From positions 1 through 50,457 of the forward strand of contig PXQN01000014.1 of NCBI GenBank assembly GCA_003021305.1: a stretch of DNA of 50,457 bases, read 5' to 3'. Shown piece after piece: positions 1-50,457 of the stretch; the first letter of the stretch is position 1, and each line of letters begins with the position of its first letter. Origin of the DNA: Halobacteriales archaeon QH_10_67_22. GTDB lineage: Archaea; Halobacteriota; Halobacteria; Halobacteriales; Haloarculaceae. The notes below the pieces were generated by a model. It saw nothing but the letters and a program-made list of their open reading frames with translations. It was not told the origin of the DNA and searched no databases. The position numbers and the translations under genes are program-made.

Positions 1-139
1 ACAGTTCCGCCTCGTGGACACCGACCTCCTCCAGCGTCGGCCGGTTCGCGATGCCGTCGACGTGGGAGACCGTGACGCCCTGGTCCTCGAGTGCGGCCAC
101 CAGTCCCTGGCTGTCCGGACCGACGAACACTGCGTTCAT
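1..139 (-). CDS. DUF7126-type small protein, N-terminal part (cut by window edge)
   Basis: Reading the minus strand from the ATG at 137-139 gives MNAVFVGPDSQGLV and continues to the window edge without a stop, so the C-terminus lies outside. The start of a Rossmann-like strand-turn (AVFVGPDSQGL) and the phrase VSHVDGIANRP resemble the small haloarchaeal protein usually found next to guaA and pyrG and often mislabelled 'CTP synthetase' (DUF7126). It is the third gene of a same-strand run pyrG-guaA-this gene, 60 bp after the guaA stop, so co-transcription with guaA is likely. Its function is unknown; a role near purine/pyrimidine nucleotide synthesis is inferred only from position. Confidence 0.6.
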   Translation of the reverse strand, partial: MNAVFVGPDSQGLVAALEDQGVTVSHVDGIANRPTLEEVGVHEAEL

Positions 140-199
140 ACAGGTCCCGAGGGAGCCCGGGGGTTTGTGTCTCACGTTTCGCCGTGAGACCGACACGAA

Positions 200-1117
200 T
201 TACTCGTACTCGATGGTCGCGGGCGGTTTGTGGGTCACGTCGTACAGCACGCGCGCAACCGACTCGTTTTCGCCGGTGATGCGTGACTGGATGCGCTGGA
301 GCGTCTCCCAGTCGATCTCCTGGGCACGGGCGGTCATGCCGTCGCGGGATTCGACCGAGCGGACGGCGACGACCCAGCCGTGGACGCGGTTGTCACCCTT
401 CACGCCGGTGGCCTTGCCGATGACCGCCGCCAGCGCCTGCCAGGGGTCGTACGCCTCGAGTTCTTCTTCGACGACGTGGTTTGCCTCGCGGGCGACGCCG
501 AGTTTCTCCTCTGTGACCTCGCCGATGATCCTGACCGCCAGGCCGGGCCCGGGGAACGGCATCCGCTCGGAGATGACCGCCTCGAGGTCGAGTTCGCGGG
601 CCACCTCGCGGACCTCGTCTTTGTACAGGTCCCGCATCGGTTCGACGATCCCTTCGAAGTCGATCCGTTCGGGAAGCCCGCCGACGTTGTGGTGGGACTT
701 GATCGTCCCCTCCGACTCGATACGGTCGGGGTAGATGGTCCCCTGGACGAGGTAGTCTGCGCCGACGTCGCGGGCGACGGTCTCGAACTCGCGGATGAAC
801 TGTTCGCCGATAGCGTGGCGCTTGGCCTCGGGGTCGGTGACGCCGGCGAGTTGCTCGAGGAACCGCTCGCGCGCGTCGACGACCCGCAACGACTCCATGT
901 AGTCGAACGTCTCGCGGATCCCCTCGGTCTCGCCCTTTCGCATCAGCCCGGTGTCGACGTAGACGGGCGTGAGCTGGTCGCCGATGGCTTCGTAGGCCAG
1001 CGCGGCGGCGGTCGAGGAGTCGACGCCGCCCGAGAGGGCGATGACGGCGTTTTCGTCGCCGACTGCGTCGGCGATCTCCGTTATCTTCTCGTCGATGAAC
1101 GAGTCGACGTCGACCAT
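200..1117 (-). CDS. guaAb: GMP synthase (glutamine-hydrolysing), ATP-pyrophosphatase (synthetase) subunit
   Basis: 305-residue protein that converts XMP to GMP using ATP and ammonia delivered by a separate glutaminase subunit, as is usual in archaea (two-subunit GMP synthase). The PP-loop SGGVDSS is at residues 29-35. The C-terminal dimerisation domain ends in KPPATIEYE, typical of the family. The start at 1117 ([12 protein letters not shown]) is chosen because it sits at the right distance before the PP-loop and has GAGGTGGT just upstream; a longer frame to 1198 exists but adds unrelated residues. The ATG overlaps the stop of a 22-codon upstream ORF (TGATG). pyrG lies upstream on the same strand, separated by an F1 element. 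The glutaminase subunit is not in the window. Confidence 0.95.
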
Positions 1118-1185
1118 CAGCGACCACCTCGCTCCAGCGTGGCTCTCGAACGAACGTCCACAGACTTGTCGTGGCTCAGTTGCAT
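1117..1185 (-). CDS. 22-residue leader ORF overlapping the guaAb start
   Basis: The minus strand encodes [22 protein letters not shown]; its TGA overlaps the guaAb ATG as TGATG. A TATA-like TTTTAC box lies about 25-28 bp upstream of this ATG (around 1208-1215), the spacing expected for a leaderless haloarchaeal transcript starting at this ORF. That arrangement suggests translation begins here and is coupled to guaAb. The peptide has no recognisable domain. It could instead be chance, since short frames are common in GC-rich DNA; the exact stop/start overlap and promoter spacing are the support. Confidence 0.4.
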
Positions 1186-1277
1186 ACGTCCGATCCACGA
1201 GCGACCAGTAAAACGGTTGTGAAACGGCAAGTCGGCCCGTAGGAGTCGGCGCCTTTTGCGAGGGCCGGGCCGGCTCA

Positions 1278-1384
1278 GACGGTCGTGCGTAATTCTTTTT
1301 GTGCCCACGTAACAGACGACTGTCCCCGTGGTCCGAAACGCCGATCCGAACCGATACTGCAGAAATTAGTTACGCACGACCGTA
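1278..1384 (+). mobile_element. F1 element copy 1 (MITE-like, 107 bp) between pyrG and guaA
   Basis: The ends are near-perfect inverted repeats of TACGGTCGTGCGTA (left first base is G instead of T). The element is flanked on both sides by TCA (1275-1277 and 1385-1387), read as a 3-bp target duplication. The right TCA is the reverse complement of the pyrG stop codon TGA, so the element directly follows pyrG. The interior carries a second hairpin (CCCACG pairing with CGTGG). No ORF is present, so it is non-autonomous. The same 107-bp length is found in four other full copies in this window. Confidence 0.85.
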
Positions 1385-3139
<1,755 letters not shown>

Positions 3140-3158
3140 TCAAACGGTCACGTACTGA

Positions 3159-3172
3159 ATGTTTTAAGGGCT
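3159..3172 (+). promoter_or_regulatory. TATA-type promoter of the PspA gene
   Basis: AATGTTTTAAGGGC is centred about 27 bp upstream of the PspA ATG at 3192. This is standard spacing for a leaderless haloarchaeal transcript. The stretch is AT-rich against a GC-rich background. Confidence 0.55.
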
Positions 3173-3191
3173 GGGGCCACTACGCGGGCGT

Positions 3192-4067
3192 ATGGGAATA
3201 CTCTCGCGCGCGTCCTACATCATCCGGTCGAAGGTCAACGCGGTTTTGAACAGGGCGGAAGACCCCCAGGAGACCCTGGACTACTCCTACGAGCAGCTAC
3301 GAGACCAGCTCCAGGAGGTCAAACAGGGGATCGCCGACCTGACGACCCAGAAAAAGCGCCTGGAGATACAGAAACGTCGCCTCGAGGAGAACGTCGAGAA
3401 GCACAACGAGCAGGCCCGCGAGGCGGTCCGGCAGGGCCGTGACGAACTCGCACGGAAGGCCTTAGAGAAGAAAAAACAGAAGATGGGCCAGATCGACCAG
3501 CTGGAGAGTCAGATCGCAGAACTCCAGAGCCAGCAGGACAGCCTGGTCGAGAAGAAAAACAAACTCCAGACCCGCATCGAGGAGTTCCGTACGAAAAAGG
3601 AGACGATGAAAGCCCGGTACGAGGCCGCCGAAGCCAGCGCCAAGGTGTCCGAAGCGATGACGGGCGCCGGCGACGAGTTCGACGACGTCGGCCGGGCGAT
3701 CGAACGCGCCGAGGAGGAGACAGAGGAGATGGAGGCCCGCTCGCAGGCGATGGACGAACTCCAGGAGACCGGCGCCTTCGACGACGCGCTCTCGGACAAA
3801 GACGAGATCGACCGCGAGCTCGAACAGCTCAGCACCGACAGCTCCGTCGACGCCGAACTCGAGACGCTGAAAGACGAGATGGGCCAGGGTTCGTCGAACG
3901 GCGACACGACGGAGACGAGTTCGGTCGAGGAAACCGAGACGGACACCGTCGACGGCGACGTGGCGACCGACGGCGACGCCGGAGGAGAGGCGACCGACGT
4001 GGAGGCCGAACTCGCCGACAGCGAGGTCGAGGCCGAACTCGAAGAGCTGAAAGAAGACGAAAACTGA
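3192..4067 (+). CDS. pspA: PspA/IM30 (Vipp1-like) family membrane-stress protein
   Basis: 291-residue protein starting MGILSRASYIIRSKVNAVLN, the amphipathic N-terminal helix of the PspA/Vipp1 (ESCRT-III-related) superfamily. It is followed by a long, charged coiled coil (about residues 25-190, rich in K, E and Q heptads). The last 90 residues are acidic, low-complexity and rich in D, E, T and S, a typical haloarchaeal tail. Family members coat and stabilise the inner face of the cytoplasmic membrane under stress. It is divergent from pyrG with its own promoter and is followed on the same strand by a universal stress protein, which fits a stress role. The precise function in haloarchaea is inferred from the family. 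Confidence 0.9.
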   Translation: MGILSRASYIIRSKVNAVLNRAEDPQETLDYSYEQLRDQLQEVKQGIADLTTQKKRLEIQKRRLEENVEKHNEQAREAVRQGRDELARKALEKKKQKMGQIDQLESQIAELQSQQDSLVEKKNKLQTRIEEFRTKKETMKARYEAAEASAKVSEAMTGAGDEFDDVGRAIERAEEETEEMEARSQAMDELQETGAFDDALSDKDEIDRELEQLSTDSSVDAELETLKDEMGQGSSNGDTTETSSVEETETDTVDGDVATDGDAGGEATDVEAELADSEVEAELEELKEDEN

Positions 4068-4182
4068 CGACCGGGACGGACGCGACCGGACCCCACGACG
4101 AGGGCTTCTCGGGGTGGCCGCGGTGGGACCGCGACGACGAACGACACCCATCACTATCCGTGGGGCCGTCTAACGAGTTTGT

Positions 4183-4617
4183 ATGTACGATTCGATACTC
4201 GTTCCGACCGACGGGAGCAGCGGAACGACGGAACCGCTGGACCACGCCGTCAGTATCGCACGCGACAACTCGGCGGTCGTCCACGGATTGTACGTCGTCG
4301 ACCGCCAGCGGTACCGCGCCGCCGAGGGCGACGCGAAAGCCGAGATCAAGAAGTCCCTCGAACTCGAAGGCGAGCGCGCGCTCGAGGAACTGCGCACGGA
4401 CCTGGAAGACAGCGGTATCCCCGTCAAAACCGAGCGCCGCGACGGGATCCCACACCGCGAGATCGCCGACTACGTCACGGACAACGGGATCGACCTCGTC
4501 GTCATGGGCACCCACGGCCGGACCGGCCGTGACCGGATCGCGAACCTCGGGTCGGTCACCCAGCGTGTCGTCCGGGGCACCGACGTCCCCGTCCTCGTCG
4601 TCGACATCGGCGATTGA
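4183..4617 (+). CDS. Universal stress protein, UspA family
   Basis: 144 residues forming one Usp domain. MYDSILVPTDGSSGT is the first strand and nucleotide loop, and the C-terminal GTHGRTGRDRIANLGS fits the ATP-binding pattern G-2x-G-9x-G-[S/T], followed by VTQRVVRGTDVPVLVV. It therefore belongs to the ATP-binding (MJ0577-like) branch. The start at 4183 is the only one that begins at the first beta strand. It lies 115 bp after the PspA gene on the same strand. Haloarchaea carry many paralogues and the specific role is unknown. Confidence 0.93.
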   Translation: MYDSILVPTDGSSGTTEPLDHAVSIARDNSAVVHGLYVVDRQRYRAAEGDAKAEIKKSLELEGERALEELRTDLEDSGIPVKTERRDGIPHREIADYVTDNGIDLVVMGTHGRTGRDRIANLGSVTQRVVRGTDVPVLVVDIGD

Positions 4618-4652
4618 GCCCGAGGGACCGACCTCTCTCCGCCGAGCCGAGT

Positions 4653-4664
4653 GTTTTTATTTCT
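4653..4664 (+). promoter_or_regulatory. TATA box of the CBS-domain gene
   Basis: GTTTTTATTTCT lies about 25-30 bp upstream of the ATG at 4683, an AT-rich island in GC-rich DNA. It supports a leaderless transcript starting at that ATG rather than at the upstream in-frame codon at 4614. Confidence 0.55.
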
Positions 4665-4682
4665 TGCGTGGTAATAACACAC

Positions 4683-5105
4683 ATGATCGTTCGGGACGTG
4701 ATGAGTTCGGAGGTGGTCACCGTTCCGGTCGACGCGACGCTCCGGCAGGCGGTGTATCGCTTGCTCGACGAGCGTGTCGGGAGTGTCGTGGTCGTCGACG
4801 AGGAGACGCCGATGGGACTGGTCACCGAGACCGACGTCCTGGAGGCGCTGTACGACCGCGGTGTGGGGCTGTCGGCGGTGCCCGTCAGTGACCTGGCCCA
4901 CCCGCCGGTGGTGACGACGGAGCCCGACCGGACGGTCCAGGGCGTCGCCGACACGATGGCCGACGAGGGCGTCAAGAAAGTGCTGGTCACCGAGGACCTG
5001 GACGTCGTCGGCATCGTCACACTCACCGACATCGTCTGGCACCTCTCGGACATCCGTCAGGAGATCGTCTCCGTCGGCGACCAGGGCTGGGAACCGCGGG
5101 ACTGA
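4683..5105 (+). CDS. Tandem CBS-domain protein
   Basis: 140 residues made almost entirely of two CBS motifs (a Bateman module): MIVRDVMSSEVVTVPVD...GSVVVVDEETPMGLVTETDVL, then VSDLAHPPVVTTEPDRTVQ...VLVTEDLDVVGIVTLTDIV. Such stand-alone modules bind adenosyl nucleotides and act as energy or ligand sensors; the partner is unknown. The start is placed at 4683 because of the TATA box and because the sequence begins at the first CBS strand. The stop codon TGA (5103-5105) is the target duplication of an F2 element, so a palindrome begins at the next base. Confidence 0.92.
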   Translation: MIVRDVMSSEVVTVPVDATLRQAVYRLLDERVGSVVVVDEETPMGLVTETDVLEALYDRGVGLSAVPVSDLAHPPVVTTEPDRTVQGVADTMADEGVKKVLVTEDLDVVGIVTLTDIVWHLSDIRQEIVSVGDQGWEPRD

Positions 5106-5185
5106 TAGTGATTATCGTAGGTCTGTTCCGGATCGACCGCACGACTGCGTGCGGTCGTACCGGTAAATCGCTACAATAATCACTA
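5106..5185 (-). mobile_element. F2 element copy 1 (MITE-like, 80 bp) at the CBS gene stop codon
   Basis: The ends are inverted repeats of TAGTGATTAT(C/T)GTAG. TGA occurs on both sides (5103-5105 and 5186-5188) as a 3-bp duplication, and the left TGA is the stop codon of the CBS gene. The centre is a second palindrome (GACCGCACG facing CGTGCGGTC). The interior is in the opposite orientation to the copies at 33602 and 42117. No coding capacity. Confidence 0.85.
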
Positions 5186-5192
5186 TGACCCA

Positions 5193-5299
5193 TACGGTCG
5201 TGCGTAATTCTTTTTGTTCCCACGAAACAGAAGACTGTCTCCGTGGTCCGAAACGCCACTGCTCACCGGCACTGCCGAAATTAGGTACGCACGACCGTA
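5193..5299 (+). mobile_element. F1 element copy 2 (107 bp) at the uracil-DNA glycosylase-like gene stop codon
   Basis: Both ends carry TACGGTCGTGCGTA. The right flank TCA (5300-5302) is the reverse complement of the stop codon of the neighbouring minus-strand gene. The left flank is CCA, so the duplication has one mismatch. Only four bases separate it from the right duplication of the F2 copy, so two different elements fill the whole gap between two convergent genes. Confidence 0.83.
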
Positions 5300-5953
5300 T
5301 CACTCCTCGTCCGGGCCGCGGCCGCTCTCCAGACTGCCCTGTCGACCCTTTGTCTGGCGGTAGTCCGTCCCCAGGAGGTCGGCGAAGTGCTCGACGAACG
5401 CCTCGGTGTCCGCGTCGGACTGGTCGGCGGGTTCTTTCATCGGCACGAGTTCGAACCCGCGACCCCGGACCGTCGTCGCGTGCATCTCCCCGACGTCCAG
5501 GTCCTCGGCGCTCTCGGTGGTGTATTCGAAGGCGAGCGCTTCGAGGGCGACCCCCCCGACGGGCACGATTATCTCGGGGTTTATCATCCGGAGTTCGCTG
5601 CTCCGGTAGGCCTCGCAGTTGCTGACCTCCTCGTCGGTCGCCTCGCGGTCGGGGTGGCGACACCGGGTCACGTAACTCAGGTAGACGTTGTCGACGTCCG
5701 GTTCCTCGGCGGCGGGGTCCGCGACCAGTCCGACCCTGGACAGGGATTCGATGACGAGTCGGTCGTCGCCGGTGAAGGGAACTCCGGCGGCGTCGGCGCC
5801 GGCGCTTGGCGAACTCCCGAGGACGACGAAGTCGGCACCGACGTCGCCGTAGCCGTGGACGACCTGCGTCCGACTCTCACAGAGTTCGGGACAGAGCTGG
5901 CAGTCCTCGTCCATCCCGAACGGGTTTGCGAGTTCGTCCTGTCTGGCGTCCAC
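5300..5953 (-). CDS. Uracil-DNA glycosylase superfamily protein (family 4/5-like, Fe-S type)
   Basis: 217 residues. Four cysteines spaced as in Fe-S uracil-DNA glycosylases are seen: C18/C21 (or C25), C98 in CRHP, and C113. The first active-site region GSSPSAGADAAGVPFTGDD (46-64) resembles the GxAP...PFTGD motif more than the GEAPGE of classical family 4. The usual second motif with His-Pro-Ser is not evident; GFELVPMKEP occupies that region, so activity may differ from the model enzymes. Such enzymes remove uracil from DNA. The GTG start at 5953 has GGAGG 8 nt upstream and lies 3 bp after aroC, implying one operon. The C-terminal tail is low-complexity, and the stop is used as the F1 target. 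Confidence 0.75.
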   Translation of the reverse strand: MDARQDELANPFGMDEDCQLCPELCESRTQVVHGYGDVGADFVVLGSSPSAGADAAGVPFTGDDRLVIESLSRVGLVADPAAEEPDVDNVYLSYVTRCRHPDREATDEEVSNCEAYRSSELRMINPEIIVPVGGVALEALAFEYTTESAEDLDVGEMHATTVRGRGFELVPMKEPADQSDADTEAFVEHFADLLGTDYRQTKGRQGSLESGRGPDEE

Positions 5954-5956
5954 GGG

Positions 5957-7186
5957 TCAGTCCTCCCCGTCCAGGGTCTTTGCCTGTGTCTCGGCGTCTT
6001 CGGGGTCCGTTCGCGGACTGCTCGGGTGGTAGTCGGTGTCGTACTCGCCGGGTCGGTCGTCGAGTCGGTCGGGGTTGATGCGCCCGCCCAGCAGCATGAA
6101 ATCGAGGATCGTCACGCGCAGCATCGACTCGACGACCGGGACCGCACGGGGCGGCAGTGATGGGTCGTGCCGGCCGACGACTTTGGCCTCCTTGCGCTGG
6201 CCGGTCTCCCAGTCGACGGTCTCCTGACTCTTGGGGATCGAAACCGGCGCGTGCCAGGTCACCTCGCCGTAGATGGGTTCGCCGGTCGTGATCCCGCCCT
6301 GGAGGCCGCCGTGGTCGTTGCCGACGGGGACGGGGTCGCCCTCCTCGCTCACCGTCTCGGGGTGGTCGCCGCGGTCGAACTCCCAGTCCTCGTTGCGGTC
6401 GACCCCCCGCAGTTCGCGGGCTCGGCGACCCTGGCCGTACTCGACGGCCGTCGTCGCCGGGGTCGAGAACATCGCCTGGCCGAGCCTGGCCGGGAACGAG
6501 TCGAAGCGTGGCGCACCCAGCCCCCGGGGGACGCCGCGACACTCGAAGTAAACAGAGCCGCCGATCGAGTCGCCCTCCTGCTGGTACTGGTCGATCGCCT
6601 CGCGCATTCGCTCGGCGACGTCGGGATCGGCACAGCGGACCTCGTTGTCCTCGGTGTGTTCGAGCATCTCCGCCCAGGAGACGTCCTCGGCCGTAATGTC
6701 GCCGATCTGGTTGACGTGGGCTTTCACGCGGACGTCGTGGTCGGACTGCCTGAGCACCTGCTTGGCGATGGCGCCGGCGGCGACCCAGTTGACCGTCTCG
6801 CGGGCCGACGACCGGCCGCCCCCGCCCCAGTTGCGCGTGCCGAACTTCGCCGAGTACGTGTAGTCGCCGTGGGAGGGTCGCGGGGCCGTCACGAAGGGCT
6901 CGTACTTTCCCGAGCGGGCGTCCTTGTTCTGGATCACCATGCCGATGGGCGTCCCCGTGGTGTACCCTTCCAGCGTCCCGGATTTGATCGACACCTCGTC
7001 GGGTTCACCCCGGGAGGTGGTGATCATCGACTGGCCGGGTTTGCGGCGGTCGAGCTCCGCCTGGACGTCGTCCTCGTCGAGCTGGACGCCGGCGGGACAC
7101 CCCGAGACGGTACAGCCCATCGCCTCGCCGTGGCTCTCGCCGAACGTCGTGAACCGAAAGAGCCTGCCGAACTGGTTCCCGTTCAT
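5957..7186 (-). CDS. aroC: Chorismate synthase
   Basis: 409 residues. It catalyses the last shikimate-pathway step, EPSP to chorismate, with reduced FMN. The family signatures are clear: GRLFRFTTFGESHGEAMG at 7-24, KPGQSMITTSRGE, FGTRNWGGGGRSSARET, and the late GGITTGEPI. It is longer than bacterial enzymes because of an acidic C-terminal extension of about 40 residues, as in other haloarchaea. A TATA-like CTAAATG lies about 25 bp upstream of the ATG at 7186. The glycosylase-like gene follows 3 bp later, so the two are probably co-transcribed. Confidence 0.97.
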   Translation of the reverse strand: MNGNQFGRLFRFTTFGESHGEAMGCTVSGCPAGVQLDEDDVQAELDRRKPGQSMITTSRGEPDEVSIKSGTLEGYTTGTPIGMVIQNKDARSGKYEPFVTAPRPSHGDYTYSAKFGTRNWGGGGRSSARETVNWVAAGAIAKQVLRQSDHDVRVKAHVNQIGDITAEDVSWAEMLEHTEDNEVRCADPDVAERMREAIDQYQQEGDSIGGSVYFECRGVPRGLGAPRFDSFPARLGQAMFSTPATTAVEYGQGRRARELRGVDRNEDWEFDRGDHPETVSEEGDPVPVGNDHGGLQGGITTGEPIYGEVTWHAPVSIPKSQETVDWETGQRKEAKVVGRHDPSLPPRAVPVVESMLRVTILDFMLLGGRINPDRLDDRPGEYDTDYHPSSPRTDPEDAETQAKTLDGED

Positions 7187-7301
7187 TACCGGTCTTCTGG
7201 GTGCCGCGCATTTAGTTCGTCCGGAACCCGGGGCTTTACCCCCCGCGCGGTCCTGTCCCGACGCCGCACGTCCCCTCGATCGTTATGAGGATGTATACTG
7301 A

Positions 7302-7410
7302 TACTGTCGGACACAAGTACGTGAACATGCTCGTCGGTGTTTCACAATCGAGACGTCTCGGAGACCACCAAACGAGGTATCGAGTGTCGACTTATTTGTG
7401 TCCGACAGTA
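7302..7410 (+). mobile_element. F3 element copy 1 (MITE-like, 109 bp) just upstream of the TauE/SafE gene
   Basis: The ends are inverted repeats of TACTGTCGGACACAAG/A-type sequence, with TGA on both sides (7299-7301 and 7411-7413) as a 3-bp duplication. The interior contains a second palindrome (GAGACGTCTC). It ends only 14 bp before the ATG of the downstream transporter gene, so the native promoter must be displaced or supplied by the element. A nearly identical 109-bp copy is at 47309. Confidence 0.85.
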
Positions 7411-7424
7411 TGAACTGACTCCGT

Positions 7425-8210
7425 ATGTCACTGTCGCTGACGCCGGGCCTGCTGGCCGTCGTGTGCGTGGTGGTGGTCGTCGCGGGCGCGGTCAACGGCG
7501 TCGCGGGCTTTGGCTTCGCGCTCGTCGGGACGATGGCTCTCGCGACGGTGGTCGATCCCGCTACCGCCGTCGTGTTCATGATCGTCCCGATACTCGCTGT
7601 CAATCTCTCGCTCGTCCGTGAACTCTCCGTAGCCGAACTGCGCTCCTGTGGAACCCGGTTCGGCCCGCTGCTCGGGTCGGCGCTCGTTGGGACGCTCGCG
7701 GGACTGGTCGTCGTCGACAGGGTGCCGGCCGGGCCGCTGAAAATCGGTCTCGGTGTCCTCACGCTCGCGTTCGTCGTGAGCGCCCAGAACCGCGTTCCGG
7801 TGCCGGGACTCGACCGCGCCAGGGAGGGCTGTTTCGTCGAATCCACGCCCGCGATGGTCGGCGTCGGTGGCGTCTCCGGGGTTCTGTTCGGCGGGACCAA
7901 CGTCGGCGTCCAGCTGATCGCCTACCTGCGCAGCTGTGACCTCTCACACGCCACGTTCGTCGGCGTCGTCGCGATGGTCTTTCTCGGACTCAACGGCGTG
8001 CGCGTCGGCGCCGCCGCGCTGCTCGGTCTCTACCCGAGTGTGTCCGTCGCGGCCGCATCCGTCGCCGCGGCCGTCCCCGCTGCGGCGGGCGTCGCCGTCG
8101 GCACACGGGTCCGTAGCTACGTGGACCAGCAACGCCGCCGTCGTGCGGTCCTCTCACTGCTGGCGGTCATCGGCCTGCGCCTGATCCTCGGTGGGCTCGG
8201 GGTCGCTTGA
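7425..8210 (+). CDS. TauE/SafE (TSUP) family membrane transporter
   Basis: 261 residues with about eight hydrophobic segments. It opens with LLAVVCVVVVVAGAVNGVAGFGFALVG, the family's first helix with the characteristic GxxGFG-type motif, and repeats a related pattern in the second half (VGGVSGVLFGGTNVGVQ). TSUP proteins export sulfite, sulfoacetate or other organic anions; the substrate cannot be told here. The start at 7425 follows an F3 element by 14 bp. No neighbouring sulfur gene is seen; aroC is divergent. Confidence 0.85.
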   Translation: MSLSLTPGLLAVVCVVVVVAGAVNGVAGFGFALVGTMALATVVDPATAVVFMIVPILAVNLSLVRELSVAELRSCGTRFGPLLGSALVGTLAGLVVVDRVPAGPLKIGLGVLTLAFVVSAQNRVPVPGLDRAREGCFVESTPAMVGVGGVSGVLFGGTNVGVQLIAYLRSCDLSHATFVGVVAMVFLGLNGVRVGAAALLGLYPSVSVAAASVAAAVPAAAGVAVGTRVRSYVDQQRRRRAVLSLLAVIGLRLILGGLGVA

Positions 8211-8421
8211 CGGTTCGACCGTTCTGGCGGGACCTCCGGGAGTGTTCCTGGCACTTTTCTCCCGATTTATCGACAGCCGGACGGAAATCCAGACTATATC
8301 GAATACCCGTGAACTAATGCCGCGCAATATCTGACGAATAGCGCGTGAAAATTAATTATAATGGTCGCATGCACAATTATAGCGCTACTTATTTACATCT
8401 CGGCGGGATATCTCCACCTGC

Positions 8422-8658
8422 ATGAGAAAACAAGCCTACAAACTGAAAGAGTCTGTCGCGGGTTTTGACGAGGGTGACGTTCTCGACGTGACGGCGCGGT
8501 TCGGCGATTGGCATCTCTACGACGTTAAACTCGAGTCAGTCTCCGACGACGACGGGTCGGTCGAGCTCACCTACGGGGAGCTCGAGACGGTCACGCGGGC
8601 ACGCCCGCGCGACCAGTTACAAGAGAGAGACGCACAGAAGAAAGAAGCGTCCGCCTGA
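8422..8658 (+). CDS. Small conserved-looking haloarchaeal protein, function unknown
   Basis: 78 residues starting MRKQAYKLKESVAGFDEGDVLDVTARFGDWHLYDVKLES, then a short acidic hinge and a helical, charged tail rich in Q, R, E and K. The first 50 residues read like a small beta-barrel; no named family is recognised. It is preceded by an AT-rich promoter region (TATA-like CTTATTTACA about 30-40 bp upstream) standing out in GC-rich DNA, which supports a real, well-expressed gene. The neighbours are unrelated. Confidence 0.65.
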   Translation: MRKQAYKLKESVAGFDEGDVLDVTARFGDWHLYDVKLESVSDDDGSVELTYGELETVTRARPRDQLQERDAQKKEASA

Positions 8659-8709
8659 TAGCGACGCTTTCCCCCGTGGTTTTGCCGTCTCTCGGGTCCG
8701 AGAGTGACA

Positions 8710-9372
8710 TCACTCCTCGCGGTGGGATTCGAATCCCCGCCGGTCGCCGGTGACGCGCTTGCGCGCCTGGCCAGTGATGAACGACCCGAGAGCGACCAGC
8801 GCCCCGGCGAGCACGAGCGAGACCATCGCCAGCGTATCGAACGAGATCGACAGCGTCTCACCCCAGGAGTCGACCCCGCCAACGGCCAGCGCCACGGGCA
8901 GGAGCAACGTCCCGACCGCCATCAGATAGAGACTGCGTCCGAACGCCTCTGCCGGGACTCTCGCGCGAGAGAGCACCGCGGCCGAACAGATCCAGGCGGT
9001 GACGAACACGAGCGCGCCGGTCCAGACCGACAGCGACACGACGGCGCCGACGAGAAAGAGGACCAGCGGCGCGAGCGGGATGGCCACGGCGAGTCCGGCG
9101 AGCGCACGGATCCGACCCGAGGCCCGGCGCAACCCGCGTTCGTCCTCGACCAGCAGTTCGGTCGGGTCCTCCGGAACCAGGCCATCGACTTCCGAGAGGT
9201 CGACCGCGGTGCCGTCCTCGTCGATAGCCGTCGAACAGGTCGGACAGAAGCGCGCGCCCGCAGGTAGCGTCTCGTCACACTCGGGACAGGGTTGACCGGA
9301 CGAGTCGCGTTTCGACCCGCTGTCAGTCGAGTCACCGTCCTCGGGGTCGGCCGACCCGCCCGCCTGGGTCAT
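8710..9372 (-). CDS. Zinc-ribbon membrane protein
   Basis: 220 residues. After an acidic N-terminus of about 26 residues comes a zinc ribbon CPECDETLPAGARFCPTC (about residues 28-45). Four hydrophobic helices lie between about residues 85 and 205: LAGLAVAIPLAPLVLFLVG, TGALVFVTAWICSAAVL, LYLMAVGTLLLPVALAVG and LAMVSLVLAGALVALGSF. The start at 9372 is preferred to the longer frame (9966), whose extra residues are antisense to the neighbouring gene. It is divergent from the MutS5-like gene. The function is unknown; similar zinc-ribbon membrane proteins are common in haloarchaea. Confidence 0.75.
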   Translation of the reverse strand: MTQAGGSADPEDGDSTDSGSKRDSSGQPCPECDETLPAGARFCPTCSTAIDEDGTAVDLSEVDGLVPEDPTELLVEDERGLRRASGRIRALAGLAVAIPLAPLVLFLVGAVVSLSVWTGALVFVTAWICSAAVLSRARVPAEAFGRSLYLMAVGTLLLPVALAVGGVDSWGETLSISFDTLAMVSLVLAGALVALGSFITGQARKRVTGDRRGFESHREE

Positions 9373-9555
9373 ACGGCCTGTTCGCACCGATATCTCATCA
9401 AAGCCGGGGATGGACCGCCCGACCGCGTTACCGTTCGGCCGAGACGAGAAACGGTGACGCCCTTGCCGCCGGACGGTGACCCGGGAGAGGTGTTCTCGCC
9501 CGTCACCGAACGGTCGACAGGAACGCCTAAGCGCCCGCCGGACTACCCTCCGGCC

Positions 9556-11310
9556 ATGCGACTGGAGGAGTACTGGGGTATCGGACCCAAGACGCGCGGT
9601 TTGCTCGAATCGGAACTCGGCGTCGAGCGTGCCGTCGAGGCCATCGAGACCGGGGACACGCGGACGCTCGTCGAGGCCGGGCTCCCCCGTGGTCGGGCGA
9701 CGCGCATCCTGCGACGGGCTCAGGGCGGCGACGCGTTGGACGTCCTCGCCACCCGTGACACCCGCGACGTCTACAAGGCACTGCTCGACCTGGCCGGCGA
9801 GTACGCGCTGACCGAGGACGCCGCCAGTCGGGTCAGAATTCTCACCCCCCTGTCGGACAGGGAGGCGATGGTCGAACGCCTCGACCGGATCGAGCGCGCA
9901 CGCGAGGCCTGGCAGGGACTGGACCAGACGACCAGGGAAACGGTCGAATCGGCCTTCGCGGACCACGACAGCGCTGGCGGCGAACTCGCGAGCGTGCGGA
10001 CGGCGCTGGCACTCGCCCGCGCGGACGCGTCAGCGGGCGTGTTCGAACCGATCGAGGCCCTCGACGAGGAAACGCTGGAAGGCGCGGCCGCCGCTCTGGC
10101 TGGGCTGGCCGGAGACGGTGACGCGGTCGGCGAGGGGGCCGACGACCGCCTCGACGCGTTGCGCGACCAGTTAGGAGCGGTCGAGGACCTGGCCGCGACG
10201 CCGACGGACCTGGTCGAGACAGTCCAGTCGGAGGCCCGCGGGCCGGAGGGCTTCCGTGAGACGGTCGTCCGCCAGGTCACCGACGAGACGGGTGCCGACG
10301 TGGGACGGGTCCGCGAGGCCGCACCCGGCGAGGCCGCCGACGCCAACGACTTCGTGACGGCGACACTGCGGACGCTGGTCGACGAGTTGCGCGCGGCGGT
10401 CGACGAACGCGAGCGCGACGTGGCCGACCGCCTCGAAGAGACGGTCGCGACCGCCCGCCCGGCGGTCGACGCGGCAGTCGAGGCGGTCGCCGACGCGGCG
10501 CTGTACCTCTCGCTGGCTCGCTTCGCCGACGCTTTCGACCTCTCGCGGCCGGCGTTCGTCGACCGCGAGACGGTCGCCGTCGCCGGCGCCCGGAACCTCT
10601 CGCTCGTGGCGGCCGGCGAGGCGGTCCAGCCGGTCACCTACGCCGTCGGTGACCACGACCTCCGGGTTCCGGACGCGACAGTCCCGCCGGCCGACCACCG
10701 GGTGGCCGTCCTGACGGGGGCCAACAGCGGCGGCAAAACCACGCTCCTGGAGACGCTGTGTCAGGTCCAGTTGCTCGCACAGATGGGGCTGCCGGTGCCC
10801 GCCGACCAGGCGGAAGTGGGCGTCGTCGACGCCGTGGTCTTCCACCGGAGACACGCGAGTTTCAACGCGGGCGTGCTCGAATCGACGCTCCGGTCGGTCG
10901 TCCCGCCGCTGACCGACGCGGGGTACACGCTGATGCTCGTCGACGAGTTCGAGGCGATCACCGAACCCGGGAGCGCCGCCGACCTGCTCCACGGACTGGT
11001 CCGACTCACGGTCGACCGCGACGCGCTCGGCGTGTTCGTCACCCACCTCGCCGATGACCTCGAACCGCTCGGGCCCGAGGCGCGGACCGACGGCATCTTC
11101 GCGGAAGGGCTCACGCCGGACCTGGCGTTGCGCGTCGACTACCAACCGCGGTTCGAGACGGTCGGCCGGTCGACGCCCGAGTTCATCGTCTCCCGACTGG
11201 TCGCCAACGCGGGCGACCGCAGCGAGCGGGCGGGTTTCGAGACGCTGGCCGAGGCGGTCGGCGAGGAGGCGGTCCAGCGGACGCTGTCGGACGTCCGCTG
11301 GTCGGCCTGA
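9556..11310 (+). CDS. MutS5-like (MutS-related) ATPase with N-terminal helix-hairpin-helix
   Basis: 584 residues. The N-terminal region (MRLEEYWGIGPKTRGLLESELGVERAVEAIE) is a helix-hairpin-helix type DNA-binding segment. A long alpha-helical lever region follows. The MutS-type ATPase has Walker A LTGANSGGKTTLLE near residues 386-399 and Walker B LMLVDEFEA near 458, then a His-containing switch (FVTHLADD). The mismatch-recognition domain of MutS1 is absent, so this is the MutS5 class found in haloarchaea, whose role in repair or recombination is not firmly settled. The start at 9556 is placed at the first Met matching the HhH; the frame is open upstream to 9292 but overlaps the divergent gene. 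Confidence 0.85.
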   Translation: MRLEEYWGIGPKTRGLLESELGVERAVEAIETGDTRTLVEAGLPRGRATRILRRAQGGDALDVLATRDTRDVYKALLDLAGEYALTEDAASRVRILTPLSDREAMVERLDRIERAREAWQGLDQTTRETVESAFADHDSAGGELASVRTALALARADASAGVFEPIEALDEETLEGAAAALAGLAGDGDAVGEGADDRLDALRDQLGAVEDLAATPTDLVETVQSEARGPEGFRETVVRQVTDETGADVGRVREAAPGEAADANDFVTATLRTLVDELRAAVDERERDVADRLEETVATARPAVDAAVEAVADAALYLSLARFADAFDLSRPAFVDRETVAVAGARNLSLVAAGEAVQPVTYAVGDHDLRVPDATVPPADHRVAVLTGANSGGKTTLLETLCQVQLLAQMGLPVPADQAEVGVVDAVVFHRRHASFNAGVLESTLRSVVPPLTDAGYTLMLVDEFEAITEPGSAADLLHGLVRLTVDRDALGVFVTHLADDLEPLGPEARTDGIFAEGLTPDLALRVDYQPRFETVGRSTPEFIVSRLVANAGDRSERAGFETLAEAVGEEAVQRTLSDVRWSA

Positions 11311-11322
11311 CCGACACTCCGG

Positions 11323-11418
11323 TCAGATGCGCCTGGGGGCAATGTGTCGCTCGTAGTCCGAGCCACTCCGTAATCGGGTCTGTTTGGCCTTCGCGTGCTG
11401 GATCGTCAGTTGTAACAT
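11323..11418 (-). CDS. 31-residue ORF directly after tRNA-like element 1
   Basis: The minus strand encodes MLQLTIQHAKAKQTRLRSGSDYERHIAPRRI. Its ATG comes one base after the discriminator position of the tRNA-like structure at 11420-11476 (…GGACCTATG). The peptide is basic, unlike most haloarchaeal proteins, with no recognised domain. It converges on the MutS5-like gene with 12 bp between stops. It is listed mainly because a second tRNA-like element is placed in the same way before another small ORF. Confidence 0.25.
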   Translation of the reverse strand: MLQLTIQHAKAKQTRLRSGSDYERHIAPRRI

Positions 11419-11419
11419 A

Positions 11420-11476
11420 GGTCCCGGGCGGGAGTCGAACCCGCGGCGCCGACAGACGCCAGCCACCGTCCGGGAC
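11420..11476 (-). other. tRNA-like structure 1 (T-arm plus acceptor stem, no D-arm)
   Basis: On the minus strand a 7-nt GTCCCGG can pair with CCGGGAC across 42 nt. The 3' half is a perfect tRNA T-arm (GCGGG-TTCGACT-CCCGC) followed by the acceptor strand and one unpaired C. Only 25 nt separate the 5' strand from the T-arm, room for one small hairpin (GGCG with CGCC) but not for both D- and anticodon arms. It is therefore not a standard tRNA. It could be a tRNA-derived element or an old integration fragment of a tRNA 3' end. Confidence 0.5.
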
Positions 11477-11511
11477 GGTCTGGGAGGCTCAGGCTTCCGT
11501 CTCCCCGACCG

Positions 11512-11688
11512 TCAGTACCGTCGCGTCGACCGCGGTGTGACGTCCGTGATCTCGACAGCCTCGACGCTCTCGACGCCGTCGAGGTCGGTGACGACGCTCC
11601 GGACACCGTTTTCCAGGTCGCCGACGGCGTCGCGGGCGACCCAGAGGTCGAGTTCTGCTGTCACCAGGGTCGGGGCATGGACTGCCAT
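11512..11688 (-). CDS. 58-residue ORF directly after tRNA-like element 2, possibly frameshifted
   Basis: The minus strand encodes MAVHAPTLVTAELDLWVARD...VEAVEITDVTPRSTRRY. Codon use is strongly haloarchaeal (GTC, GAC, CTC, GAG), and the pattern of two strands and a helix (ELDLWVA, VRSVVTDLDGVESVEAVEI) resembles a small ferredoxin-like fold. After ITDVT the reading is poor. In another frame the DNA continues AVDATVLTVGETEA and stops after 11489, suggesting a single-base frameshift or natural variation at the C-terminus. The ATG follows a tRNA-like structure by one base. No family is recognised. Confidence 0.45.
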   Translation of the reverse strand: MAVHAPTLVTAELDLWVARDAVGDLENGVRSVVTDLDGVESVEAVEITDVTPRSTRRY

Positions 11689-11689
11689 A

Positions 11690-11744
11690 GGCCCCCGGCG
11701 CGAGTCGAACGCGCACCGCCTCGTGGCGGCCGCCGTGCGGGGGT
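11690..11744 (-). other. tRNA-like structure 2 (T-arm plus acceptor stem, no D-arm)
   Basis: On the minus strand ACCCCCG pairs with CGGGGGC (6 of 7 pairs). The 3' half is a tRNA T-arm GCGCG-TTCGACT-CGCGC followed by the acceptor strand and an unpaired C, then TATG. The 23-nt middle contains a hairpin (CGCC-ACGA-GGCG) and shares the start ACGGCGGCCG with ACGGTGGCTG of element 1. The two structures thus have the same plan and related middles, 213 bp apart and on the same strand. Confidence 0.5.
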
Positions 11745-12295
11745 CGACGGGACAGTGGGGAGACGCCCTCCGGAGATGCCACTGACCGGTCCACCGCTGT
11801 CCGCCGAACTCATCCACCCCGACGGGCGCCAACGAAACTGCCACACCCCCGGAACCGGGAGCCGGAGTGGGTGGAAACGGACGTTCAGTCGTGGGAACTG
11901 TCCAGTCGGTTCGAGAGCCCGGGCTGGACCGTCACGGTCGAGAGGAAGAGCCACGGCGGCTCGACCCGACCGGCGACGGCCCCCTGGGCCTGGCCGCCGG
12001 CGTCACGCGGCGACGGTCGGGTCGATACCTGCGATCCCGGCCGACCAGTCCACCACGCCGGGGCGTTCGAGCCCGAACCCGGCGAACGACGGAGACTCCC
12101 CCGTCGGGAGTGCCGGATACGTGGTGTGTTCGGTCGACATCTGGGATCACCGTTCGCAGATCGGCGAACGTATCACGTTCTCACAGTGGAAACATATTAT
12201 TTCTTTTGCACGTTTGTGAGGCGTTCACACGCGAGGAGCGGCGTGGACGGCGAACCGGACAGTCACTCACGGGATCGGCCGAGGCCGTCGGGCGG
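11745..12295. other. Stretch without a supported gene
   Basis: 550 bp of mostly GC-rich DNA. Frames here are open on both strands but have poor codon use and no recognisable motif. A short AT-rich patch (12184-12214, CATATTATTTCTTTTG) near the helicase 3' end could be a terminator or a promoter. No RNA gene or repeat could be assigned. Confidence 0.5.
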
Positions 12296-14191
12296 TCAGT
12301 TCCCTTCGTCCTCGTCGATGGTCGAGATGCCCCCGTCGTCGGCCGAACCGTCCTCCTCGTCGGAGTCGCCGTCGTCCGGCCGGTCGACGGTGTGTTCCCG
12401 GACCTGGACACCCTTCCCGGCGAGGTGGCTCATGCGGCGGCGCGCGAACTCCTCCTCGCTGGTGCCCCGGGTCGCGACGACGTACATCAGCGCCCGGCCG
12501 GCGGGTCGCATTGTCCGGCCGGCCCGCTGGGTACCCTGGCGGCGCGACCCCCCGAGTCCGGACGCGACCACGGCCAGCGAGGCGTCCGGGAGGTCGATCC
12601 CCTCGTCGCCGACGCGGGAGACGACGAGCGTCTCGACCGAGCCGTCCCTGAACGCCTGAAACAGTCGTTCGCGCTCGTGGTGGGGCGTCTCGCCGCTGAC
12701 GAACGGGGCGTCGAGTTCGGCGGCCAGGTGGCGCCCCTGGTCGACGTAGTCGACGAAGACGAGCGCCTTCTCGGTCGGGTGCTCGCCGAGGATGCGCTCG
12801 ATTTCGGGCACTTTCGCCGGGTTAGTAGCGGCGAGCTGGCGGCGTTCGTGTCCCTCGCTGGCGACGTACTGGTCGCGGTGGTCGGTGGCGCCCTCCCAGC
12901 CGACGTAGCGGATCTCGACGCGGGGTTCTGCGACGAACCCCTCGTCGAACAGCGCGTTCCAGTCGGTGCCGATCGGCGGCCCGATGAGCGTGTATATCTC
13001 CTCTTCGAGGTCGTCTTCCCTGATGGGTGTCGCCGAGAGCCCGAGCCTGTGTCTGGTCTGGAGGTCCGTGCTGCGACGGTAGACGTCGCTGGGGACGTGC
13101 TGGACCTCGTCGTAGACGATGAGTCCCCACTCGCGGTCGTCGAACAGGTGTCTGTGTCTGTCCATTCCCGCTGTCTGGTAGGTCGCGACGGTGACCGGCC
13201 GGACCTCCTTCGTGCCGCCGTGGTACTCGCCGACCTGTGACTCGTCGAGGGTGGTGTGGGTCAGGACCTCGTCGCGCCACTGCCGTGCGAGTTCGCGACT
13301 CGGGACCAGCACGAGCGTCTCCCCACCGACTCGCGCCAGTATCCCCAGGGCCGCCACGGTCTTCCCGCTGCCCGGCGGGCCGACCAGGACCCCCGATTTG
13401 GCCTCCATGAACCTGCTGACCCAGTCGTGCTGGTAGTCGCGCAACTCGGGTTTCAGCGACAGCGCCAGGTCCGCGCCGGATTCGAGGTCACGCTCGTCCT
13501 GGACCGGGTAGCCGGCCTCGTAGAGGATTCGTTTCACCTCGGCGGTGGCTTCCTCGGCGACCCAGCCCTCGGTGTCGGAGATAGGTGCCCTGAGGTGGTC
13601 TTCGTCGAGTTTCTGCTCGGCGACGTTGCCCATCAGTTCGGCGCTGGCCGCCGCCAGCACCGTGTAGCCGTCCTCGTGGGTCCGCAGCGTGAACTGGTGG
13701 GCCCGCTGCCACTGGTCACGGATCCACTCCTCCAAGTCCGGTTCGGGCGACGGGAGGACGTCACGCACCGTCGCGAGCAGGTCGTCGACGTCGTCGTACG
13801 GTGTGGCCCACACGTCTGCCTCGCTGATTTCGTAGACGTACCCTTCGCGACGGTTGGCGTCCGCGAGGCGGGCGAACTGGGAGAGCTGGGCCCGCGTGAA
13901 CTGCCTCGGGTGGTCGGCGACGACCTGACGACGGTCGGGGAAGACGACGAGTCGCTCCCGGTCGGCGTAGGCCCCCCACTCCGCTGGGTACCACACGGCT
14001 GGGTCCTGGGAGACGTCCCGCCCGTGGACGCGCCCGGCGGCTTCGAGCTCGGAGAGCCACGCCTCGACGCTATCCCGCGAGACGTCGAGGTGTCGGGCGG
14101 TCTCCTCGACCGTCAGCACTGCCTGTCCGGCCTGCTCTATCGCGTCGTGTAATCGCCCCAGTGGATCCCCGCCCTGGTGGTCCTCTGTCAC
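12296..14191 (-). CDS. XPB/Rad25-like superfamily 2 DNA helicase
   Basis: 631 residues. The N-terminal 60 residues look like a winged helix (VEETARHLDVSRDSVEAWLSELEAAGRV). A helicase core follows: Q-like LRDYQHDWV; Walker A GPPGSGKT near 273; DEVQH (motif II) near 360; SATP (III); then the second RecA domain with LVFVDYVDQG and motif VI QRAGRTMRPAGRA near 555. DEVQH plus the order of domains points to the archaeal XPB branch, implicated in DNA opening during repair or transcription. The last 35 residues are an acidic tail. It is single-gene and divergent from the HAD gene across an AT-rich promoter region. Confidence 0.88.
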   Translation of the reverse strand: MTEDHQGGDPLGRLHDAIEQAGQAVLTVEETARHLDVSRDSVEAWLSELEAAGRVHGRDVSQDPAVWYPAEWGAYADRERLVVFPDRRQVVADHPRQFTRAQLSQFARLADANRREGYVYEISEADVWATPYDDVDDLLATVRDVLPSPEPDLEEWIRDQWQRAHQFTLRTHEDGYTVLAAASAELMGNVAEQKLDEDHLRAPISDTEGWVAEEATAEVKRILYEAGYPVQDERDLESGADLALSLKPELRDYQHDWVSRFMEAKSGVLVGPPGSGKTVAALGILARVGGETLVLVPSRELARQWRDEVLTHTTLDESQVGEYHGGTKEVRPVTVATYQTAGMDRHRHLFDDREWGLIVYDEVQHVPSDVYRRSTDLQTRHRLGLSATPIREDDLEEEIYTLIGPPIGTDWNALFDEGFVAEPRVEIRYVGWEGATDHRDQYVASEGHERRQLAATNPAKVPEIERILGEHPTEKALVFVDYVDQGRHLAAELDAPFVSGETPHHERERLFQAFRDGSVETLVVSRVGDEGIDLPDASLAVVASGLGGSRRQGTQRAGRTMRPAGRALMYVVATRGTSEEEFARRRMSHLAGKGVQVREHTVDRPDDGDSDEEDGSADDGGISTIDEDEGN

Positions 14192-14494
14192 ACCGACGCT
14201 TCGGGTGGCGACCGCTTGGCCCTTTCCATTCCCTGCCCGATTCGTGTAAAATTGTAATAATAGACAGAATCTCTATATTAGAGGTTCCCGGTAGCCTCAG
14301 TACGTGGAAACTCCACACCAGTTGCGTATCTATTCGAGTGTCGCTCTGTCGACGGTGAGCGGACAGTGGCGACAACGACGCCCCGTCACTCGTGGGGAAG
14401 GTAGTTCACTATCATGAAATTTGATGACAAACATATAGATTACTATATATTTCGGATCGGAACACAATTGTATACCCGACCGAGTATATAAAGT
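14192..14494. promoter_or_regulatory. AT-rich divergent promoter region (helicase / HAD gene)
   Basis: 303 bp between divergent starts. Two AT-rich blocks (14240-14285 and 14412-14495) contain several TATA-like stretches, e.g. ACTATATATTTC at 14442-14453 and GAGTATATAAAG right before the HAD start. The first block probably serves the helicase and the second the HAD gene. No ORF. Confidence 0.5.
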
Positions 14495-15277
14495 ATGGAT
14501 ACGATCCGGGCGGCAGTCGTCGACCTCGACGGCACCGTGTGGCGCGGCGACGAACTGATAGACGGTGCCCGAGCGGGCCTTGCGACGCTTCGCGAGGCGG
14601 GGGTTCCGGTGGTGTTCGTCACGAACGGAATCAACCTCCGTGCGGCGGATTTCGCCGATCGCCTGGCCGCACTGGGCCTCCCGGAGGACGCTGGCGAGGT
14701 CGTCACCGCCGGCAGCGCGACGGCCGATTACGTCGCAGGGCAGTCGCCGGGCGTTCGGACGTTCGTGCTCGGACCGCCGGAACTGCACGCGGAGTGTCGT
14801 GACGCCGGGCTCGAGCTCGTCGACTCGGGGACGGCCGACGTGATAGTCGCTGGTCGAGCTCCCGAACTGGACGGAGCACTGCTCCAGCGGACACTGGACG
14901 TCTACACGCCGGAGACGGACCTCGTCGCGACGAGCACCGACCCGACTCACCCGGTCGAGGACGGGTTCGAACCGGGGTCGGGCGCGACGGTCGGTGCCAT
15001 CGAGGGCATGACCGAGCGGGAGGCGACTGTCGTCGGCAAACCCTCCTCGCGCATGGCAGAGATAGCCCTCACGCGACTCGGCGTCGCCCCCGAGGAGTGT
15101 CTCATCGTCGGGGACCGCCTCGGGACTGACGTCGAGATGGGTGAGGACGCGGGGATGACGACGGCGCTGGTCCTCTCTGGGGCCAGTTCGCAGGCCGACG
15201 TCTCGGACGGCGAGGGGCCGACCCCGGACCACGTCCTCGACTCGCTCGGTGACGTCGGACGAATACTCGCAGACTGA
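14495..15277 (+). CDS. HAD-superfamily hydrolase, NagD-like (HAD-IIA)
   Basis: 260 residues. Motif I is DLDGT at residues 10-14, where D10 is the nucleophile. Motif II is VVFVTNG near 44-50. The C2-type cap lies between motifs II and III, then VGKPSS, then motif IV GDRLGTDVEMGEDAGM near 207-222. This is the NagD/p-nitrophenyl phosphatase class, acting on sugar phosphates or nucleotides; the substrate is not predictable. The start at 14495 is the first codon before the motif I strand. No operon partner follows. Confidence 0.9.
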   Translation: MDTIRAAVVDLDGTVWRGDELIDGARAGLATLREAGVPVVFVTNGINLRAADFADRLAALGLPEDAGEVVTAGSATADYVAGQSPGVRTFVLGPPELHAECRDAGLELVDSGTADVIVAGRAPELDGALLQRTLDVYTPETDLVATSTDPTHPVEDGFEPGSGATVGAIEGMTEREATVVGKPSSRMAEIALTRLGVAPEECLIVGDRLGTDVEMGEDAGMTTALVLSGASSQADVSDGEGPTPDHVLDSLGDVGRILAD

Positions 15278-15472
15278 GAGTCCGAGTCGGTCGGTGAGCC
15301 CCGAAGCCACCGTTTTTGTCGCCCCCACCGCTGGGATCGGCCATGGAGTACACGACCCCCGGTTCGACGGGGACGCGCGTCTCGCGCCGTTCTCTTCGAG
15401 GCTCCCGAGACGCGTCTCGTCGAGACGGGCGACCCGGGCGTGGTACGTGACGTCGACAGGCCCGGTGACCTC
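15278..15472. other. Possible gene remnant upstream of F1 copy 3
   Basis: An ATG at 15343 opens MEYTTPGSTGTRVSR and then reads as arginine-rich nonsense to 15450. One frame over, the DNA reads AVLFEAPETRLVETGDPGVVRDVDRPGDL with good codon use and ends at a TGA (15473-15475) that is the left flank of the F1 element. This fits a short gene with one frameshift whose stop served as the insertion target, but the product is not recognised and chance is possible. Confidence 0.3.
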
Positions 15473-15475
15473 TGA

Positions 15476-15582
15476 TACGGTCGTGCGTAATTCTTCTTGT
15501 GCCCACGAAATAGACGACCGCCCTCGTGGTCCGAAACGCCGATCCGAACCGACACTGCAGAAATTAGGTACGCACGATCGTA
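15476..15582 (+). mobile_element. F1 element copy 3 (107 bp)
   Basis: Ends TACGGTCGTGCGTA and TACGCACGATCGTA (one substitution). TGA flanks both sides (15473-15475 and 15583-15585). The interior hairpin CCCACG/CGTGG is retained. Same orientation as copies 1, 2 and 5. Confidence 0.85.
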
Positions 15583-15666
15583 TGACACTATCGACGGACT
15601 GTGGCGCCCGTCGGGGCCCGCGTGAAACCCCGCCCGGGGGGAGACCGGTGGTGGCCACTGTGTATA

Positions 15667-15775
15667 TCCACTCGGACACGAACCGAGCAACGATCTCCTC
15701 GCCCGTCCGGCACGCAGAAACCGTTTCGCTCCCGGATCGGAGAAAAGCGTGTTGAATTATTCGTGTCCGAGTGGA
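15667..15775 (+). mobile_element. F4 element copy 1 (MITE-like, 109 bp)
   Basis: The ends are inverted repeats TCCACTCGGACACGAA/TTCGTGTCCGAGTGGA, flanked by TA on both sides (15665-15666 and 15776-15777). The right end TGTTGAATTATTCGTGTCCGA closely matches the F3 right end (TGTCGACTTATTTGTGTCCGA), and both families are 109 bp, so F3 and F4 appear to be sister families. No coding capacity. Confidence 0.8.
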
Positions 15776-15792
15776 TAGCACGTGCAGGTGTA

Positions 15793-16536
15793 TCAGTGGA
15801 CTGAGCGGTCGTCGTCTGTGGCGATGTCCTCGCGCGGGTCGGTGTTGCCCCCTGTGGAAGCGCCGGGGGTTTTGCCGGGCGCGGCCCAGCGCACGCCGTT
15901 TGCCAGCACGTCCTGGATCCGCTCGTCGTGGTAGATGGGGTAGGTCTCGTGGCCGGGCCGGAAGTAGAAGACCCGTCCGTCACCGCGATTGTAACAACAG
16001 CCCGAGCGGAACACCTCGCCGCCCTCGAACCAGGAGAGAAACACCAGGTCGTCGGGCTGGGGGATGTCGAACCGTTCGCCGTACATCTCGGTCTCGTCGA
16101 GTTCGAGACACTCCTCGACGCCGGCGGCGATGGGATGACCGGGTTCGACGACCCAGAGTCGTTCGCGCTCGGCGGCCTCGCGCCACTTCAGCCCACAGGA
16201 CGTGCCCATCAGCGACGTGAACGGTTTCGAGTAGTGGCCCGAGTGCAAGACGATCAGTCCCATCCCGTCCAGGACGTGCTGGACGACCCGCTCGGCGACG
16301 TCGTCTCTGACCTCGTCGTGGGCCGCGTGGCCCCACCAGGTGAGCACGTCCGTCTCGGCGAGCACGTCGGGACCCAGCCCGTGTTCGGGTTCTTGCAGCG
16401 TCGCAGTCCTCGTCTCGAACCCGCGCTCGGCGAGGGCGTTCGCGATAGTCGTGTGGATACCGTCCGGGTAGACCTCGGCCACGACGTCGTTCTCGCGCTC
16501 GTGGACGAACTCGTTCCAGACTGTGACGCTGGTCAT
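15793..16536 (-). CDS. ThuA-domain protein (trehalose-utilisation family)
   Basis: 247 residues with a class I glutamine-amidotransferase-like fold. [31 protein letters not shown] opens the domain, [12 protein letters not shown] and [13 protein letters not shown] are conserved ThuA stretches, and [16 protein letters not shown] is the C-terminal motif. ThuA proteins occur with sugar-oxidation genes; the exact reaction is uncertain. The start at 16536 is chosen over 16731 because homology begins with TSVTVWNE. The last 20 residues are polar and variable. F4 copy 1 ends 18 bp downstream of the stop. Two 15-bp direct repeats lie upstream. Confidence 0.85.
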
Positions 16537-17118
16537 AGGCGCTGTTCGATTCCCGGCCACATCGACGTTCCCCCTGCGGCAAGTATGGCTCGGCGCACGC
16601 GACCGGCAGGTCCCGGTTCCCCGGTCCCCGCGTTCGGTACGAGGGTGCCGAACTTCACCCCCTCGCCGGAGAGCCTCCCTCCAGTTCCGAATTTCACCGA
16701 TTATGCGGATTCGTTTGCTCCATCCCCACACAATCAGTCAGGAATCACTCACATCTACGGCGTGAGGCAGACCGTAATCCTGACCTGTATTGTATAGGTG
16801 ACAACTCCGCAATCAACGCGTTCGGATGTGAAGGCCGAAGCGAGCATTCAAAACACGCATACGCAAACGCGCATCTCGGTCGCCACGTCACTCCACGAGG
16901 GATTCGTCTGAAACCGTTCCCAGATCTCCCGTGTAGGGGTTTGTATGTGGGGACTCGAGGGCTGCGACTCGGTCGACCCGCAATACCCGTCACACCCACC
17001 GGAGTCGACAACGTCCGCCGACACAACGAGAGTGCCCCGACCATCCCCGACGTACCACGCTACTCCACCGTGCAGTTCCACACCGACCACACCACCACAT
17101 CGCACCAGTGACGACTAG
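16537..17118. other. Intergenic stretch with direct repeats upstream of the ThuA gene
   Basis: 582 bp without a supported gene; a minus frame at 16848-17105 has low-quality composition. Two near-identical 15-mers, GTGCCGAACTTCACC (16645-16659) and GTTCCGAATTTCACC (16684-16698), lie about 110-160 bp upstream of the ThuA start, with a TATA-like GCATAATC beside the second on the minus strand. They could be an operator pair for ThuA. The rest shows reduced GC and marks the start of the accessory region. Confidence 0.4.
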
Positions 17119-17889
17119 TTACGACGGCGGGTCGTCGCTGACAGGGAGATCGCCGACCGCGGCGTAGAAGTTCGGCACGGTCATCCACGGAAGAAGTCGC
17201 CCTCTATCCTCGAACAGATCGTACTTTCCGTGTTGCACCTGACTGTACGACCCGATGTCGTAATCTGCACTTCTGTTCTGTCGTTTTGCCTCCGCGACCA
17301 CCTCGGACAGCTCACCGTCCAGTTTCCGTCGTTGCTCGTCCGAGACGAGTTCCTCCAGTTTCCCTTCCGCAGCATCGCTGGAGAACCCGGCGTTCAGTAG
17401 GAGTCTGGCCCCCTCGACCACATCGGACTCGTCCTCGAAGTGGGGCGTCAAGTCGTCTCTGTAGAGTCGCGGCAGTACGTGGCTCTTCTCGAAGTACAGA
17501 TCGTACGTGAGGTCGTTCAGCTCTCCGACCTGTCCGCCGGTCGTGTGTTCCATCACCATCGCGATGTGATCCACGTACCGGGCGAGGAGGTGGAATTTCA
17601 CGTGGGTCTCCGCCCACCCGGTCTCCGTCGCATCCGCGTGATCCGCCATTAGGAACGCGTAGGTGAACAGGTGGCGGTTCAGTCGGTCGGCGAGTCCCCG
17701 GAGGCGATACCGATAAGGCGACTGGTAACTCCCGAGGACGAACCACGTGTCCTGCGGCGTGGGGATGGACTGGTACTCTCGTGTGAACTCGAATATCTCA
17801 ACCACATCCTCATTTGAGACCGTGTGGCCACTCAGTATTGCATCCATATGCGCGTACAATTCGCCGTTCGAGGGGGCGTCCGTTGGCAT
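17119..17889 (-). CDS. Unrecognised protein, divergent from a winged-helix regulator
   Basis: 256 residues from MPTDAPSNGELYAHMD. It is rich in aromatic residues and His, with helical stretches (YRLRGLADRLNRHLFTYAFLMADHAD, HVKFHLLARYVDHIAMVME). A C-terminal part contains SDEQRRKLDGELSEVVAEAKRQN and SYSQVQHGKYDLFEDRGRLLPWMTVPNFYA. No known family or catalytic motif is clear. The start at 17889 is preferred to 17952 because a TATA-like ATTTATTG lies about 25-30 bp upstream. The start regions of this gene and the regulator at 18000 face each other, so the two may be regulated together. Confidence 0.6.
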   Translation of the reverse strand: MPTDAPSNGELYAHMDAILSGHTVSNEDVVEIFEFTREYQSIPTPQDTWFVLGSYQSPYRYRLRGLADRLNRHLFTYAFLMADHADATETGWAETHVKFHLLARYVDHIAMVMEHTTGGQVGELNDLTYDLYFEKSHVLPRLYRDDLTPHFEDESDVVEGARLLLNAGFSSDAAEGKLEELVSDEQRRKLDGELSEVVAEAKRQNRSADYDIGSYSQVQHGKYDLFEDRGRLLPWMTVPNFYAAVGDLPVSDDPPS

Positions 17890-17999
17890 CGAGAGATCTG
17901 ACCGATACCACGACAATAAATGCTGCCAAACAAACCGATGTGATTCAATCAAACTGATGCAGCCAAACTGTTATGCGTCTGCGTCTCCAACCCTTGAGC

Positions 18000-18602
18000 A
18001 TGCAACCCTCTCGGCACGAAAAGGTGGCCGCCCTGTTCGAGGAGGAGCGCGAACTCCACCGACTGCTCTCGCAGGAGACCCGCCACTACATCGTCCAGTT
18101 CGTCCTCGCCCACCCCGAACACCTGCTGTCGCTCGACGAGCTGGACTACGCAGTCTCCTCCAAGGCGAAGGCGAGCATCCGCTCCCAACTCGACCGACTC
18201 ATTGAGGCGGGTATCATCGCCGAGTACACCCACGAGCCGTCAGCGGGCAAGCGCGACCTCCCGTCGAACTTCTACGGCTTCACCGACCACGGCATCGAAG
18301 TTCTGGAGCGGTTCCAGTACATCGAGGCACTTCCCGTCCTTCGGGCCCTGTACGACAATATGGAGAAGTCGGCCCGCGTCCAGCGGCACGAGGACGCTCC
18401 CCGACCGGAACTACCCGGTGCTGTTGAGGAGGCTCTCTCCTTCGACGAGGACGTCGAGACCGACCGGGACGTTCCCGAAACGACCTCGTTCGGCGGTGAG
18501 TCCGCCGAGGAAGGGTCTGGTTCGGCGGGGAACTCCGAAGAAGCCGAGATCGCGGATCCAGGCGGTGATCTGGACGAGCATCTCGACTTCGCCAACGACT
18601 GA
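18000..18602 (+). CDS. Winged-helix DNA-binding protein (ArsR/MarR-like) with acidic tail
   Basis: 200 residues. The first 125 form a winged-helix domain: ETRHYIVQFVLAHPEHLLSLDELDYAV, the recognition-helix region KASIRSQLDRLIEAGIIAEY, a wing (THEPSAGKRDLPSNFYGFTDHGIEVLERF), and a short dimer helix. The last 70 residues are acidic and disordered (EEGSGSAGNSEEAEIADPGGDLDE). The start at 18000 fits a TATA-like TGTTATGC about 27 bp upstream. A broken nuclease gene follows 5 bp later on the same strand, and this regulator-nuclease order suggests a former two-gene unit of a mobile region. The target is unknown. Confidence 0.75.
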   Translation: MQPSRHEKVAALFEEERELHRLLSQETRHYIVQFVLAHPEHLLSLDELDYAVSSKAKASIRSQLDRLIEAGIIAEYTHEPSAGKRDLPSNFYGFTDHGIEVLERFQYIEALPVLRALYDNMEKSARVQRHEDAPRPELPGAVEEALSFDEDVETDRDVPETTSFGGESAEEGSGSAGNSEEAEIADPGGDLDEHLDFAND

Positions 18603-18607
18603 TTCTG

Positions 18608-19206
18608 ATGCGGTTAGTCACGTGGAACTGCAATCAGGCGTTCCGCCGGAAGCAGCACCACCTTCTCGACCTCGAACCAGACATGGCGGTCGTGCCCGAA
18701 TGCGAGAATCCAGAGCAGAAAGGCGACTGGGCGGCGTGAACTGACTGGCGACGACCCGCACAAGGGCCTCGGCGTGTTCACACGGAACGGCGTCGCCATT
18801 CCGGACACCACAGTGATCAGGGAAGCCGACCACTTCCTCCACGTCGAGACCGATGCCGTAGACGTTCTCGCCGTGTGGGCGATGAACGACAAGGAGAATC
18901 CGCGGCAACGCTACATCGGCCAACTCCACACCGTCCTCGAAACCCACCCCGAACTAATCGGCGAGGACACGGTCGTCGCCGGTGACTTCAACTGGAACGT
19001 GACGTAGGACGAGTCACCGGACAGTCCGCTCTGCGGCGATGTCTCCGGCGTGCGAGCGGCGTTGAACGGGAACGGACTGCGCAGCGCCTACCACGCGGTG
19101 TGTGGTGACGAATTCGGCGAGGAGACGGAGGCGACGTTCTATATGCACAAGAAGGAGGGGCGGCCCCACCACATCGACTACGCGTTCGTACCCGGACCCC
19201 CATCAT
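18608..19206 (+). pseudogene. Endonuclease/exonuclease/phosphatase (EEP) family gene, broken
   Basis: The first part MRLVTWNCNQAFRRKQHHLLDLEPDMAVVPECEN (18608-18739) is the EEP N-terminus, with the Asn and Glu metal-site motifs, and stops at a TGA. Another frame continues LTGDDPHKGLGVFTRNG…VVAGDFNWNVT and meets TAG at 19005, then continues in the same frame as DESPDSPLCG…EATFYMHKKEGRPHHIDYAFVPG, the family's GDFN and HIDY(A/V) motifs. So there is at least one frameshift, one in-frame stop and a lost C-terminus. The sequence breaks off where an inverted-repeat-bounded block begins (19207). Confidence 0.75.
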
Positions 19207-20602
19207 TGTGTATAGTGACATGAGGTTTACGCGTGGGAACTCGAACGGTATCAGGGGCGGACATCGGACGAGCAAACAAATCAAAACCGACACTTTGGGA
19301 CCGGGACGATACAGACGAGCCACTGGGGGAGAGTTGCTCGAGGTGACCCGTCAGTGTTCGCTCTGGCCCACCGTGCGAGGGGTTGGTCGCGCCCAAACCG
19401 AAATTCGTACCCCTGGGACTGACCCGATTCCAGTTGATCGGCACTCGCTCCCGGGCCGTCGTCAGTTCTGGCGGTCAGGTGGGCCAGGAAAAGCGGAGTG
19501 GGGCCACTCCAGATTCAGAAACGACTGCCCTGCCCAGAGGGTTCTCCCGGTCCTGGCTGGTCACTTGTCTTCAGATTACGAGCGCGTTTCTCCGTCGTGT
19601 TAGATTAAGAAGTGAGGCGGTGGATCTGTCAGTTGTGGAGCGCGAGCGGACACCCGAGCCGACCGTTGAAGTGGGTATTCAGAACGATTGGTCGCTCCTC
19701 ATTCTGTCGGCAGGATGAAACCGGGAATCCCGAGTCGCGGTCGTTCTGGAGGACGATGTCTGTCGAATCTCTCTTGAGAACGAGTCACACTGAATGGAAA
19801 CGGGACAGGAGCTCGATCCACACGTCCGGTGCTCCGATAGCCCCGTGAGCGTGTAGATATTCCCGGTGACACAGTACGTCTCAGCGAGTCCTGGACCGAG
19901 CCCTCCACACATAGCGACAGCCGGGGCAATACTGGTTCGGCTTCACGAATCCGCTTTCAGACTGCGGTGCTTCGAGGTTCGACCCGACTCGTGGAATTCG
20001 TGTCGCCACGTTTTACTGGAGGTGTGTCGCGTTCTCCGGGTTGTTGCTGGCTCTGGGAGATCCGGGTCCGTGTCTTCGGACCCGAGTACCCGGCGTCAAA
20101 TCGAGCGAGCGTGCAGACCCCGCAGGACGTGGGCCTCTCACTATTGCTCTCTGCATGCCGGACATGGGTACGGTGTCGTACCACACCGACTACTCCTCGA
20201 CCAGCCTTACGTGGGGATCCGAACAAACCATCTCTCCCGAGTCAAACCCTTTGGGTTCGGGCGCGGCTTATCGGGTTCCTCGGCACTACACGAGAGTCCC
20301 CGCCCGAACGGCTTCTCGGCCGACAGCTCCCAAACGGTTAGTTGTGATTGTAAATAGTTTGCAGGCCAATGGAACGATTTTCACACCTCTAAAACTGACA
20401 CACCCGCACAGCGCAACCCCATACCCACAAATAAGGGTCTTTATCCGTAAGACTGGATAGCGGCCTCGGATCGACCGGCTGTGACGGGTAAGACCTGCAG
20501 GTGTTCGGGGTGGAGCTACTGTCGCTGTCGAGTAGCAGGTGTCGGTCATCCGGAATCCGCTGGTTCCCCACCAGTGGCGTAAACCGTATGTCGATGTACA
20601 CA
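19207..20602. mobile_element. 1.4 kb ORF-poor block with inverted-repeat ends (possible decayed insertion sequence)
   Basis: The left edge TGTGTATAGTGACATGAGG-TTTACGCG…TGGGAAC (19207-19240) is matched on the opposite strand by TGTGTACATCGACATACGG-TTTACGCC…GGGGAAC (20602-20563). The block is 1396 bp, typical for an insertion sequence, and starts exactly where the EEP pseudogene loses its homology. No transposase motif is readable in any frame, so it would be a decayed copy. A third copy of the end sequence is at 24940-24976. No target duplication is obvious. The alternative is a non-transposon repeat. Confidence 0.4.
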
Positions 20603-20649
20603 GCGTCGGTGCGTTCGTCGGGGGTGGTGGGTCGGCGGTCGTCGCTCTC

Positions 20650-21159
20650 TCACTCGAAGGGGTTCATACTCAAATTGACTGGCGCCTCGACGTCGTACTG
20701 GCCCGCGATGTCGGAAAGGGATTTTTTCATCGCAGGACCGGCGTACTGCAGGTACGCGTCGGCCAGTTGTTCCACGACGAGCTGTTTGCTCCCGTCGATC
20801 TCCGCTACGTGACCGTCTTGGTCGAGCTCGATAGGCTCGATGTCCTGTGCGGCCGACAGCGCCACATCCTCACCGAGTTCCCCTCCGACGTACTCGATAA
20901 TATCCTGAGCCATTCCCTCGTAGCCCGACAGTTCCGGTTCGTCGTCGGGTCCCGACATCCGGTCTGCGGTCTCTCCGATCGCCTCGAGCGTCGACTCGTC
21001 TTGCATGACGAGCACCGGTTTGAGGTCCTCCGGGAGGTCGCGGTCGGTCCCGGTGGACCGTCCGAGCAGATGTTCGGTGATGACGCCCAGCGTGTCCGCG
21101 TCGTAACTGTGGAGTTTTTCGAGGATGAACTCCGGAATCTCGTCGGTCGGTTCTGTCAT
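20650..21159 (-). CDS. Acidic hypothetical protein
   Basis: 169 residues starting MTEPTDEIPEFILEKLHSYDADTLGVITEHLLGR. It is mostly helical and very acidic, with no cysteines or membrane segments and no recognised catalytic motif. Haloarchaeal codon use and length support a real gene. It stands alone, upstream of the ribbon-helix-helix/ammonium-transporter pair on the same strand and downstream of the 1.4 kb block. The function is unknown; the polar helical character would fit a small protein-protein adaptor. Confidence 0.6.
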   Translation of the reverse strand: MTEPTDEIPEFILEKLHSYDADTLGVITEHLLGRSTGTDRDLPEDLKPVLVMQDESTLEAIGETADRMSGPDDEPELSGYEGMAQDIIEYVGGELGEDVALSAAQDIEPIELDQDGHVAEIDGSKQLVVEQLADAYLQYAGPAMKKSLSDIAGQYDVEAPVNLSMNPFE

Positions 21160-21266
21160 GTTACCCTGATGCCCTCAGTGGCCGTTCGGTCACAGATTCT
21201 GTTCCCCGATTACCCCGTCTCGACGGACCGTGGGCGCTCTCACTGACAGACCGAACTGCAGCGCGG

Positions 21267-21572
21267 TCAGCGCCACCCCATCGCTCCGTCGTCATCGTCC
21301 TCCTCTGTCTCCGCTGGCTCCTCCTGTGTACGCAGACTCTCCTCCAGGTTCTCGATTCGCTTCAGTAGCTGTTCTCTGCTCTGTTGGTCGGAGTCAGCGG
21401 CCGGATCTCCGTTCTCTGCATTCGAGGTATCTGGCTGTGCCTCCGACCCACCAGTGCGATGTTTCTCGAGCACCCGCTGGATCACGTCGGACCGCGTGTC
21501 GTCGGTCTCGTTGGCGACCCGGTCGATCCATTCCCGCTGTGATTCGGTCACTGAAACGTGTATTCGTGGCAT
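21267..21572 (-). CDS. Ribbon-helix-helix (CopG-like) protein downstream of the ammonium transporter
   Basis: 101 residues. MPRIHVSVTESQREWIDRVANETDDTRSDVIQRVLEKH is a classic ribbon-helix-helix domain: a beta strand with alternating residues (RIHVSV) and two helices. A polar linker, a predicted coiled coil (SREQLLKRIENLEESLR) and an acidic end follow. It starts 4 bp after the stop of the ammonium transporter, so the two form an operon. Archaeal amt genes are usually paired with the PII protein GlnK; here a DNA-binding-type protein takes that place. It may be an autoregulator, but this is inference. Confidence 0.7.
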   Translation of the reverse strand: MPRIHVSVTESQREWIDRVANETDDTRSDVIQRVLEKHRTGGSEAQPDTSNAENGDPAADSDQQSREQLLKRIENLEESLRTQEEPAETEEDDDDGAMGWR

Positions 21573-21576
21573 GACT

Positions 21577-22893
21577 CTAGTCGTCAGTGGTTCCACCTTC
21601 GCCGCGTTCGCGCCCGATACCGGTGCTGTCGGTAAACTCCGGGTACGCCTTGATACCGTGCTCGCCGCGGTCCAGACCGACGCGCTCTTCGGTCTCGTCG
21701 ACCCGCAGACCAACCGTCAGGTCTGCGAGTTTGAACACGACAGCGGTCCCGACGACCGTCCAGACCGCGATCACCAGGACCCCGATCACCTGCATCCCGA
21801 GCTGGACGGCCGAAAACCCGCCGACTGCGAACACGGGGATCAGGAGCGTCCCGATCGCGCCTGCGGTGCCGTGGACGGCGAACACACCACAAACGTCGTC
21901 GATCTTGAGATTGTTCACGACCCAGAAGTAGACGATCGGGACCTGTGCGCCGCCGAGGAGGCCGATGACGATGGCTCCCCACCACTCGACGTACGCGCAG
22001 GCGCCGGTGATGGCCACGAGTCCGGCGACGAGCCCGTTAGCGGTGAACAGCGGGTCCGGTTTGCCCTTCCAGAACCCGGTCACGATGGCGGCGGCGACGA
22101 TGCCAGCCCCCATCCCGAGCGTCGTGTTCAGGGCGACTCTGCCGAGTGCATCGCCGGCGAACGCGAGTTCGCCGCTCTCTACCGAGAGCACCGTCGCCTG
22201 CGTCCCGACGTTGAACCCGTACCAGCCGAACGCGAGGATGAACGTGCCGATCACGGCGAACGTGATCGAGTGGCCCGGGATCGGAACCCGATTGCCGTCG
22301 TCGTCGAAGCGTTCCCGTCGCGGCCCGATCATGTACGCGCCGACCAGTCCGGCGACGCCGCCGAGCATGTGGACGACCGTCGCACCGGCGAAATCGAGGT
22401 ACCCGACGCCCAGCTCCGCGCCGACGAACCCGTCCGGTGAGAGTAAGCCGCCGTTCCAGACGAACCCCTGCACGACCGGGTATATCACCGCCGTGAGACC
22501 GATCGAGTAGATCACGTACGCGCGGAACTTGATCCGGCCCGCGACGGCCCCGCTGACGATCGTCGCTGCCGTCATGGCGAACACTGCACCGAACAACCAC
22601 GTGACCCACGCGCCGGAGTCACCGACGTACGCGAACGCCTCCGTGACGGAGTATCCACCCGTGGACGTCAGACCGCCAGCCAGCGCCGCGATACCGAACC
22701 CGGCCACGAAGTACACCAGAACGCCGATACCCCAGTCCAGCAGGTTCTTCATCAGCACGTTCGCCGTGTTTTTCGTCCTGACCTGCCCAGCCTCCAGCAT
22801 CGCGAAGCCAGGCTGCATGAAAAAGATCAGGAACGCCGTCACCAGTACCCACACTGTGTTCACACCCTCCGAGAGTGCCGTGAGGTCGACCAT
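21577..22893 (-). CDS. amt: Ammonium transporter (Amt/MEP/Rh family)
   Basis: 438 residues with about 11 membrane helices. Conserved elements are FFMQPGFAMLEAGQVRTKNT in helix 1-2, FAGATVVHMLGGVAG with the first pore histidine, and VFAVHGTAGAIG with the second. The C-terminal cytosolic tail ends GVDLGEHGIKAY-like (RVDETEERVGLDRGEHGIKAYPEF), the segment that contacts PII proteins in relatives. It conducts ammonium/ammonia into the cell. The upstream AT-rich promoter region (22894-23100) has TATA-like GTTAAAAC. No glnK is present in the window. Confidence 0.95.
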   Translation of the reverse strand: MVDLTALSEGVNTVWVLVTAFLIFFMQPGFAMLEAGQVRTKNTANVLMKNLLDWGIGVLVYFVAGFGIAALAGGLTSTGGYSVTEAFAYVGDSGAWVTWLFGAVFAMTAATIVSGAVAGRIKFRAYVIYSIGLTAVIYPVVQGFVWNGGLLSPDGFVGAELGVGYLDFAGATVVHMLGGVAGLVGAYMIGPRRERFDDDGNRVPIPGHSITFAVIGTFILAFGWYGFNVGTQATVLSVESGELAFAGDALGRVALNTTLGMGAGIVAAAIVTGFWKGKPDPLFTANGLVAGLVAITGACAYVEWWGAIVIGLLGGAQVPIVYFWVVNNLKIDDVCGVFAVHGTAGAIGTLLIPVFAVGGFSAVQLGMQVIGVLVIAVWTVVGTAVVFKLADLTVGLRVDETEERVGLDRGEHGIKAYPEFTDSTGIGRERGEGGTTDD

Positions 22894-23150
22894 CGCTACC
22901 CGTCACCTCCACCGACAGCTCTCTCACCACTGTTCGATTTTCGGCTCCTTACGCCGTATATTGCCGTTTTAACCCAGACCATGCCTGTCCGGACAGTAAG
23001 ATCAGATATCACACTAATAGTTAACCATCGTTTTTCATAGTTAGAAGATATCCAAAAATACTGGCCGAATATTTGAATATATAATTCACTGTTCGACGGT
23101 ATCGGCTCCGTCCCGCACTGGAGACTGCAGACCAGCTGGGTATCGAGTGA

Positions 23151-23257
23151 TACGGTCGTGCGTACCCAATTTCGGCAGTGTCAGTGAAGACCGGCGTCTC
23201 GGACCACGGAGAGGGCCCTCTGTTTCGTGGGAATACAAAGAATTACGCACGACCGTA
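23151..23257 (-). mobile_element. F1 element copy 4 (107 bp, inverted orientation)
   Basis: Both ends carry TACGGTCGTGCGTA, with TGA flanks (23148-23150 and 23258-23260). The interior is reversed relative to the other full F1 copies. In its central hairpin AGAGGGCCCTCT is a perfect palindrome where other copies differ. It lies between the amt promoter region and the DUF5805 gene. Confidence 0.85.
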
Positions 23258-23454
23258 TGAGAGCGGACGCGCCCACCCTCCAGGGATGTTTCGACATAGC
23301 TGATATTTCCACACACGTATATATGAAATGATGATTCGCTCTGCCGAAAGGCGGACAGTCGACTCGATAGTTGGACCCGTCCGTGAGTGTCCCGGGAGTG
23401 TTTAGCCGTGAGACTGGGGGTAGTTTGATTGTGCTCCGGTCCGAACTCGGACCG

Positions 23455-23880
23455 ATGGCGGACCAGGACCTCGACACGGAGCGAGTGACTGTTCGAACGT
23501 ACGTCCCGAAATACCAGCGAGACCGGTGGGACGCGGAGGCAGAGCGATTAGACATGAGCCGCAGTGAGTTCGTCCGGTCGATGGTCCAGGCCGGCCGGAG
23601 TGGATTCTTCGAGGGCGACGCCACCATCGAAGAGTCGGTTACCGGCGACGGCGAGGACACGACCGACGGGGACGGCCCGGCAGAGACCGGGCAAGCAGCT
23701 GACCTCGAAACACAGGTCGTCGAGACGCTCACTGACAGCGGACACCTCTCCTGGGACGAACTGCTCGGGGCGGTAACGGACGATATCGAGGACCGACTCG
23801 AGGCCACCCTCCAGGACCTCCAGGCCGCCGATCGAGTCCGATACAGTGGTCGAAACGGGGGGTACACGCTCGATGAGTAG
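23455..23880 (+). CDS. DUF5805-type protein (ribbon-helix-helix plus winged-helix-like part)
   Basis: 141 residues. The N-terminal part ERVTVRTYVPKYQRDRWDAEAERLDMSRSEFVRSMVQAGRSGF is a ribbon-helix-helix-like domain. An acidic spacer follows, and the C-terminal 55 residues (QVVETLTDSGHLSWDELLGAV…RVRYSGRNGGYTLDE) look like a small winged helix. In haloarchaea this protein is typically encoded just before a tyrosine recombinase, as here: the stop codon overlaps the recombinase start by 8 nt. It is probably an accessory DNA-binding factor for that recombinase. The start at 23455 is preferred over 23371 because homology begins with ADQD. Confidence 0.8.
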   Translation: MADQDLDTERVTVRTYVPKYQRDRWDAEAERLDMSRSEFVRSMVQAGRSGFFEGDATIEESVTGDGEDTTDGDGPAETGQAADLETQVVETLTDSGHLSWDELLGAVTDDIEDRLEATLQDLQAADRVRYSGRNGGYTLDE

Positions 23881-24898
23881 TGACGCCGGACGGGCCGACG
23901 GCGCCGACAGCGACCCGGTCGATTACTTCCTCGAGGACATCACCTACCAGGGGAAGAGCCAGCGGACCAGAGACGCCTACGAGCGCGTTCTCTCGGAGTT
24001 CGAAGCGTATCTCGACGGTCGCGGGCTGGGGCTGGCCGAGGCGAACCACCGCGACTGCATGGCCTGGATCCACCGACTCCGCGGGGACGTCGGCGAGAGT
24101 ACGGTGGCGACCTACGCTTCTTATCTTCACCGCTTTTATGCGTATATGACCGAGGTCGGAACGTTCGAGGACAACCCGATGGCGCTGGTGATGGAGGAGA
24201 TCGACGAATCGATCGCGACCGACCCCCAGCGGCGCGACCTCTCGGTCCCGGCGATGCGGTCGTTCGTCGGGGAGATCGGCCATCCACTGGACCGCGCGGT
24301 GGTTCTCACACTCCTCAAGACGGGACTCAGGGCCGGCGAACTCTGTAATCTAGACCTCAGGGACGTACACCTCGACGCCGAGACCTCCGTCGGTCCCCGG
24401 GCAAATCTCGACGGCAAACCCCGGTCGCTGTACGTCCCGGCCGAACCGACTCAGGGCAGCGAGTACAACGGCGAGGTCCGGACGGCATCGAACAAGCGCA
24501 AGCGCGCGACAACCGTTCCCGTCGACGAGGAGCTAGAACGGGCGTTAGGACGCTGGCTCGCAGTCAGACCGGACCCCCGGTCGGGCGCAGACCCGCTGTT
24601 CGTCAGCACCTCGGGTGAGTGGGGGAAGCGACTCACGCCGGATATGGTCCACCACCTCGTCGAGACGCGCGCCCGGGAGCAAGGCTGGTACACCGAAGGC
24701 GGAGGCCCGGAGGAGAACGTCACGCCTCACTACTTCAGGCACTTCTTCACGACACACCTCCGCGACAGAACCGGAGACCGGGGTATCGTCAAGTACCTCC
24801 GTGGTGACGTCGCCACGGACGTCATCGACACCTACACCCACGACTGGGGCGACCGCGTCCGGCGCGTCTACGAGGCCAACATCTACTCGCTCTGTTGA
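23873..24898 (+). CDS. Tyrosine recombinase/integrase (XerC/D-like)
   Basis: 341 residues. The N-terminal SAM-like core-binding domain (residues 15-115) includes TYQGKSQRTRDAYERVLSEF and ESTVATYASYLHRFYAYM. The catalytic domain has Arg in KTGLRAGELCNL (about 150), HYFRHFF (about 285-292, the His-x-x-Arg box) and the nucleophile Tyr in VIDTYTHD (about 320). All catalytic residues are present. It is translationally coupled to the DUF5805 gene. No tRNA or attachment site is seen next to it, so it is more likely a resident chromosomal recombinase than the integrase of a recent provirus. Confidence 0.9.
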   Translation: MSSDAGRADGADSDPVDYFLEDITYQGKSQRTRDAYERVLSEFEAYLDGRGLGLAEANHRDCMAWIHRLRGDVGESTVATYASYLHRFYAYMTEVGTFEDNPMALVMEEIDESIATDPQRRDLSVPAMRSFVGEIGHPLDRAVVLTLLKTGLRAGELCNLDLRDVHLDAETSVGPRANLDGKPRSLYVPAEPTQGSEYNGEVRTASNKRKRATTVPVDEELERALGRWLAVRPDPRSGADPLFVSTSGEWGKRLTPDMVHHLVETRAREQGWYTEGGGPEENVTPHYFRHFFTTHLRDRTGDRGIVKYLRGDVATDVIDTYTHDWGDRVRRVYEANIYSLC

Positions 24899-25566
24899 GT
24901 TCCTGGCCGGATACTGATGCTTTCGCTACAGGTCTGCTGTTTCTCCCATGACGTATAAACCGTATTTCGCTATACAGAATCGGGATGGTGGCGGGAAAAA
25001 CCACGCCAGCAACCCAATTCAGGTGAACACTCACTGCAGCCTGACGTGCCTACTGGGGGAGTATTCGTCGGCAGACCGGTTTTTCGACGGACGGCAGCTC
25101 GGCAGTGTTCGAACTCCATCGAGTGGTCTACGTGTGAACTGTGAGCACAAGCGAGTTGATGCCACAGGAAAAGGTACCAGGCCAGGACAGATGTAGCCGT
25201 CAACCGGCAACTTCTGACTCGTAGGTTTAGGTAGAAAGTCATTACTACGGGAGTATACTGTGATTACCGGGCTGCAGTTGTCGCTGACAGAAATATCATA
25301 GATCCGGAAAGACCTTCTGTCGGATTCATCGCCGACTGTACTATCTGCGTACGTTCGGGATACAGGCCAGAACTGTTTACGACAATTACAATTACATACC
25401 TATTACTGTAATACGATTCGAGTGGGTCAACGTTCGCCGAAATCCCGGACAGGAGTCCCGAACCTCCGGTTTCGTACTGTCTGCTCCGCCACCCTCGACG
25501 GGGGTAACACTCGATTAACAATGCGTAGGGCCGGAACGCAGGGCGGAGTTCAACCGGACGATGGCC
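24899..25566. other. Stretch without a supported gene; carries a third copy of the inverted-repeat end
   Basis: 668 bp of lowered GC. TATAAACCGTATTTCGCTATACA (24954-24976 region) matches the ends of the 19207-20602 block, read on the minus strand. A-T rich DNA at 25370-25420 has no promoter-gene pairing that can be supported. Short frames here lack haloarchaeal codon use. Confidence 0.4.
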
Positions 25567-25569
25567 TCA

Positions 25570-25676
25570 TACGGTCGTGCGTAATTCTTTGTATTCCCAT
25601 GAAACAGAAGGCTCTCTCCGTGGTCCGAAACGCCGATCCGAACCGACACTGCAGAAATTAGGTACGCACGACCGTA
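25570..25676 (+). mobile_element. F1 element copy 5 (107 bp)
   Basis: Perfect TACGGTCGTGCGTA ends with TCA on both sides (25567-25569 and 25677-25679). The interior agrees with copies 1 and 3 over most of its length. It lies in an intergenic region with no gene close by, so it is a plain insertion. Confidence 0.87.
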
Positions 25677-25679
25677 TCA

Positions 25680-26237
25680 GCGTCGACGGTCACTGCCGGT
25701 GTGGGTCTCTTGACGAGCTGGAGAAAACGAATTGGATCGGGAGCATTTGGGGCCCGGAAGCGCCGGACCCCGGGGGGGTCCACGATGGGGTGGGTGGACT
25801 GTGCCGTCGTCCCGCCGTCCCGGCGGGCACCGGGACGAACCGACGGGATGCAGGTTTGGGGTCGGTGAATCGGGAACGGGCCGAGCGAAGGCACGCCGTC
25901 TCGGACTCCGTGTGTGTCAGTTGGTTTCGATCGGTCGGGTAACGGGTTGACGGCACCGTATATAGACCCGAGATGCATAAAAACCCGTCCGATAGTTTAC
26001 GAACGCTCCACGCGGTAAGACTCTGGTACCGATGCTGTTGACTCAGTGATGTATCCCGGACGGACGCAAGCAGTTACTGGCGTCGACGAGGTCGAGAGGC
26101 CCGTCCGGCCCCCGGTCAGACCGACGAACATCGGTCAGTGAGCTATCGCGAGGCGACTGTCGGTTCGGGTCATACACGGGCACAAATGAGTGTTAACAAT
26201 TGTATTACAATAGTAGTCGCGCGCCAGAGGAGGCACA
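25680..26237. other. Stretch without a supported gene
   Basis: 558 bp. A 30-codon frame at 26050-26142 (MYPGRTQAVTGVDEVERPVR…) is the only frame of moderate quality. The region before 26238 has an AT-rich promoter-like patch (AACAATTGTATTACAATAG) that serves the DUF7511 gene. Nothing else is recognised. Confidence 0.4.
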
Positions 26238-26435
26238 ATGGTGTCAGACGTATCACGGCGGGACGAAAGCAAAACGACGAGCACGCGCGGCGACTATCGC
26301 GCAGTCGTCGACCGGTACGAAGACGAACCCAATCAGTGTACTATTTACGCTGCTGATGACGGGGACGACTGTGAACGGACGGCCTGGGTACGGGCCCGAG
26401 CCCCCTACTTCCTCGACATCCGGGCACACCGGTAA
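26238..26435 (+). CDS. DUF7511-like small protein
   Basis: 65 residues starting MVSDVSRRDESKTTSTRGDY. The core YRAVVDRYEDEPNQCTIYAADDGDDCERTAWVRA matches the pattern of the haloarchaeal DUF7511 family (a VVDRYED…CTIYP-type strand pair followed by TAWI). An unusual strong ribosome-binding site, GAGGAGG, sits 7 nt upstream. The C-terminus YFLDIRAHR is shorter than usual. The function is unknown; family members are often found near small regulators, as here. Confidence 0.65.
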   Translation: MVSDVSRRDESKTTSTRGDYRAVVDRYEDEPNQCTIYAADDGDDCERTAWVRARAPYFLDIRAHR

Positions 26436-26546
26436 CAGCCGGCCGTTCGCGGGGGCTACACGCCAGCTGACGGGCTGTGGGCTGGCCTCGTCTAGGGGAG
26501 AAAACGGTGAGAAACCGGACGAGCGGTTCTGACTGCTGTCGTACCC

Positions 26547-27155
26547 TTACGCGTCGGCACGGTGGTGGACGACAGCGACAATCACGACGGCTGTCAGACA
26601 GGCGAGACCGATCAGAATCGGCAAGACACTCGACCCGAGGAACCCGGCCGTCAGTAGCGAGACCAGCCCCACCCCTGCAGCCGACCCGTAGTAGAGCGGC
26701 CATGGTCGTTTCTCCTCACCGGCCCAGTCGGTATACTGTTCGAGTTGCGCGGCGTTCGGACCGGTCTCGACGAGCCCACGGTTCTGGTTGAAGTCGATAA
26801 CGTCCATGTCGTCCATCTTCGGCAGGTGACACTGGTAGAGCCCGACGTAGGCACACTTGCGCTCGCGGGAGGAGATCTGTTTGACCGGTGTGTCGTTTTC
26901 GTTGGCCGCGACGTGTTCCGCGAGGTTGCCCAGTGCAACCGGTTCTTCGTGGTCGGCGAGATAGCGGAGAACCGTTCGACGCCGTTCGTTTTTGAGGACC
27001 TCGAACACCTGGTCGAGCGGCAGTGCGGACACTGTCTCGGGGTCGTCACCCTCCACGCCGGTAGACTCGTCTCGGGAGTCGTCGCCTTCGACGCCCTCGT
27101 CCTCGTAGCCTTCTAACGGCGTCGCACTGTTCATTGTCTCTTTTTCTGCCGACAT
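26547..27155 (-). CDS. DUF7344-type winged-helix protein with two C-terminal membrane helices
   Basis: 202 residues. After a 45-residue acidic N-terminus comes LDQVFEVLKNERRRTVLRYLADHEEPVALGNLAEHVAANEND and KCAYVGLYQCHLPKMDDMDVIDFNQNRGLV, a winged helix of the DUF7344 type. Two hydrophobic helices (YYGSAAGVGLVSLLTAGFLG and VLPILIGLACLTAVVIVAVV) end the protein, so it is a membrane-anchored transcription-factor-like protein. The start at 27155 overlaps the stop of a 45-codon upstream ORF (TAATG); an internal start at 27134 is possible. It is related to the gene at 28217. Confidence 0.8.
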   Translation of the reverse strand: MSAEKETMNSATPLEGYEDEGVEGDDSRDESTGVEGDDPETVSALPLDQVFEVLKNERRRTVLRYLADHEEPVALGNLAEHVAANENDTPVKQISSRERKCAYVGLYQCHLPKMDDMDVIDFNQNRGLVETGPNAAQLEQYTDWAGEEKRPWPLYYGSAAGVGLVSLLTAGFLGSSVLPILIGLACLTAVVIVAVVHHRADA

Positions 27156-27292
27156 TATTGACCCCTGTCCATCGGTGTGGGTCGGTCATCGAGATCGTCC
27201 GCCGATCCGCGACTGCCTGACTTCGGCGAATGACCACCCCTTGTCGAAACTGTACTGTCCGTCGTTCGGTGGTTGAGCGCTGGGTCGTTCAT
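27155..27292 (-). CDS. 45-residue ORF coupled to the DUF7344 gene
   Basis: The minus strand encodes MNDPALNHRTTDSTVSTRGG…DDLDDRPTPMDRGQ and ends TAA, which overlaps the next ATG as TAATG. The peptide is hydrophilic and disordered-looking, with no known domain. The overlap geometry is a common sign of translational coupling. It could also be non-coding leader. Confidence 0.35.
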   Translation of the reverse strand: MNDPALNHRTTDSTVSTRGGHSPKSGSRGSADDLDDRPTPMDRGQ

Positions 27293-27641
27293 TGTACGTC
27301 CCTGGAGCGAGCGGCCCCCCTTCAGGTCTCGCTTCCAAAGTAGTTAACGTGCGGATGGTACTTAATATTTCTTGATTACTAGCGATGTAACGAATCGGTT
27401 CTCGGTTTGTTGACGAAGGTCACTGGCCTGCTGGTGATCGGCTCGAGGGTGGTATCACGGGCCGCTCGAACCTGCCCGGGTTCGTGAGCGTCTCGTCCGG
27501 ACGGGCGGAGTCTTCGACCGGCGAATCCAGGCCGCGGTTCCGGTACTATTTTATCGGTGCCCCACGGGTCGAAAATATGGAAAGGAAAAGTGCACTTTCC
27601 AGGTGGGGAGTATCAACTCACAACGACGGAGATGAGCACGC
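27293..27641. promoter_or_regulatory. Divergent control region with a palindrome before the HalOD1 gene
   Basis: 349 bp between divergent regulators. It holds a TATA-like ACTATTTTATCGG (27545-27557) and a 12-bp perfect palindrome AAAGTGCACTTT (27587-27598) about 45 bp upstream of the HalOD1 ATG; the palindrome would suit a dimeric regulator. A second AT-rich patch (27358-27375, TACTTAATATTTCTTG) may serve the minus-strand gene. Confidence 0.4.
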
Positions 27642-27956
27642 ATGAGTGGACACAGTGAGGACATCGGTGCCAACGTACGGACTGACGACGCGTCGGGGAA
27701 AGTCGTCACCCGGCACGCGGAGACCGGCGAGGACGAACCGGTCTCGAGAGTCGTGGTCGAGGCAGTCGCCGAGGCGAGAGGTATCTCACCGGTCGACATC
27801 CGCCAGCCGCTGTACGAGGCCGTCGACCCCGACGCTCTCGACAGGATCTTTACTGGGGCGACCGACCAGTTCGATGGACAGCTCAGTTTCACCTTCAACG
27901 GGTGTGAGATCACCGTGACAGCAGACCAGTCGGTGCTCGTCGAACCCATCACCTGA
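27642..27956 (+). CDS. HalOD1 output-domain protein
   Basis: 104 residues. SRVVVEAVAEARGISPVDIRQPLYEAVDPDALDRIF and LSFTFNGCEITVTADQSVLVEP are the two halves of the haloarchaeal output domain 1, known alone or fused to response-regulator receivers. Stand-alone copies like this one have no receiver domain. The role in signalling is inferred from the family. It sits between two DUF7344 genes, in a small cluster of regulatory proteins. Confidence 0.85.
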   Translation: MSGHSEDIGANVRTDDASGKVVTRHAETGEDEPVSRVVVEAVAEARGISPVDIRQPLYEAVDPDALDRIFTGATDQFDGQLSFTFNGCEITVTADQSVLVEPIT

Positions 27957-28140
27957 CCTGGTTCGCCAGGGGACCGCGGGTCGGCCGTTCGTCCGTTCGG
28001 AGTCGGATAGCCGTCTTCGTAGTTCCTGTGTTCGCGGTCGCGCGAGCGACAGCGGTCCGATATGTCTCTCGTAGAATACACCATTCGAGGGTACTTCTGG
28101 ATAATCCGTTCCTAACAAAGTGAGGGCCACGTTTCTCACA

Positions 28141-28230
28141 ATGTGTGCCTCTTTGCACACTTCCGGCGGCGACGAGTGGGATACAGCCAGGGAAGCGCGG
28201 ACACCGGAGTTAACAGATGTCAGCGGGTGA
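28141..28230 (+). CDS. 29-residue leader ORF overlapping the second DUF7344 gene
   Basis: MCASLHTSGGDEWDTAREARTPELTDVSG ends 14 nt inside the next gene, in another frame. A CTAACAAAG box lies about 20-28 bp upstream of its ATG. The arrangement is like the guaAb leader ORF, but the support is weaker because the overlap is long and codon use is unremarkable. Confidence 0.25.
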   Translation: MCASLHTSGGDEWDTAREARTPELTDVSG

Positions 28231-28744
28231 GAAAATATCACGAGACGTCGTGTTCGATATACTCAGTAGCAAGCGTCGGCGGCAGGTCCTCTCGCTGCTC
28301 AAAAACGAGGGACCGATGGAGCTGACCGACCTCGCCGAGAAAGTCGCTGCACAGGAAAACGACACGACTGTCGAAGATCTCAACAAACAGCAGCGAAAGC
28401 GCGTCTACGTCTCGCTGTACCAGACACACGTCCCGAAACTCGAGGACGCCGACCTCGTCACCTACGACCAGGACTCGGGTGTCGTCGAGTTGCAGGCCCA
28501 GGCAGACAGTATCGACCGCTATCTCGGCGACGAGTCACGCTTTCGCTGGCAGTACGTCTACTTCGCCGTCGCATCGGTCGGCTTCGCACTCGTTCTCCTC
28601 TCGATGGCGAACGTCTGGGTGTTCGGTGCCGTCTCGGAGACCCTGGTCGCACTTTTCCTCGTCGTCGCCGTCGCGGTGACGGCGACCACTCATTTCGTCG
28701 CCTGGGCCGGGGAACGGTCTGCTCTCCGTCGACGGTTCCGCTGA
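28217..28744 (+). CDS. DUF7344-type winged-helix protein with two C-terminal membrane helices
   Basis: 175 residues. VVFDILSSKRRRQVLSLLKNEGPMELTDLAEKVAAQENDTTVEDL and KRVYVSLYQTHVPKLEDADLVTYDQDSGVVEL form the winged helix, clearly related to the gene at 26547 (NENDT/QENDT, VGLYQ/VSLYQ, H-PK). YVYFAVASVGFALVLLSMANVW and ALFLVVAVAVTATTHFVAW are membrane helices. It is thus a second membrane-tethered paralogue within 2 kb. The target genes are unknown. Confidence 0.8.
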   Translation: MSAGEKISRDVVFDILSSKRRRQVLSLLKNEGPMELTDLAEKVAAQENDTTVEDLNKQQRKRVYVSLYQTHVPKLEDADLVTYDQDSGVVELQAQADSIDRYLGDESRFRWQYVYFAVASVGFALVLLSMANVWVFGAVSETLVALFLVVAVAVTATTHFVAWAGERSALRRRFR

Positions 28745-28822
28745 AGCGGACCCACTACTGCACTGTTCTGTCAGCCACGCTGTCGATTGATACGGCGTGT
28801 GGCCTACCCGGATACCGGCGTT

Positions 28823-28855
28823 TCACTCGTGTCGACTTGCTTGTGTCCGACAGTA
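28823..28855 (+). mobile_element. F3 right-end remnant
   Basis: TCACTCGTGTCGACTTGCTTGTGTCCGACAGTA-type sequence matches the last ~30 bp of F3 and is followed by TCA. The left side is lost. About 35 bp upstream TGATACGGCGTG (28788-28799) looks like a damaged F1 end, so the spot may be a site of more than one insertion followed by deletion. Confidence 0.55.
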
Positions 28856-28949
28856 TCACCGACGAGCACCAGGAGAGAAAGGGCGCGTCGAGAACCCGTG
28901 GGCAGCGGTTGTACACCGACAGTGTGGCCCGACCCGGTGGCCCGGTCGG

Positions 28950-29066
28950 TCACTCCGCGTTCTCGGCGTCATCCGGCAACAGCTGTTCGGGAGATCGTTC
29001 GTACGGTGGCGTCTCGGTGAACGCACTTATCCGTTCGATCTCGTCCTCGGTGAAATGTTCAAGCAT
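28950..29066 (-). CDS. Short conserved-looking ORF, function unknown
   Basis: 38 residues from MLEHFTEDEIERISAFTETPPYERSPEQLLPDDAENAE. The acidic, helical sequence with TPPYERSPEQLLP has haloarchaeal codon use and looks like a small stand-alone helical protein. The frame is open further upstream but has poor composition there, so the start is uncertain. No domain is known. Confidence 0.4.
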   Translation of the reverse strand: MLEHFTEDEIERISAFTETPPYERSPEQLLPDDAENAE

Positions 29067-29297
29067 CAGATCACTAATAGTGCTGCTGGCCCCTTGTAAT
29101 GGGTCAACTATGTTACCGTAAACGCGGACTGTCTGTGGCCGGACGGCACCGACCCACACGGGCGTCGGCGTCGTGGCGTGAGGGCAGGGTCCGATCGTCT
29201 GGAGTACGACAACCTTACCGTTCGTTTGGGCCGGCTTACCGGGGGACGTCGGAGACAAGTGATTCGGGGCCGCTGGCGAGTCGGCGACGCCGTCCGC

Positions 29298-29573
29298 TCA
29301 GACCATGTTCTCGGCCTCGATCGTTTCCCAGACGTCGCGTCCGCGGTCGGTGAGACCGTAGACGCGGCCTTTCTTTCGGTCGTCGGAGACCAGTAAATCG
29401 ACGAGCGAGCGGTCGCGGAGTCGCTGCAACGCTCGCGACACGTGGGCGATCCCCACGTCGGCGTCGCTGGCTATCTGTGACGGCGTCGACGGTCCTGTCG
29501 CCAACCGCCGGATAACTGCGACCCGATATCGCGAACTGATGACGAAACTAACGTCGTCCCAATCGGTGCTCAT
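29298..29573 (-). CDS. Winged-helix (MarR/ArsR-like) DNA-binding protein
   Basis: 91 residues from MSTDWDDVSFVISSRYRVAVIRRL. The HTH reads ATGPSTPSQIASDADVGIAHVSRALQRLRDRSLVDLL, and the wing DDRKKGRVYGLTDRGRDVWETIE. Nothing else is attached, so it is a minimal regulator. The start at 29573 is preferred to 29717 because the domain begins there. It is divergent from a third winged-helix gene at 29993 across 419 bp. Confidence 0.8.
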   Translation of the reverse strand: MSTDWDDVSFVISSRYRVAVIRRLATGPSTPSQIASDADVGIAHVSRALQRLRDRSLVDLLVSDDRKKGRVYGLTDRGRDVWETIEAENMV

Positions 29574-29992
29574 GTATTTGTGAGTGCGGATCCACCGCCA
29601 GCAGAGCCAGTGACACTGTTCCCGACAACGGACCGGCTGCTCGTCGGGTAGCTGCCACGGGGGCGGGTTTACCTGTCGGTTTATCCACTGTACCTGTTTC
29701 ATACGGGCCCCCGGCATAAGAGGTTTCGCCGTCCACGGTGCTCACGGATCGAGTCTCGCTGCCGAACCACTGGTTCACCGACATCGCCGTTGTCTCGCAG
29801 GCGTCCTGGCGGAACGGTAGTCAGTGTATAGTCTTGTGCGCTGGGCCCGAACAGTCGAGCTATCGAGCGATACCGACAGCGAACTCCGGTGGACCGGCGA
29901 CTACCCGGGCTGTGGCGACACCGGGCCCGGACACACTCTCGTCGCGTCGACCGTCCCGGGGACCGGTTCGTCGAACCGACGAAATTTCACAC
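29574..29992. other. Divergent intergenic stretch
   Basis: 419 bp without a supported gene. Frames open on both sides of the true starts (to 29717 and from 29738) lack domain similarity. AAATTTC just before 29993 is the only clear AT-rich spot. Confidence 0.4.
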
Positions 29993-30499
29993 ATGCCTGA
30001 CGAATCACACAGCGAGAACGACGCCGACCGTTCCGTCGACCAGCACGAGGACAGCACGGCCAGCGACGACCGAGCACGGGACCGACCATCGCCGATCGAT
30101 GACGAGGTCATCGGCGAGGCGGTGTTCGGTCGACCAGACGAGGAGACGCTGTCGGAGCCGGCCATATCGACAGACCGACTGTTCGAGTTGCTGGCGTCGC
30201 CAGGCAACCGGTTCGTGCTGACGTATCTGCTTCGTGCCGGAACGGCAGTGGCGTACGCAGACGTCGTGGAGTACGTCGTCACGCGGGCGGACCCCCCCGG
30301 AGGGATGACGGAAGCGAAATTCCGCGGGCGCGTCGCCGCCACGCTCATCAACGAGCGACTGCCGGAACTCCACGAGGCAGGGCTCGTCGAGGTCGACAGC
30401 ACTCACCAGCGTGTGTCGCCGACGCCCGTCACCGAGGTCGTGGCCCCGTATCTCGCACTCGCACTGTCGGACCTGACGAACGCGCACCCCCCCGAGTGA
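29993..30499 (+). CDS. Winged-helix protein, DUF7344-like, with acidic N-terminus
   Basis: 168 residues. The first 60 are acidic and disordered. Then STDRLFELLASPGNRFVLTYLLRAGTAVAYADVVEYVVTRA and AATLINERLPELHEAGLVEVDSTHQRVSPTP form a winged helix of the DUF7344 kind. No membrane helix is present, in contrast to the two paralogues upstream. The start at 29993 fits the domain; the frame is open upstream but unrelated. Likely a soluble transcription factor of unknown target. Confidence 0.7.
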   Translation: MPDESHSENDADRSVDQHEDSTASDDRARDRPSPIDDEVIGEAVFGRPDEETLSEPAISTDRLFELLASPGNRFVLTYLLRAGTAVAYADVVEYVVTRADPPGGMTEAKFRGRVAATLINERLPELHEAGLVEVDSTHQRVSPTPVTEVVAPYLALALSDLTNAHPPE

Positions 30500-30575
30500 G
30501 TGTCGCGCTGTGACTCCGTTCCACCGATAGAGATTTCAACCAGCCCGTGCCAGTAAGGCTCACGCGAGTCAGGAC

Positions 30576-31040
30576 ATGTCACACAGCATCTGGACGCCGT
30601 CGCCATCGGGTTCGACCGCCTCCCGTCAGCGGTGTCGAGACGGGTTTCATGTCCGCCGGGGCGTGAAGGCGCTCGTCACCACCAGCGACGGGTCGGTCCT
30701 GCTGATACGCGAACGACACGCAGACGGGACGCCGTTCTGGACGCTCCCCGGTGGCGGCGTCCAGCACGGGGAGTCGGCGACTGGGGCGCTCGAACGCGAA
30801 GTCGCCGAGGAGTTACAGTGTACCTGCGTGCCCGGTGCGGCGCGCACGGCCTTCCCGTACGTTCACTGCAGCCGCCACCGCACGGCGTCGGTCTACGTGG
30901 TCTACGACTGCGCTCTCCTGACGAGGCCGAGACCGAACGGTGCACACGGTGTGACCGCAGCCCGGTGGGCCAGCCCCGAGTCGCTCCCGTCGGGAACGCT
31001 GCCCCAGGTCAGAGCCGTCGTCTCCGAGCACGTCGCGTAG
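30576..31040 (+). CDS. NUDIX hydrolase
   Basis: 154 residues. The Nudix box GGGVQHGESATGALEREVAEELQ-type pattern (Gx5Ex7REVxEE) is complete at about residues 60-82, preceded by LLIRERHADGTPFWTLPGG. Nudix enzymes cleave nucleoside diphosphates linked to another group; the substrate is unknown. Homology begins at about residue 20, so the N-terminal 20 residues could be an over-extended start, but an in-frame ATG closer in is not available. It lies at the edge of the glycan cluster and could act on nucleotide sugars. Confidence 0.85.
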   Translation: MSHSIWTPSPSGSTASRQRCRDGFHVRRGVKALVTTSDGSVLLIRERHADGTPFWTLPGGGVQHGESATGALEREVAEELQCTCVPGAARTAFPYVHCSRHRTASVYVVYDCALLTRPRPNGAHGVTAARWASPESLPSGTLPQVRAVVSEHVA

Positions 31041-31108
31041 CCGCCCCTGGTCGTCGGTGAACCGTCGTCTTCGATTCCGCCGAGAGAACCGGCTGGGACG
31101 GTGCCCGG

Positions 31109-32473
31109 TCACTCGGACCCGACACCGATCGCGTAGTACGGATGGCCCACCGTGTCAGCGTCGAACAGTCTGTGACCGTCGACCACGACCACGTCCTCGA
31201 ACGTTTCCCAGTCGATGGCTTCGAATGCCTCGTGGGGCGTCGTGAGGACCACGGCGTCGACGTCGACGTCCTCGAACTCGTCGACGCCCACGGACCTGAC
31301 GTCCGCCAGTGGCACGTCCGTACAGACGGGGTCACAGACGTACACGTCCCGGGCGCGGTCGGCGAGTCTGCGAGCGACGTCGACCCCCGGCGAGGCCCGC
31401 GTCTCGTCGACGCCGGCACGGTAGGTCAGTCCGAGGACGAGCACCGAACTGGCCGGGAGCGAGCGGCCGACTGCGTCGAGACAGTCCCCGACGCGCGCGA
31501 CAGTAAATGCCGGCATCGAATCGTTGACGCCTCGTGCCGTTTCGAGCAGCGGCGTCGGCGTCTCGACGCGACTGGTCACGAAGTACGGGTAGTAGGGGAT
31601 GCAGTGACCGCCGACGCCGGGGCCGGGGTCGTGGATGTCACAGAACGGCTGTGTGTTGGCGGCCTCGATAGCGGCAGTGACGTCGACGCCGAGTTCGTCG
31701 GACAGCGTCGCCAGTTCGTTCGCCAGCGCGATGTTCACGTCGCGGTAGAGCCCTTCGAACACCTTCACGCACTCGGCCGTCGTGGGGTCAGCGACCACCA
31801 CCAGTTCCGCCGAGGTCACCTCGCCGTACACGAGTCGGGCGACGCGGTCGCTCTCGGCGTCGGCACCACCGACGACCTTGGGGTGTGAGCCCGTTATGTC
31901 CTGCAGTGCGCGGCCGCTCATCGTCCGTTCGGGACAGAACGCGAGGCCGAACTCCCCCAGCGAGTGGCCGCTCTCGCGTTCGAGGAGCGGGAGGACGTGG
32001 TCGAGACACGTCCCCGGCGGAACCGTCGACTCGACGACGACCATGTCACCAGGCGTCAGGCCCGCGGCGATGGTCTCCGTGACAGCCGTCAGCGCCGAGA
32101 GGTCGGGTTCGGTTCCGTCGACCAGCGTCGGCACGATGACGACGTGGAGTCTGGCGTCGGTCGCCGCGGCAACCCCGTCGGTCGTCGCACGGAGTCGCCG
32201 GTCTTCGACTGCCTCCTCCAGCAGTCCGGGCAGGCCCGGTTCGCCGTCGACCGGACAGTCGCCGTCGCCGACCGTCCGGACCACCTCGGGGTCGATATCG
32301 ACGCCGACGACGTTGCCCGCGACTGCGCTGAACACGGCCGCCAATGGCACCCCCATCTTTCCGAGGCCGTAGACAGCGACGGGCACCTCCCCGGTCGTAA
32401 ACGCCTCCCGGAGTCGGTCGTCGGGCGCGTCGGCCCCGTACAGGCGGTCAGGACGTGACCGCTGTGCGGTCAC
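31109..32473 (-). CDS. Nucleotide-sugar 6-dehydrogenase (UDP-GlcNAc / UDP-ManNAc dehydrogenase, WbpA/WecC class)
   Basis: 454 residues. The NAD-binding loop VYGLGKMGVPLA is near residues 33-44. The central domain has VVESTVPPGTC and LAFCPERTMSGRAL. The catalytic cysteine is in GPGVGGHCIPYYPYF near residue 291, and a C-terminal UDP-sugar domain (LGLTYRAGVDETRASP) follows. It oxidises the C6 hydroxyl of a UDP-N-acetylhexosamine to a uronic acid with two NAD. It overlaps the upstream Gfo/Idh/MocA gene by 4 nt, so the two are one operon. With the divergent aminotransferase and epimerase it fits a diamino-uronic acid pathway. Confidence 0.92.
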   Translation of the reverse strand: MTAQRSRPDRLYGADAPDDRLREAFTTGEVPVAVYGLGKMGVPLAAVFSAVAGNVVGVDIDPEVVRTVGDGDCPVDGEPGLPGLLEEAVEDRRLRATTDGVAAATDARLHVVIVPTLVDGTEPDLSALTAVTETIAAGLTPGDMVVVESTVPPGTCLDHVLPLLERESGHSLGEFGLAFCPERTMSGRALQDITGSHPKVVGGADAESDRVARLVYGEVTSAELVVVADPTTAECVKVFEGLYRDVNIALANELATLSDELGVDVTAAIEAANTQPFCDIHDPGPGVGGHCIPYYPYFVTSRVETPTPLLETARGVNDSMPAFTVARVGDCLDAVGRSLPASSVLVLGLTYRAGVDETRASPGVDVARRLADRARDVYVCDPVCTDVPLADVRSVGVDEFEDVDVDAVVLTTPHEAFEAIDWETFEDVVVVDGHRLFDADTVGHPYYAIGVGSE

Positions 32474-33450
32474 GGTCTGGTCACCTCCGGTGTGGGCTCT
32501 CTGGCGGGGTCCAGCGCCGCCTCGACCTGTGTCGCGACCTCGACGGCACGGAGGCCGTCCCGGCCGGTCGTCCGTGGCGGCTCGTTTTCACGGACGGCCT
32601 CGACGAACGCCGAGAGTTCGTTTTTCAGCGGCTCGCCGTTTTCGACGGTCGGCCGTTCGATGACGCTCTCGTGGCGGAAGCGAACGTCGCCGTTGGTCTG
32701 GATGTACTCCGGAAGCGAGTGGCGGTGTATCTCGACGGACTGGTCCATGTAGTCGACGTCGACGTAACACTCCTCGGCAGTGACCGCCAGGTCGCGGATC
32801 CGCTCCTGGGAGATCCGGCTCGCGGTCAGCGTCGCGACCAGACCGTTCTCGAAGGCCAGCTGTGCGACCGCGTGGCTACGCTCGGGAACGCCCGTGGCCG
32901 ACACGTCCGTCAGCGTCGCGTCGGTCATCGAGAGCACCACGTCGATGTCGTGGATCATCAGGTCGAAGACGACGCTGGCACTGTCGTCGCGGTCGACTGG
33001 TGGACCCTGTCTGCGAGCCGCGACCGCGAGCGGGTCGACCTCGGCGAGGACGCCTTCGAGTGCGGTGATCGCGGGGTTGTATCGCTCGACGTGGCCCACT
33101 CCGAGGACGACATCCGCTTCGTCGGCTGCGACGAGAAGGTTACGTCCCTCAGCCGGGTCGACGACGAACGGTTTCTCGACCTGAACGTCGACGCCCGCCG
33201 CGACCGCCTCCCTGGCGACGCTGGCGTGGTGGCGCGTCGGGACGGCGACCGAGACGGCGTCGACCGCGCCCAGCAGCGCCGACTGTGGCAACATGCGGGT
33301 CTCGAACTGCTCGGCCACAGTCCGGGCGCGCTCCCGGTCAGCGTCCGCCACGCCGACCAGCTGGACTCCGGGCAGTTCGTTGTAGACACGCGCGTGGTGG
33401 CGACCCATGCTGCCGACGCCGATGACCCCGACGCTGACTGTCTCGGACAT
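32470..33450 (-). CDS. Gfo/Idh/MocA-family sugar 3-dehydrogenase (WbpB-like)
   Basis: 326 residues. The Rossmann loop is VGVIGVGSMGRHHARVY at 7-23, the conserved EKPF is near residues 94-97, and VGHVERYNPA is in the second domain. In the WbpB/WlbA branch such enzymes oxidise C3 of UDP-GlcNAcA to the 3-keto sugar that an aminotransferase then converts to the 3-amino sugar. The partner aminotransferase and the C6 dehydrogenase are the adjacent genes, which supports this branch. A CATAACAATG promoter box lies about 31 bp upstream of the ATG. Confidence 0.88.
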   Translation of the reverse strand: MSETVSVGVIGVGSMGRHHARVYNELPGVQLVGVADADRERARTVAEQFETRMLPQSALLGAVDAVSVAVPTRHHASVAREAVAAGVDVQVEKPFVVDPAEGRNLLVAADEADVVLGVGHVERYNPAITALEGVLAEVDPLAVAARRQGPPVDRDDSASVVFDLMIHDIDVVLSMTDATLTDVSATGVPERSHAVAQLAFENGLVATLTASRISQERIRDLAVTAEECYVDVDYMDQSVEIHRHSLPEYIQTNGDVRFRHESVIERPTVENGEPLKNELSAFVEAVRENEPPRTTGRDGLRAVEVATQVEAALDPAREPTPEVTRP

Positions 33451-33480
33451 ACGCTAGTCCGACATTGGCGGTGACGCAGA

Positions 33481-33490
33481 CATTGTTATG
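33481..33490 (-). promoter_or_regulatory. CATAACAAT-type promoter box (Gfo/Idh/MocA operon)
   Basis: CATAACAATG on the minus strand, 31 bp upstream of the ATG at 33450. Same motif as upstream of the aminotransferase, barrel, sulfatase and flippase genes. Confidence 0.5.
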
Positions 33491-33601
33491 CCCACCTTGC
33501 AAGAAATCTGACGAGTGGGCCTGTCTCTCCCGAACGAGCCTGTTCCCGCCGGTCGCCCCGCGGGAGTGTCTCGACCCCTGTCCCCTCGACGGGCGGTGTG
33601 A

Positions 33602-33681
33602 TAGTGATTATTGTAGCGATTTACCAGTACGACCGCACGCAGTCGTGCGGTCGATCCGGAACAGACCGACAATAATCACTA
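33602..33681 (+). mobile_element. F2 element copy 2 (80 bp) in a divergent promoter region
   Basis: Ends TAGTGATTATTGT and ACAATAATCACTA, with TGA on both sides (33599-33601 and 33682-33684). It sits between the promoters of two divergent operons, 88 bp upstream of the aminotransferase promoter box, and could insulate them from each other. Confidence 0.87.
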
Positions 33682-33768
33682 TGAGTAACCGCCCTGTAAT
33701 CGAGCCGAACAGTTCCCTCGGGCGACCGAGCCGTCAGCCCAGCGTCGCCACGAACGTGACAGAGACTC

Positions 33769-33778
33769 CATAACAAAG
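33769..33778 (+). promoter_or_regulatory. CATAACAAAG promoter box (aminotransferase-epimerase operon)
   Basis: CATAACAAAG centred about 31 bp upstream of the ATG at 33805. An identical string is at 39330 and its reverse complement at 47090. Confidence 0.5.
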
Positions 33779-33804
33779 CCGGTCGGTTCCTGCAGTCAGT
33801 GCAC

Positions 33805-34911
33805 ATGGGCCAGTCCGAACAGTCACTGGGGCGAGTGCCGCTGGCGGCACCGGACGTCTCCGAGCGCGCGGCCGAGCGCGTCGCGTCCGTGCTCGACAGC
33901 GGCTATCTCGCGGCCGGCGAGGAAGTGAAGTCGTTCGAACGGGAGTTCGCGGCGTTCTGTGGCGCCGAGCACGCGGTCGCCGTCGCGAACGGCACGGCGG
34001 CGCTGCACGCGGCGCTGGCCGCCTGCGGGATCGGCGAGGGCGACACCGTCGTCACGACACCGCTGTCGTTCGTCGCGACGGCCAACGCCGCGCGCTTCTG
34101 TGGTGCCGACGTCGTCTTCGCCGACGTCGACCCCGAGACGCTGCTGCTCGACCCCGACGCCGTCCGGGCGGTGGCCGCCGACCACGATATCGACGCGGTC
34201 CTCCCGGTCCACCTCTACGGCCTCCCGGCGGCGATGGACGAACTGGGAGCCATCGCCGAGGAGTTCGACGCCGTCCTGGTCGAAGACGCCGCACAGGCAC
34301 ACGGCGCACGCTACCGGGGCGACCCGGTCGGTACCATCGGGGACGTGGGCACCTTCTCGTTTTACCCGACCAAGAACATGACGACCGGCGAGGGCGGGAT
34401 GGTCGTCACGGACGACGACGCGGTCGCCGAGCGCGTGCGCCAATTCATCAACCACGGCCGCGACGACGGCGACCACGCCTCGCTGGGACACAACTTCCGG
34501 ATGACGAACCTGGCTGGGGCCGTCGGCCGGGTCCAGCTCGAGAGACTGCCAGGTTTCGTCCGGGACCGGCGGAGCAATGCCGCCTGCCTGACGGCCGCAC
34601 TGGCCGACGGCCCGGTCGAGACGCCGCCGGAACCCGCCGGCCGCCGACACGCCTACCACCAGTACACGGTCAGATGTGACGACCGAGCGGCGCTCGTCGA
34701 CCACCTCGACGAACACGGCGTCGACAGCGGCGTCTACTACTCGCGCCCGATCCACGAGGAAGGCGCCTACGACCACGTCGACGCGAGGCTCCCGGTGGCC
34801 GAACGCGCCAGCGAGTCGGTGCTGTCGGTGCCGGTCCATCCCGGTCTCTCGCGGCCCGAACTGGAGCGCGTGACGGACGCGCTGGCCGAGTTCGCGGGGA
34901 CGGCCCGATGA
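33805..34911 (+). CDS. DegT/DnrJ/EryC1/StrS-family sugar aminotransferase (WbpE-like)
   Basis: 368 residues. PLP enzyme with FCGAEHAVAVANGTAALHAALAA, the aspartate motif VEDAAQAHGARYRG, and the Schiff-base lysine in FSFYPTKNMTTGEGG near residue 189. The C-terminal part has GVDSGVYYSRPIHEE. It transfers an amino group to a keto sugar nucleotide; with the neighbouring 3-dehydrogenase, the 3-keto position is the likely site. The start at 33805 (ATG) is preferred over the GTG at 33799. The stop overlaps the next start (ATGA), so it is co-translated with the epimerase. Confidence 0.93.
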   Translation: MGQSEQSLGRVPLAAPDVSERAAERVASVLDSGYLAAGEEVKSFEREFAAFCGAEHAVAVANGTAALHAALAACGIGEGDTVVTTPLSFVATANAARFCGADVVFADVDPETLLLDPDAVRAVAADHDIDAVLPVHLYGLPAAMDELGAIAEEFDAVLVEDAAQAHGARYRGDPVGTIGDVGTFSFYPTKNMTTGEGGMVVTDDDAVAERVRQFINHGRDDGDHASLGHNFRMTNLAGAVGRVQLERLPGFVRDRRSNAACLTAALADGPVETPPEPAGRRHAYHQYTVRCDDRAALVDHLDEHGVDSGVYYSRPIHEEGAYDHVDARLPVAERASESVLSVPVHPGLSRPELERVTDALAEFAGTAR

Positions 34912-35990
34912 AGGTGCTTTCGGTCGTGGGCGCACGGCCCCAGTTCGTGAAGGCGTTTCCCGTTTCGCGTGCGCTGAGTGGGGACCACGAGGAGGTGCTG
35001 GTCCACACGGGACAGCACTACGACGAACAGCTGTCCGGCGTGTTCTTCGACCAGCTCGACGTCCCGACGCCGGCGTACAACCTCGGCGTCGGGTCGGGCA
35101 CTCACGCCGACCAGACCGCGGGGGTCCTCTCGCGTCTCGCACCGGTGCTCGCCGACGAAGACCCCGACACGGTCCTGTTGTACGGCGACACGAACTCGAC
35201 ACTGGGCGGTGCACTCGCCGGCGCAAAGGCCGACGTGCTGGTCGCCCACGTCGAGGCAGGGCTCCGCAGCGGCGACCGCCGGATGCCCGAGGAGGTCAAC
35301 CGCGTGCTCACCGACCACAGTTCGGACCTGCTGTTCGCACCCACCGAGACGGCCGTCGAGAACCTCCGTCGGGAGGGGCTGGCCGAGCGAACCAGCCACA
35401 CCGGCGACGTGATGTACGACGCGCTCCGCTGGGCCGCCGAGGTCGCCAGAGAGGAGACCGCTCTCCGCTCGGACCTCGGTGTCGATTCCGACGAGTTCGT
35501 CCTCGCGACGGTCCACCGACAACGCAACACGGACGACTCCGACAGGCTGGCGTCGATCGTCGACGGCCTGGCGTCGGTGGCGTCGCCGGTCGTCTTTCCG
35601 GCCCACCCACGGACCATCGAGCGCCTGGAACGGTTCGGCCTCAGAGAGCGTGCGGAGTCGGCGCTCCGACTCGTCGAGCCCGTCGGCTACCTGGAGTTCG
35701 TCGCCCTGCTGGACGCGGCACGGGCCGTCGCGACCGACTCCGGTGGCGTCCAGAAGGAGGCCTTTTTCCTGGATACCCCCTGTGTCACGATGCGCGAGGA
35801 GACCGAGTGGGTCGAGACTGTCACCTCGGGATGGAACACGCTGGTCGGCGCCGACGCGGACGCGGTCGCCGCCGCTATCGACGGGGCGTCGCTCCCGGAC
35901 GAGAAACCCCAGCCCTACGGTGACGGCGAGGCCGCGACGCGTGTCGTCGAGGCCCTCGAGCGGGCGTATACTGGCCGACAGAACGTTTGA
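34908..35990 (+). CDS. UDP-N-acetylglucosamine 2-epimerase, non-hydrolysing (WecB/WbpI class)
   Basis: 360 residues. MKVLSVVGARPQFVKAFPV at the N-terminus, HTGQHYDEQLSGVFF, GDTNSTLGGALAGAK, HVEAGLRSGDRRMPEEVNR and TDSGGVQKEAFFLDTPCVTMREETEWVE are all family signatures. It inverts C2 of a UDP-GlcNAc-type sugar to the manno form. In the WbpA-B-E-D-I route the equivalent enzyme acts last, on the diacetylated uronic acid. Overlap of 4 nt with the aminotransferase. Confidence 0.95.
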   Translation: MKVLSVVGARPQFVKAFPVSRALSGDHEEVLVHTGQHYDEQLSGVFFDQLDVPTPAYNLGVGSGTHADQTAGVLSRLAPVLADEDPDTVLLYGDTNSTLGGALAGAKADVLVAHVEAGLRSGDRRMPEEVNRVLTDHSSDLLFAPTETAVENLRREGLAERTSHTGDVMYDALRWAAEVAREETALRSDLGVDSDEFVLATVHRQRNTDDSDRLASIVDGLASVASPVVFPAHPRTIERLERFGLRERAESALRLVEPVGYLEFVALLDAARAVATDSGGVQKEAFFLDTPCVTMREETEWVETVTSGWNTLVGADADAVAAAIDGASLPDEKPQPYGDGEAATRVVEALERAYTGRQNV

Positions 35991-36052
35991 TAGAATTCGC
36001 CGTCGCCCTGGGTCCGGCGAATATCTATCAGAGCCTCTGTCGGTCAGTATAG

Positions 36053-36955
36053 TCAGCACTCCCCGGACTTCCGGAGCGCTGCCCCGGAATCGAGCTGTTC
36101 GTACAGGTGTCCGGGTGGGCCGACCCACGCGCCCATGTCCAGCGCACGTTCGACGAGTCGCTCGTAGAGGCGCGCGTACCCGGGAAACTCCGATTCGCTG
36201 AAATACCGCGGGTGCCACAGCGCGGTCATCACGGCGTCGTTGGCGCTGGCCTCCCGGAGGAGTCGGCGACACTCCTCCCAGGCGCGGTCGAACCGGGTTC
36301 CGGGGTCCGGGAGAGCCTGTTCCATCAGCGTCAGCGGGAAGACGACGAACTCGTCGTCGAACGGCCGGAACGGCTCGTAGCCGTGGGCGAACCCGTACGC
36401 GGTCCCCGAGCCGAGACTCGCGTCGTAGTCGAGTCCGGCCCGGGACTGGTTCTCCCAGGTTCGGCGGCCGTCCAGTCGGAGATAGTGTTGCCTGCCGCCC
36501 GCGACAGTGTCACCCAGCACGGACTCGACGCGCTCTTTCTCGGCCCGGAGACGTTCGCGGTCTTCGTGTGCGGGGATAGACCCGTGGAGGCCGACCTCCC
36601 AGCCACCCTCGTCGAGTTCGGCCAGCAGCGTCTCGAAGGCCGGGTCGGTGAGGTCGTATCGGCCGAGGAACTGGACCCACGTCCGGGGGTCGACCCACTC
36701 GCGAACCGGCCGGTCGAGCAGGTGGGGCTGGTCGAGAAAGTAAAACGCCGAACGTACCCCCAGGGACCGCTCGAGGTCGACGATCGTCCCGAACTGCCAG
36801 TAGGGATTGGCGTCACTGGTCAGCGTTCGGAGGTGGTAGCGGGGTCGCTCCGAGAGCGCGTAGTAGAGCGCTCTGTACCCTTTGAACGGGCGGTCGACGT
36901 CGTGGGTGAGACAGAGGGCGAACTCGTGGTCGCCGGGGACGGGGTCGGCGGTCAT
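36053..36955 (-). CDS. Polysaccharide deacetylase-like protein
   Basis: 300 residues. CLTHDVDRPFKG near residues 14-25 contains the catalytic HD pair of the NodB fold. EVGLHGSIPAHED carries the metal-binding H-x-S/G-x-x-x-H motif (about residues 121-133), and ALWHPRYFSE is the C-terminal His motif. It removes N-acetyl groups from sugar polymers or intermediates; no signal peptide, so it would act in the cytoplasm. It overlaps the upstream GT2 gene by 4 nt. Confidence 0.87.
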   Translation of the reverse strand: MTADPVPGDHEFALCLTHDVDRPFKGYRALYYALSERPRYHLRTLTSDANPYWQFGTIVDLERSLGVRSAFYFLDQPHLLDRPVREWVDPRTWVQFLGRYDLTDPAFETLLAELDEGGWEVGLHGSIPAHEDRERLRAEKERVESVLGDTVAGGRQHYLRLDGRRTWENQSRAGLDYDASLGSGTAYGFAHGYEPFRPFDDEFVVFPLTLMEQALPDPGTRFDRAWEECRRLLREASANDAVMTALWHPRYFSESEFPGYARLYERLVERALDMGAWVGPPGHLYEQLDSGAALRKSGEC

Positions 36956-37953
36956 TCCAGCCCGTCGAGTCCGAACCGTGAGACCAGACGACGGTTCACC
37001 GACCGGTCGACCAGCAGCGCGGCCACGAACAGTGCCACCGTCGTCGCCAGTGTCACGGTCGCGACGCTGGCCGGACTGTACGCGATCGCGGTCCCCAGCG
37101 CGACACCCGCAGCGAGACTACCCGTCACGGCGACGAGCGCGGCCAGCGCGTACAGCGGGGCCAGCGGGCTGTCCAGTCGCCCCCCGCTGGACGCGCGCAC
37201 CCGCCGGACGAACCCACGGACCAGCAACACCGAGAGTTTCGGGACGAACGTCCGGTACCGGATGCCGCTCTCCTCGTCGCCGTATCGGGCACGCATCGAT
37301 ACGTCCGCGATACGGGCGTCGTGGACGTTCAGCCAGACGAGCACGTCGTTGAGAAAGCCGTAGTCGTCGTAGACGGCGTCGAGGTCGAGCGCGTCGAGCG
37401 TCTCGGCCGAGATCGCCGTGTAGCCGTTCTGGGCGTCGTTCATCCCCCAGTAGCCGCTGGCGACCCGTGTCAGCCCGGTCAGCGCGGTGTTGCCGAACAC
37501 GCGCCAGGCCGACATCTCCGCTCTGTCGGGCCGTCGCCCGATACGGTCGCCCTTGGCGTAGTCGACACGACCGGTGACGACGGGGTCGAGCAGTCTGTCG
37601 AGTTCCTCGGGGTCCATCTGGCCGTCCCCGTCCATCGCCGCGACGACGTCCATTCCGTCGGCCAGGGCCGCTCTGTATCCGGTTTTGACCGCACCGCCCC
37701 GACCCTGGTTGGTCTCGTGTCGGATCGGGTGGACGACTGGCCCGGAGACGGTCCCGCCGTCGGGGGCGCCGGTCGGCACCGCCCGCTCGGTCGTGGCACG
37801 GCGCTGGATCACCGCCCACGTTCCGTCGGTCGAGCAGTCGTCGACAACGTACGCACGGTCGACGTACTCCGGGAGCGAGTCGATCACGTCGCCGACGAAA
37901 TCGGCTTCGTTGTACACCGGGACGACGACCCCGACCCGGTGACCGCGGTACAT
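36952..37953 (-). CDS. Glycosyltransferase family 2 (dolichol-phosphate-type) with C-terminal membrane helices
   Basis: 333 residues. GT-A fold: VGVVVPVYNEADFVGDVIDSL at 7-27, VDDCSTDGTW near 37-46, MDGDGQMDPEEL (DxD region) near 108-119, and MNDAQNGYTAISAE. Two hydrophobic helices are at the C-terminus (LYALAALVAVTGSLAAGVALG and VATVTLATTVALFVAALLV). This architecture is typical of enzymes that load sugar onto dolichol phosphate in archaeal N-glycosylation. Operon with the deacetylase. Confidence 0.9.
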   Translation of the reverse strand: MYRGHRVGVVVPVYNEADFVGDVIDSLPEYVDRAYVVDDCSTDGTWAVIQRRATTERAVPTGAPDGGTVSGPVVHPIRHETNQGRGGAVKTGYRAALADGMDVVAAMDGDGQMDPEELDRLLDPVVTGRVDYAKGDRIGRRPDRAEMSAWRVFGNTALTGLTRVASGYWGMNDAQNGYTAISAETLDALDLDAVYDDYGFLNDVLVWLNVHDARIADVSMRARYGDEESGIRYRTFVPKLSVLLVRGFVRRVRASSGGRLDSPLAPLYALAALVAVTGSLAAGVALGTAIAYSPASVATVTLATTVALFVAALLVDRSVNRRLVSRFGLDGLE

Positions 37954-38391
37954 CCTACGTCCCTCCGCGCTGTCGCCCGGCTTTCGCTGCGGGTTCCGGA
38001 GCGTCGACCACTGGGCACGCGAGGGCCAACACCGCCCTGCCCTCCCTGTCGAACGGGTCCCGTTTCACCACCTGCGACACACGACTCTCACGATTCCCGG
38101 CTGTCATGTACACGGAATTGGCCGACTGCAGGTATTGTAATCCATCTCTTACGTCTCCAGTTGCGAGTACGGGCAGCGTATCGGTGAGCCCACCCGGGCA
38201 GGACAGTCAGCTCCACGAGGTCCGACGCGGTCGATTCGGGCCGTCTCTCGTGGCTAGTCTGGGTCTCCAGTAGCCGGTCGCTCCACGGCGCAGGCGGTAA
38301 GCCGGGAGTAACTAACAGGTTCCCGGTGGCCAGTTGCCCGTATCGGCGGGACGGTCGGGAGGGGAACCGTCCGACCGCCCGAGGGACCCAC
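37954..38391. other. Divergent intergenic stretch
   Basis: 438 bp between the GT2 gene and the methyltransferase. No supported gene. AT-rich spots at 38126-38150 (TATTGTAATCCATCTCTTAC) and 38306-38320 (GTAACTAACAG) could hold promoters. A minus frame here has no homology. Confidence 0.4.
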
Positions 38392-39264
38392 ATGCTCGAC
38401 GACATCGAAGAAACGGTGTACACGCGACTCCCCGAGAAGTTCCAGCCGGTCGCACAGAAGTGGTTCTACGTGTTGAACCCGCGACTGTCCTGGACGTACC
38501 GGCGGAAACCGGACGAAGTCGACCAGGCGTTCGTCGACCGGTTTTTCGACGACGAGGTGGAGTTCGACCGCTACCGGACCGAGTTCCTCGAAAGCGAGAT
38601 CGGCGAGGTCTGCATGAACGCCGAGTCGGCGATCCCCGACGAGTACACGGTCTTCGACGCCCATCGCAAGGACACGCTCAAATACTACACGCTCGTCCGG
38701 AAGTTCGAACCGTCGGTCGTCGTCGAGACCGGCGTCTACAACGGCGTCTCGACGGCCGCGCTGTTGCTCGGTCTCAGGGAAAACGACCACGGCCACCTCC
38801 ACTCGGTCGACTGTTCGGCTCGGTTGCGCGACGAGGACGGCGTCGCCAGCCGGCGGGAGTACTTCGAGCGGGGTCGGCCGTCCTGTTCGGAACCGGGCAG
38901 TGCGGAGCTCGTCCCCGGGAGAGAGCCGGGCTGGATCCTGCCGGACTCGCTCCGCGAGCGCTGGACGCTCCACGAGGGCCACCCGCGGGAGCGGCTTCCG
39001 GACCTGCTGGCGGACCTGGGCTCGGTCGACGTCTTCGTCCACGACTCCGAGCACTCGACCAGTTGCATGCTGTTCGAGTTCGAACTAGCATGGCGGCACC
39101 TCTCGCGGGACGGACTGATCCTCTCGAGTCACATCCACTGGAACGACGCCTTCGAGACGTTCGTGGACGAACACGACTGCGAATCCGGACTGACTACGTT
39201 CCACTACCTCGGCTACGAGGGCGAGCGCGTCCCCTGTCGCACGGGGTTCATCAGGAAAGCCTGA
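38392..39264 (+). CDS. Class I SAM-dependent methyltransferase (CmcI/cephalosporin-hydroxylase-like)
   Basis: 290 residues. The SAM-binding loop VVVETGVYNGVSTAALLLGL is near residues 110-129. HSVDCSA is the second strand motif, and VDVFVHDSEHSTSCMLFEFELAW contains the Asp/His pair seen in this subfamily. RDGLILSSHIHWNDAF is the late strand. The start at 38392 (MLDDIEETVYTRLP) is preferred to 38326. It probably methylates a sugar or amino group in the glycan; the substrate is unknown. Confidence 0.83.
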   Translation: MLDDIEETVYTRLPEKFQPVAQKWFYVLNPRLSWTYRRKPDEVDQAFVDRFFDDEVEFDRYRTEFLESEIGEVCMNAESAIPDEYTVFDAHRKDTLKYYTLVRKFEPSVVVETGVYNGVSTAALLLGLRENDHGHLHSVDCSARLRDEDGVASRREYFERGRPSCSEPGSAELVPGREPGWILPDSLRERWTLHEGHPRERLPDLLADLGSVDVFVHDSEHSTSCMLFEFELAWRHLSRDGLILSSHIHWNDAFETFVDEHDCESGLTTFHYLGYEGERVPCRTGFIRKA

Positions 39265-39329
39265 CCCTGGAGCGCCACCGGGGCGCTGTCCGCGAGAGAG
39301 CCGGCGACCGACCCGCCGTTCAGGCAGGT

Positions 39330-39339
39330 CATAACAAAG
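39330..39339 (+). promoter_or_regulatory. CATAACAAAG promoter box (small ORF / barrel operon)
   Basis: CATAACAAAG 28 bp upstream of the ATG at 39368. It supports transcription starting near that ATG rather than at the barrel gene start at 39511. Confidence 0.5.
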
Positions 39340-39367
39340 CCCGAACGGACAGAACCGGGAGAGGAGA

Positions 39368-39514
39368 ATGATTCAGGCAGGCTACTCCGACGGGTCGGCC
39401 ACGGGCGACCGGCGCCCGCGGTGGGGCCCGGACCGTCCGACCGTCGGGTCGGGCGGGGACACGGAGCGTCGGACACTGACAGGACTGGCGCGAAACGGGG
39501 ACGGGGCGGGATGA
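39368..39514 (+). CDS. 48-residue ORF coupled to the first barrel gene
   Basis: MIQAGYSDGSATGDRRPRWG…LARNGDGAG. Its TGA overlaps the next ATG (ATGA at 39511-39514). The promoter box is spaced for a leaderless start at this ATG. Hydrophilic, Gly/Arg-rich, no domain. It may be a real small protein or a leader peptide for coupled translation. Confidence 0.4.
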   Translation: MIQAGYSDGSATGDRRPRWGPDRPTVGSGGDTERRTLTGLARNGDGAG

Positions 39515-40770
39515 CGAACGCAATGGAGCGACGCGGCGACCCCAAGCGGACCGCGAGACGGGTCAACGATGCGCGGGTCCTGTCGGTAACGCGACGGGCC
39601 CTCCAGTGGGCGCGGGAACGCGAGTACGCGGGCTGGGACCCGTACGACGGCCTCAACAGTCCAGTGCTCTCCCCGCTCGCCAGGGGTCCACTGTCGAGAC
39701 TGGTCTGTCTTCACCTCGTCAACCGGGCGCCGGTGAACCTCAGGCCCGTGTTGGGCGTCCCTCGGGAGCGTACCCCGATGGGGGTCGCCCTGTTCGCTCG
39801 GACGTTGCTGTACCTCTACGAGGTGTCCGGCACCGACCAGTACCTGAGAGAGGCCGAATCGCTCCTGGAGTGGTTGCGCGGCGCCCGGGCCGAGGACTAC
39901 GCAGGGTCGTCGTGGGGATACAACTTCGACTGGCAAAACGGGACGAAGTTCTTCCTGGAGGCGTACGACCCCTGTCTGGTCGTCAGCGTCTTCTGTGGCG
40001 ACGCGTTCCTCCACCACTGGCGGCTCACCGAGGCCGCGGCCTCGCTGGAAACCGCCGCGGAGGTGGGCGAGTTCATCACGACCGACATGAACGTCGAACG
40101 GGCCGGCGGTCACGCGGTGTACAGCTACACCCCCCACGACGAGTTCGTCGTCGTCAACGCGAACGCGCTCGCTGCGCGGTATCTCGCTCAACTCGACAGC
40201 GTCGGCGCCGCCGACCCGAACGTCTCCACTCCCGACGAGTGCAGGCGTCGTGCGGACGAACTCGTGGCGTTCGTCGTCGATGTCCAGACCGAAGACGGTG
40301 CCTGGTACTACTCGTACCCGTCCGCGGACTCGCATCTCACCCACGACAACTTCCACACGGGGTACGTCGTCGATTCGTTGCGCGATTACGCGCGGGTCAC
40401 GCCGTCGGCCACGGATGCCGAGCGGGCTTTCCGGGACGGACTGGCGTTCTACCGCCACAACCTGTTTGAACCCGACGGTGCGCCCAGGTTCGACCACGAG
40501 TCCCCCTATCCGCGGGACGCCCACAGCGCCGCCCAGGGGATCCGAACGTTCGCCGTCGAGGACGACTCCGCGGGGACTGCCAGGACAGTGCTGGCCTGGT
40601 CGCTGTCGCACCTGTTCGACGACAGCGGTTACTTCTACCGACGGATCGGCAGACTCGGCGACGACCGGACGCCGTACATGCGCTGGAGCCAGGCCTGGAT
40701 GTGTTTCGCGCTGGCCTCGTACCTCTGTTACACCGACGAGAACCGCGAGGTGCCGGAGGTCGCCCCGTGA
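39511..40770 (+). CDS. Alpha/alpha-barrel-type protein of glycan clusters, paralogue 1
   Basis: 419 residues. It has the repeated-helix character of (alpha/alpha)6 barrel glycosidase/epimerase-like proteins: WAREREYAGWDPYDGLNSPVL, LVNRAPVNLRPVLGVPRERTPMG, NFDWQNGTKFF, DNFHTGYVVDSLRDYARV, YPRDAHSAAQGIRTF and RWSQAWMCFALASYL. No catalytic residue can be assigned with certainty. Haloarchaeal relatives sit in glycosylation loci, and some are mis-annotated as transporter permeases. No signal peptide. It overlaps the preceding small ORF and is followed by a paralogue whose GTG start overlaps its stop. Confidence 0.7.
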   Translation: MTNAMERRGDPKRTARRVNDARVLSVTRRALQWAREREYAGWDPYDGLNSPVLSPLARGPLSRLVCLHLVNRAPVNLRPVLGVPRERTPMGVALFARTLLYLYEVSGTDQYLREAESLLEWLRGARAEDYAGSSWGYNFDWQNGTKFFLEAYDPCLVVSVFCGDAFLHHWRLTEAAASLETAAEVGEFITTDMNVERAGGHAVYSYTPHDEFVVVNANALAARYLAQLDSVGAADPNVSTPDECRRRADELVAFVVDVQTEDGAWYYSYPSADSHLTHDNFHTGYVVDSLRDYARVTPSATDAERAFRDGLAFYRHNLFEPDGAPRFDHESPYPRDAHSAAQGIRTFAVEDDSAGTARTVLAWSLSHLFDDSGYFYRRIGRLGDDRTPYMRWSQAWMCFALASYLCYTDENREVPEVAP

Positions 40771-42116
40771 GTAACGGCGACCTCCCGGATCTGGATGCCG
40801 CGCTCGACGCGGACACGCGGCGGGGAGAGTCCGGGGGCGCTGACCGACAGCGCCCGGCGGCCGGGAGTTCCGGAACGGACCCGAACGTCGACGTGTCGAC
40901 GGACCTGACTCGCGCTCCGACCGGACCCCTGGCCGACCACGTGCTCGACGACGCGTTGACCTACGCCAGGGAGCGCGAGTACACCGGCTGGGATTACGGC
41001 GACGGCATGAGCAGTCGAGCCCTCCAGGCGCTACCGGTCGACAGCCGACTGCTCAACCTCGCTGTCCAGGAAGTCGTCAAGCGGACGCCGGTCAACGTCC
41101 GGCCGCTGTTTCTGGTCGAACAGCGGCGCAACTACATGGGTGCGTCGCTGTTCGCGATGACGAACCTGACGCTGGACCGCCTCCTCGACGAGGGGTCCGG
41201 ACTGCCGGTCGACGAGACAGTCGACTACCGGCGCGAGGCACACCGGCTGCTGACGTGGCTCGTCGACAACCGCGCGTCCGGCCACAGCGGGTTCGGCCTC
41301 GGCCACCAGCACCCGATCCAGGACCTCCAGGGGCTGGCCGACGCCAACGAGCCGGGGGCTGTGTGTACCTCCATCGCCGCCAAGGCGCTGTTGCGGGGCA
41401 GCGACATCGACGAGGGGTTCGCCGACGTCGCCGAAACCGCCGCCGACTTCGTCGTCGAGGACCTGGAGTACCGACCGACCGAGGAGGGTGCCCGGATAAC
41501 CTACAGCAACAACCACGAGGGGGAGTATTACACGATCAACGCGGGAGCGCTCGCAGGGCGACTGTTCGTCGACCTGTACGACCACGTCGACACGAGGGCC
41601 TACCGGCGGCGGGCCCGGCAGATACTCGACCACATCGCCACGCTCCAGGAAGACGCCGGCGGGTGGATGTACCGGGACCCGCCGACCGCGTCACACCTCT
41701 CGATGGACACGCACCACAACGGGTTCATCATCGAGGCCTTCCAGCGGTACGCGGCCGCGACCGGCGACGACCGGTACGCCGACGTTTGCTCGGCGGCGCT
41801 GTCGTTTTTCGAGACGCTGTTCGACGACGACGGCGCGCCACACTTCGACGAGGACACGCGCTACCCGCGGGACATCCACGCCTGCGCACAGGGGATCCTC
41901 GTGTTCACCTACGCCGGCGACGTAGAACGGGCCGGACGAATACTCGAGTGGACCGTCGAGAACCTCTACGCCGGGGGCGGTCGCTTCTACTTCCGGAAGG
42001 GGCGGCTCGTCACCCACCGGGTGACGCTGATGCGGTGGTGTCAGGCGTGGATGTGTTTCGCCATGTCGGAGTATCTCCGCGCGGTCTGTGGCGAGCGCCC
42101 CATCGCGTCGGTCTGA
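40767..42116 (+). CDS. Alpha/alpha-barrel-type protein, paralogue 2
   Basis: 449 residues from GTG (MSNGDLPDLDAAL). The N-terminal 50 residues are a polar extension absent from paralogue 1. Shared landmarks with paralogue 1: AREREYTGWDYGDGMSS, KRTPVNVRPLFLVEQRRNYMG, HHNGFIIEAFQRYAA, YPRDIHACAQGILVF and RWCQAWMCFAMSEYL. The 4-nt overlap (GTGA) with the previous stop indicates coupled expression, so the two likely work on the same glycan or form a complex. The stop TGA (42114-42116) is the target duplication of F2 copy 3. Confidence 0.7.
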   Translation: MSNGDLPDLDAALDADTRRGESGGADRQRPAAGSSGTDPNVDVSTDLTRAPTGPLADHVLDDALTYAREREYTGWDYGDGMSSRALQALPVDSRLLNLAVQEVVKRTPVNVRPLFLVEQRRNYMGASLFAMTNLTLDRLLDEGSGLPVDETVDYRREAHRLLTWLVDNRASGHSGFGLGHQHPIQDLQGLADANEPGAVCTSIAAKALLRGSDIDEGFADVAETAADFVVEDLEYRPTEEGARITYSNNHEGEYYTINAGALAGRLFVDLYDHVDTRAYRRRARQILDHIATLQEDAGGWMYRDPPTASHLSMDTHHNGFIIEAFQRYAAATGDDRYADVCSAALSFFETLFDDDGAPHFDEDTRYPRDIHACAQGILVFTYAGDVERAGRILEWTVENLYAGGGRFYFRKGRLVTHRVTLMRWCQAWMCFAMSEYLRAVCGERPIASV

Positions 42117-42196
42117 TAGTGATTATTGTAGCGATTTACCGGTACGACCGCACGATTGCGTGCGGTCGATCCGGAACAGGCCGACAATAATCACTA
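42117..42196 (+). mobile_element. F2 element copy 3 (80 bp) at a stop codon
   Basis: Ends TAGTGATTATTGT and ACAATAATCACTA. The left TGA is the stop of the second barrel gene and the right TGA is 42197-42199. Same orientation as copy 2, differing from it at only a few positions. Confidence 0.87.
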
Positions 42197-42295
42197 TGAG
42201 TCTCTCCCACTCGGGCACCGCCACGTGGACGGTCCTGAGCCGTAATAGACGTATTACTTAGCGTGCCAGGGGCGAACCAGCGACGAGCACAGACG

Positions 42296-43009
42296 ATGGC
42301 ACACGACGACTCCCGGGCCGCAACGGAGGTCAACGTCGACTCGTTTTCGAGCGACGAGATGGTCGACCACTACGTCGACCGGACCGACATCGGCCTGTTC
42401 GAGCAGGAGCGGCGGGCGCTGGACCGACACTTCGACGGCGAGGGCCGGGTGTTAGACGTCGGCTGTGGGACCGGCCGGACGACCGCCCCACTGGACCGGC
42501 TGGGCTACGACGTGGTCGGCATCGACGTCAGCGAGGACATGGTCACACGAGCGCGGGACCTGTTTCCCGACATCGACTTCCGCGTCGGCGACGTGACGGA
42601 CCTGGCCTTCCGGGACGACGCGTTCGACTACGCGGTGTTCGCCCACAACGGGATCGACTACGTCCACCCCACGACGGAGCGCGAACTGGCGTTCACCGAA
42701 CTCCGTCGCGTCCTCGACGACGACGGGGTGTTGCTGTTCAGCACCCACAACGCCTGGTACCGGTTCCCGGCGCTGGTGAGCGACCCCTCCTTTCTGTCGA
42801 CGTTCTATCTCAGACACGGTAACCTGAAGCGGCTTTTCAGACGGTACAAGATGGACGTGATCGAGGGGGACCCGCTGTGGACCCACGTGACCACGCCGCC
42901 ACGGCAGTTCCGGCAGTTGCGTACCTGCGGGCTCGACCCCGTGGAAGTCGTCGGCAAGCGCGACGGCCTCGCGAAGTACTTCGAGGCGATGCTCCACGTC
43001 GTCGCGCGC
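42296..43009 (+). CDS. SAM-dependent methyltransferase, stop codon lost
   Basis: Class I methyltransferase: VLDVGCGTGRTTAPLDRLGYDVVGIDVSEDMV is the SAM motif region (about residues 48-80), then VGDVTDLAFRDDAFDYAVFAHNGIDYVHP, and ELRRVLDDDGVLLFSTHN. Homology runs to …AKYFEAMLHVVAR (238 codons), after which the frame continues without a stop to 44035, antisense to the next gene. The natural C-terminus should be just past 43009. A TATA-like GTATTACTTAG is about 35 bp upstream of the ATG at 42296. It faces a convergent gene whose end meets it inside GCGCGC (43004-43009). Confidence 0.8.
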
Positions 43010-44059
43010 GTAGAGGAACGAGCCGACGCCCTTGCCGACGGCGCTCGACCGGACGGTACCGATCGTCTCGTAGGCGGCCTTGGCCATCTGCATCTTAGTG
43101 CCCCCGGAGTTGACCACGTAGTAGCGGCGCAGCTCCGGGTTGAACTTCGACTTGTACTTCGAGAGGCGGTACTCGCCGGCGCCGACCATGTCGTAGCGGT
43201 CGACGGACTCGAGGGCCGGGTCCTCGACGATGTCACGGACGATAGCCCAGTGCAACAGCGTGTTCATCGAGATGTTGTCGTAGTCCGACCGGACGCCGCC
43301 CAGCCAGTACGACCCCGAATCGGCCGAGTAGAGGCTGAGAATGCCGGTCAGGAACTCGCCGTCCGGGTCCCGGGCGACGTAGGCACGGGCGCGGTCGCCG
43401 AGCGATTCGTAGAGGTCACGGACAAACGCCCACGAGAGGCCGAAATACTCGTTCTGTTCGGAGAAGCGGTCCTGGGTCTGGTCGTAGATTGCCCGCACCT
43501 CATCGAGGCCGCCACGTTCGATCGTCACGTCCAGGTCCTGGCCGGAGCGGATCTCGCGCCGGCGGCTCTTGCTGAAGGTTTTGAGCACCGTCTCGGCGTC
43601 GTCGTCGCCGACGACGAGGTCGTAGGTGAACGACACCTGTACCGAGTGGTCGGCCCACGAGAACGGGCGCGGGTCGTCGTAGGACGGGCTACAGATGACA
43701 TAGAGGAGCGACCGGGAGTTGAGGTCGAGGTCTTCCATGATCCCGTCGGCGAACCGCTGGTTGACCTGTTCGCGCTTGCGCTGTTTCGGGCTTGTCGGCA
43801 TGACGAGCGGCCCCATGTGCGGGACGTGCATGCCCGGTGGCGGCGAGGAGACGATCCGACCGCCCAGCGGGAGTCGCCTGACGAACACCGGCAACAGGGC
43901 TCGCGTCTGCTCTCCCTTGAACCCACCGTAGAGTCGGAGCGTCGCGTCCTGTGCGTACTCTTCGAGCACCGAGAGCGCATCGGGGTCGTGAAACGCTTCG
44001 TATCCCGACGCCGGCAGTGCGTCGGCCCACTCTGATAGACTCAGCTTCCTCACTTCCAT
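43004..44059 (-). CDS. FemAB/GNAT-like acyl- or aminoacyltransferase, stop codon lost
   Basis: 352 codons of plausible protein: MEVRKLSLSEWADALPASGYEAFHDPDALSVLEEY, GFKGEQTRALLPVFVRRLPLGGRIVSSPPPG, VLKTFSKSRRREIRSGQDLDVTIERGG, GLSWAFVRDLYESLGDRARAYVARD, TGILSLYSADSGSYWLGGVRSDYDNISMNTLLHWAIVRD and GAGEYRLSKYKSKFNPELRRYYVV. These fit the FemAB/acetyltransferase-like (GNAT fold) family found in glycan loci. After SFLYAR (43004) the frame stays open to 42452, antisense to the methyltransferase. It could supply an acyl or amino-acid group to the amino sugar. Confidence 0.75.
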
Positions 44060-44130
44060 CCTGGTGCCATCATTTGTGTTTACTTACCCTTAGTTAACGA
44101 CGCTGTACACGCGTAATTTCTGGTTACAGG
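44060..44130. promoter_or_regulatory. AT-rich promoter region of the FemAB-like gene
   Basis: TTTGTGTTTACTTACCCTTAGTTAACG (44074-44100) is AT-rich and lies 15-40 bp upstream of the minus-strand ATG at 44059. Several ATGs follow closely on the minus strand (ATGATGG before the chosen start), so the exact start is slightly uncertain. Confidence 0.45.
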
Positions 44131-44355
44131 GCGATTGAGCGTCGGATCGGCGGGTTCAACCTCCCGCTACGGGAACTCAACTACTACCTGCGCAACCGTG
44201 GGGAAAAACGACTCCTCGACTGTCTGTCCACCATCGCGAGGCCCGGCGTCTCCTGGGACGTCGAGCCACACGACCTGGGTGCGTGGCTGACGCCACCCGC
44301 CGACCTCCTGCGCTCGATAGAGGGCGCGGGGCTCTCTCGCCCGTCGCTGGGGTAG
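44131..44355 (+). pseudogene. 3' remnant of an unidentified gene
   Basis: A frame without a start reads AIERRIGGFNLPLRELNYYLRN…LDCLSTIARPGVSWDVEPHDLGAWLTPPADLL and stops at TAG (44353). Codon use is strongly haloarchaeal and the sequence reads as a real protein C-terminus, yet no ATG/GTG with a promoter precedes it. It is probably what is left of a gene deleted from the cluster. The family is not recognised. Confidence 0.45.
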
Positions 44356-44443
44356 TCGACGTGACCGCCCTCACCGGCCGGGACTGACCTGCCGTCACCC
44401 CACGTGAAACCGAGTAAGGCGTCTGTTCCGGTTTTCCCGGGCT

Positions 44444-44453
44444 CTGTAACAAA
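44444..44453 (+). promoter_or_regulatory. TGTAACAAAG promoter box (DUF354 gene)
   Basis: CTGTAACAAAG is a one-base variant of the cluster motif, about 80 bp upstream of the ATG at 44532. A transcript from it would have a leader of roughly 55 nt, unlike the other genes. Confidence 0.4.
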
Positions 44454-44531
44454 GCGTGCGGAGCCCGACAGTTCGACGGGAACGGGACGCCGCTCGTTCG
44501 TCGCCGTGCGACGCCCCCGAAGGGTCGACAC

Positions 44532-45656
44532 ATGAAATACATCGTCTTCACGAACACGCCGGCCCACGTCCACCTGTATCGCAACGCGGTCCGACAGTTG
44601 ACTGCGCGGGGACACGACGTTCTCGTCCTCGCCCGCGACTACGGCTGTACGCTCGAGTTACTGGACTGGTACGACCTGCCCTACACGGTGTACGGCGCCT
44701 GTGACACCTCGAAAGGGTCACTGTTCAGACAGCTACCCCGACAGTACGCCGGCATCGTGCGACGCGCCCGCCGGTTCGACCCCGACCTCATCTTCGGGAT
44801 GGGCGCATACTCCGCACACGCCGGCCTGGTGACGCGGACGCCGACGGTGCTCGTGCTCGACTCCGAACCGACGTCGCTCGACCACGCGGTCTCCCGGCCG
44901 TTCGCGGCAGCTATCCTGACGCCCGCCGCGTTCCGGAAAGACCTCGGCACCAAACACTACGTGTTCGACGGCTTCAAAGAGAGCGCCTACCTCCACCCCG
45001 ATGTCAGGAGCGGCACGGACGACCGACTGCGCGAGCGCCTGGGACTCGCGCCCGACGAACGTTACGCGCTCGTGCGGTTCAACGCCTTCGGCTCCCACCA
45101 CGACGTCGGAGAGGGAGGGTTCACCCCCGACCAGCGCCGGACCCTCGTCGAGCGACTCGCCGACGAGGTCACGGTGTTCGTCTCGGACGAAGGTGATGGA
45201 TTCGACCTCGAGGCAGTCCCCGCCCGGTCGTTCGACGTGCACCCGGCGCTGATGCACGACGCCATCGACGAGGCGTCGCTGCTGGTCGCCGACACACAGA
45301 CCATCGTCACGGAAGCGGCACTGCTGGGAACCGCGGTCATCCGGTCGAACTCCTTCGTCGGGCCCGACGACATGGGCAACTTCCAGCGACTCGACGCCGC
45401 CGGACTGGTGTGTAACATCGAATCGTTCGACGCGGTCGTCGAGCGGGCAGCAGGGATACTCGCGGACCCGTCGGCGGCCGACCGCTGGCGCCACCGGCGC
45501 GACGAGTTCGTCGACTCGATGGTGAATCTCACCGAAGTGATCGTTGCCATCGCGACCAGCGGGTGTATCGACGACGTGTCCGGCGTCTCCCGTCGCGGTG
45601 GCGCTACCGGCGACGCCCACCCGACTATCCTCCCCGGAACCGGACAGTCCGGCTGA
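44532..45656 (+). CDS. DUF354 protein (GT-B-fold glycosyltransferase-like)
   Basis: 374 residues. MKYIVFTNTPAHVHLYRNAVRQLTARGHDVLVLARDYG is the N-terminal Rossmann half. FDPDLIFGMGAYSAHAGLVTRTPTVLVLDSEP is typical of DUF354, and HPALMHDAIDEASLLVADTQTIVTEAALLGTAVIRSNSFVG is the C-terminal nucleotide-sugar-binding half. These proteins resemble UDP-GlcNAc 2-epimerase/glycosyltransferases. The last 40 residues are a variable tail. Likely to add or modify a sugar of the cluster's glycan. Confidence 0.85.
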   Translation: MKYIVFTNTPAHVHLYRNAVRQLTARGHDVLVLARDYGCTLELLDWYDLPYTVYGACDTSKGSLFRQLPRQYAGIVRRARRFDPDLIFGMGAYSAHAGLVTRTPTVLVLDSEPTSLDHAVSRPFAAAILTPAAFRKDLGTKHYVFDGFKESAYLHPDVRSGTDDRLRERLGLAPDERYALVRFNAFGSHHDVGEGGFTPDQRRTLVERLADEVTVFVSDEGDGFDLEAVPARSFDVHPALMHDAIDEASLLVADTQTIVTEAALLGTAVIRSNSFVGPDDMGNFQRLDAAGLVCNIESFDAVVERAAGILADPSAADRWRHRRDEFVDSMVNLTEVIVAIATSGCIDDVSGVSRRGGATGDAHPTILPGTGQSG

Positions 45657-45697
45657 CCCGTCGGTCCGTCGCTTCTCCCGGCGAAAGCGTCCTCGGA

Positions 45698-45712
45698 CTA
45701 CGATAATCACTA
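45698..45712 (+). mobile_element. Solitary F2 end at the sulfatase stop codon
   Basis: CTACGATAATCACTA equals the first 15 bp of F2 copy 1 read in reverse, and is followed at once by TCA, the reverse complement of the sulfatase stop codon. The rest of the element is missing, so it is a truncated or partly deleted insertion that also used a stop codon. Confidence 0.6.
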
Positions 45713-47065
45713 TCAGTCGAGATAGCCGAGGTCTTCGAGCTGGCCCTCGACGGTCGCGCCGACTGCGTCGGACGTCTGGCCCTGAGTCGCTTCGTGGGGT
45801 GACAGTCGGTCAAGCCGTTCATCGAGTGCGCCGGACAGTTCGTCGTGACAGTGCGGGTCTTCCACGCGGGTGCCGTCACGCCGGACCAGGAACTCCTCGC
45901 CGGTCTGGTTGCGAACGTAGGTGTGTGTCCGGTCGGACAGCGCGTGCCACTGTGTCACGTCGGTCGGCGAGCGACCGGTGTGGGGGAGGTAGTCCTCGAC
46001 GAGCGCGTACTGACGGTCCGGAACGAGCGTGTCTGGCGTCCCCCCGCTGGTCACCAGTTCCGAGAGGTCCGCGAGTTCGTACGGGCGCTCGACGGTGTCG
46101 GGCCCGCCGCCACCCGGGGGTTTGACGAGCAACGGCACGTTCGTGTTGACGTCTCTCAGATAGTGTGGGAACGCGGCGTCGCGGTCGAACTCCCCGAGCG
46201 TCTTCCCGTGGTCGGCACAGACCACGACCAGCGTGTCATCGAAGAGGTCCTGCCGGGACAACACCTCCAGCAACGAGCCGACCTGTTCGTCCTGGTAGCG
46301 GAGGCTCGCGTCGTAGAACTCCAGAACTCGTTCGCGTTGCTCCGGGGAGAGCTCCGCTTTCCCCATGACGTAGGCCAGCAGCCGGATGTTCAGCAGGCGC
46401 GACTCCAGGGGGCCGGGCGGCGACAGCCCGAGTCGCCGGAACGCCCTCCGTGGCGGGTAGTACGGACTGTGGGCCTCCATCAGATTGAGGAACGTGAACG
46501 TGGGTGTCTCGTCGTCGGCAGTCTCGGCGATCCACCGCCCGGCGCGCTCGACGAGATTCGACGTGAAAAACCGGCGTTTCAACAGCGCCTGTGGCTGTTT
46601 GGCCGCCCGACCGAGTAGCCAGTGGCCGCGCGAATACAGGTCGTCGCGCGTCCGTGTCGCCGTTCCGTCCGACCGCGACTGTTCGAGGTCCCACTCGACG
46701 AACGTGTCGAAACCGCGGTCGAGCCCGGAGAGCTGTCCGACCCACGGGTTGTTCGAGAACCCCGCAGTCCGGTAGCCTCGTTCGGAGAGCCGTTCCGGAA
46801 CCGTCGACACGTGGTCGGGCCGGTACAGGCCGTCGTCGGTGAACCCGTTGGTGACGCCGTGTTCCGAGGGGAAGCGCCCGGTGAACATCGACCAGTGAGA
46901 GGGGAGTGTCCACGGCGCCGGCGCGAAAGCGTTCTCGTAGCGCGTCGCTCGCTCCGCGAGGGCGTCGACGTTCGGCGTCGTCGCTCGCTCGTGGCCGTAC
47001 GCGGAGACTCTGTCGACCCGGGCGGAGTCTACGACCACGAGAAGAACGTGGGGCTGTCCCTGCAT
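45713..47065 (-). CDS. Sulfatase-fold protein (alkaline-phosphatase superfamily)
   Basis: 450 residues. HVLLVVVDSARVDRVSAYG gives the first metal-site Asp, PWTLPSHWSMFTGRFPSEHG lies where type I sulfatases have Cys/Ser-x-Pro-x-Arg, and VVVCADHGKTLGEF gives the Asp-His metal motif. The Cys/Ser-x-Pro-x-Arg sequence is absent; Thr in WTLPSH may be the nucleophile, as in phosphoglycerol-transferase-like members. It may therefore be a phosphotransferase or phosphodiesterase rather than a sulfatase. The start at 47065 is supported by a CATAACAAAG box 25 bp upstream. Confidence 0.82.
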   Translation of the reverse strand: MQGQPHVLLVVVDSARVDRVSAYGHERATTPNVDALAERATRYENAFAPAPWTLPSHWSMFTGRFPSEHGVTNGFTDDGLYRPDHVSTVPERLSERGYRTAGFSNNPWVGQLSGLDRGFDTFVEWDLEQSRSDGTATRTRDDLYSRGHWLLGRAAKQPQALLKRRFFTSNLVERAGRWIAETADDETPTFTFLNLMEAHSPYYPPRRAFRRLGLSPPGPLESRLLNIRLLAYVMGKAELSPEQRERVLEFYDASLRYQDEQVGSLLEVLSRQDLFDDTLVVVCADHGKTLGEFDRDAAFPHYLRDVNTNVPLLVKPPGGGGPDTVERPYELADLSELVTSGGTPDTLVPDRQYALVEDYLPHTGRSPTDVTQWHALSDRTHTYVRNQTGEEFLVRRDGTRVEDPHCHDELSGALDERLDRLSPHEATQGQTSDAVGATVEGQLEDLGYLD

Positions 47066-47089
47066 GGATCGGTACTGCGGGAACAGAGA

Positions 47090-47099
47090 CTTTGTTATG
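47090..47099 (-). promoter_or_regulatory. CATAACAAAG promoter box (sulfatase gene)
   Basis: CATAACAAAG on the minus strand ends 25 bp before the ATG at 47065. Identical to the boxes at 33769 and 39330. Confidence 0.5.
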
Positions 47100-47255
47100 T
47101 TTGGTGTCCCCCCCTGGTAATCGCATCTTACTACGACACCACAACGGTCCGATCCGATCAAAAAACCTGACCCGCCGGGCCTGCGACCTGGCGAGAACGA
47201 CTCCCGCAGACGTGACATTGCCGGGGTCCCGTTTCAGCACATGAGCTAAACAACA

Positions 47256-47265
47256 CATAACAATA
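47256..47265 (+). promoter_or_regulatory. CATAACAATA promoter box (BNR gene)
   Basis: CATAACAATA lies 174 bp upstream of the ATG at 47439. Subtracting F3 copy 2 and one TGA (112 bp) would place it about 62 bp upstream, so the element seems to have inserted into the leader. Confidence 0.4.
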
Positions 47266-47308
47266 AACGGCTGACGCACAAACAGCAGTTACACAGTAAC
47301 CGGTCTGA

Positions 47309-47417
47309 TACTGTCGGACACAAGTACGTGAACACGCTCGTCGGTGGTTCACCATCGAGACGTCTCGGAGACCGCCAAACGAAGTATCAAGTGTCGACTT
47401 GCTTGTGTCCGACAGTA
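47309..47417 (+). mobile_element. F3 element copy 2 (109 bp) upstream of the BNR gene
   Basis: Ends TACTGTCGGACACAAG and CTTGTGTCCGACAGTA, with TGA on both sides (47306-47308 and 47418-47420). It differs from copy 1 (7302-7410) at only a few positions and has the same orientation relative to the gene 20 bp downstream. Confidence 0.87.
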
Positions 47418-47438
47418 TGAAGCGAGTAGCCCAAATGG

Positions 47439-48548
47439 ATGAGAATACACGGAGTACACGATGGGTCACTGTACGCCTCCGAAGGGCGCACAGTACTCGT
47501 CGAACGGGACGACGAAACGTTCGAGCGCCTGGGGCGAGTGCCCCTGTCGCGCGATCTGAGCAGTCTCGTGCTGGCTGGTCCCGCCGACCGGGTCGTCGAG
47601 CGATTGCTGGGACCAGTACGGACGGTCAATCTGTGGCGGTTGACGGACGACGACTGGTTGGCCACTGTCGGCTACGCTCTCTACAGGTCCGCCGACTGCA
47701 CCCGGAGCTGGACTCGGGTACGTGACCTTCCGGACTCGTCGGGGACAGCTGGTCTCCTGTCGACAGCTATCTGTCGCCACGACGGTGACCTGTATCTCGG
47801 CGAGTACCCGCTCGCACATGACGCGACGCCGCGGATACTGCGTTCGACTGATGGGGGGTGGTCGTGGGCAACAGTTCTGTCGGTCTCCGGCGTCAGACAC
47901 ATACACAGCCTGACGCCGGACCCACACAGCGGGCACATCTGGGTGACGACCGGTGACACCGACGCGGCATCCAGAATCGGGTACCTGCGGGACGACGAGT
48001 TCGTCGTCGTCGGCGAGGGAAGTCAGCGGTGGCGGGCCGTCGAGCCGGTCCTGACCAGCGACGCAATCATCTGGGGGATGGATTCTGCCTACGCCGATCA
48101 CCGCCGGATACTCAAACTCCCTCGCAGTCGCATCGGCGCTGTACGTCCAGAGCCCGACTCGCTGTGTCCCGTCGACGGACCGGTCTACTACGCCGATTCG
48201 TTCGAACTCGACGGCGACTGCTGGGTCGTCTTCTCGACGGCGGTCGAACCCGGGGCGGACAGCACCGGTCCAGCTAAACAGGACTACGAGACGGCAGCTG
48301 TCGTCGTCGCCGCCTCCTCGGCGACCAGGTTCCGCGAGTGGCACGAACTCGCCCGGTTTGACCGACGTCGCTCGCCGCTCGAACGGCTTTACGACGGTGC
48401 CCCCGCGGTGAACGCCTACGTGTTCCTAGCCGCCTCGTCCGGGCGCGGCCTGTTCGTCAACCCGTACAACACCCACACACGGAACGGCGAGGTGCTTCAG
48501 ATTACGCCCGAGCAGTTCGAACGTCTCTCCGCTCCGACGGTCGGGTGA
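47439..48548 (+). CDS. BNR/Asp-box beta-propeller protein (sialidase-like fold)
   Basis: 369 residues. ILRSTDGGWSWATVLSV contains an Asp-box (S-x-D-G-G-x-S-W). Repeated strand pairs such as LYRSADCTRSWTRV, HIWVTTGDTDAASRIGYL and IIWGMDSAYADHRRILKL indicate a beta-propeller. No signal peptide, so export is not evident. Such proteins occur at the ends of haloarchaeal glycan clusters; catalytic residues of sialidases cannot be assigned. The start at 47439 is MRIHGVHDGSLYASEG. Confidence 0.75.
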   Translation: MRIHGVHDGSLYASEGRTVLVERDDETFERLGRVPLSRDLSSLVLAGPADRVVERLLGPVRTVNLWRLTDDDWLATVGYALYRSADCTRSWTRVRDLPDSSGTAGLLSTAICRHDGDLYLGEYPLAHDATPRILRSTDGGWSWATVLSVSGVRHIHSLTPDPHSGHIWVTTGDTDAASRIGYLRDDEFVVVGEGSQRWRAVEPVLTSDAIIWGMDSAYADHRRILKLPRSRIGAVRPEPDSLCPVDGPVYYADSFELDGDCWVVFSTAVEPGADSTGPAKQDYETAAVVVAASSATRFREWHELARFDRRRSPLERLYDGAPAVNAYVFLAASSGRGLFVNPYNTHTRNGEVLQITPEQFERLSAPTVG

Positions 48549-48606
48549 CTGCGTATTCGACCGTCGCTACGGCCCGGGTTCGGCACAATCAGACAGGAGA
48601 CACCCA

Positions 48607-50070
48607 CTACGTGAGCGAAGACGAGAGCTGACGGATGTCGACTACGCCCGTCAAAACCGTCAGAACGACCCATATCCCACCACCGATTCCGATGACGCCG
48701 ACGAGCGACAGGATACCCGATATGAACCCGGTGAGAGGATACACGACAGCAGACATACCGACAGTGATACTGCCGACTGTCGAACTCATCCGGAGCAGTC
48801 TCCGGAGTCCGATCGGTAACTCGTCGGCGATGACGAACAACTCTGCCCCGACGTAGATACTATAAGTGATCACCGTCGCGGCGGCAGCACCGATAACGCC
48901 GTACAGGGGGATCAGAACGATATTGAGGCCGACGTTGGCGACAGACGTCGCCCCCTTCGCGACTGCCCGGGCTCGGGCCCGGCCCAGATAATCGAGAGCA
49001 TCGGTGGTAATCGCGTCGAGGGCGCGAAGAAACACGAAGACGCTGAAAATCTGCAGTACTTGACCAGCACCGACGTAGTCACTTCCGAACAGGAGTCTGA
49101 CCGTCGGTTCTGCGACGAAGACGATCCCTGCCGCAGCAGGAGCGTAGATCGCTACTGTGTAGATGAAAGACTGCTCGTATATCTCCGACGCTCTCTCGAG
49201 TTCGTCGTTGGCTTTTCGCTCCCCGTAGGTCGGTGAAACACCGAAGCCCAGAGAGTTTGCGGGCGTGATGAGAAAATCCGATATCTGCTTGCCGAGAGTG
49301 TAGAAAGCGATGGCCGTCGGCCCGCGGAAGATACTGAGAAGGATCGTGTCTGCACGACTGTTGATCACGTTCGCGCTCATGGTGAACGTGAGCGGGAGAC
49401 TGTAGTTGAGAATCCGGCGTGACACTTTTTTTCTGAGGTCCTTCCCGACGTTGTGTCTCTCGTAGAAACGTCTGAAAAGCACGACCGAGCCGATGAGTGC
49501 GCCTCCCGCGGAGCTGAGAACATACCCTACGAGGGCACCTTCGAGACCGTATCCGAGGACGACCAACACGGGAACGAACAAGACCAACAGGACGTTCGTT
49601 GTGATACTGACGGTGGCGACCAACCCCATGCGATTGAATCCCTGAAAAAACATTCGAAACGTGTCGCTGAGGGATTTGATAGCGACGTATCCGATACCGA
49701 GCAATAGAAGACCCGATATCCCGGGTTCCCCGACGAAGGTCGCCACCCTGTCGTTCATAAAGTAGATACCGACAGAAACAGCACCGATCGCTATGCAGTT
49801 ATAAATGAGCGTCTTCTGAACGACGGTCGAGACCAGTTCGGGAGCGGACTCGCGGTACTCGGTAATGTATTTCGCACCCGCTTTCGGGATGCCGAGGTTT
49901 GCCAGCAGGAGGGCAACACTCAACACGGAAAGAGTGAGAAACAGCAACCCGTACTCGGCCGGTTGGAGGAGATACCGCGTCAACAGGAAGATGAGCCCGC
50001 CTTTCGCCACCATCCGCACTAGTTGTCCGATGAATATAAACGAAGTTCCACGGACCAGTTTTCCGGGCAT
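48607..50070 (-). CDS. Oligosaccharide flippase (Wzx/MVF-like polysaccharide biosynthesis protein)
   Basis: 487 residues with 12-14 membrane helices. It begins MPGKLVRGTSFIFIGQLVRMVAKGGLIFLLTRYLL, the standard first helix of the family, followed by YGLLFLTLSVLSVALLLANLGIPKAGAKYI, and a central loop with NSRADTILLSIFRGPTAIAFYTLGKQISDFL. It moves lipid-linked oligosaccharides across the membrane. Codon use is slightly less GC-rich than its neighbours. A CATAACAAT box lies 31 bp upstream. As in many glycan clusters it sits at the edge. Confidence 0.93.
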   Translation of the reverse strand: MPGKLVRGTSFIFIGQLVRMVAKGGLIFLLTRYLLQPAEYGLLFLTLSVLSVALLLANLGIPKAGAKYITEYRESAPELVSTVVQKTLIYNCIAIGAVSVGIYFMNDRVATFVGEPGISGLLLLGIGYVAIKSLSDTFRMFFQGFNRMGLVATVSITTNVLLVLFVPVLVVLGYGLEGALVGYVLSSAGGALIGSVVLFRRFYERHNVGKDLRKKVSRRILNYSLPLTFTMSANVINSRADTILLSIFRGPTAIAFYTLGKQISDFLITPANSLGFGVSPTYGERKANDELERASEIYEQSFIYTVAIYAPAAAGIVFVAEPTVRLLFGSDYVGAGQVLQIFSVFVFLRALDAITTDALDYLGRARARAVAKGATSVANVGLNIVLIPLYGVIGAAAATVITYSIYVGAELFVIADELPIGLRRLLRMSSTVGSITVGMSAVVYPLTGFISGILSLVGVIGIGGGIWVVLTVLTGVVDIRQLSSSLT

Positions 50071-50100
50071 CGATTGTGCTTTTGATTCGGAGTCAGTCTT

Positions 50101-50110
50101 ATTGTTATGG
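50101..50110 (-). promoter_or_regulatory. CATAACAAT promoter box (flippase gene)
   Basis: CCATAACAAT on the minus strand, ending 31 bp before the ATG at 50070. Confidence 0.5.
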
Positions 50111-50159
50111 TTTACCTACAACGAAGCGCCCTGACGTCGCCGCTCCGTCGCACGTTTCA

Positions 50160-50238
50160 TACAACTACTGTACGTCTGTACCGGGCTGACCACACGCTGT
50201 CGTGCGGTCGGACCGGTAAACCAGTACAGCAGTCTGTA
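50160..50238 (+). mobile_element. F2-variant element (79 bp) with the F2 core but different ends
   Basis: The centre (GTCTGTACCGG…GACCACACG…CGTGCGGTCGGACCGGTAAA) aligns with the F2 interior, but the ends are TACAACTACTGTAC and GTACAGCAGTCTGTA instead of TAGTGATTAT. TCA flanks both sides (50157-50159 and 50239-50241). It shows the same 3-bp target duplication as F1-F3. Confidence 0.75.
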
Positions 50239-50275
50239 TCAGTGAATACCGGTGTGTGAGACTGGTATCGACATA

Positions 50276-50384
50276 TCCACTCGGACACAAACCGAGCAAC
50301 AGTCTCCTCGCCCGTCCGGCACGCAGAAACCGTTTCGCTCCCCGATCGGAGAAAAGCGTGTTGAATTACTCGTGTCCGAGTGGG
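50276..50384 (+). mobile_element. F4 element copy 2 (109 bp)
   Basis: Ends TCCACTCGGACACAAA and CTCGTGTCCGAGTGGG (last base differs from copy 1), flanked by TA (50274-50275 and 50385-50386). Same length as copy 1 at 15667, with only scattered differences. Confidence 0.82.
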
Positions 50385-50445
50385 TAGTAGCGGGCGCCGA
50401 TATCGGGACCGGGTGCCGGCGACGGAATCGTGCTGTCGACTGTCA

Positions 50446-50457
50446 TACGGTCGTGCG
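50446..50457 (+). mobile_element. F1 element copy 6, start only (cut by window edge)
   Basis: TCA (50443-50445) followed by TACGGTCGTGCG, the first 12 bases of the F1 terminal repeat. The rest is beyond the window. Confidence 0.6.

Follow-up and report, generated by a model that had tools for sequence, protein, structure and literature searches.

tRNA-like elements directly before small ORFs as candidate processing signals of a haloarchaeal operon

Two tRNA-like elements (TLS1 and TLS2) lie on the minus strand of the window (the whole 50,457-nt stretch of contig PXQN01000014.1 of Halobacteriales archaeon QH_10_67_22 that was analysed), each ending one base before the ATG of a small ORF. We interpret them as exapted tRNA-like processing signals (t-elements) that probably punctuate a small-protein operon by predicted cleavage, and we give this interpretation a probability of about 60%. 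For the broader proposal, i.e. archaeal tRNA punctuation in which a tRNA gene (tRNA-Glu in some lineages) would have become a cis-acting mRNA cutting signal, kept across the order and producing leaderless mRNAs by processing, we see slightly better than even odds. The preliminary description reported two structures on the same strand, and both are found where it placed them; it missed the minus-strand operon to which they belong, whose parts are as follows.

12193..12211, minus strand: BRE/TATA-like promoter, GTGCAAAAGAAATAATATG (a GTGCAAAA-AATTAATAT box is also found about 50-60 nt before ORF0 in relatives)
12145..12151, minus strand: Shine-Dalgarno-like GGTGATC before ORF0 (matches of 7-8 nt in the closest relatives of the window)
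12003..12140, minus strand: ORF0, 45 codons, ending in TVAA and a stop (position, in-frame start and stop conserved)
11744-11690, minus strand: TLS2, tRNA-like element; acceptor 11744-11738 with 11697-11691, T-stem 11714-11710 with 11702-11698, T-loop 11709-11703, N73 the C at 11690
11512..11688, minus strand: ORF1, encoding a small protein with a predicted ferredoxin-like fold; 58 codons in this genome, about 90-105 aa in relatives
11476-11420, minus strand: TLS1, tRNA-like element; acceptor 11476-11470 with 11427-11421, T-stem 11444-11440 with 11432-11428, T-loop 11439-11433, N73 the C at 11420
11323..11418, minus strand: ORF2, 31-codon basic peptide MLQLTIQHAKAKQTRLRSGSDYERHIAPRRI (in many relatives, too, the second TLS is followed by short Arg-rich ORFs)

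Read 5' to 3', TLS2 consists of ACCCCCG, a middle of 23 nt, GCGCG-TTCGACT-CGCGC, CGGGGGC and a C, followed by T and the ATG at 11688, and TLS1 consists of GTCCCGG, a middle of 25 nt, GCGGG-TTCGACT-CCCGC, CCGGGAC and a C, followed by T and the ATG at 11418. This agrees with the preliminary description as to the T-arm (5 bp in each element, with a TTCGACT loop), the one C, the TATG that opens a small ORF, and the middle of 23-25 nt with one hairpin (a short one with a 4-nt loop; a 7-nt anticodon loop is absent). The 7-bp acceptor-like stem described for both is present in TLS1 (GTCCCGG/CCGGGAC), but TLS2 has six pairs (CCCCCG/CGGGGG) plus an A.C mismatch as the outer pair. Both elements carry GG in the linker (CACGGCGG or ACGGTGG), and the hairpin is located 3' of this linker.

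No tRNA was identified in the window by ARAGORN, nor by the Rfam tRNA model (RF00005) at its gathering score. The folding energies of the two elements are not exceptional as compared to shuffled sequences (z of -1.87 and -0.36), and because folding energy alone is unremarkable in such GC-rich DNA, further tests were needed. The pattern GTTCGANYC-N12/13-TATG has two matches in the 2.5-Mb genome of this archaeon, namely TLS1 and TLS2, and the reversed control pattern has none. Using a covariance model built from relatives, we found only TLS1 and TLS2 in the same genome at E of at most 0.3 (a first look at 150 scored candidates). Both structures are confirmed as real, beyond chance, based on their rarity genome-wide and their conservation rather than on folding energy.

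Relatives of ORF1 were found in 105 of 146 genomes of Haloarculaceae and in 166 of 282 good Halobacteriales genomes (55 of 79 genera), with order-wide tallies that vary with search sensitivity; named examples include Halosimplex pelagicum, H. carlsbadense and Halapricum hydrolyticum. We fetched 134 loci (126 distinct; they share kinship and are not independent), located ORF1 by HMM, and counted a T-arm when at least 4 of its 5 pairs formed, its loop read TTCRANN and it was at most 60 nt from the ORF1 start. A T-arm precedes ORF1 in 112 of the 126 distinct loci, and the 14 without a recognisable T-arm include divergent homologues and apparent element variants. N73 and the ATG are 1 nt apart in 62 elements, 2 nt apart in 30 and 3-4 nt apart in 13 (105 of the 112 at 1-4 nt), and some loci have leaders of more than 4 nt. 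At N74, 104 of the 112 elements have T, and so do 42 of the 50 in which the T does not belong to a TATG. Most elements have C or G at N73.

Since the 5' strand of the acceptor was picked by complementarity, which is a biased procedure, we swapped partners between loci as a control: 92 of the 112 elements form at least 6 of 7 acceptor pairs with their own partner, whereas partner swapping gives an expectation of about 35 and, over 300 permutations, never more than 49. Among 28 selected elements, 96% of the cells are paired vs 65% in shuffles, and changes on both sides are seen at 10 of 12 pairs (one row of this alignment, L048, has a wrong seventh base, affecting one cell). Among 87 distinct model-aligned elements the values are 94% vs 70%, with both-side changes at 11 of 12 pairs, in an alignment that was fitted to the structure and is hence tilted towards pairing. 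Judging from this covariation, the acceptor stem and the T-arm are under selection as structure across Halobacteriales, which bears out the folded tRNA-like unit proposed in the preliminary description. That description also suggested that integrated elements might have left behind remnants of tRNA 3' ends. Attachment sites are commonly located at such 3' ends, and some of the elements are clearly derived from tRNA-Glu, so degraded tRNA genes or attachment-site duplications could by chance have come to lie before ORFs; however, such remnants would decay, and what we see is the same place occupied in many genera, with 5' and 3' acceptor strands that covary over an order of archaea. Because the acceptor strands covary, and the 5' strand is kept with compensatory changes, the attachment-site idea was dropped, and we regard leftovers of either kind as very improbable.

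The structures had been called D-armless, and this label is misleading for the family: the missing or shrunken part is the anticodon arm, and the middle arm in many relatives often looks D-arm-like. In many elements GG is found in the loop of a hairpin directly 3' of the acceptor (ATTGG, ACCGG, AGCGG), resembling a D-loop. Of 89 elements, 88 have a GG no further than 16 nt into the middle, a count that says little by itself since shuffled middles already give 78 on average. A few relatives have the full cloverleaf. ARAGORN predicted a tRNA ending at most 17 nt from the ORF1 ATG in 14 of the 134 loci, with odd and mixed anticodons (Glu, Asp, Arg, Ser, Val, or undetermined), and a few relatives pass the RF00005 model, among them L169 (G339; 59.4 bits) and L180 (G182; 57.5 bits), both of family f7. 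In these two loci a full tRNA-Glu(UUC)-like sequence lies directly before ORF1, with 76% (L169) and 73% (L180) identity to tRNA-Glu(UUC), the best among the partial set of tRNAs compared, and both genomes have an ordinary tRNA-Glu(UUC) gene elsewhere as well. Because of these whole tRNA-Glu(UUC)-like sequences, at least some elements are exapted tRNAs; at least those of L169 and L180 derive from a duplicated tRNA-Glu, and the others may share this origin or reflect further recruitments of tRNAs.

Given that the structure covaries and that some lineages have full tRNA-Glu-like versions, the RNA might itself be the product: the operon would release a stable small RNA that resembles a tRNA, and the ORFs would do no more than surround it. 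We consider this improbable, as the middle arm, the length of the middle (14-45 nt) and the loops are not conserved except for GG and the T-loop, and the fixed distance to the start codon would be left unexplained. A tmRNA (a tRNA-like structure combined with a short ORF ending in AA) was also considered and rejected: the ORFs have their own starts, and neither the acceptor nor the discriminator is conserved.

Within the unit, only ORF0 has a promoter-like box: of 67 loci, 51 have a 9-nt window with at least 8 A/T before ORF0, and not one has such a window before ORF1. The GGTGATC before ORF0 is complementary to the 3' end of archaeal 16S rRNA. In 26 of 28 unique loci the conserved stop of ORF0 (TGA, TAA or TAG) shares its frame with the first ATG past the promoter box. 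Start, stop and the C-terminal AA of ORF0 are conserved and its middle evolves without visible constraint, for which reason ORF0 could represent a uORF or a leader peptide that is kept throughout the order. ORF1 shows a coding-gene pattern in Halosimplex, with 14, 36 and 138 differences at codon positions 1, 2 and 3, respectively. In the genome of this archaeon it has an out-of-frame internal deletion as compared to relatives (real, or a misassembly), and the ORF1 C-terminal sequence, DATVLTVGETEA followed by a stop, is present in another frame at 11489-11540 on the minus strand. In 44 loci a mutS-like gene (named from its sequence alone) is located downstream and has the opposite orientation.

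Searches with ORF1 in Pfam and NCBIfam returned no convincing family (one member has a weak SUF_assoc match). The AlphaFold model of the Halosimplex ORF1 protein has a mean pLDDT of 81.8, and the fold class is predicted to be ferredoxin-like; in a PDB fold search, the best match was the exchange-factor domain of eEF1B-alpha (E 7e-4, TM-scores of about 0.4), a match that speaks to fold class only. This weak structural match to an EF-1B exchange factor fits a different explanation, in which the element stays uncut in the 5' untranslated region and, by mimicking a tRNA, would regulate or permit ORF1 translation through a tRNA-binding factor or the ribosome, comparable to the tRNA mimicry of the E. 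coli thrS operator. A tRNA-like structure fixed immediately before the start codon of an ORF that has no visible promoter of its own would be expected for such a mimic as well. Only generic features are kept, however: the anticodon arm, the discriminator and the acceptor sequence vary freely among elements, so no specific synthetase can be made out, and binding does not require the spacing to peak at exactly one base past N73. We therefore judge an uncut mimic unlikely, though less so than a small-RNA product.

A second TLS is found 3' of ORF1 in many Haloarculaceae loci and in one genome of another family (G027). It often has no ATG directly after it (e.g. in L081 and L087), and thus cannot always yield a leaderless message. 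The order is altered in L142 (G003:C4), which has a TLS, a short Arg-rich ORF, a TLS and then ORF1. In L123 (G028:C2), a T-arm with GGGGAGC-C-TATG is found before an unrelated small membrane protein ORF, possibly a second kind of host gene.

Of the options in the preliminary description, tRNA-like leaders that serve as targets of RNase P and RNase Z are the best supported, given stems that covary and an element that abuts start codons. In the processing mechanism that we propose, a single promoter at about 12200 would transcribe ORF0, TLS2, ORF1, TLS1 and ORF2 as one unit. Each TLS would keep what the tRNA end-processing enzymes need (acceptor stem, T-arm, and a GG acting like the D-loop); the parts needed by a synthetase or for reading a codon would be gone, and those for RNase P and tRNase Z retained. 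tRNase Z would cut 3' of the discriminator base (11690 and 11420), and the resulting ORF1 and ORF2 mRNAs would start with U-AUG, one base before the start codon, and could be translated as near-leaderless messages. RNase P would cut at the 5' side of the TLS and so trim the 3' end of the preceding message. In haloarchaea the leaderless type of mRNA predominates. As 72% of the protein-coding transcripts of H. volcanii belong to this type (PMC4983044), cleavage 3' of N73 would produce an ordinary message.

Punctuation is favoured by the covariation of the stems, the narrow ATG spacing, the occurrence of tRNA-Glu-like elements, the presence of just one promoter-like box and the uniqueness of the locus, and tRNase Z-like genes are found in the genome of this archaeon (by matches below the NCBIfam cut-off). 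Against it stand the A.C outer pair of TLS2, the leaders longer than 4 nt, the loci without a T-arm and the broken ORF1 of this genome. Selected H. volcanii tRNA-like elements other than the one beside 5S rRNA were reportedly not cut in vitro in the 2012 work of Hoelzle and colleagues.

Among known systems, the closest is the 5S-rRNA t-element of Haloferax volcanii (Hoelzle 2008, 2012), where the next RNA begins at the 3' edge of the element, as is predicted for the window elements. In H. volcanii, tRNase Z cleaves this natural t-element upstream of 5S rRNA, and artificial t-elements, placed around a crRNA as a tool, are processed by both RNase P and tRNase Z in living cells (PMC4946936, PMC4326828); the same two cuts would apply to the window elements. 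Unlike the 5S t-element, they are predicted to be followed by a protein-coding message that starts 1-2 bases before the AUG, and elements of their type are a conserved part of a single operon across Halobacteriales, where they often come in tandem and most have no anticodon arm. As compared to tRNA (RF00005), the elements share the acceptor stem and a T-arm with the consensus T-loop TTCRANY, with the full cloverleaf of the tRNA-Glu UUC type in the few relatives named above, whereas the window elements lack the anticodon arm and score below gathering, and N73 is mostly C or G with T at N74. In the tRNA punctuation of animal mitochondria, tRNA structures between cistrons likewise mark the cuts (predicted ones, in our case) that free leaderless or near-leaderless mRNAs, and truncated tRNAs are tolerated there as reduced elements are here; the mitochondrial spacers are working tRNAs, whereas the elements described here are mostly not recognisable as such and serve one small archaeal operon. 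We found no report of conserved tRNA-like cutting signals before protein genes in the open-access literature (the list of Hoelzle 2012 may include such elements). As far as we found, tRNA-like cutting signals are already known beside an rRNA, and a conserved set before protein genes is apparently new.

The proposed punctuation would account for small ORFs and tRNA-like calls that gene finders omit or mislabel. The elements also offer natural substrates that represent successive stages of tRNA reduction: a full tRNA-Glu, forms that have lost the anticodon arm, and forms with acceptor and T-arm only. Haloarchaeal leaderless mRNAs are thought to arise from transcription that starts at the start codon. 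If our interpretation is true, a cut one base before the AUG would be a second route to such mRNAs, via RNA processing, and with this operon archaea would have a natural equivalent of the tRNA punctuation seen in mitochondria.
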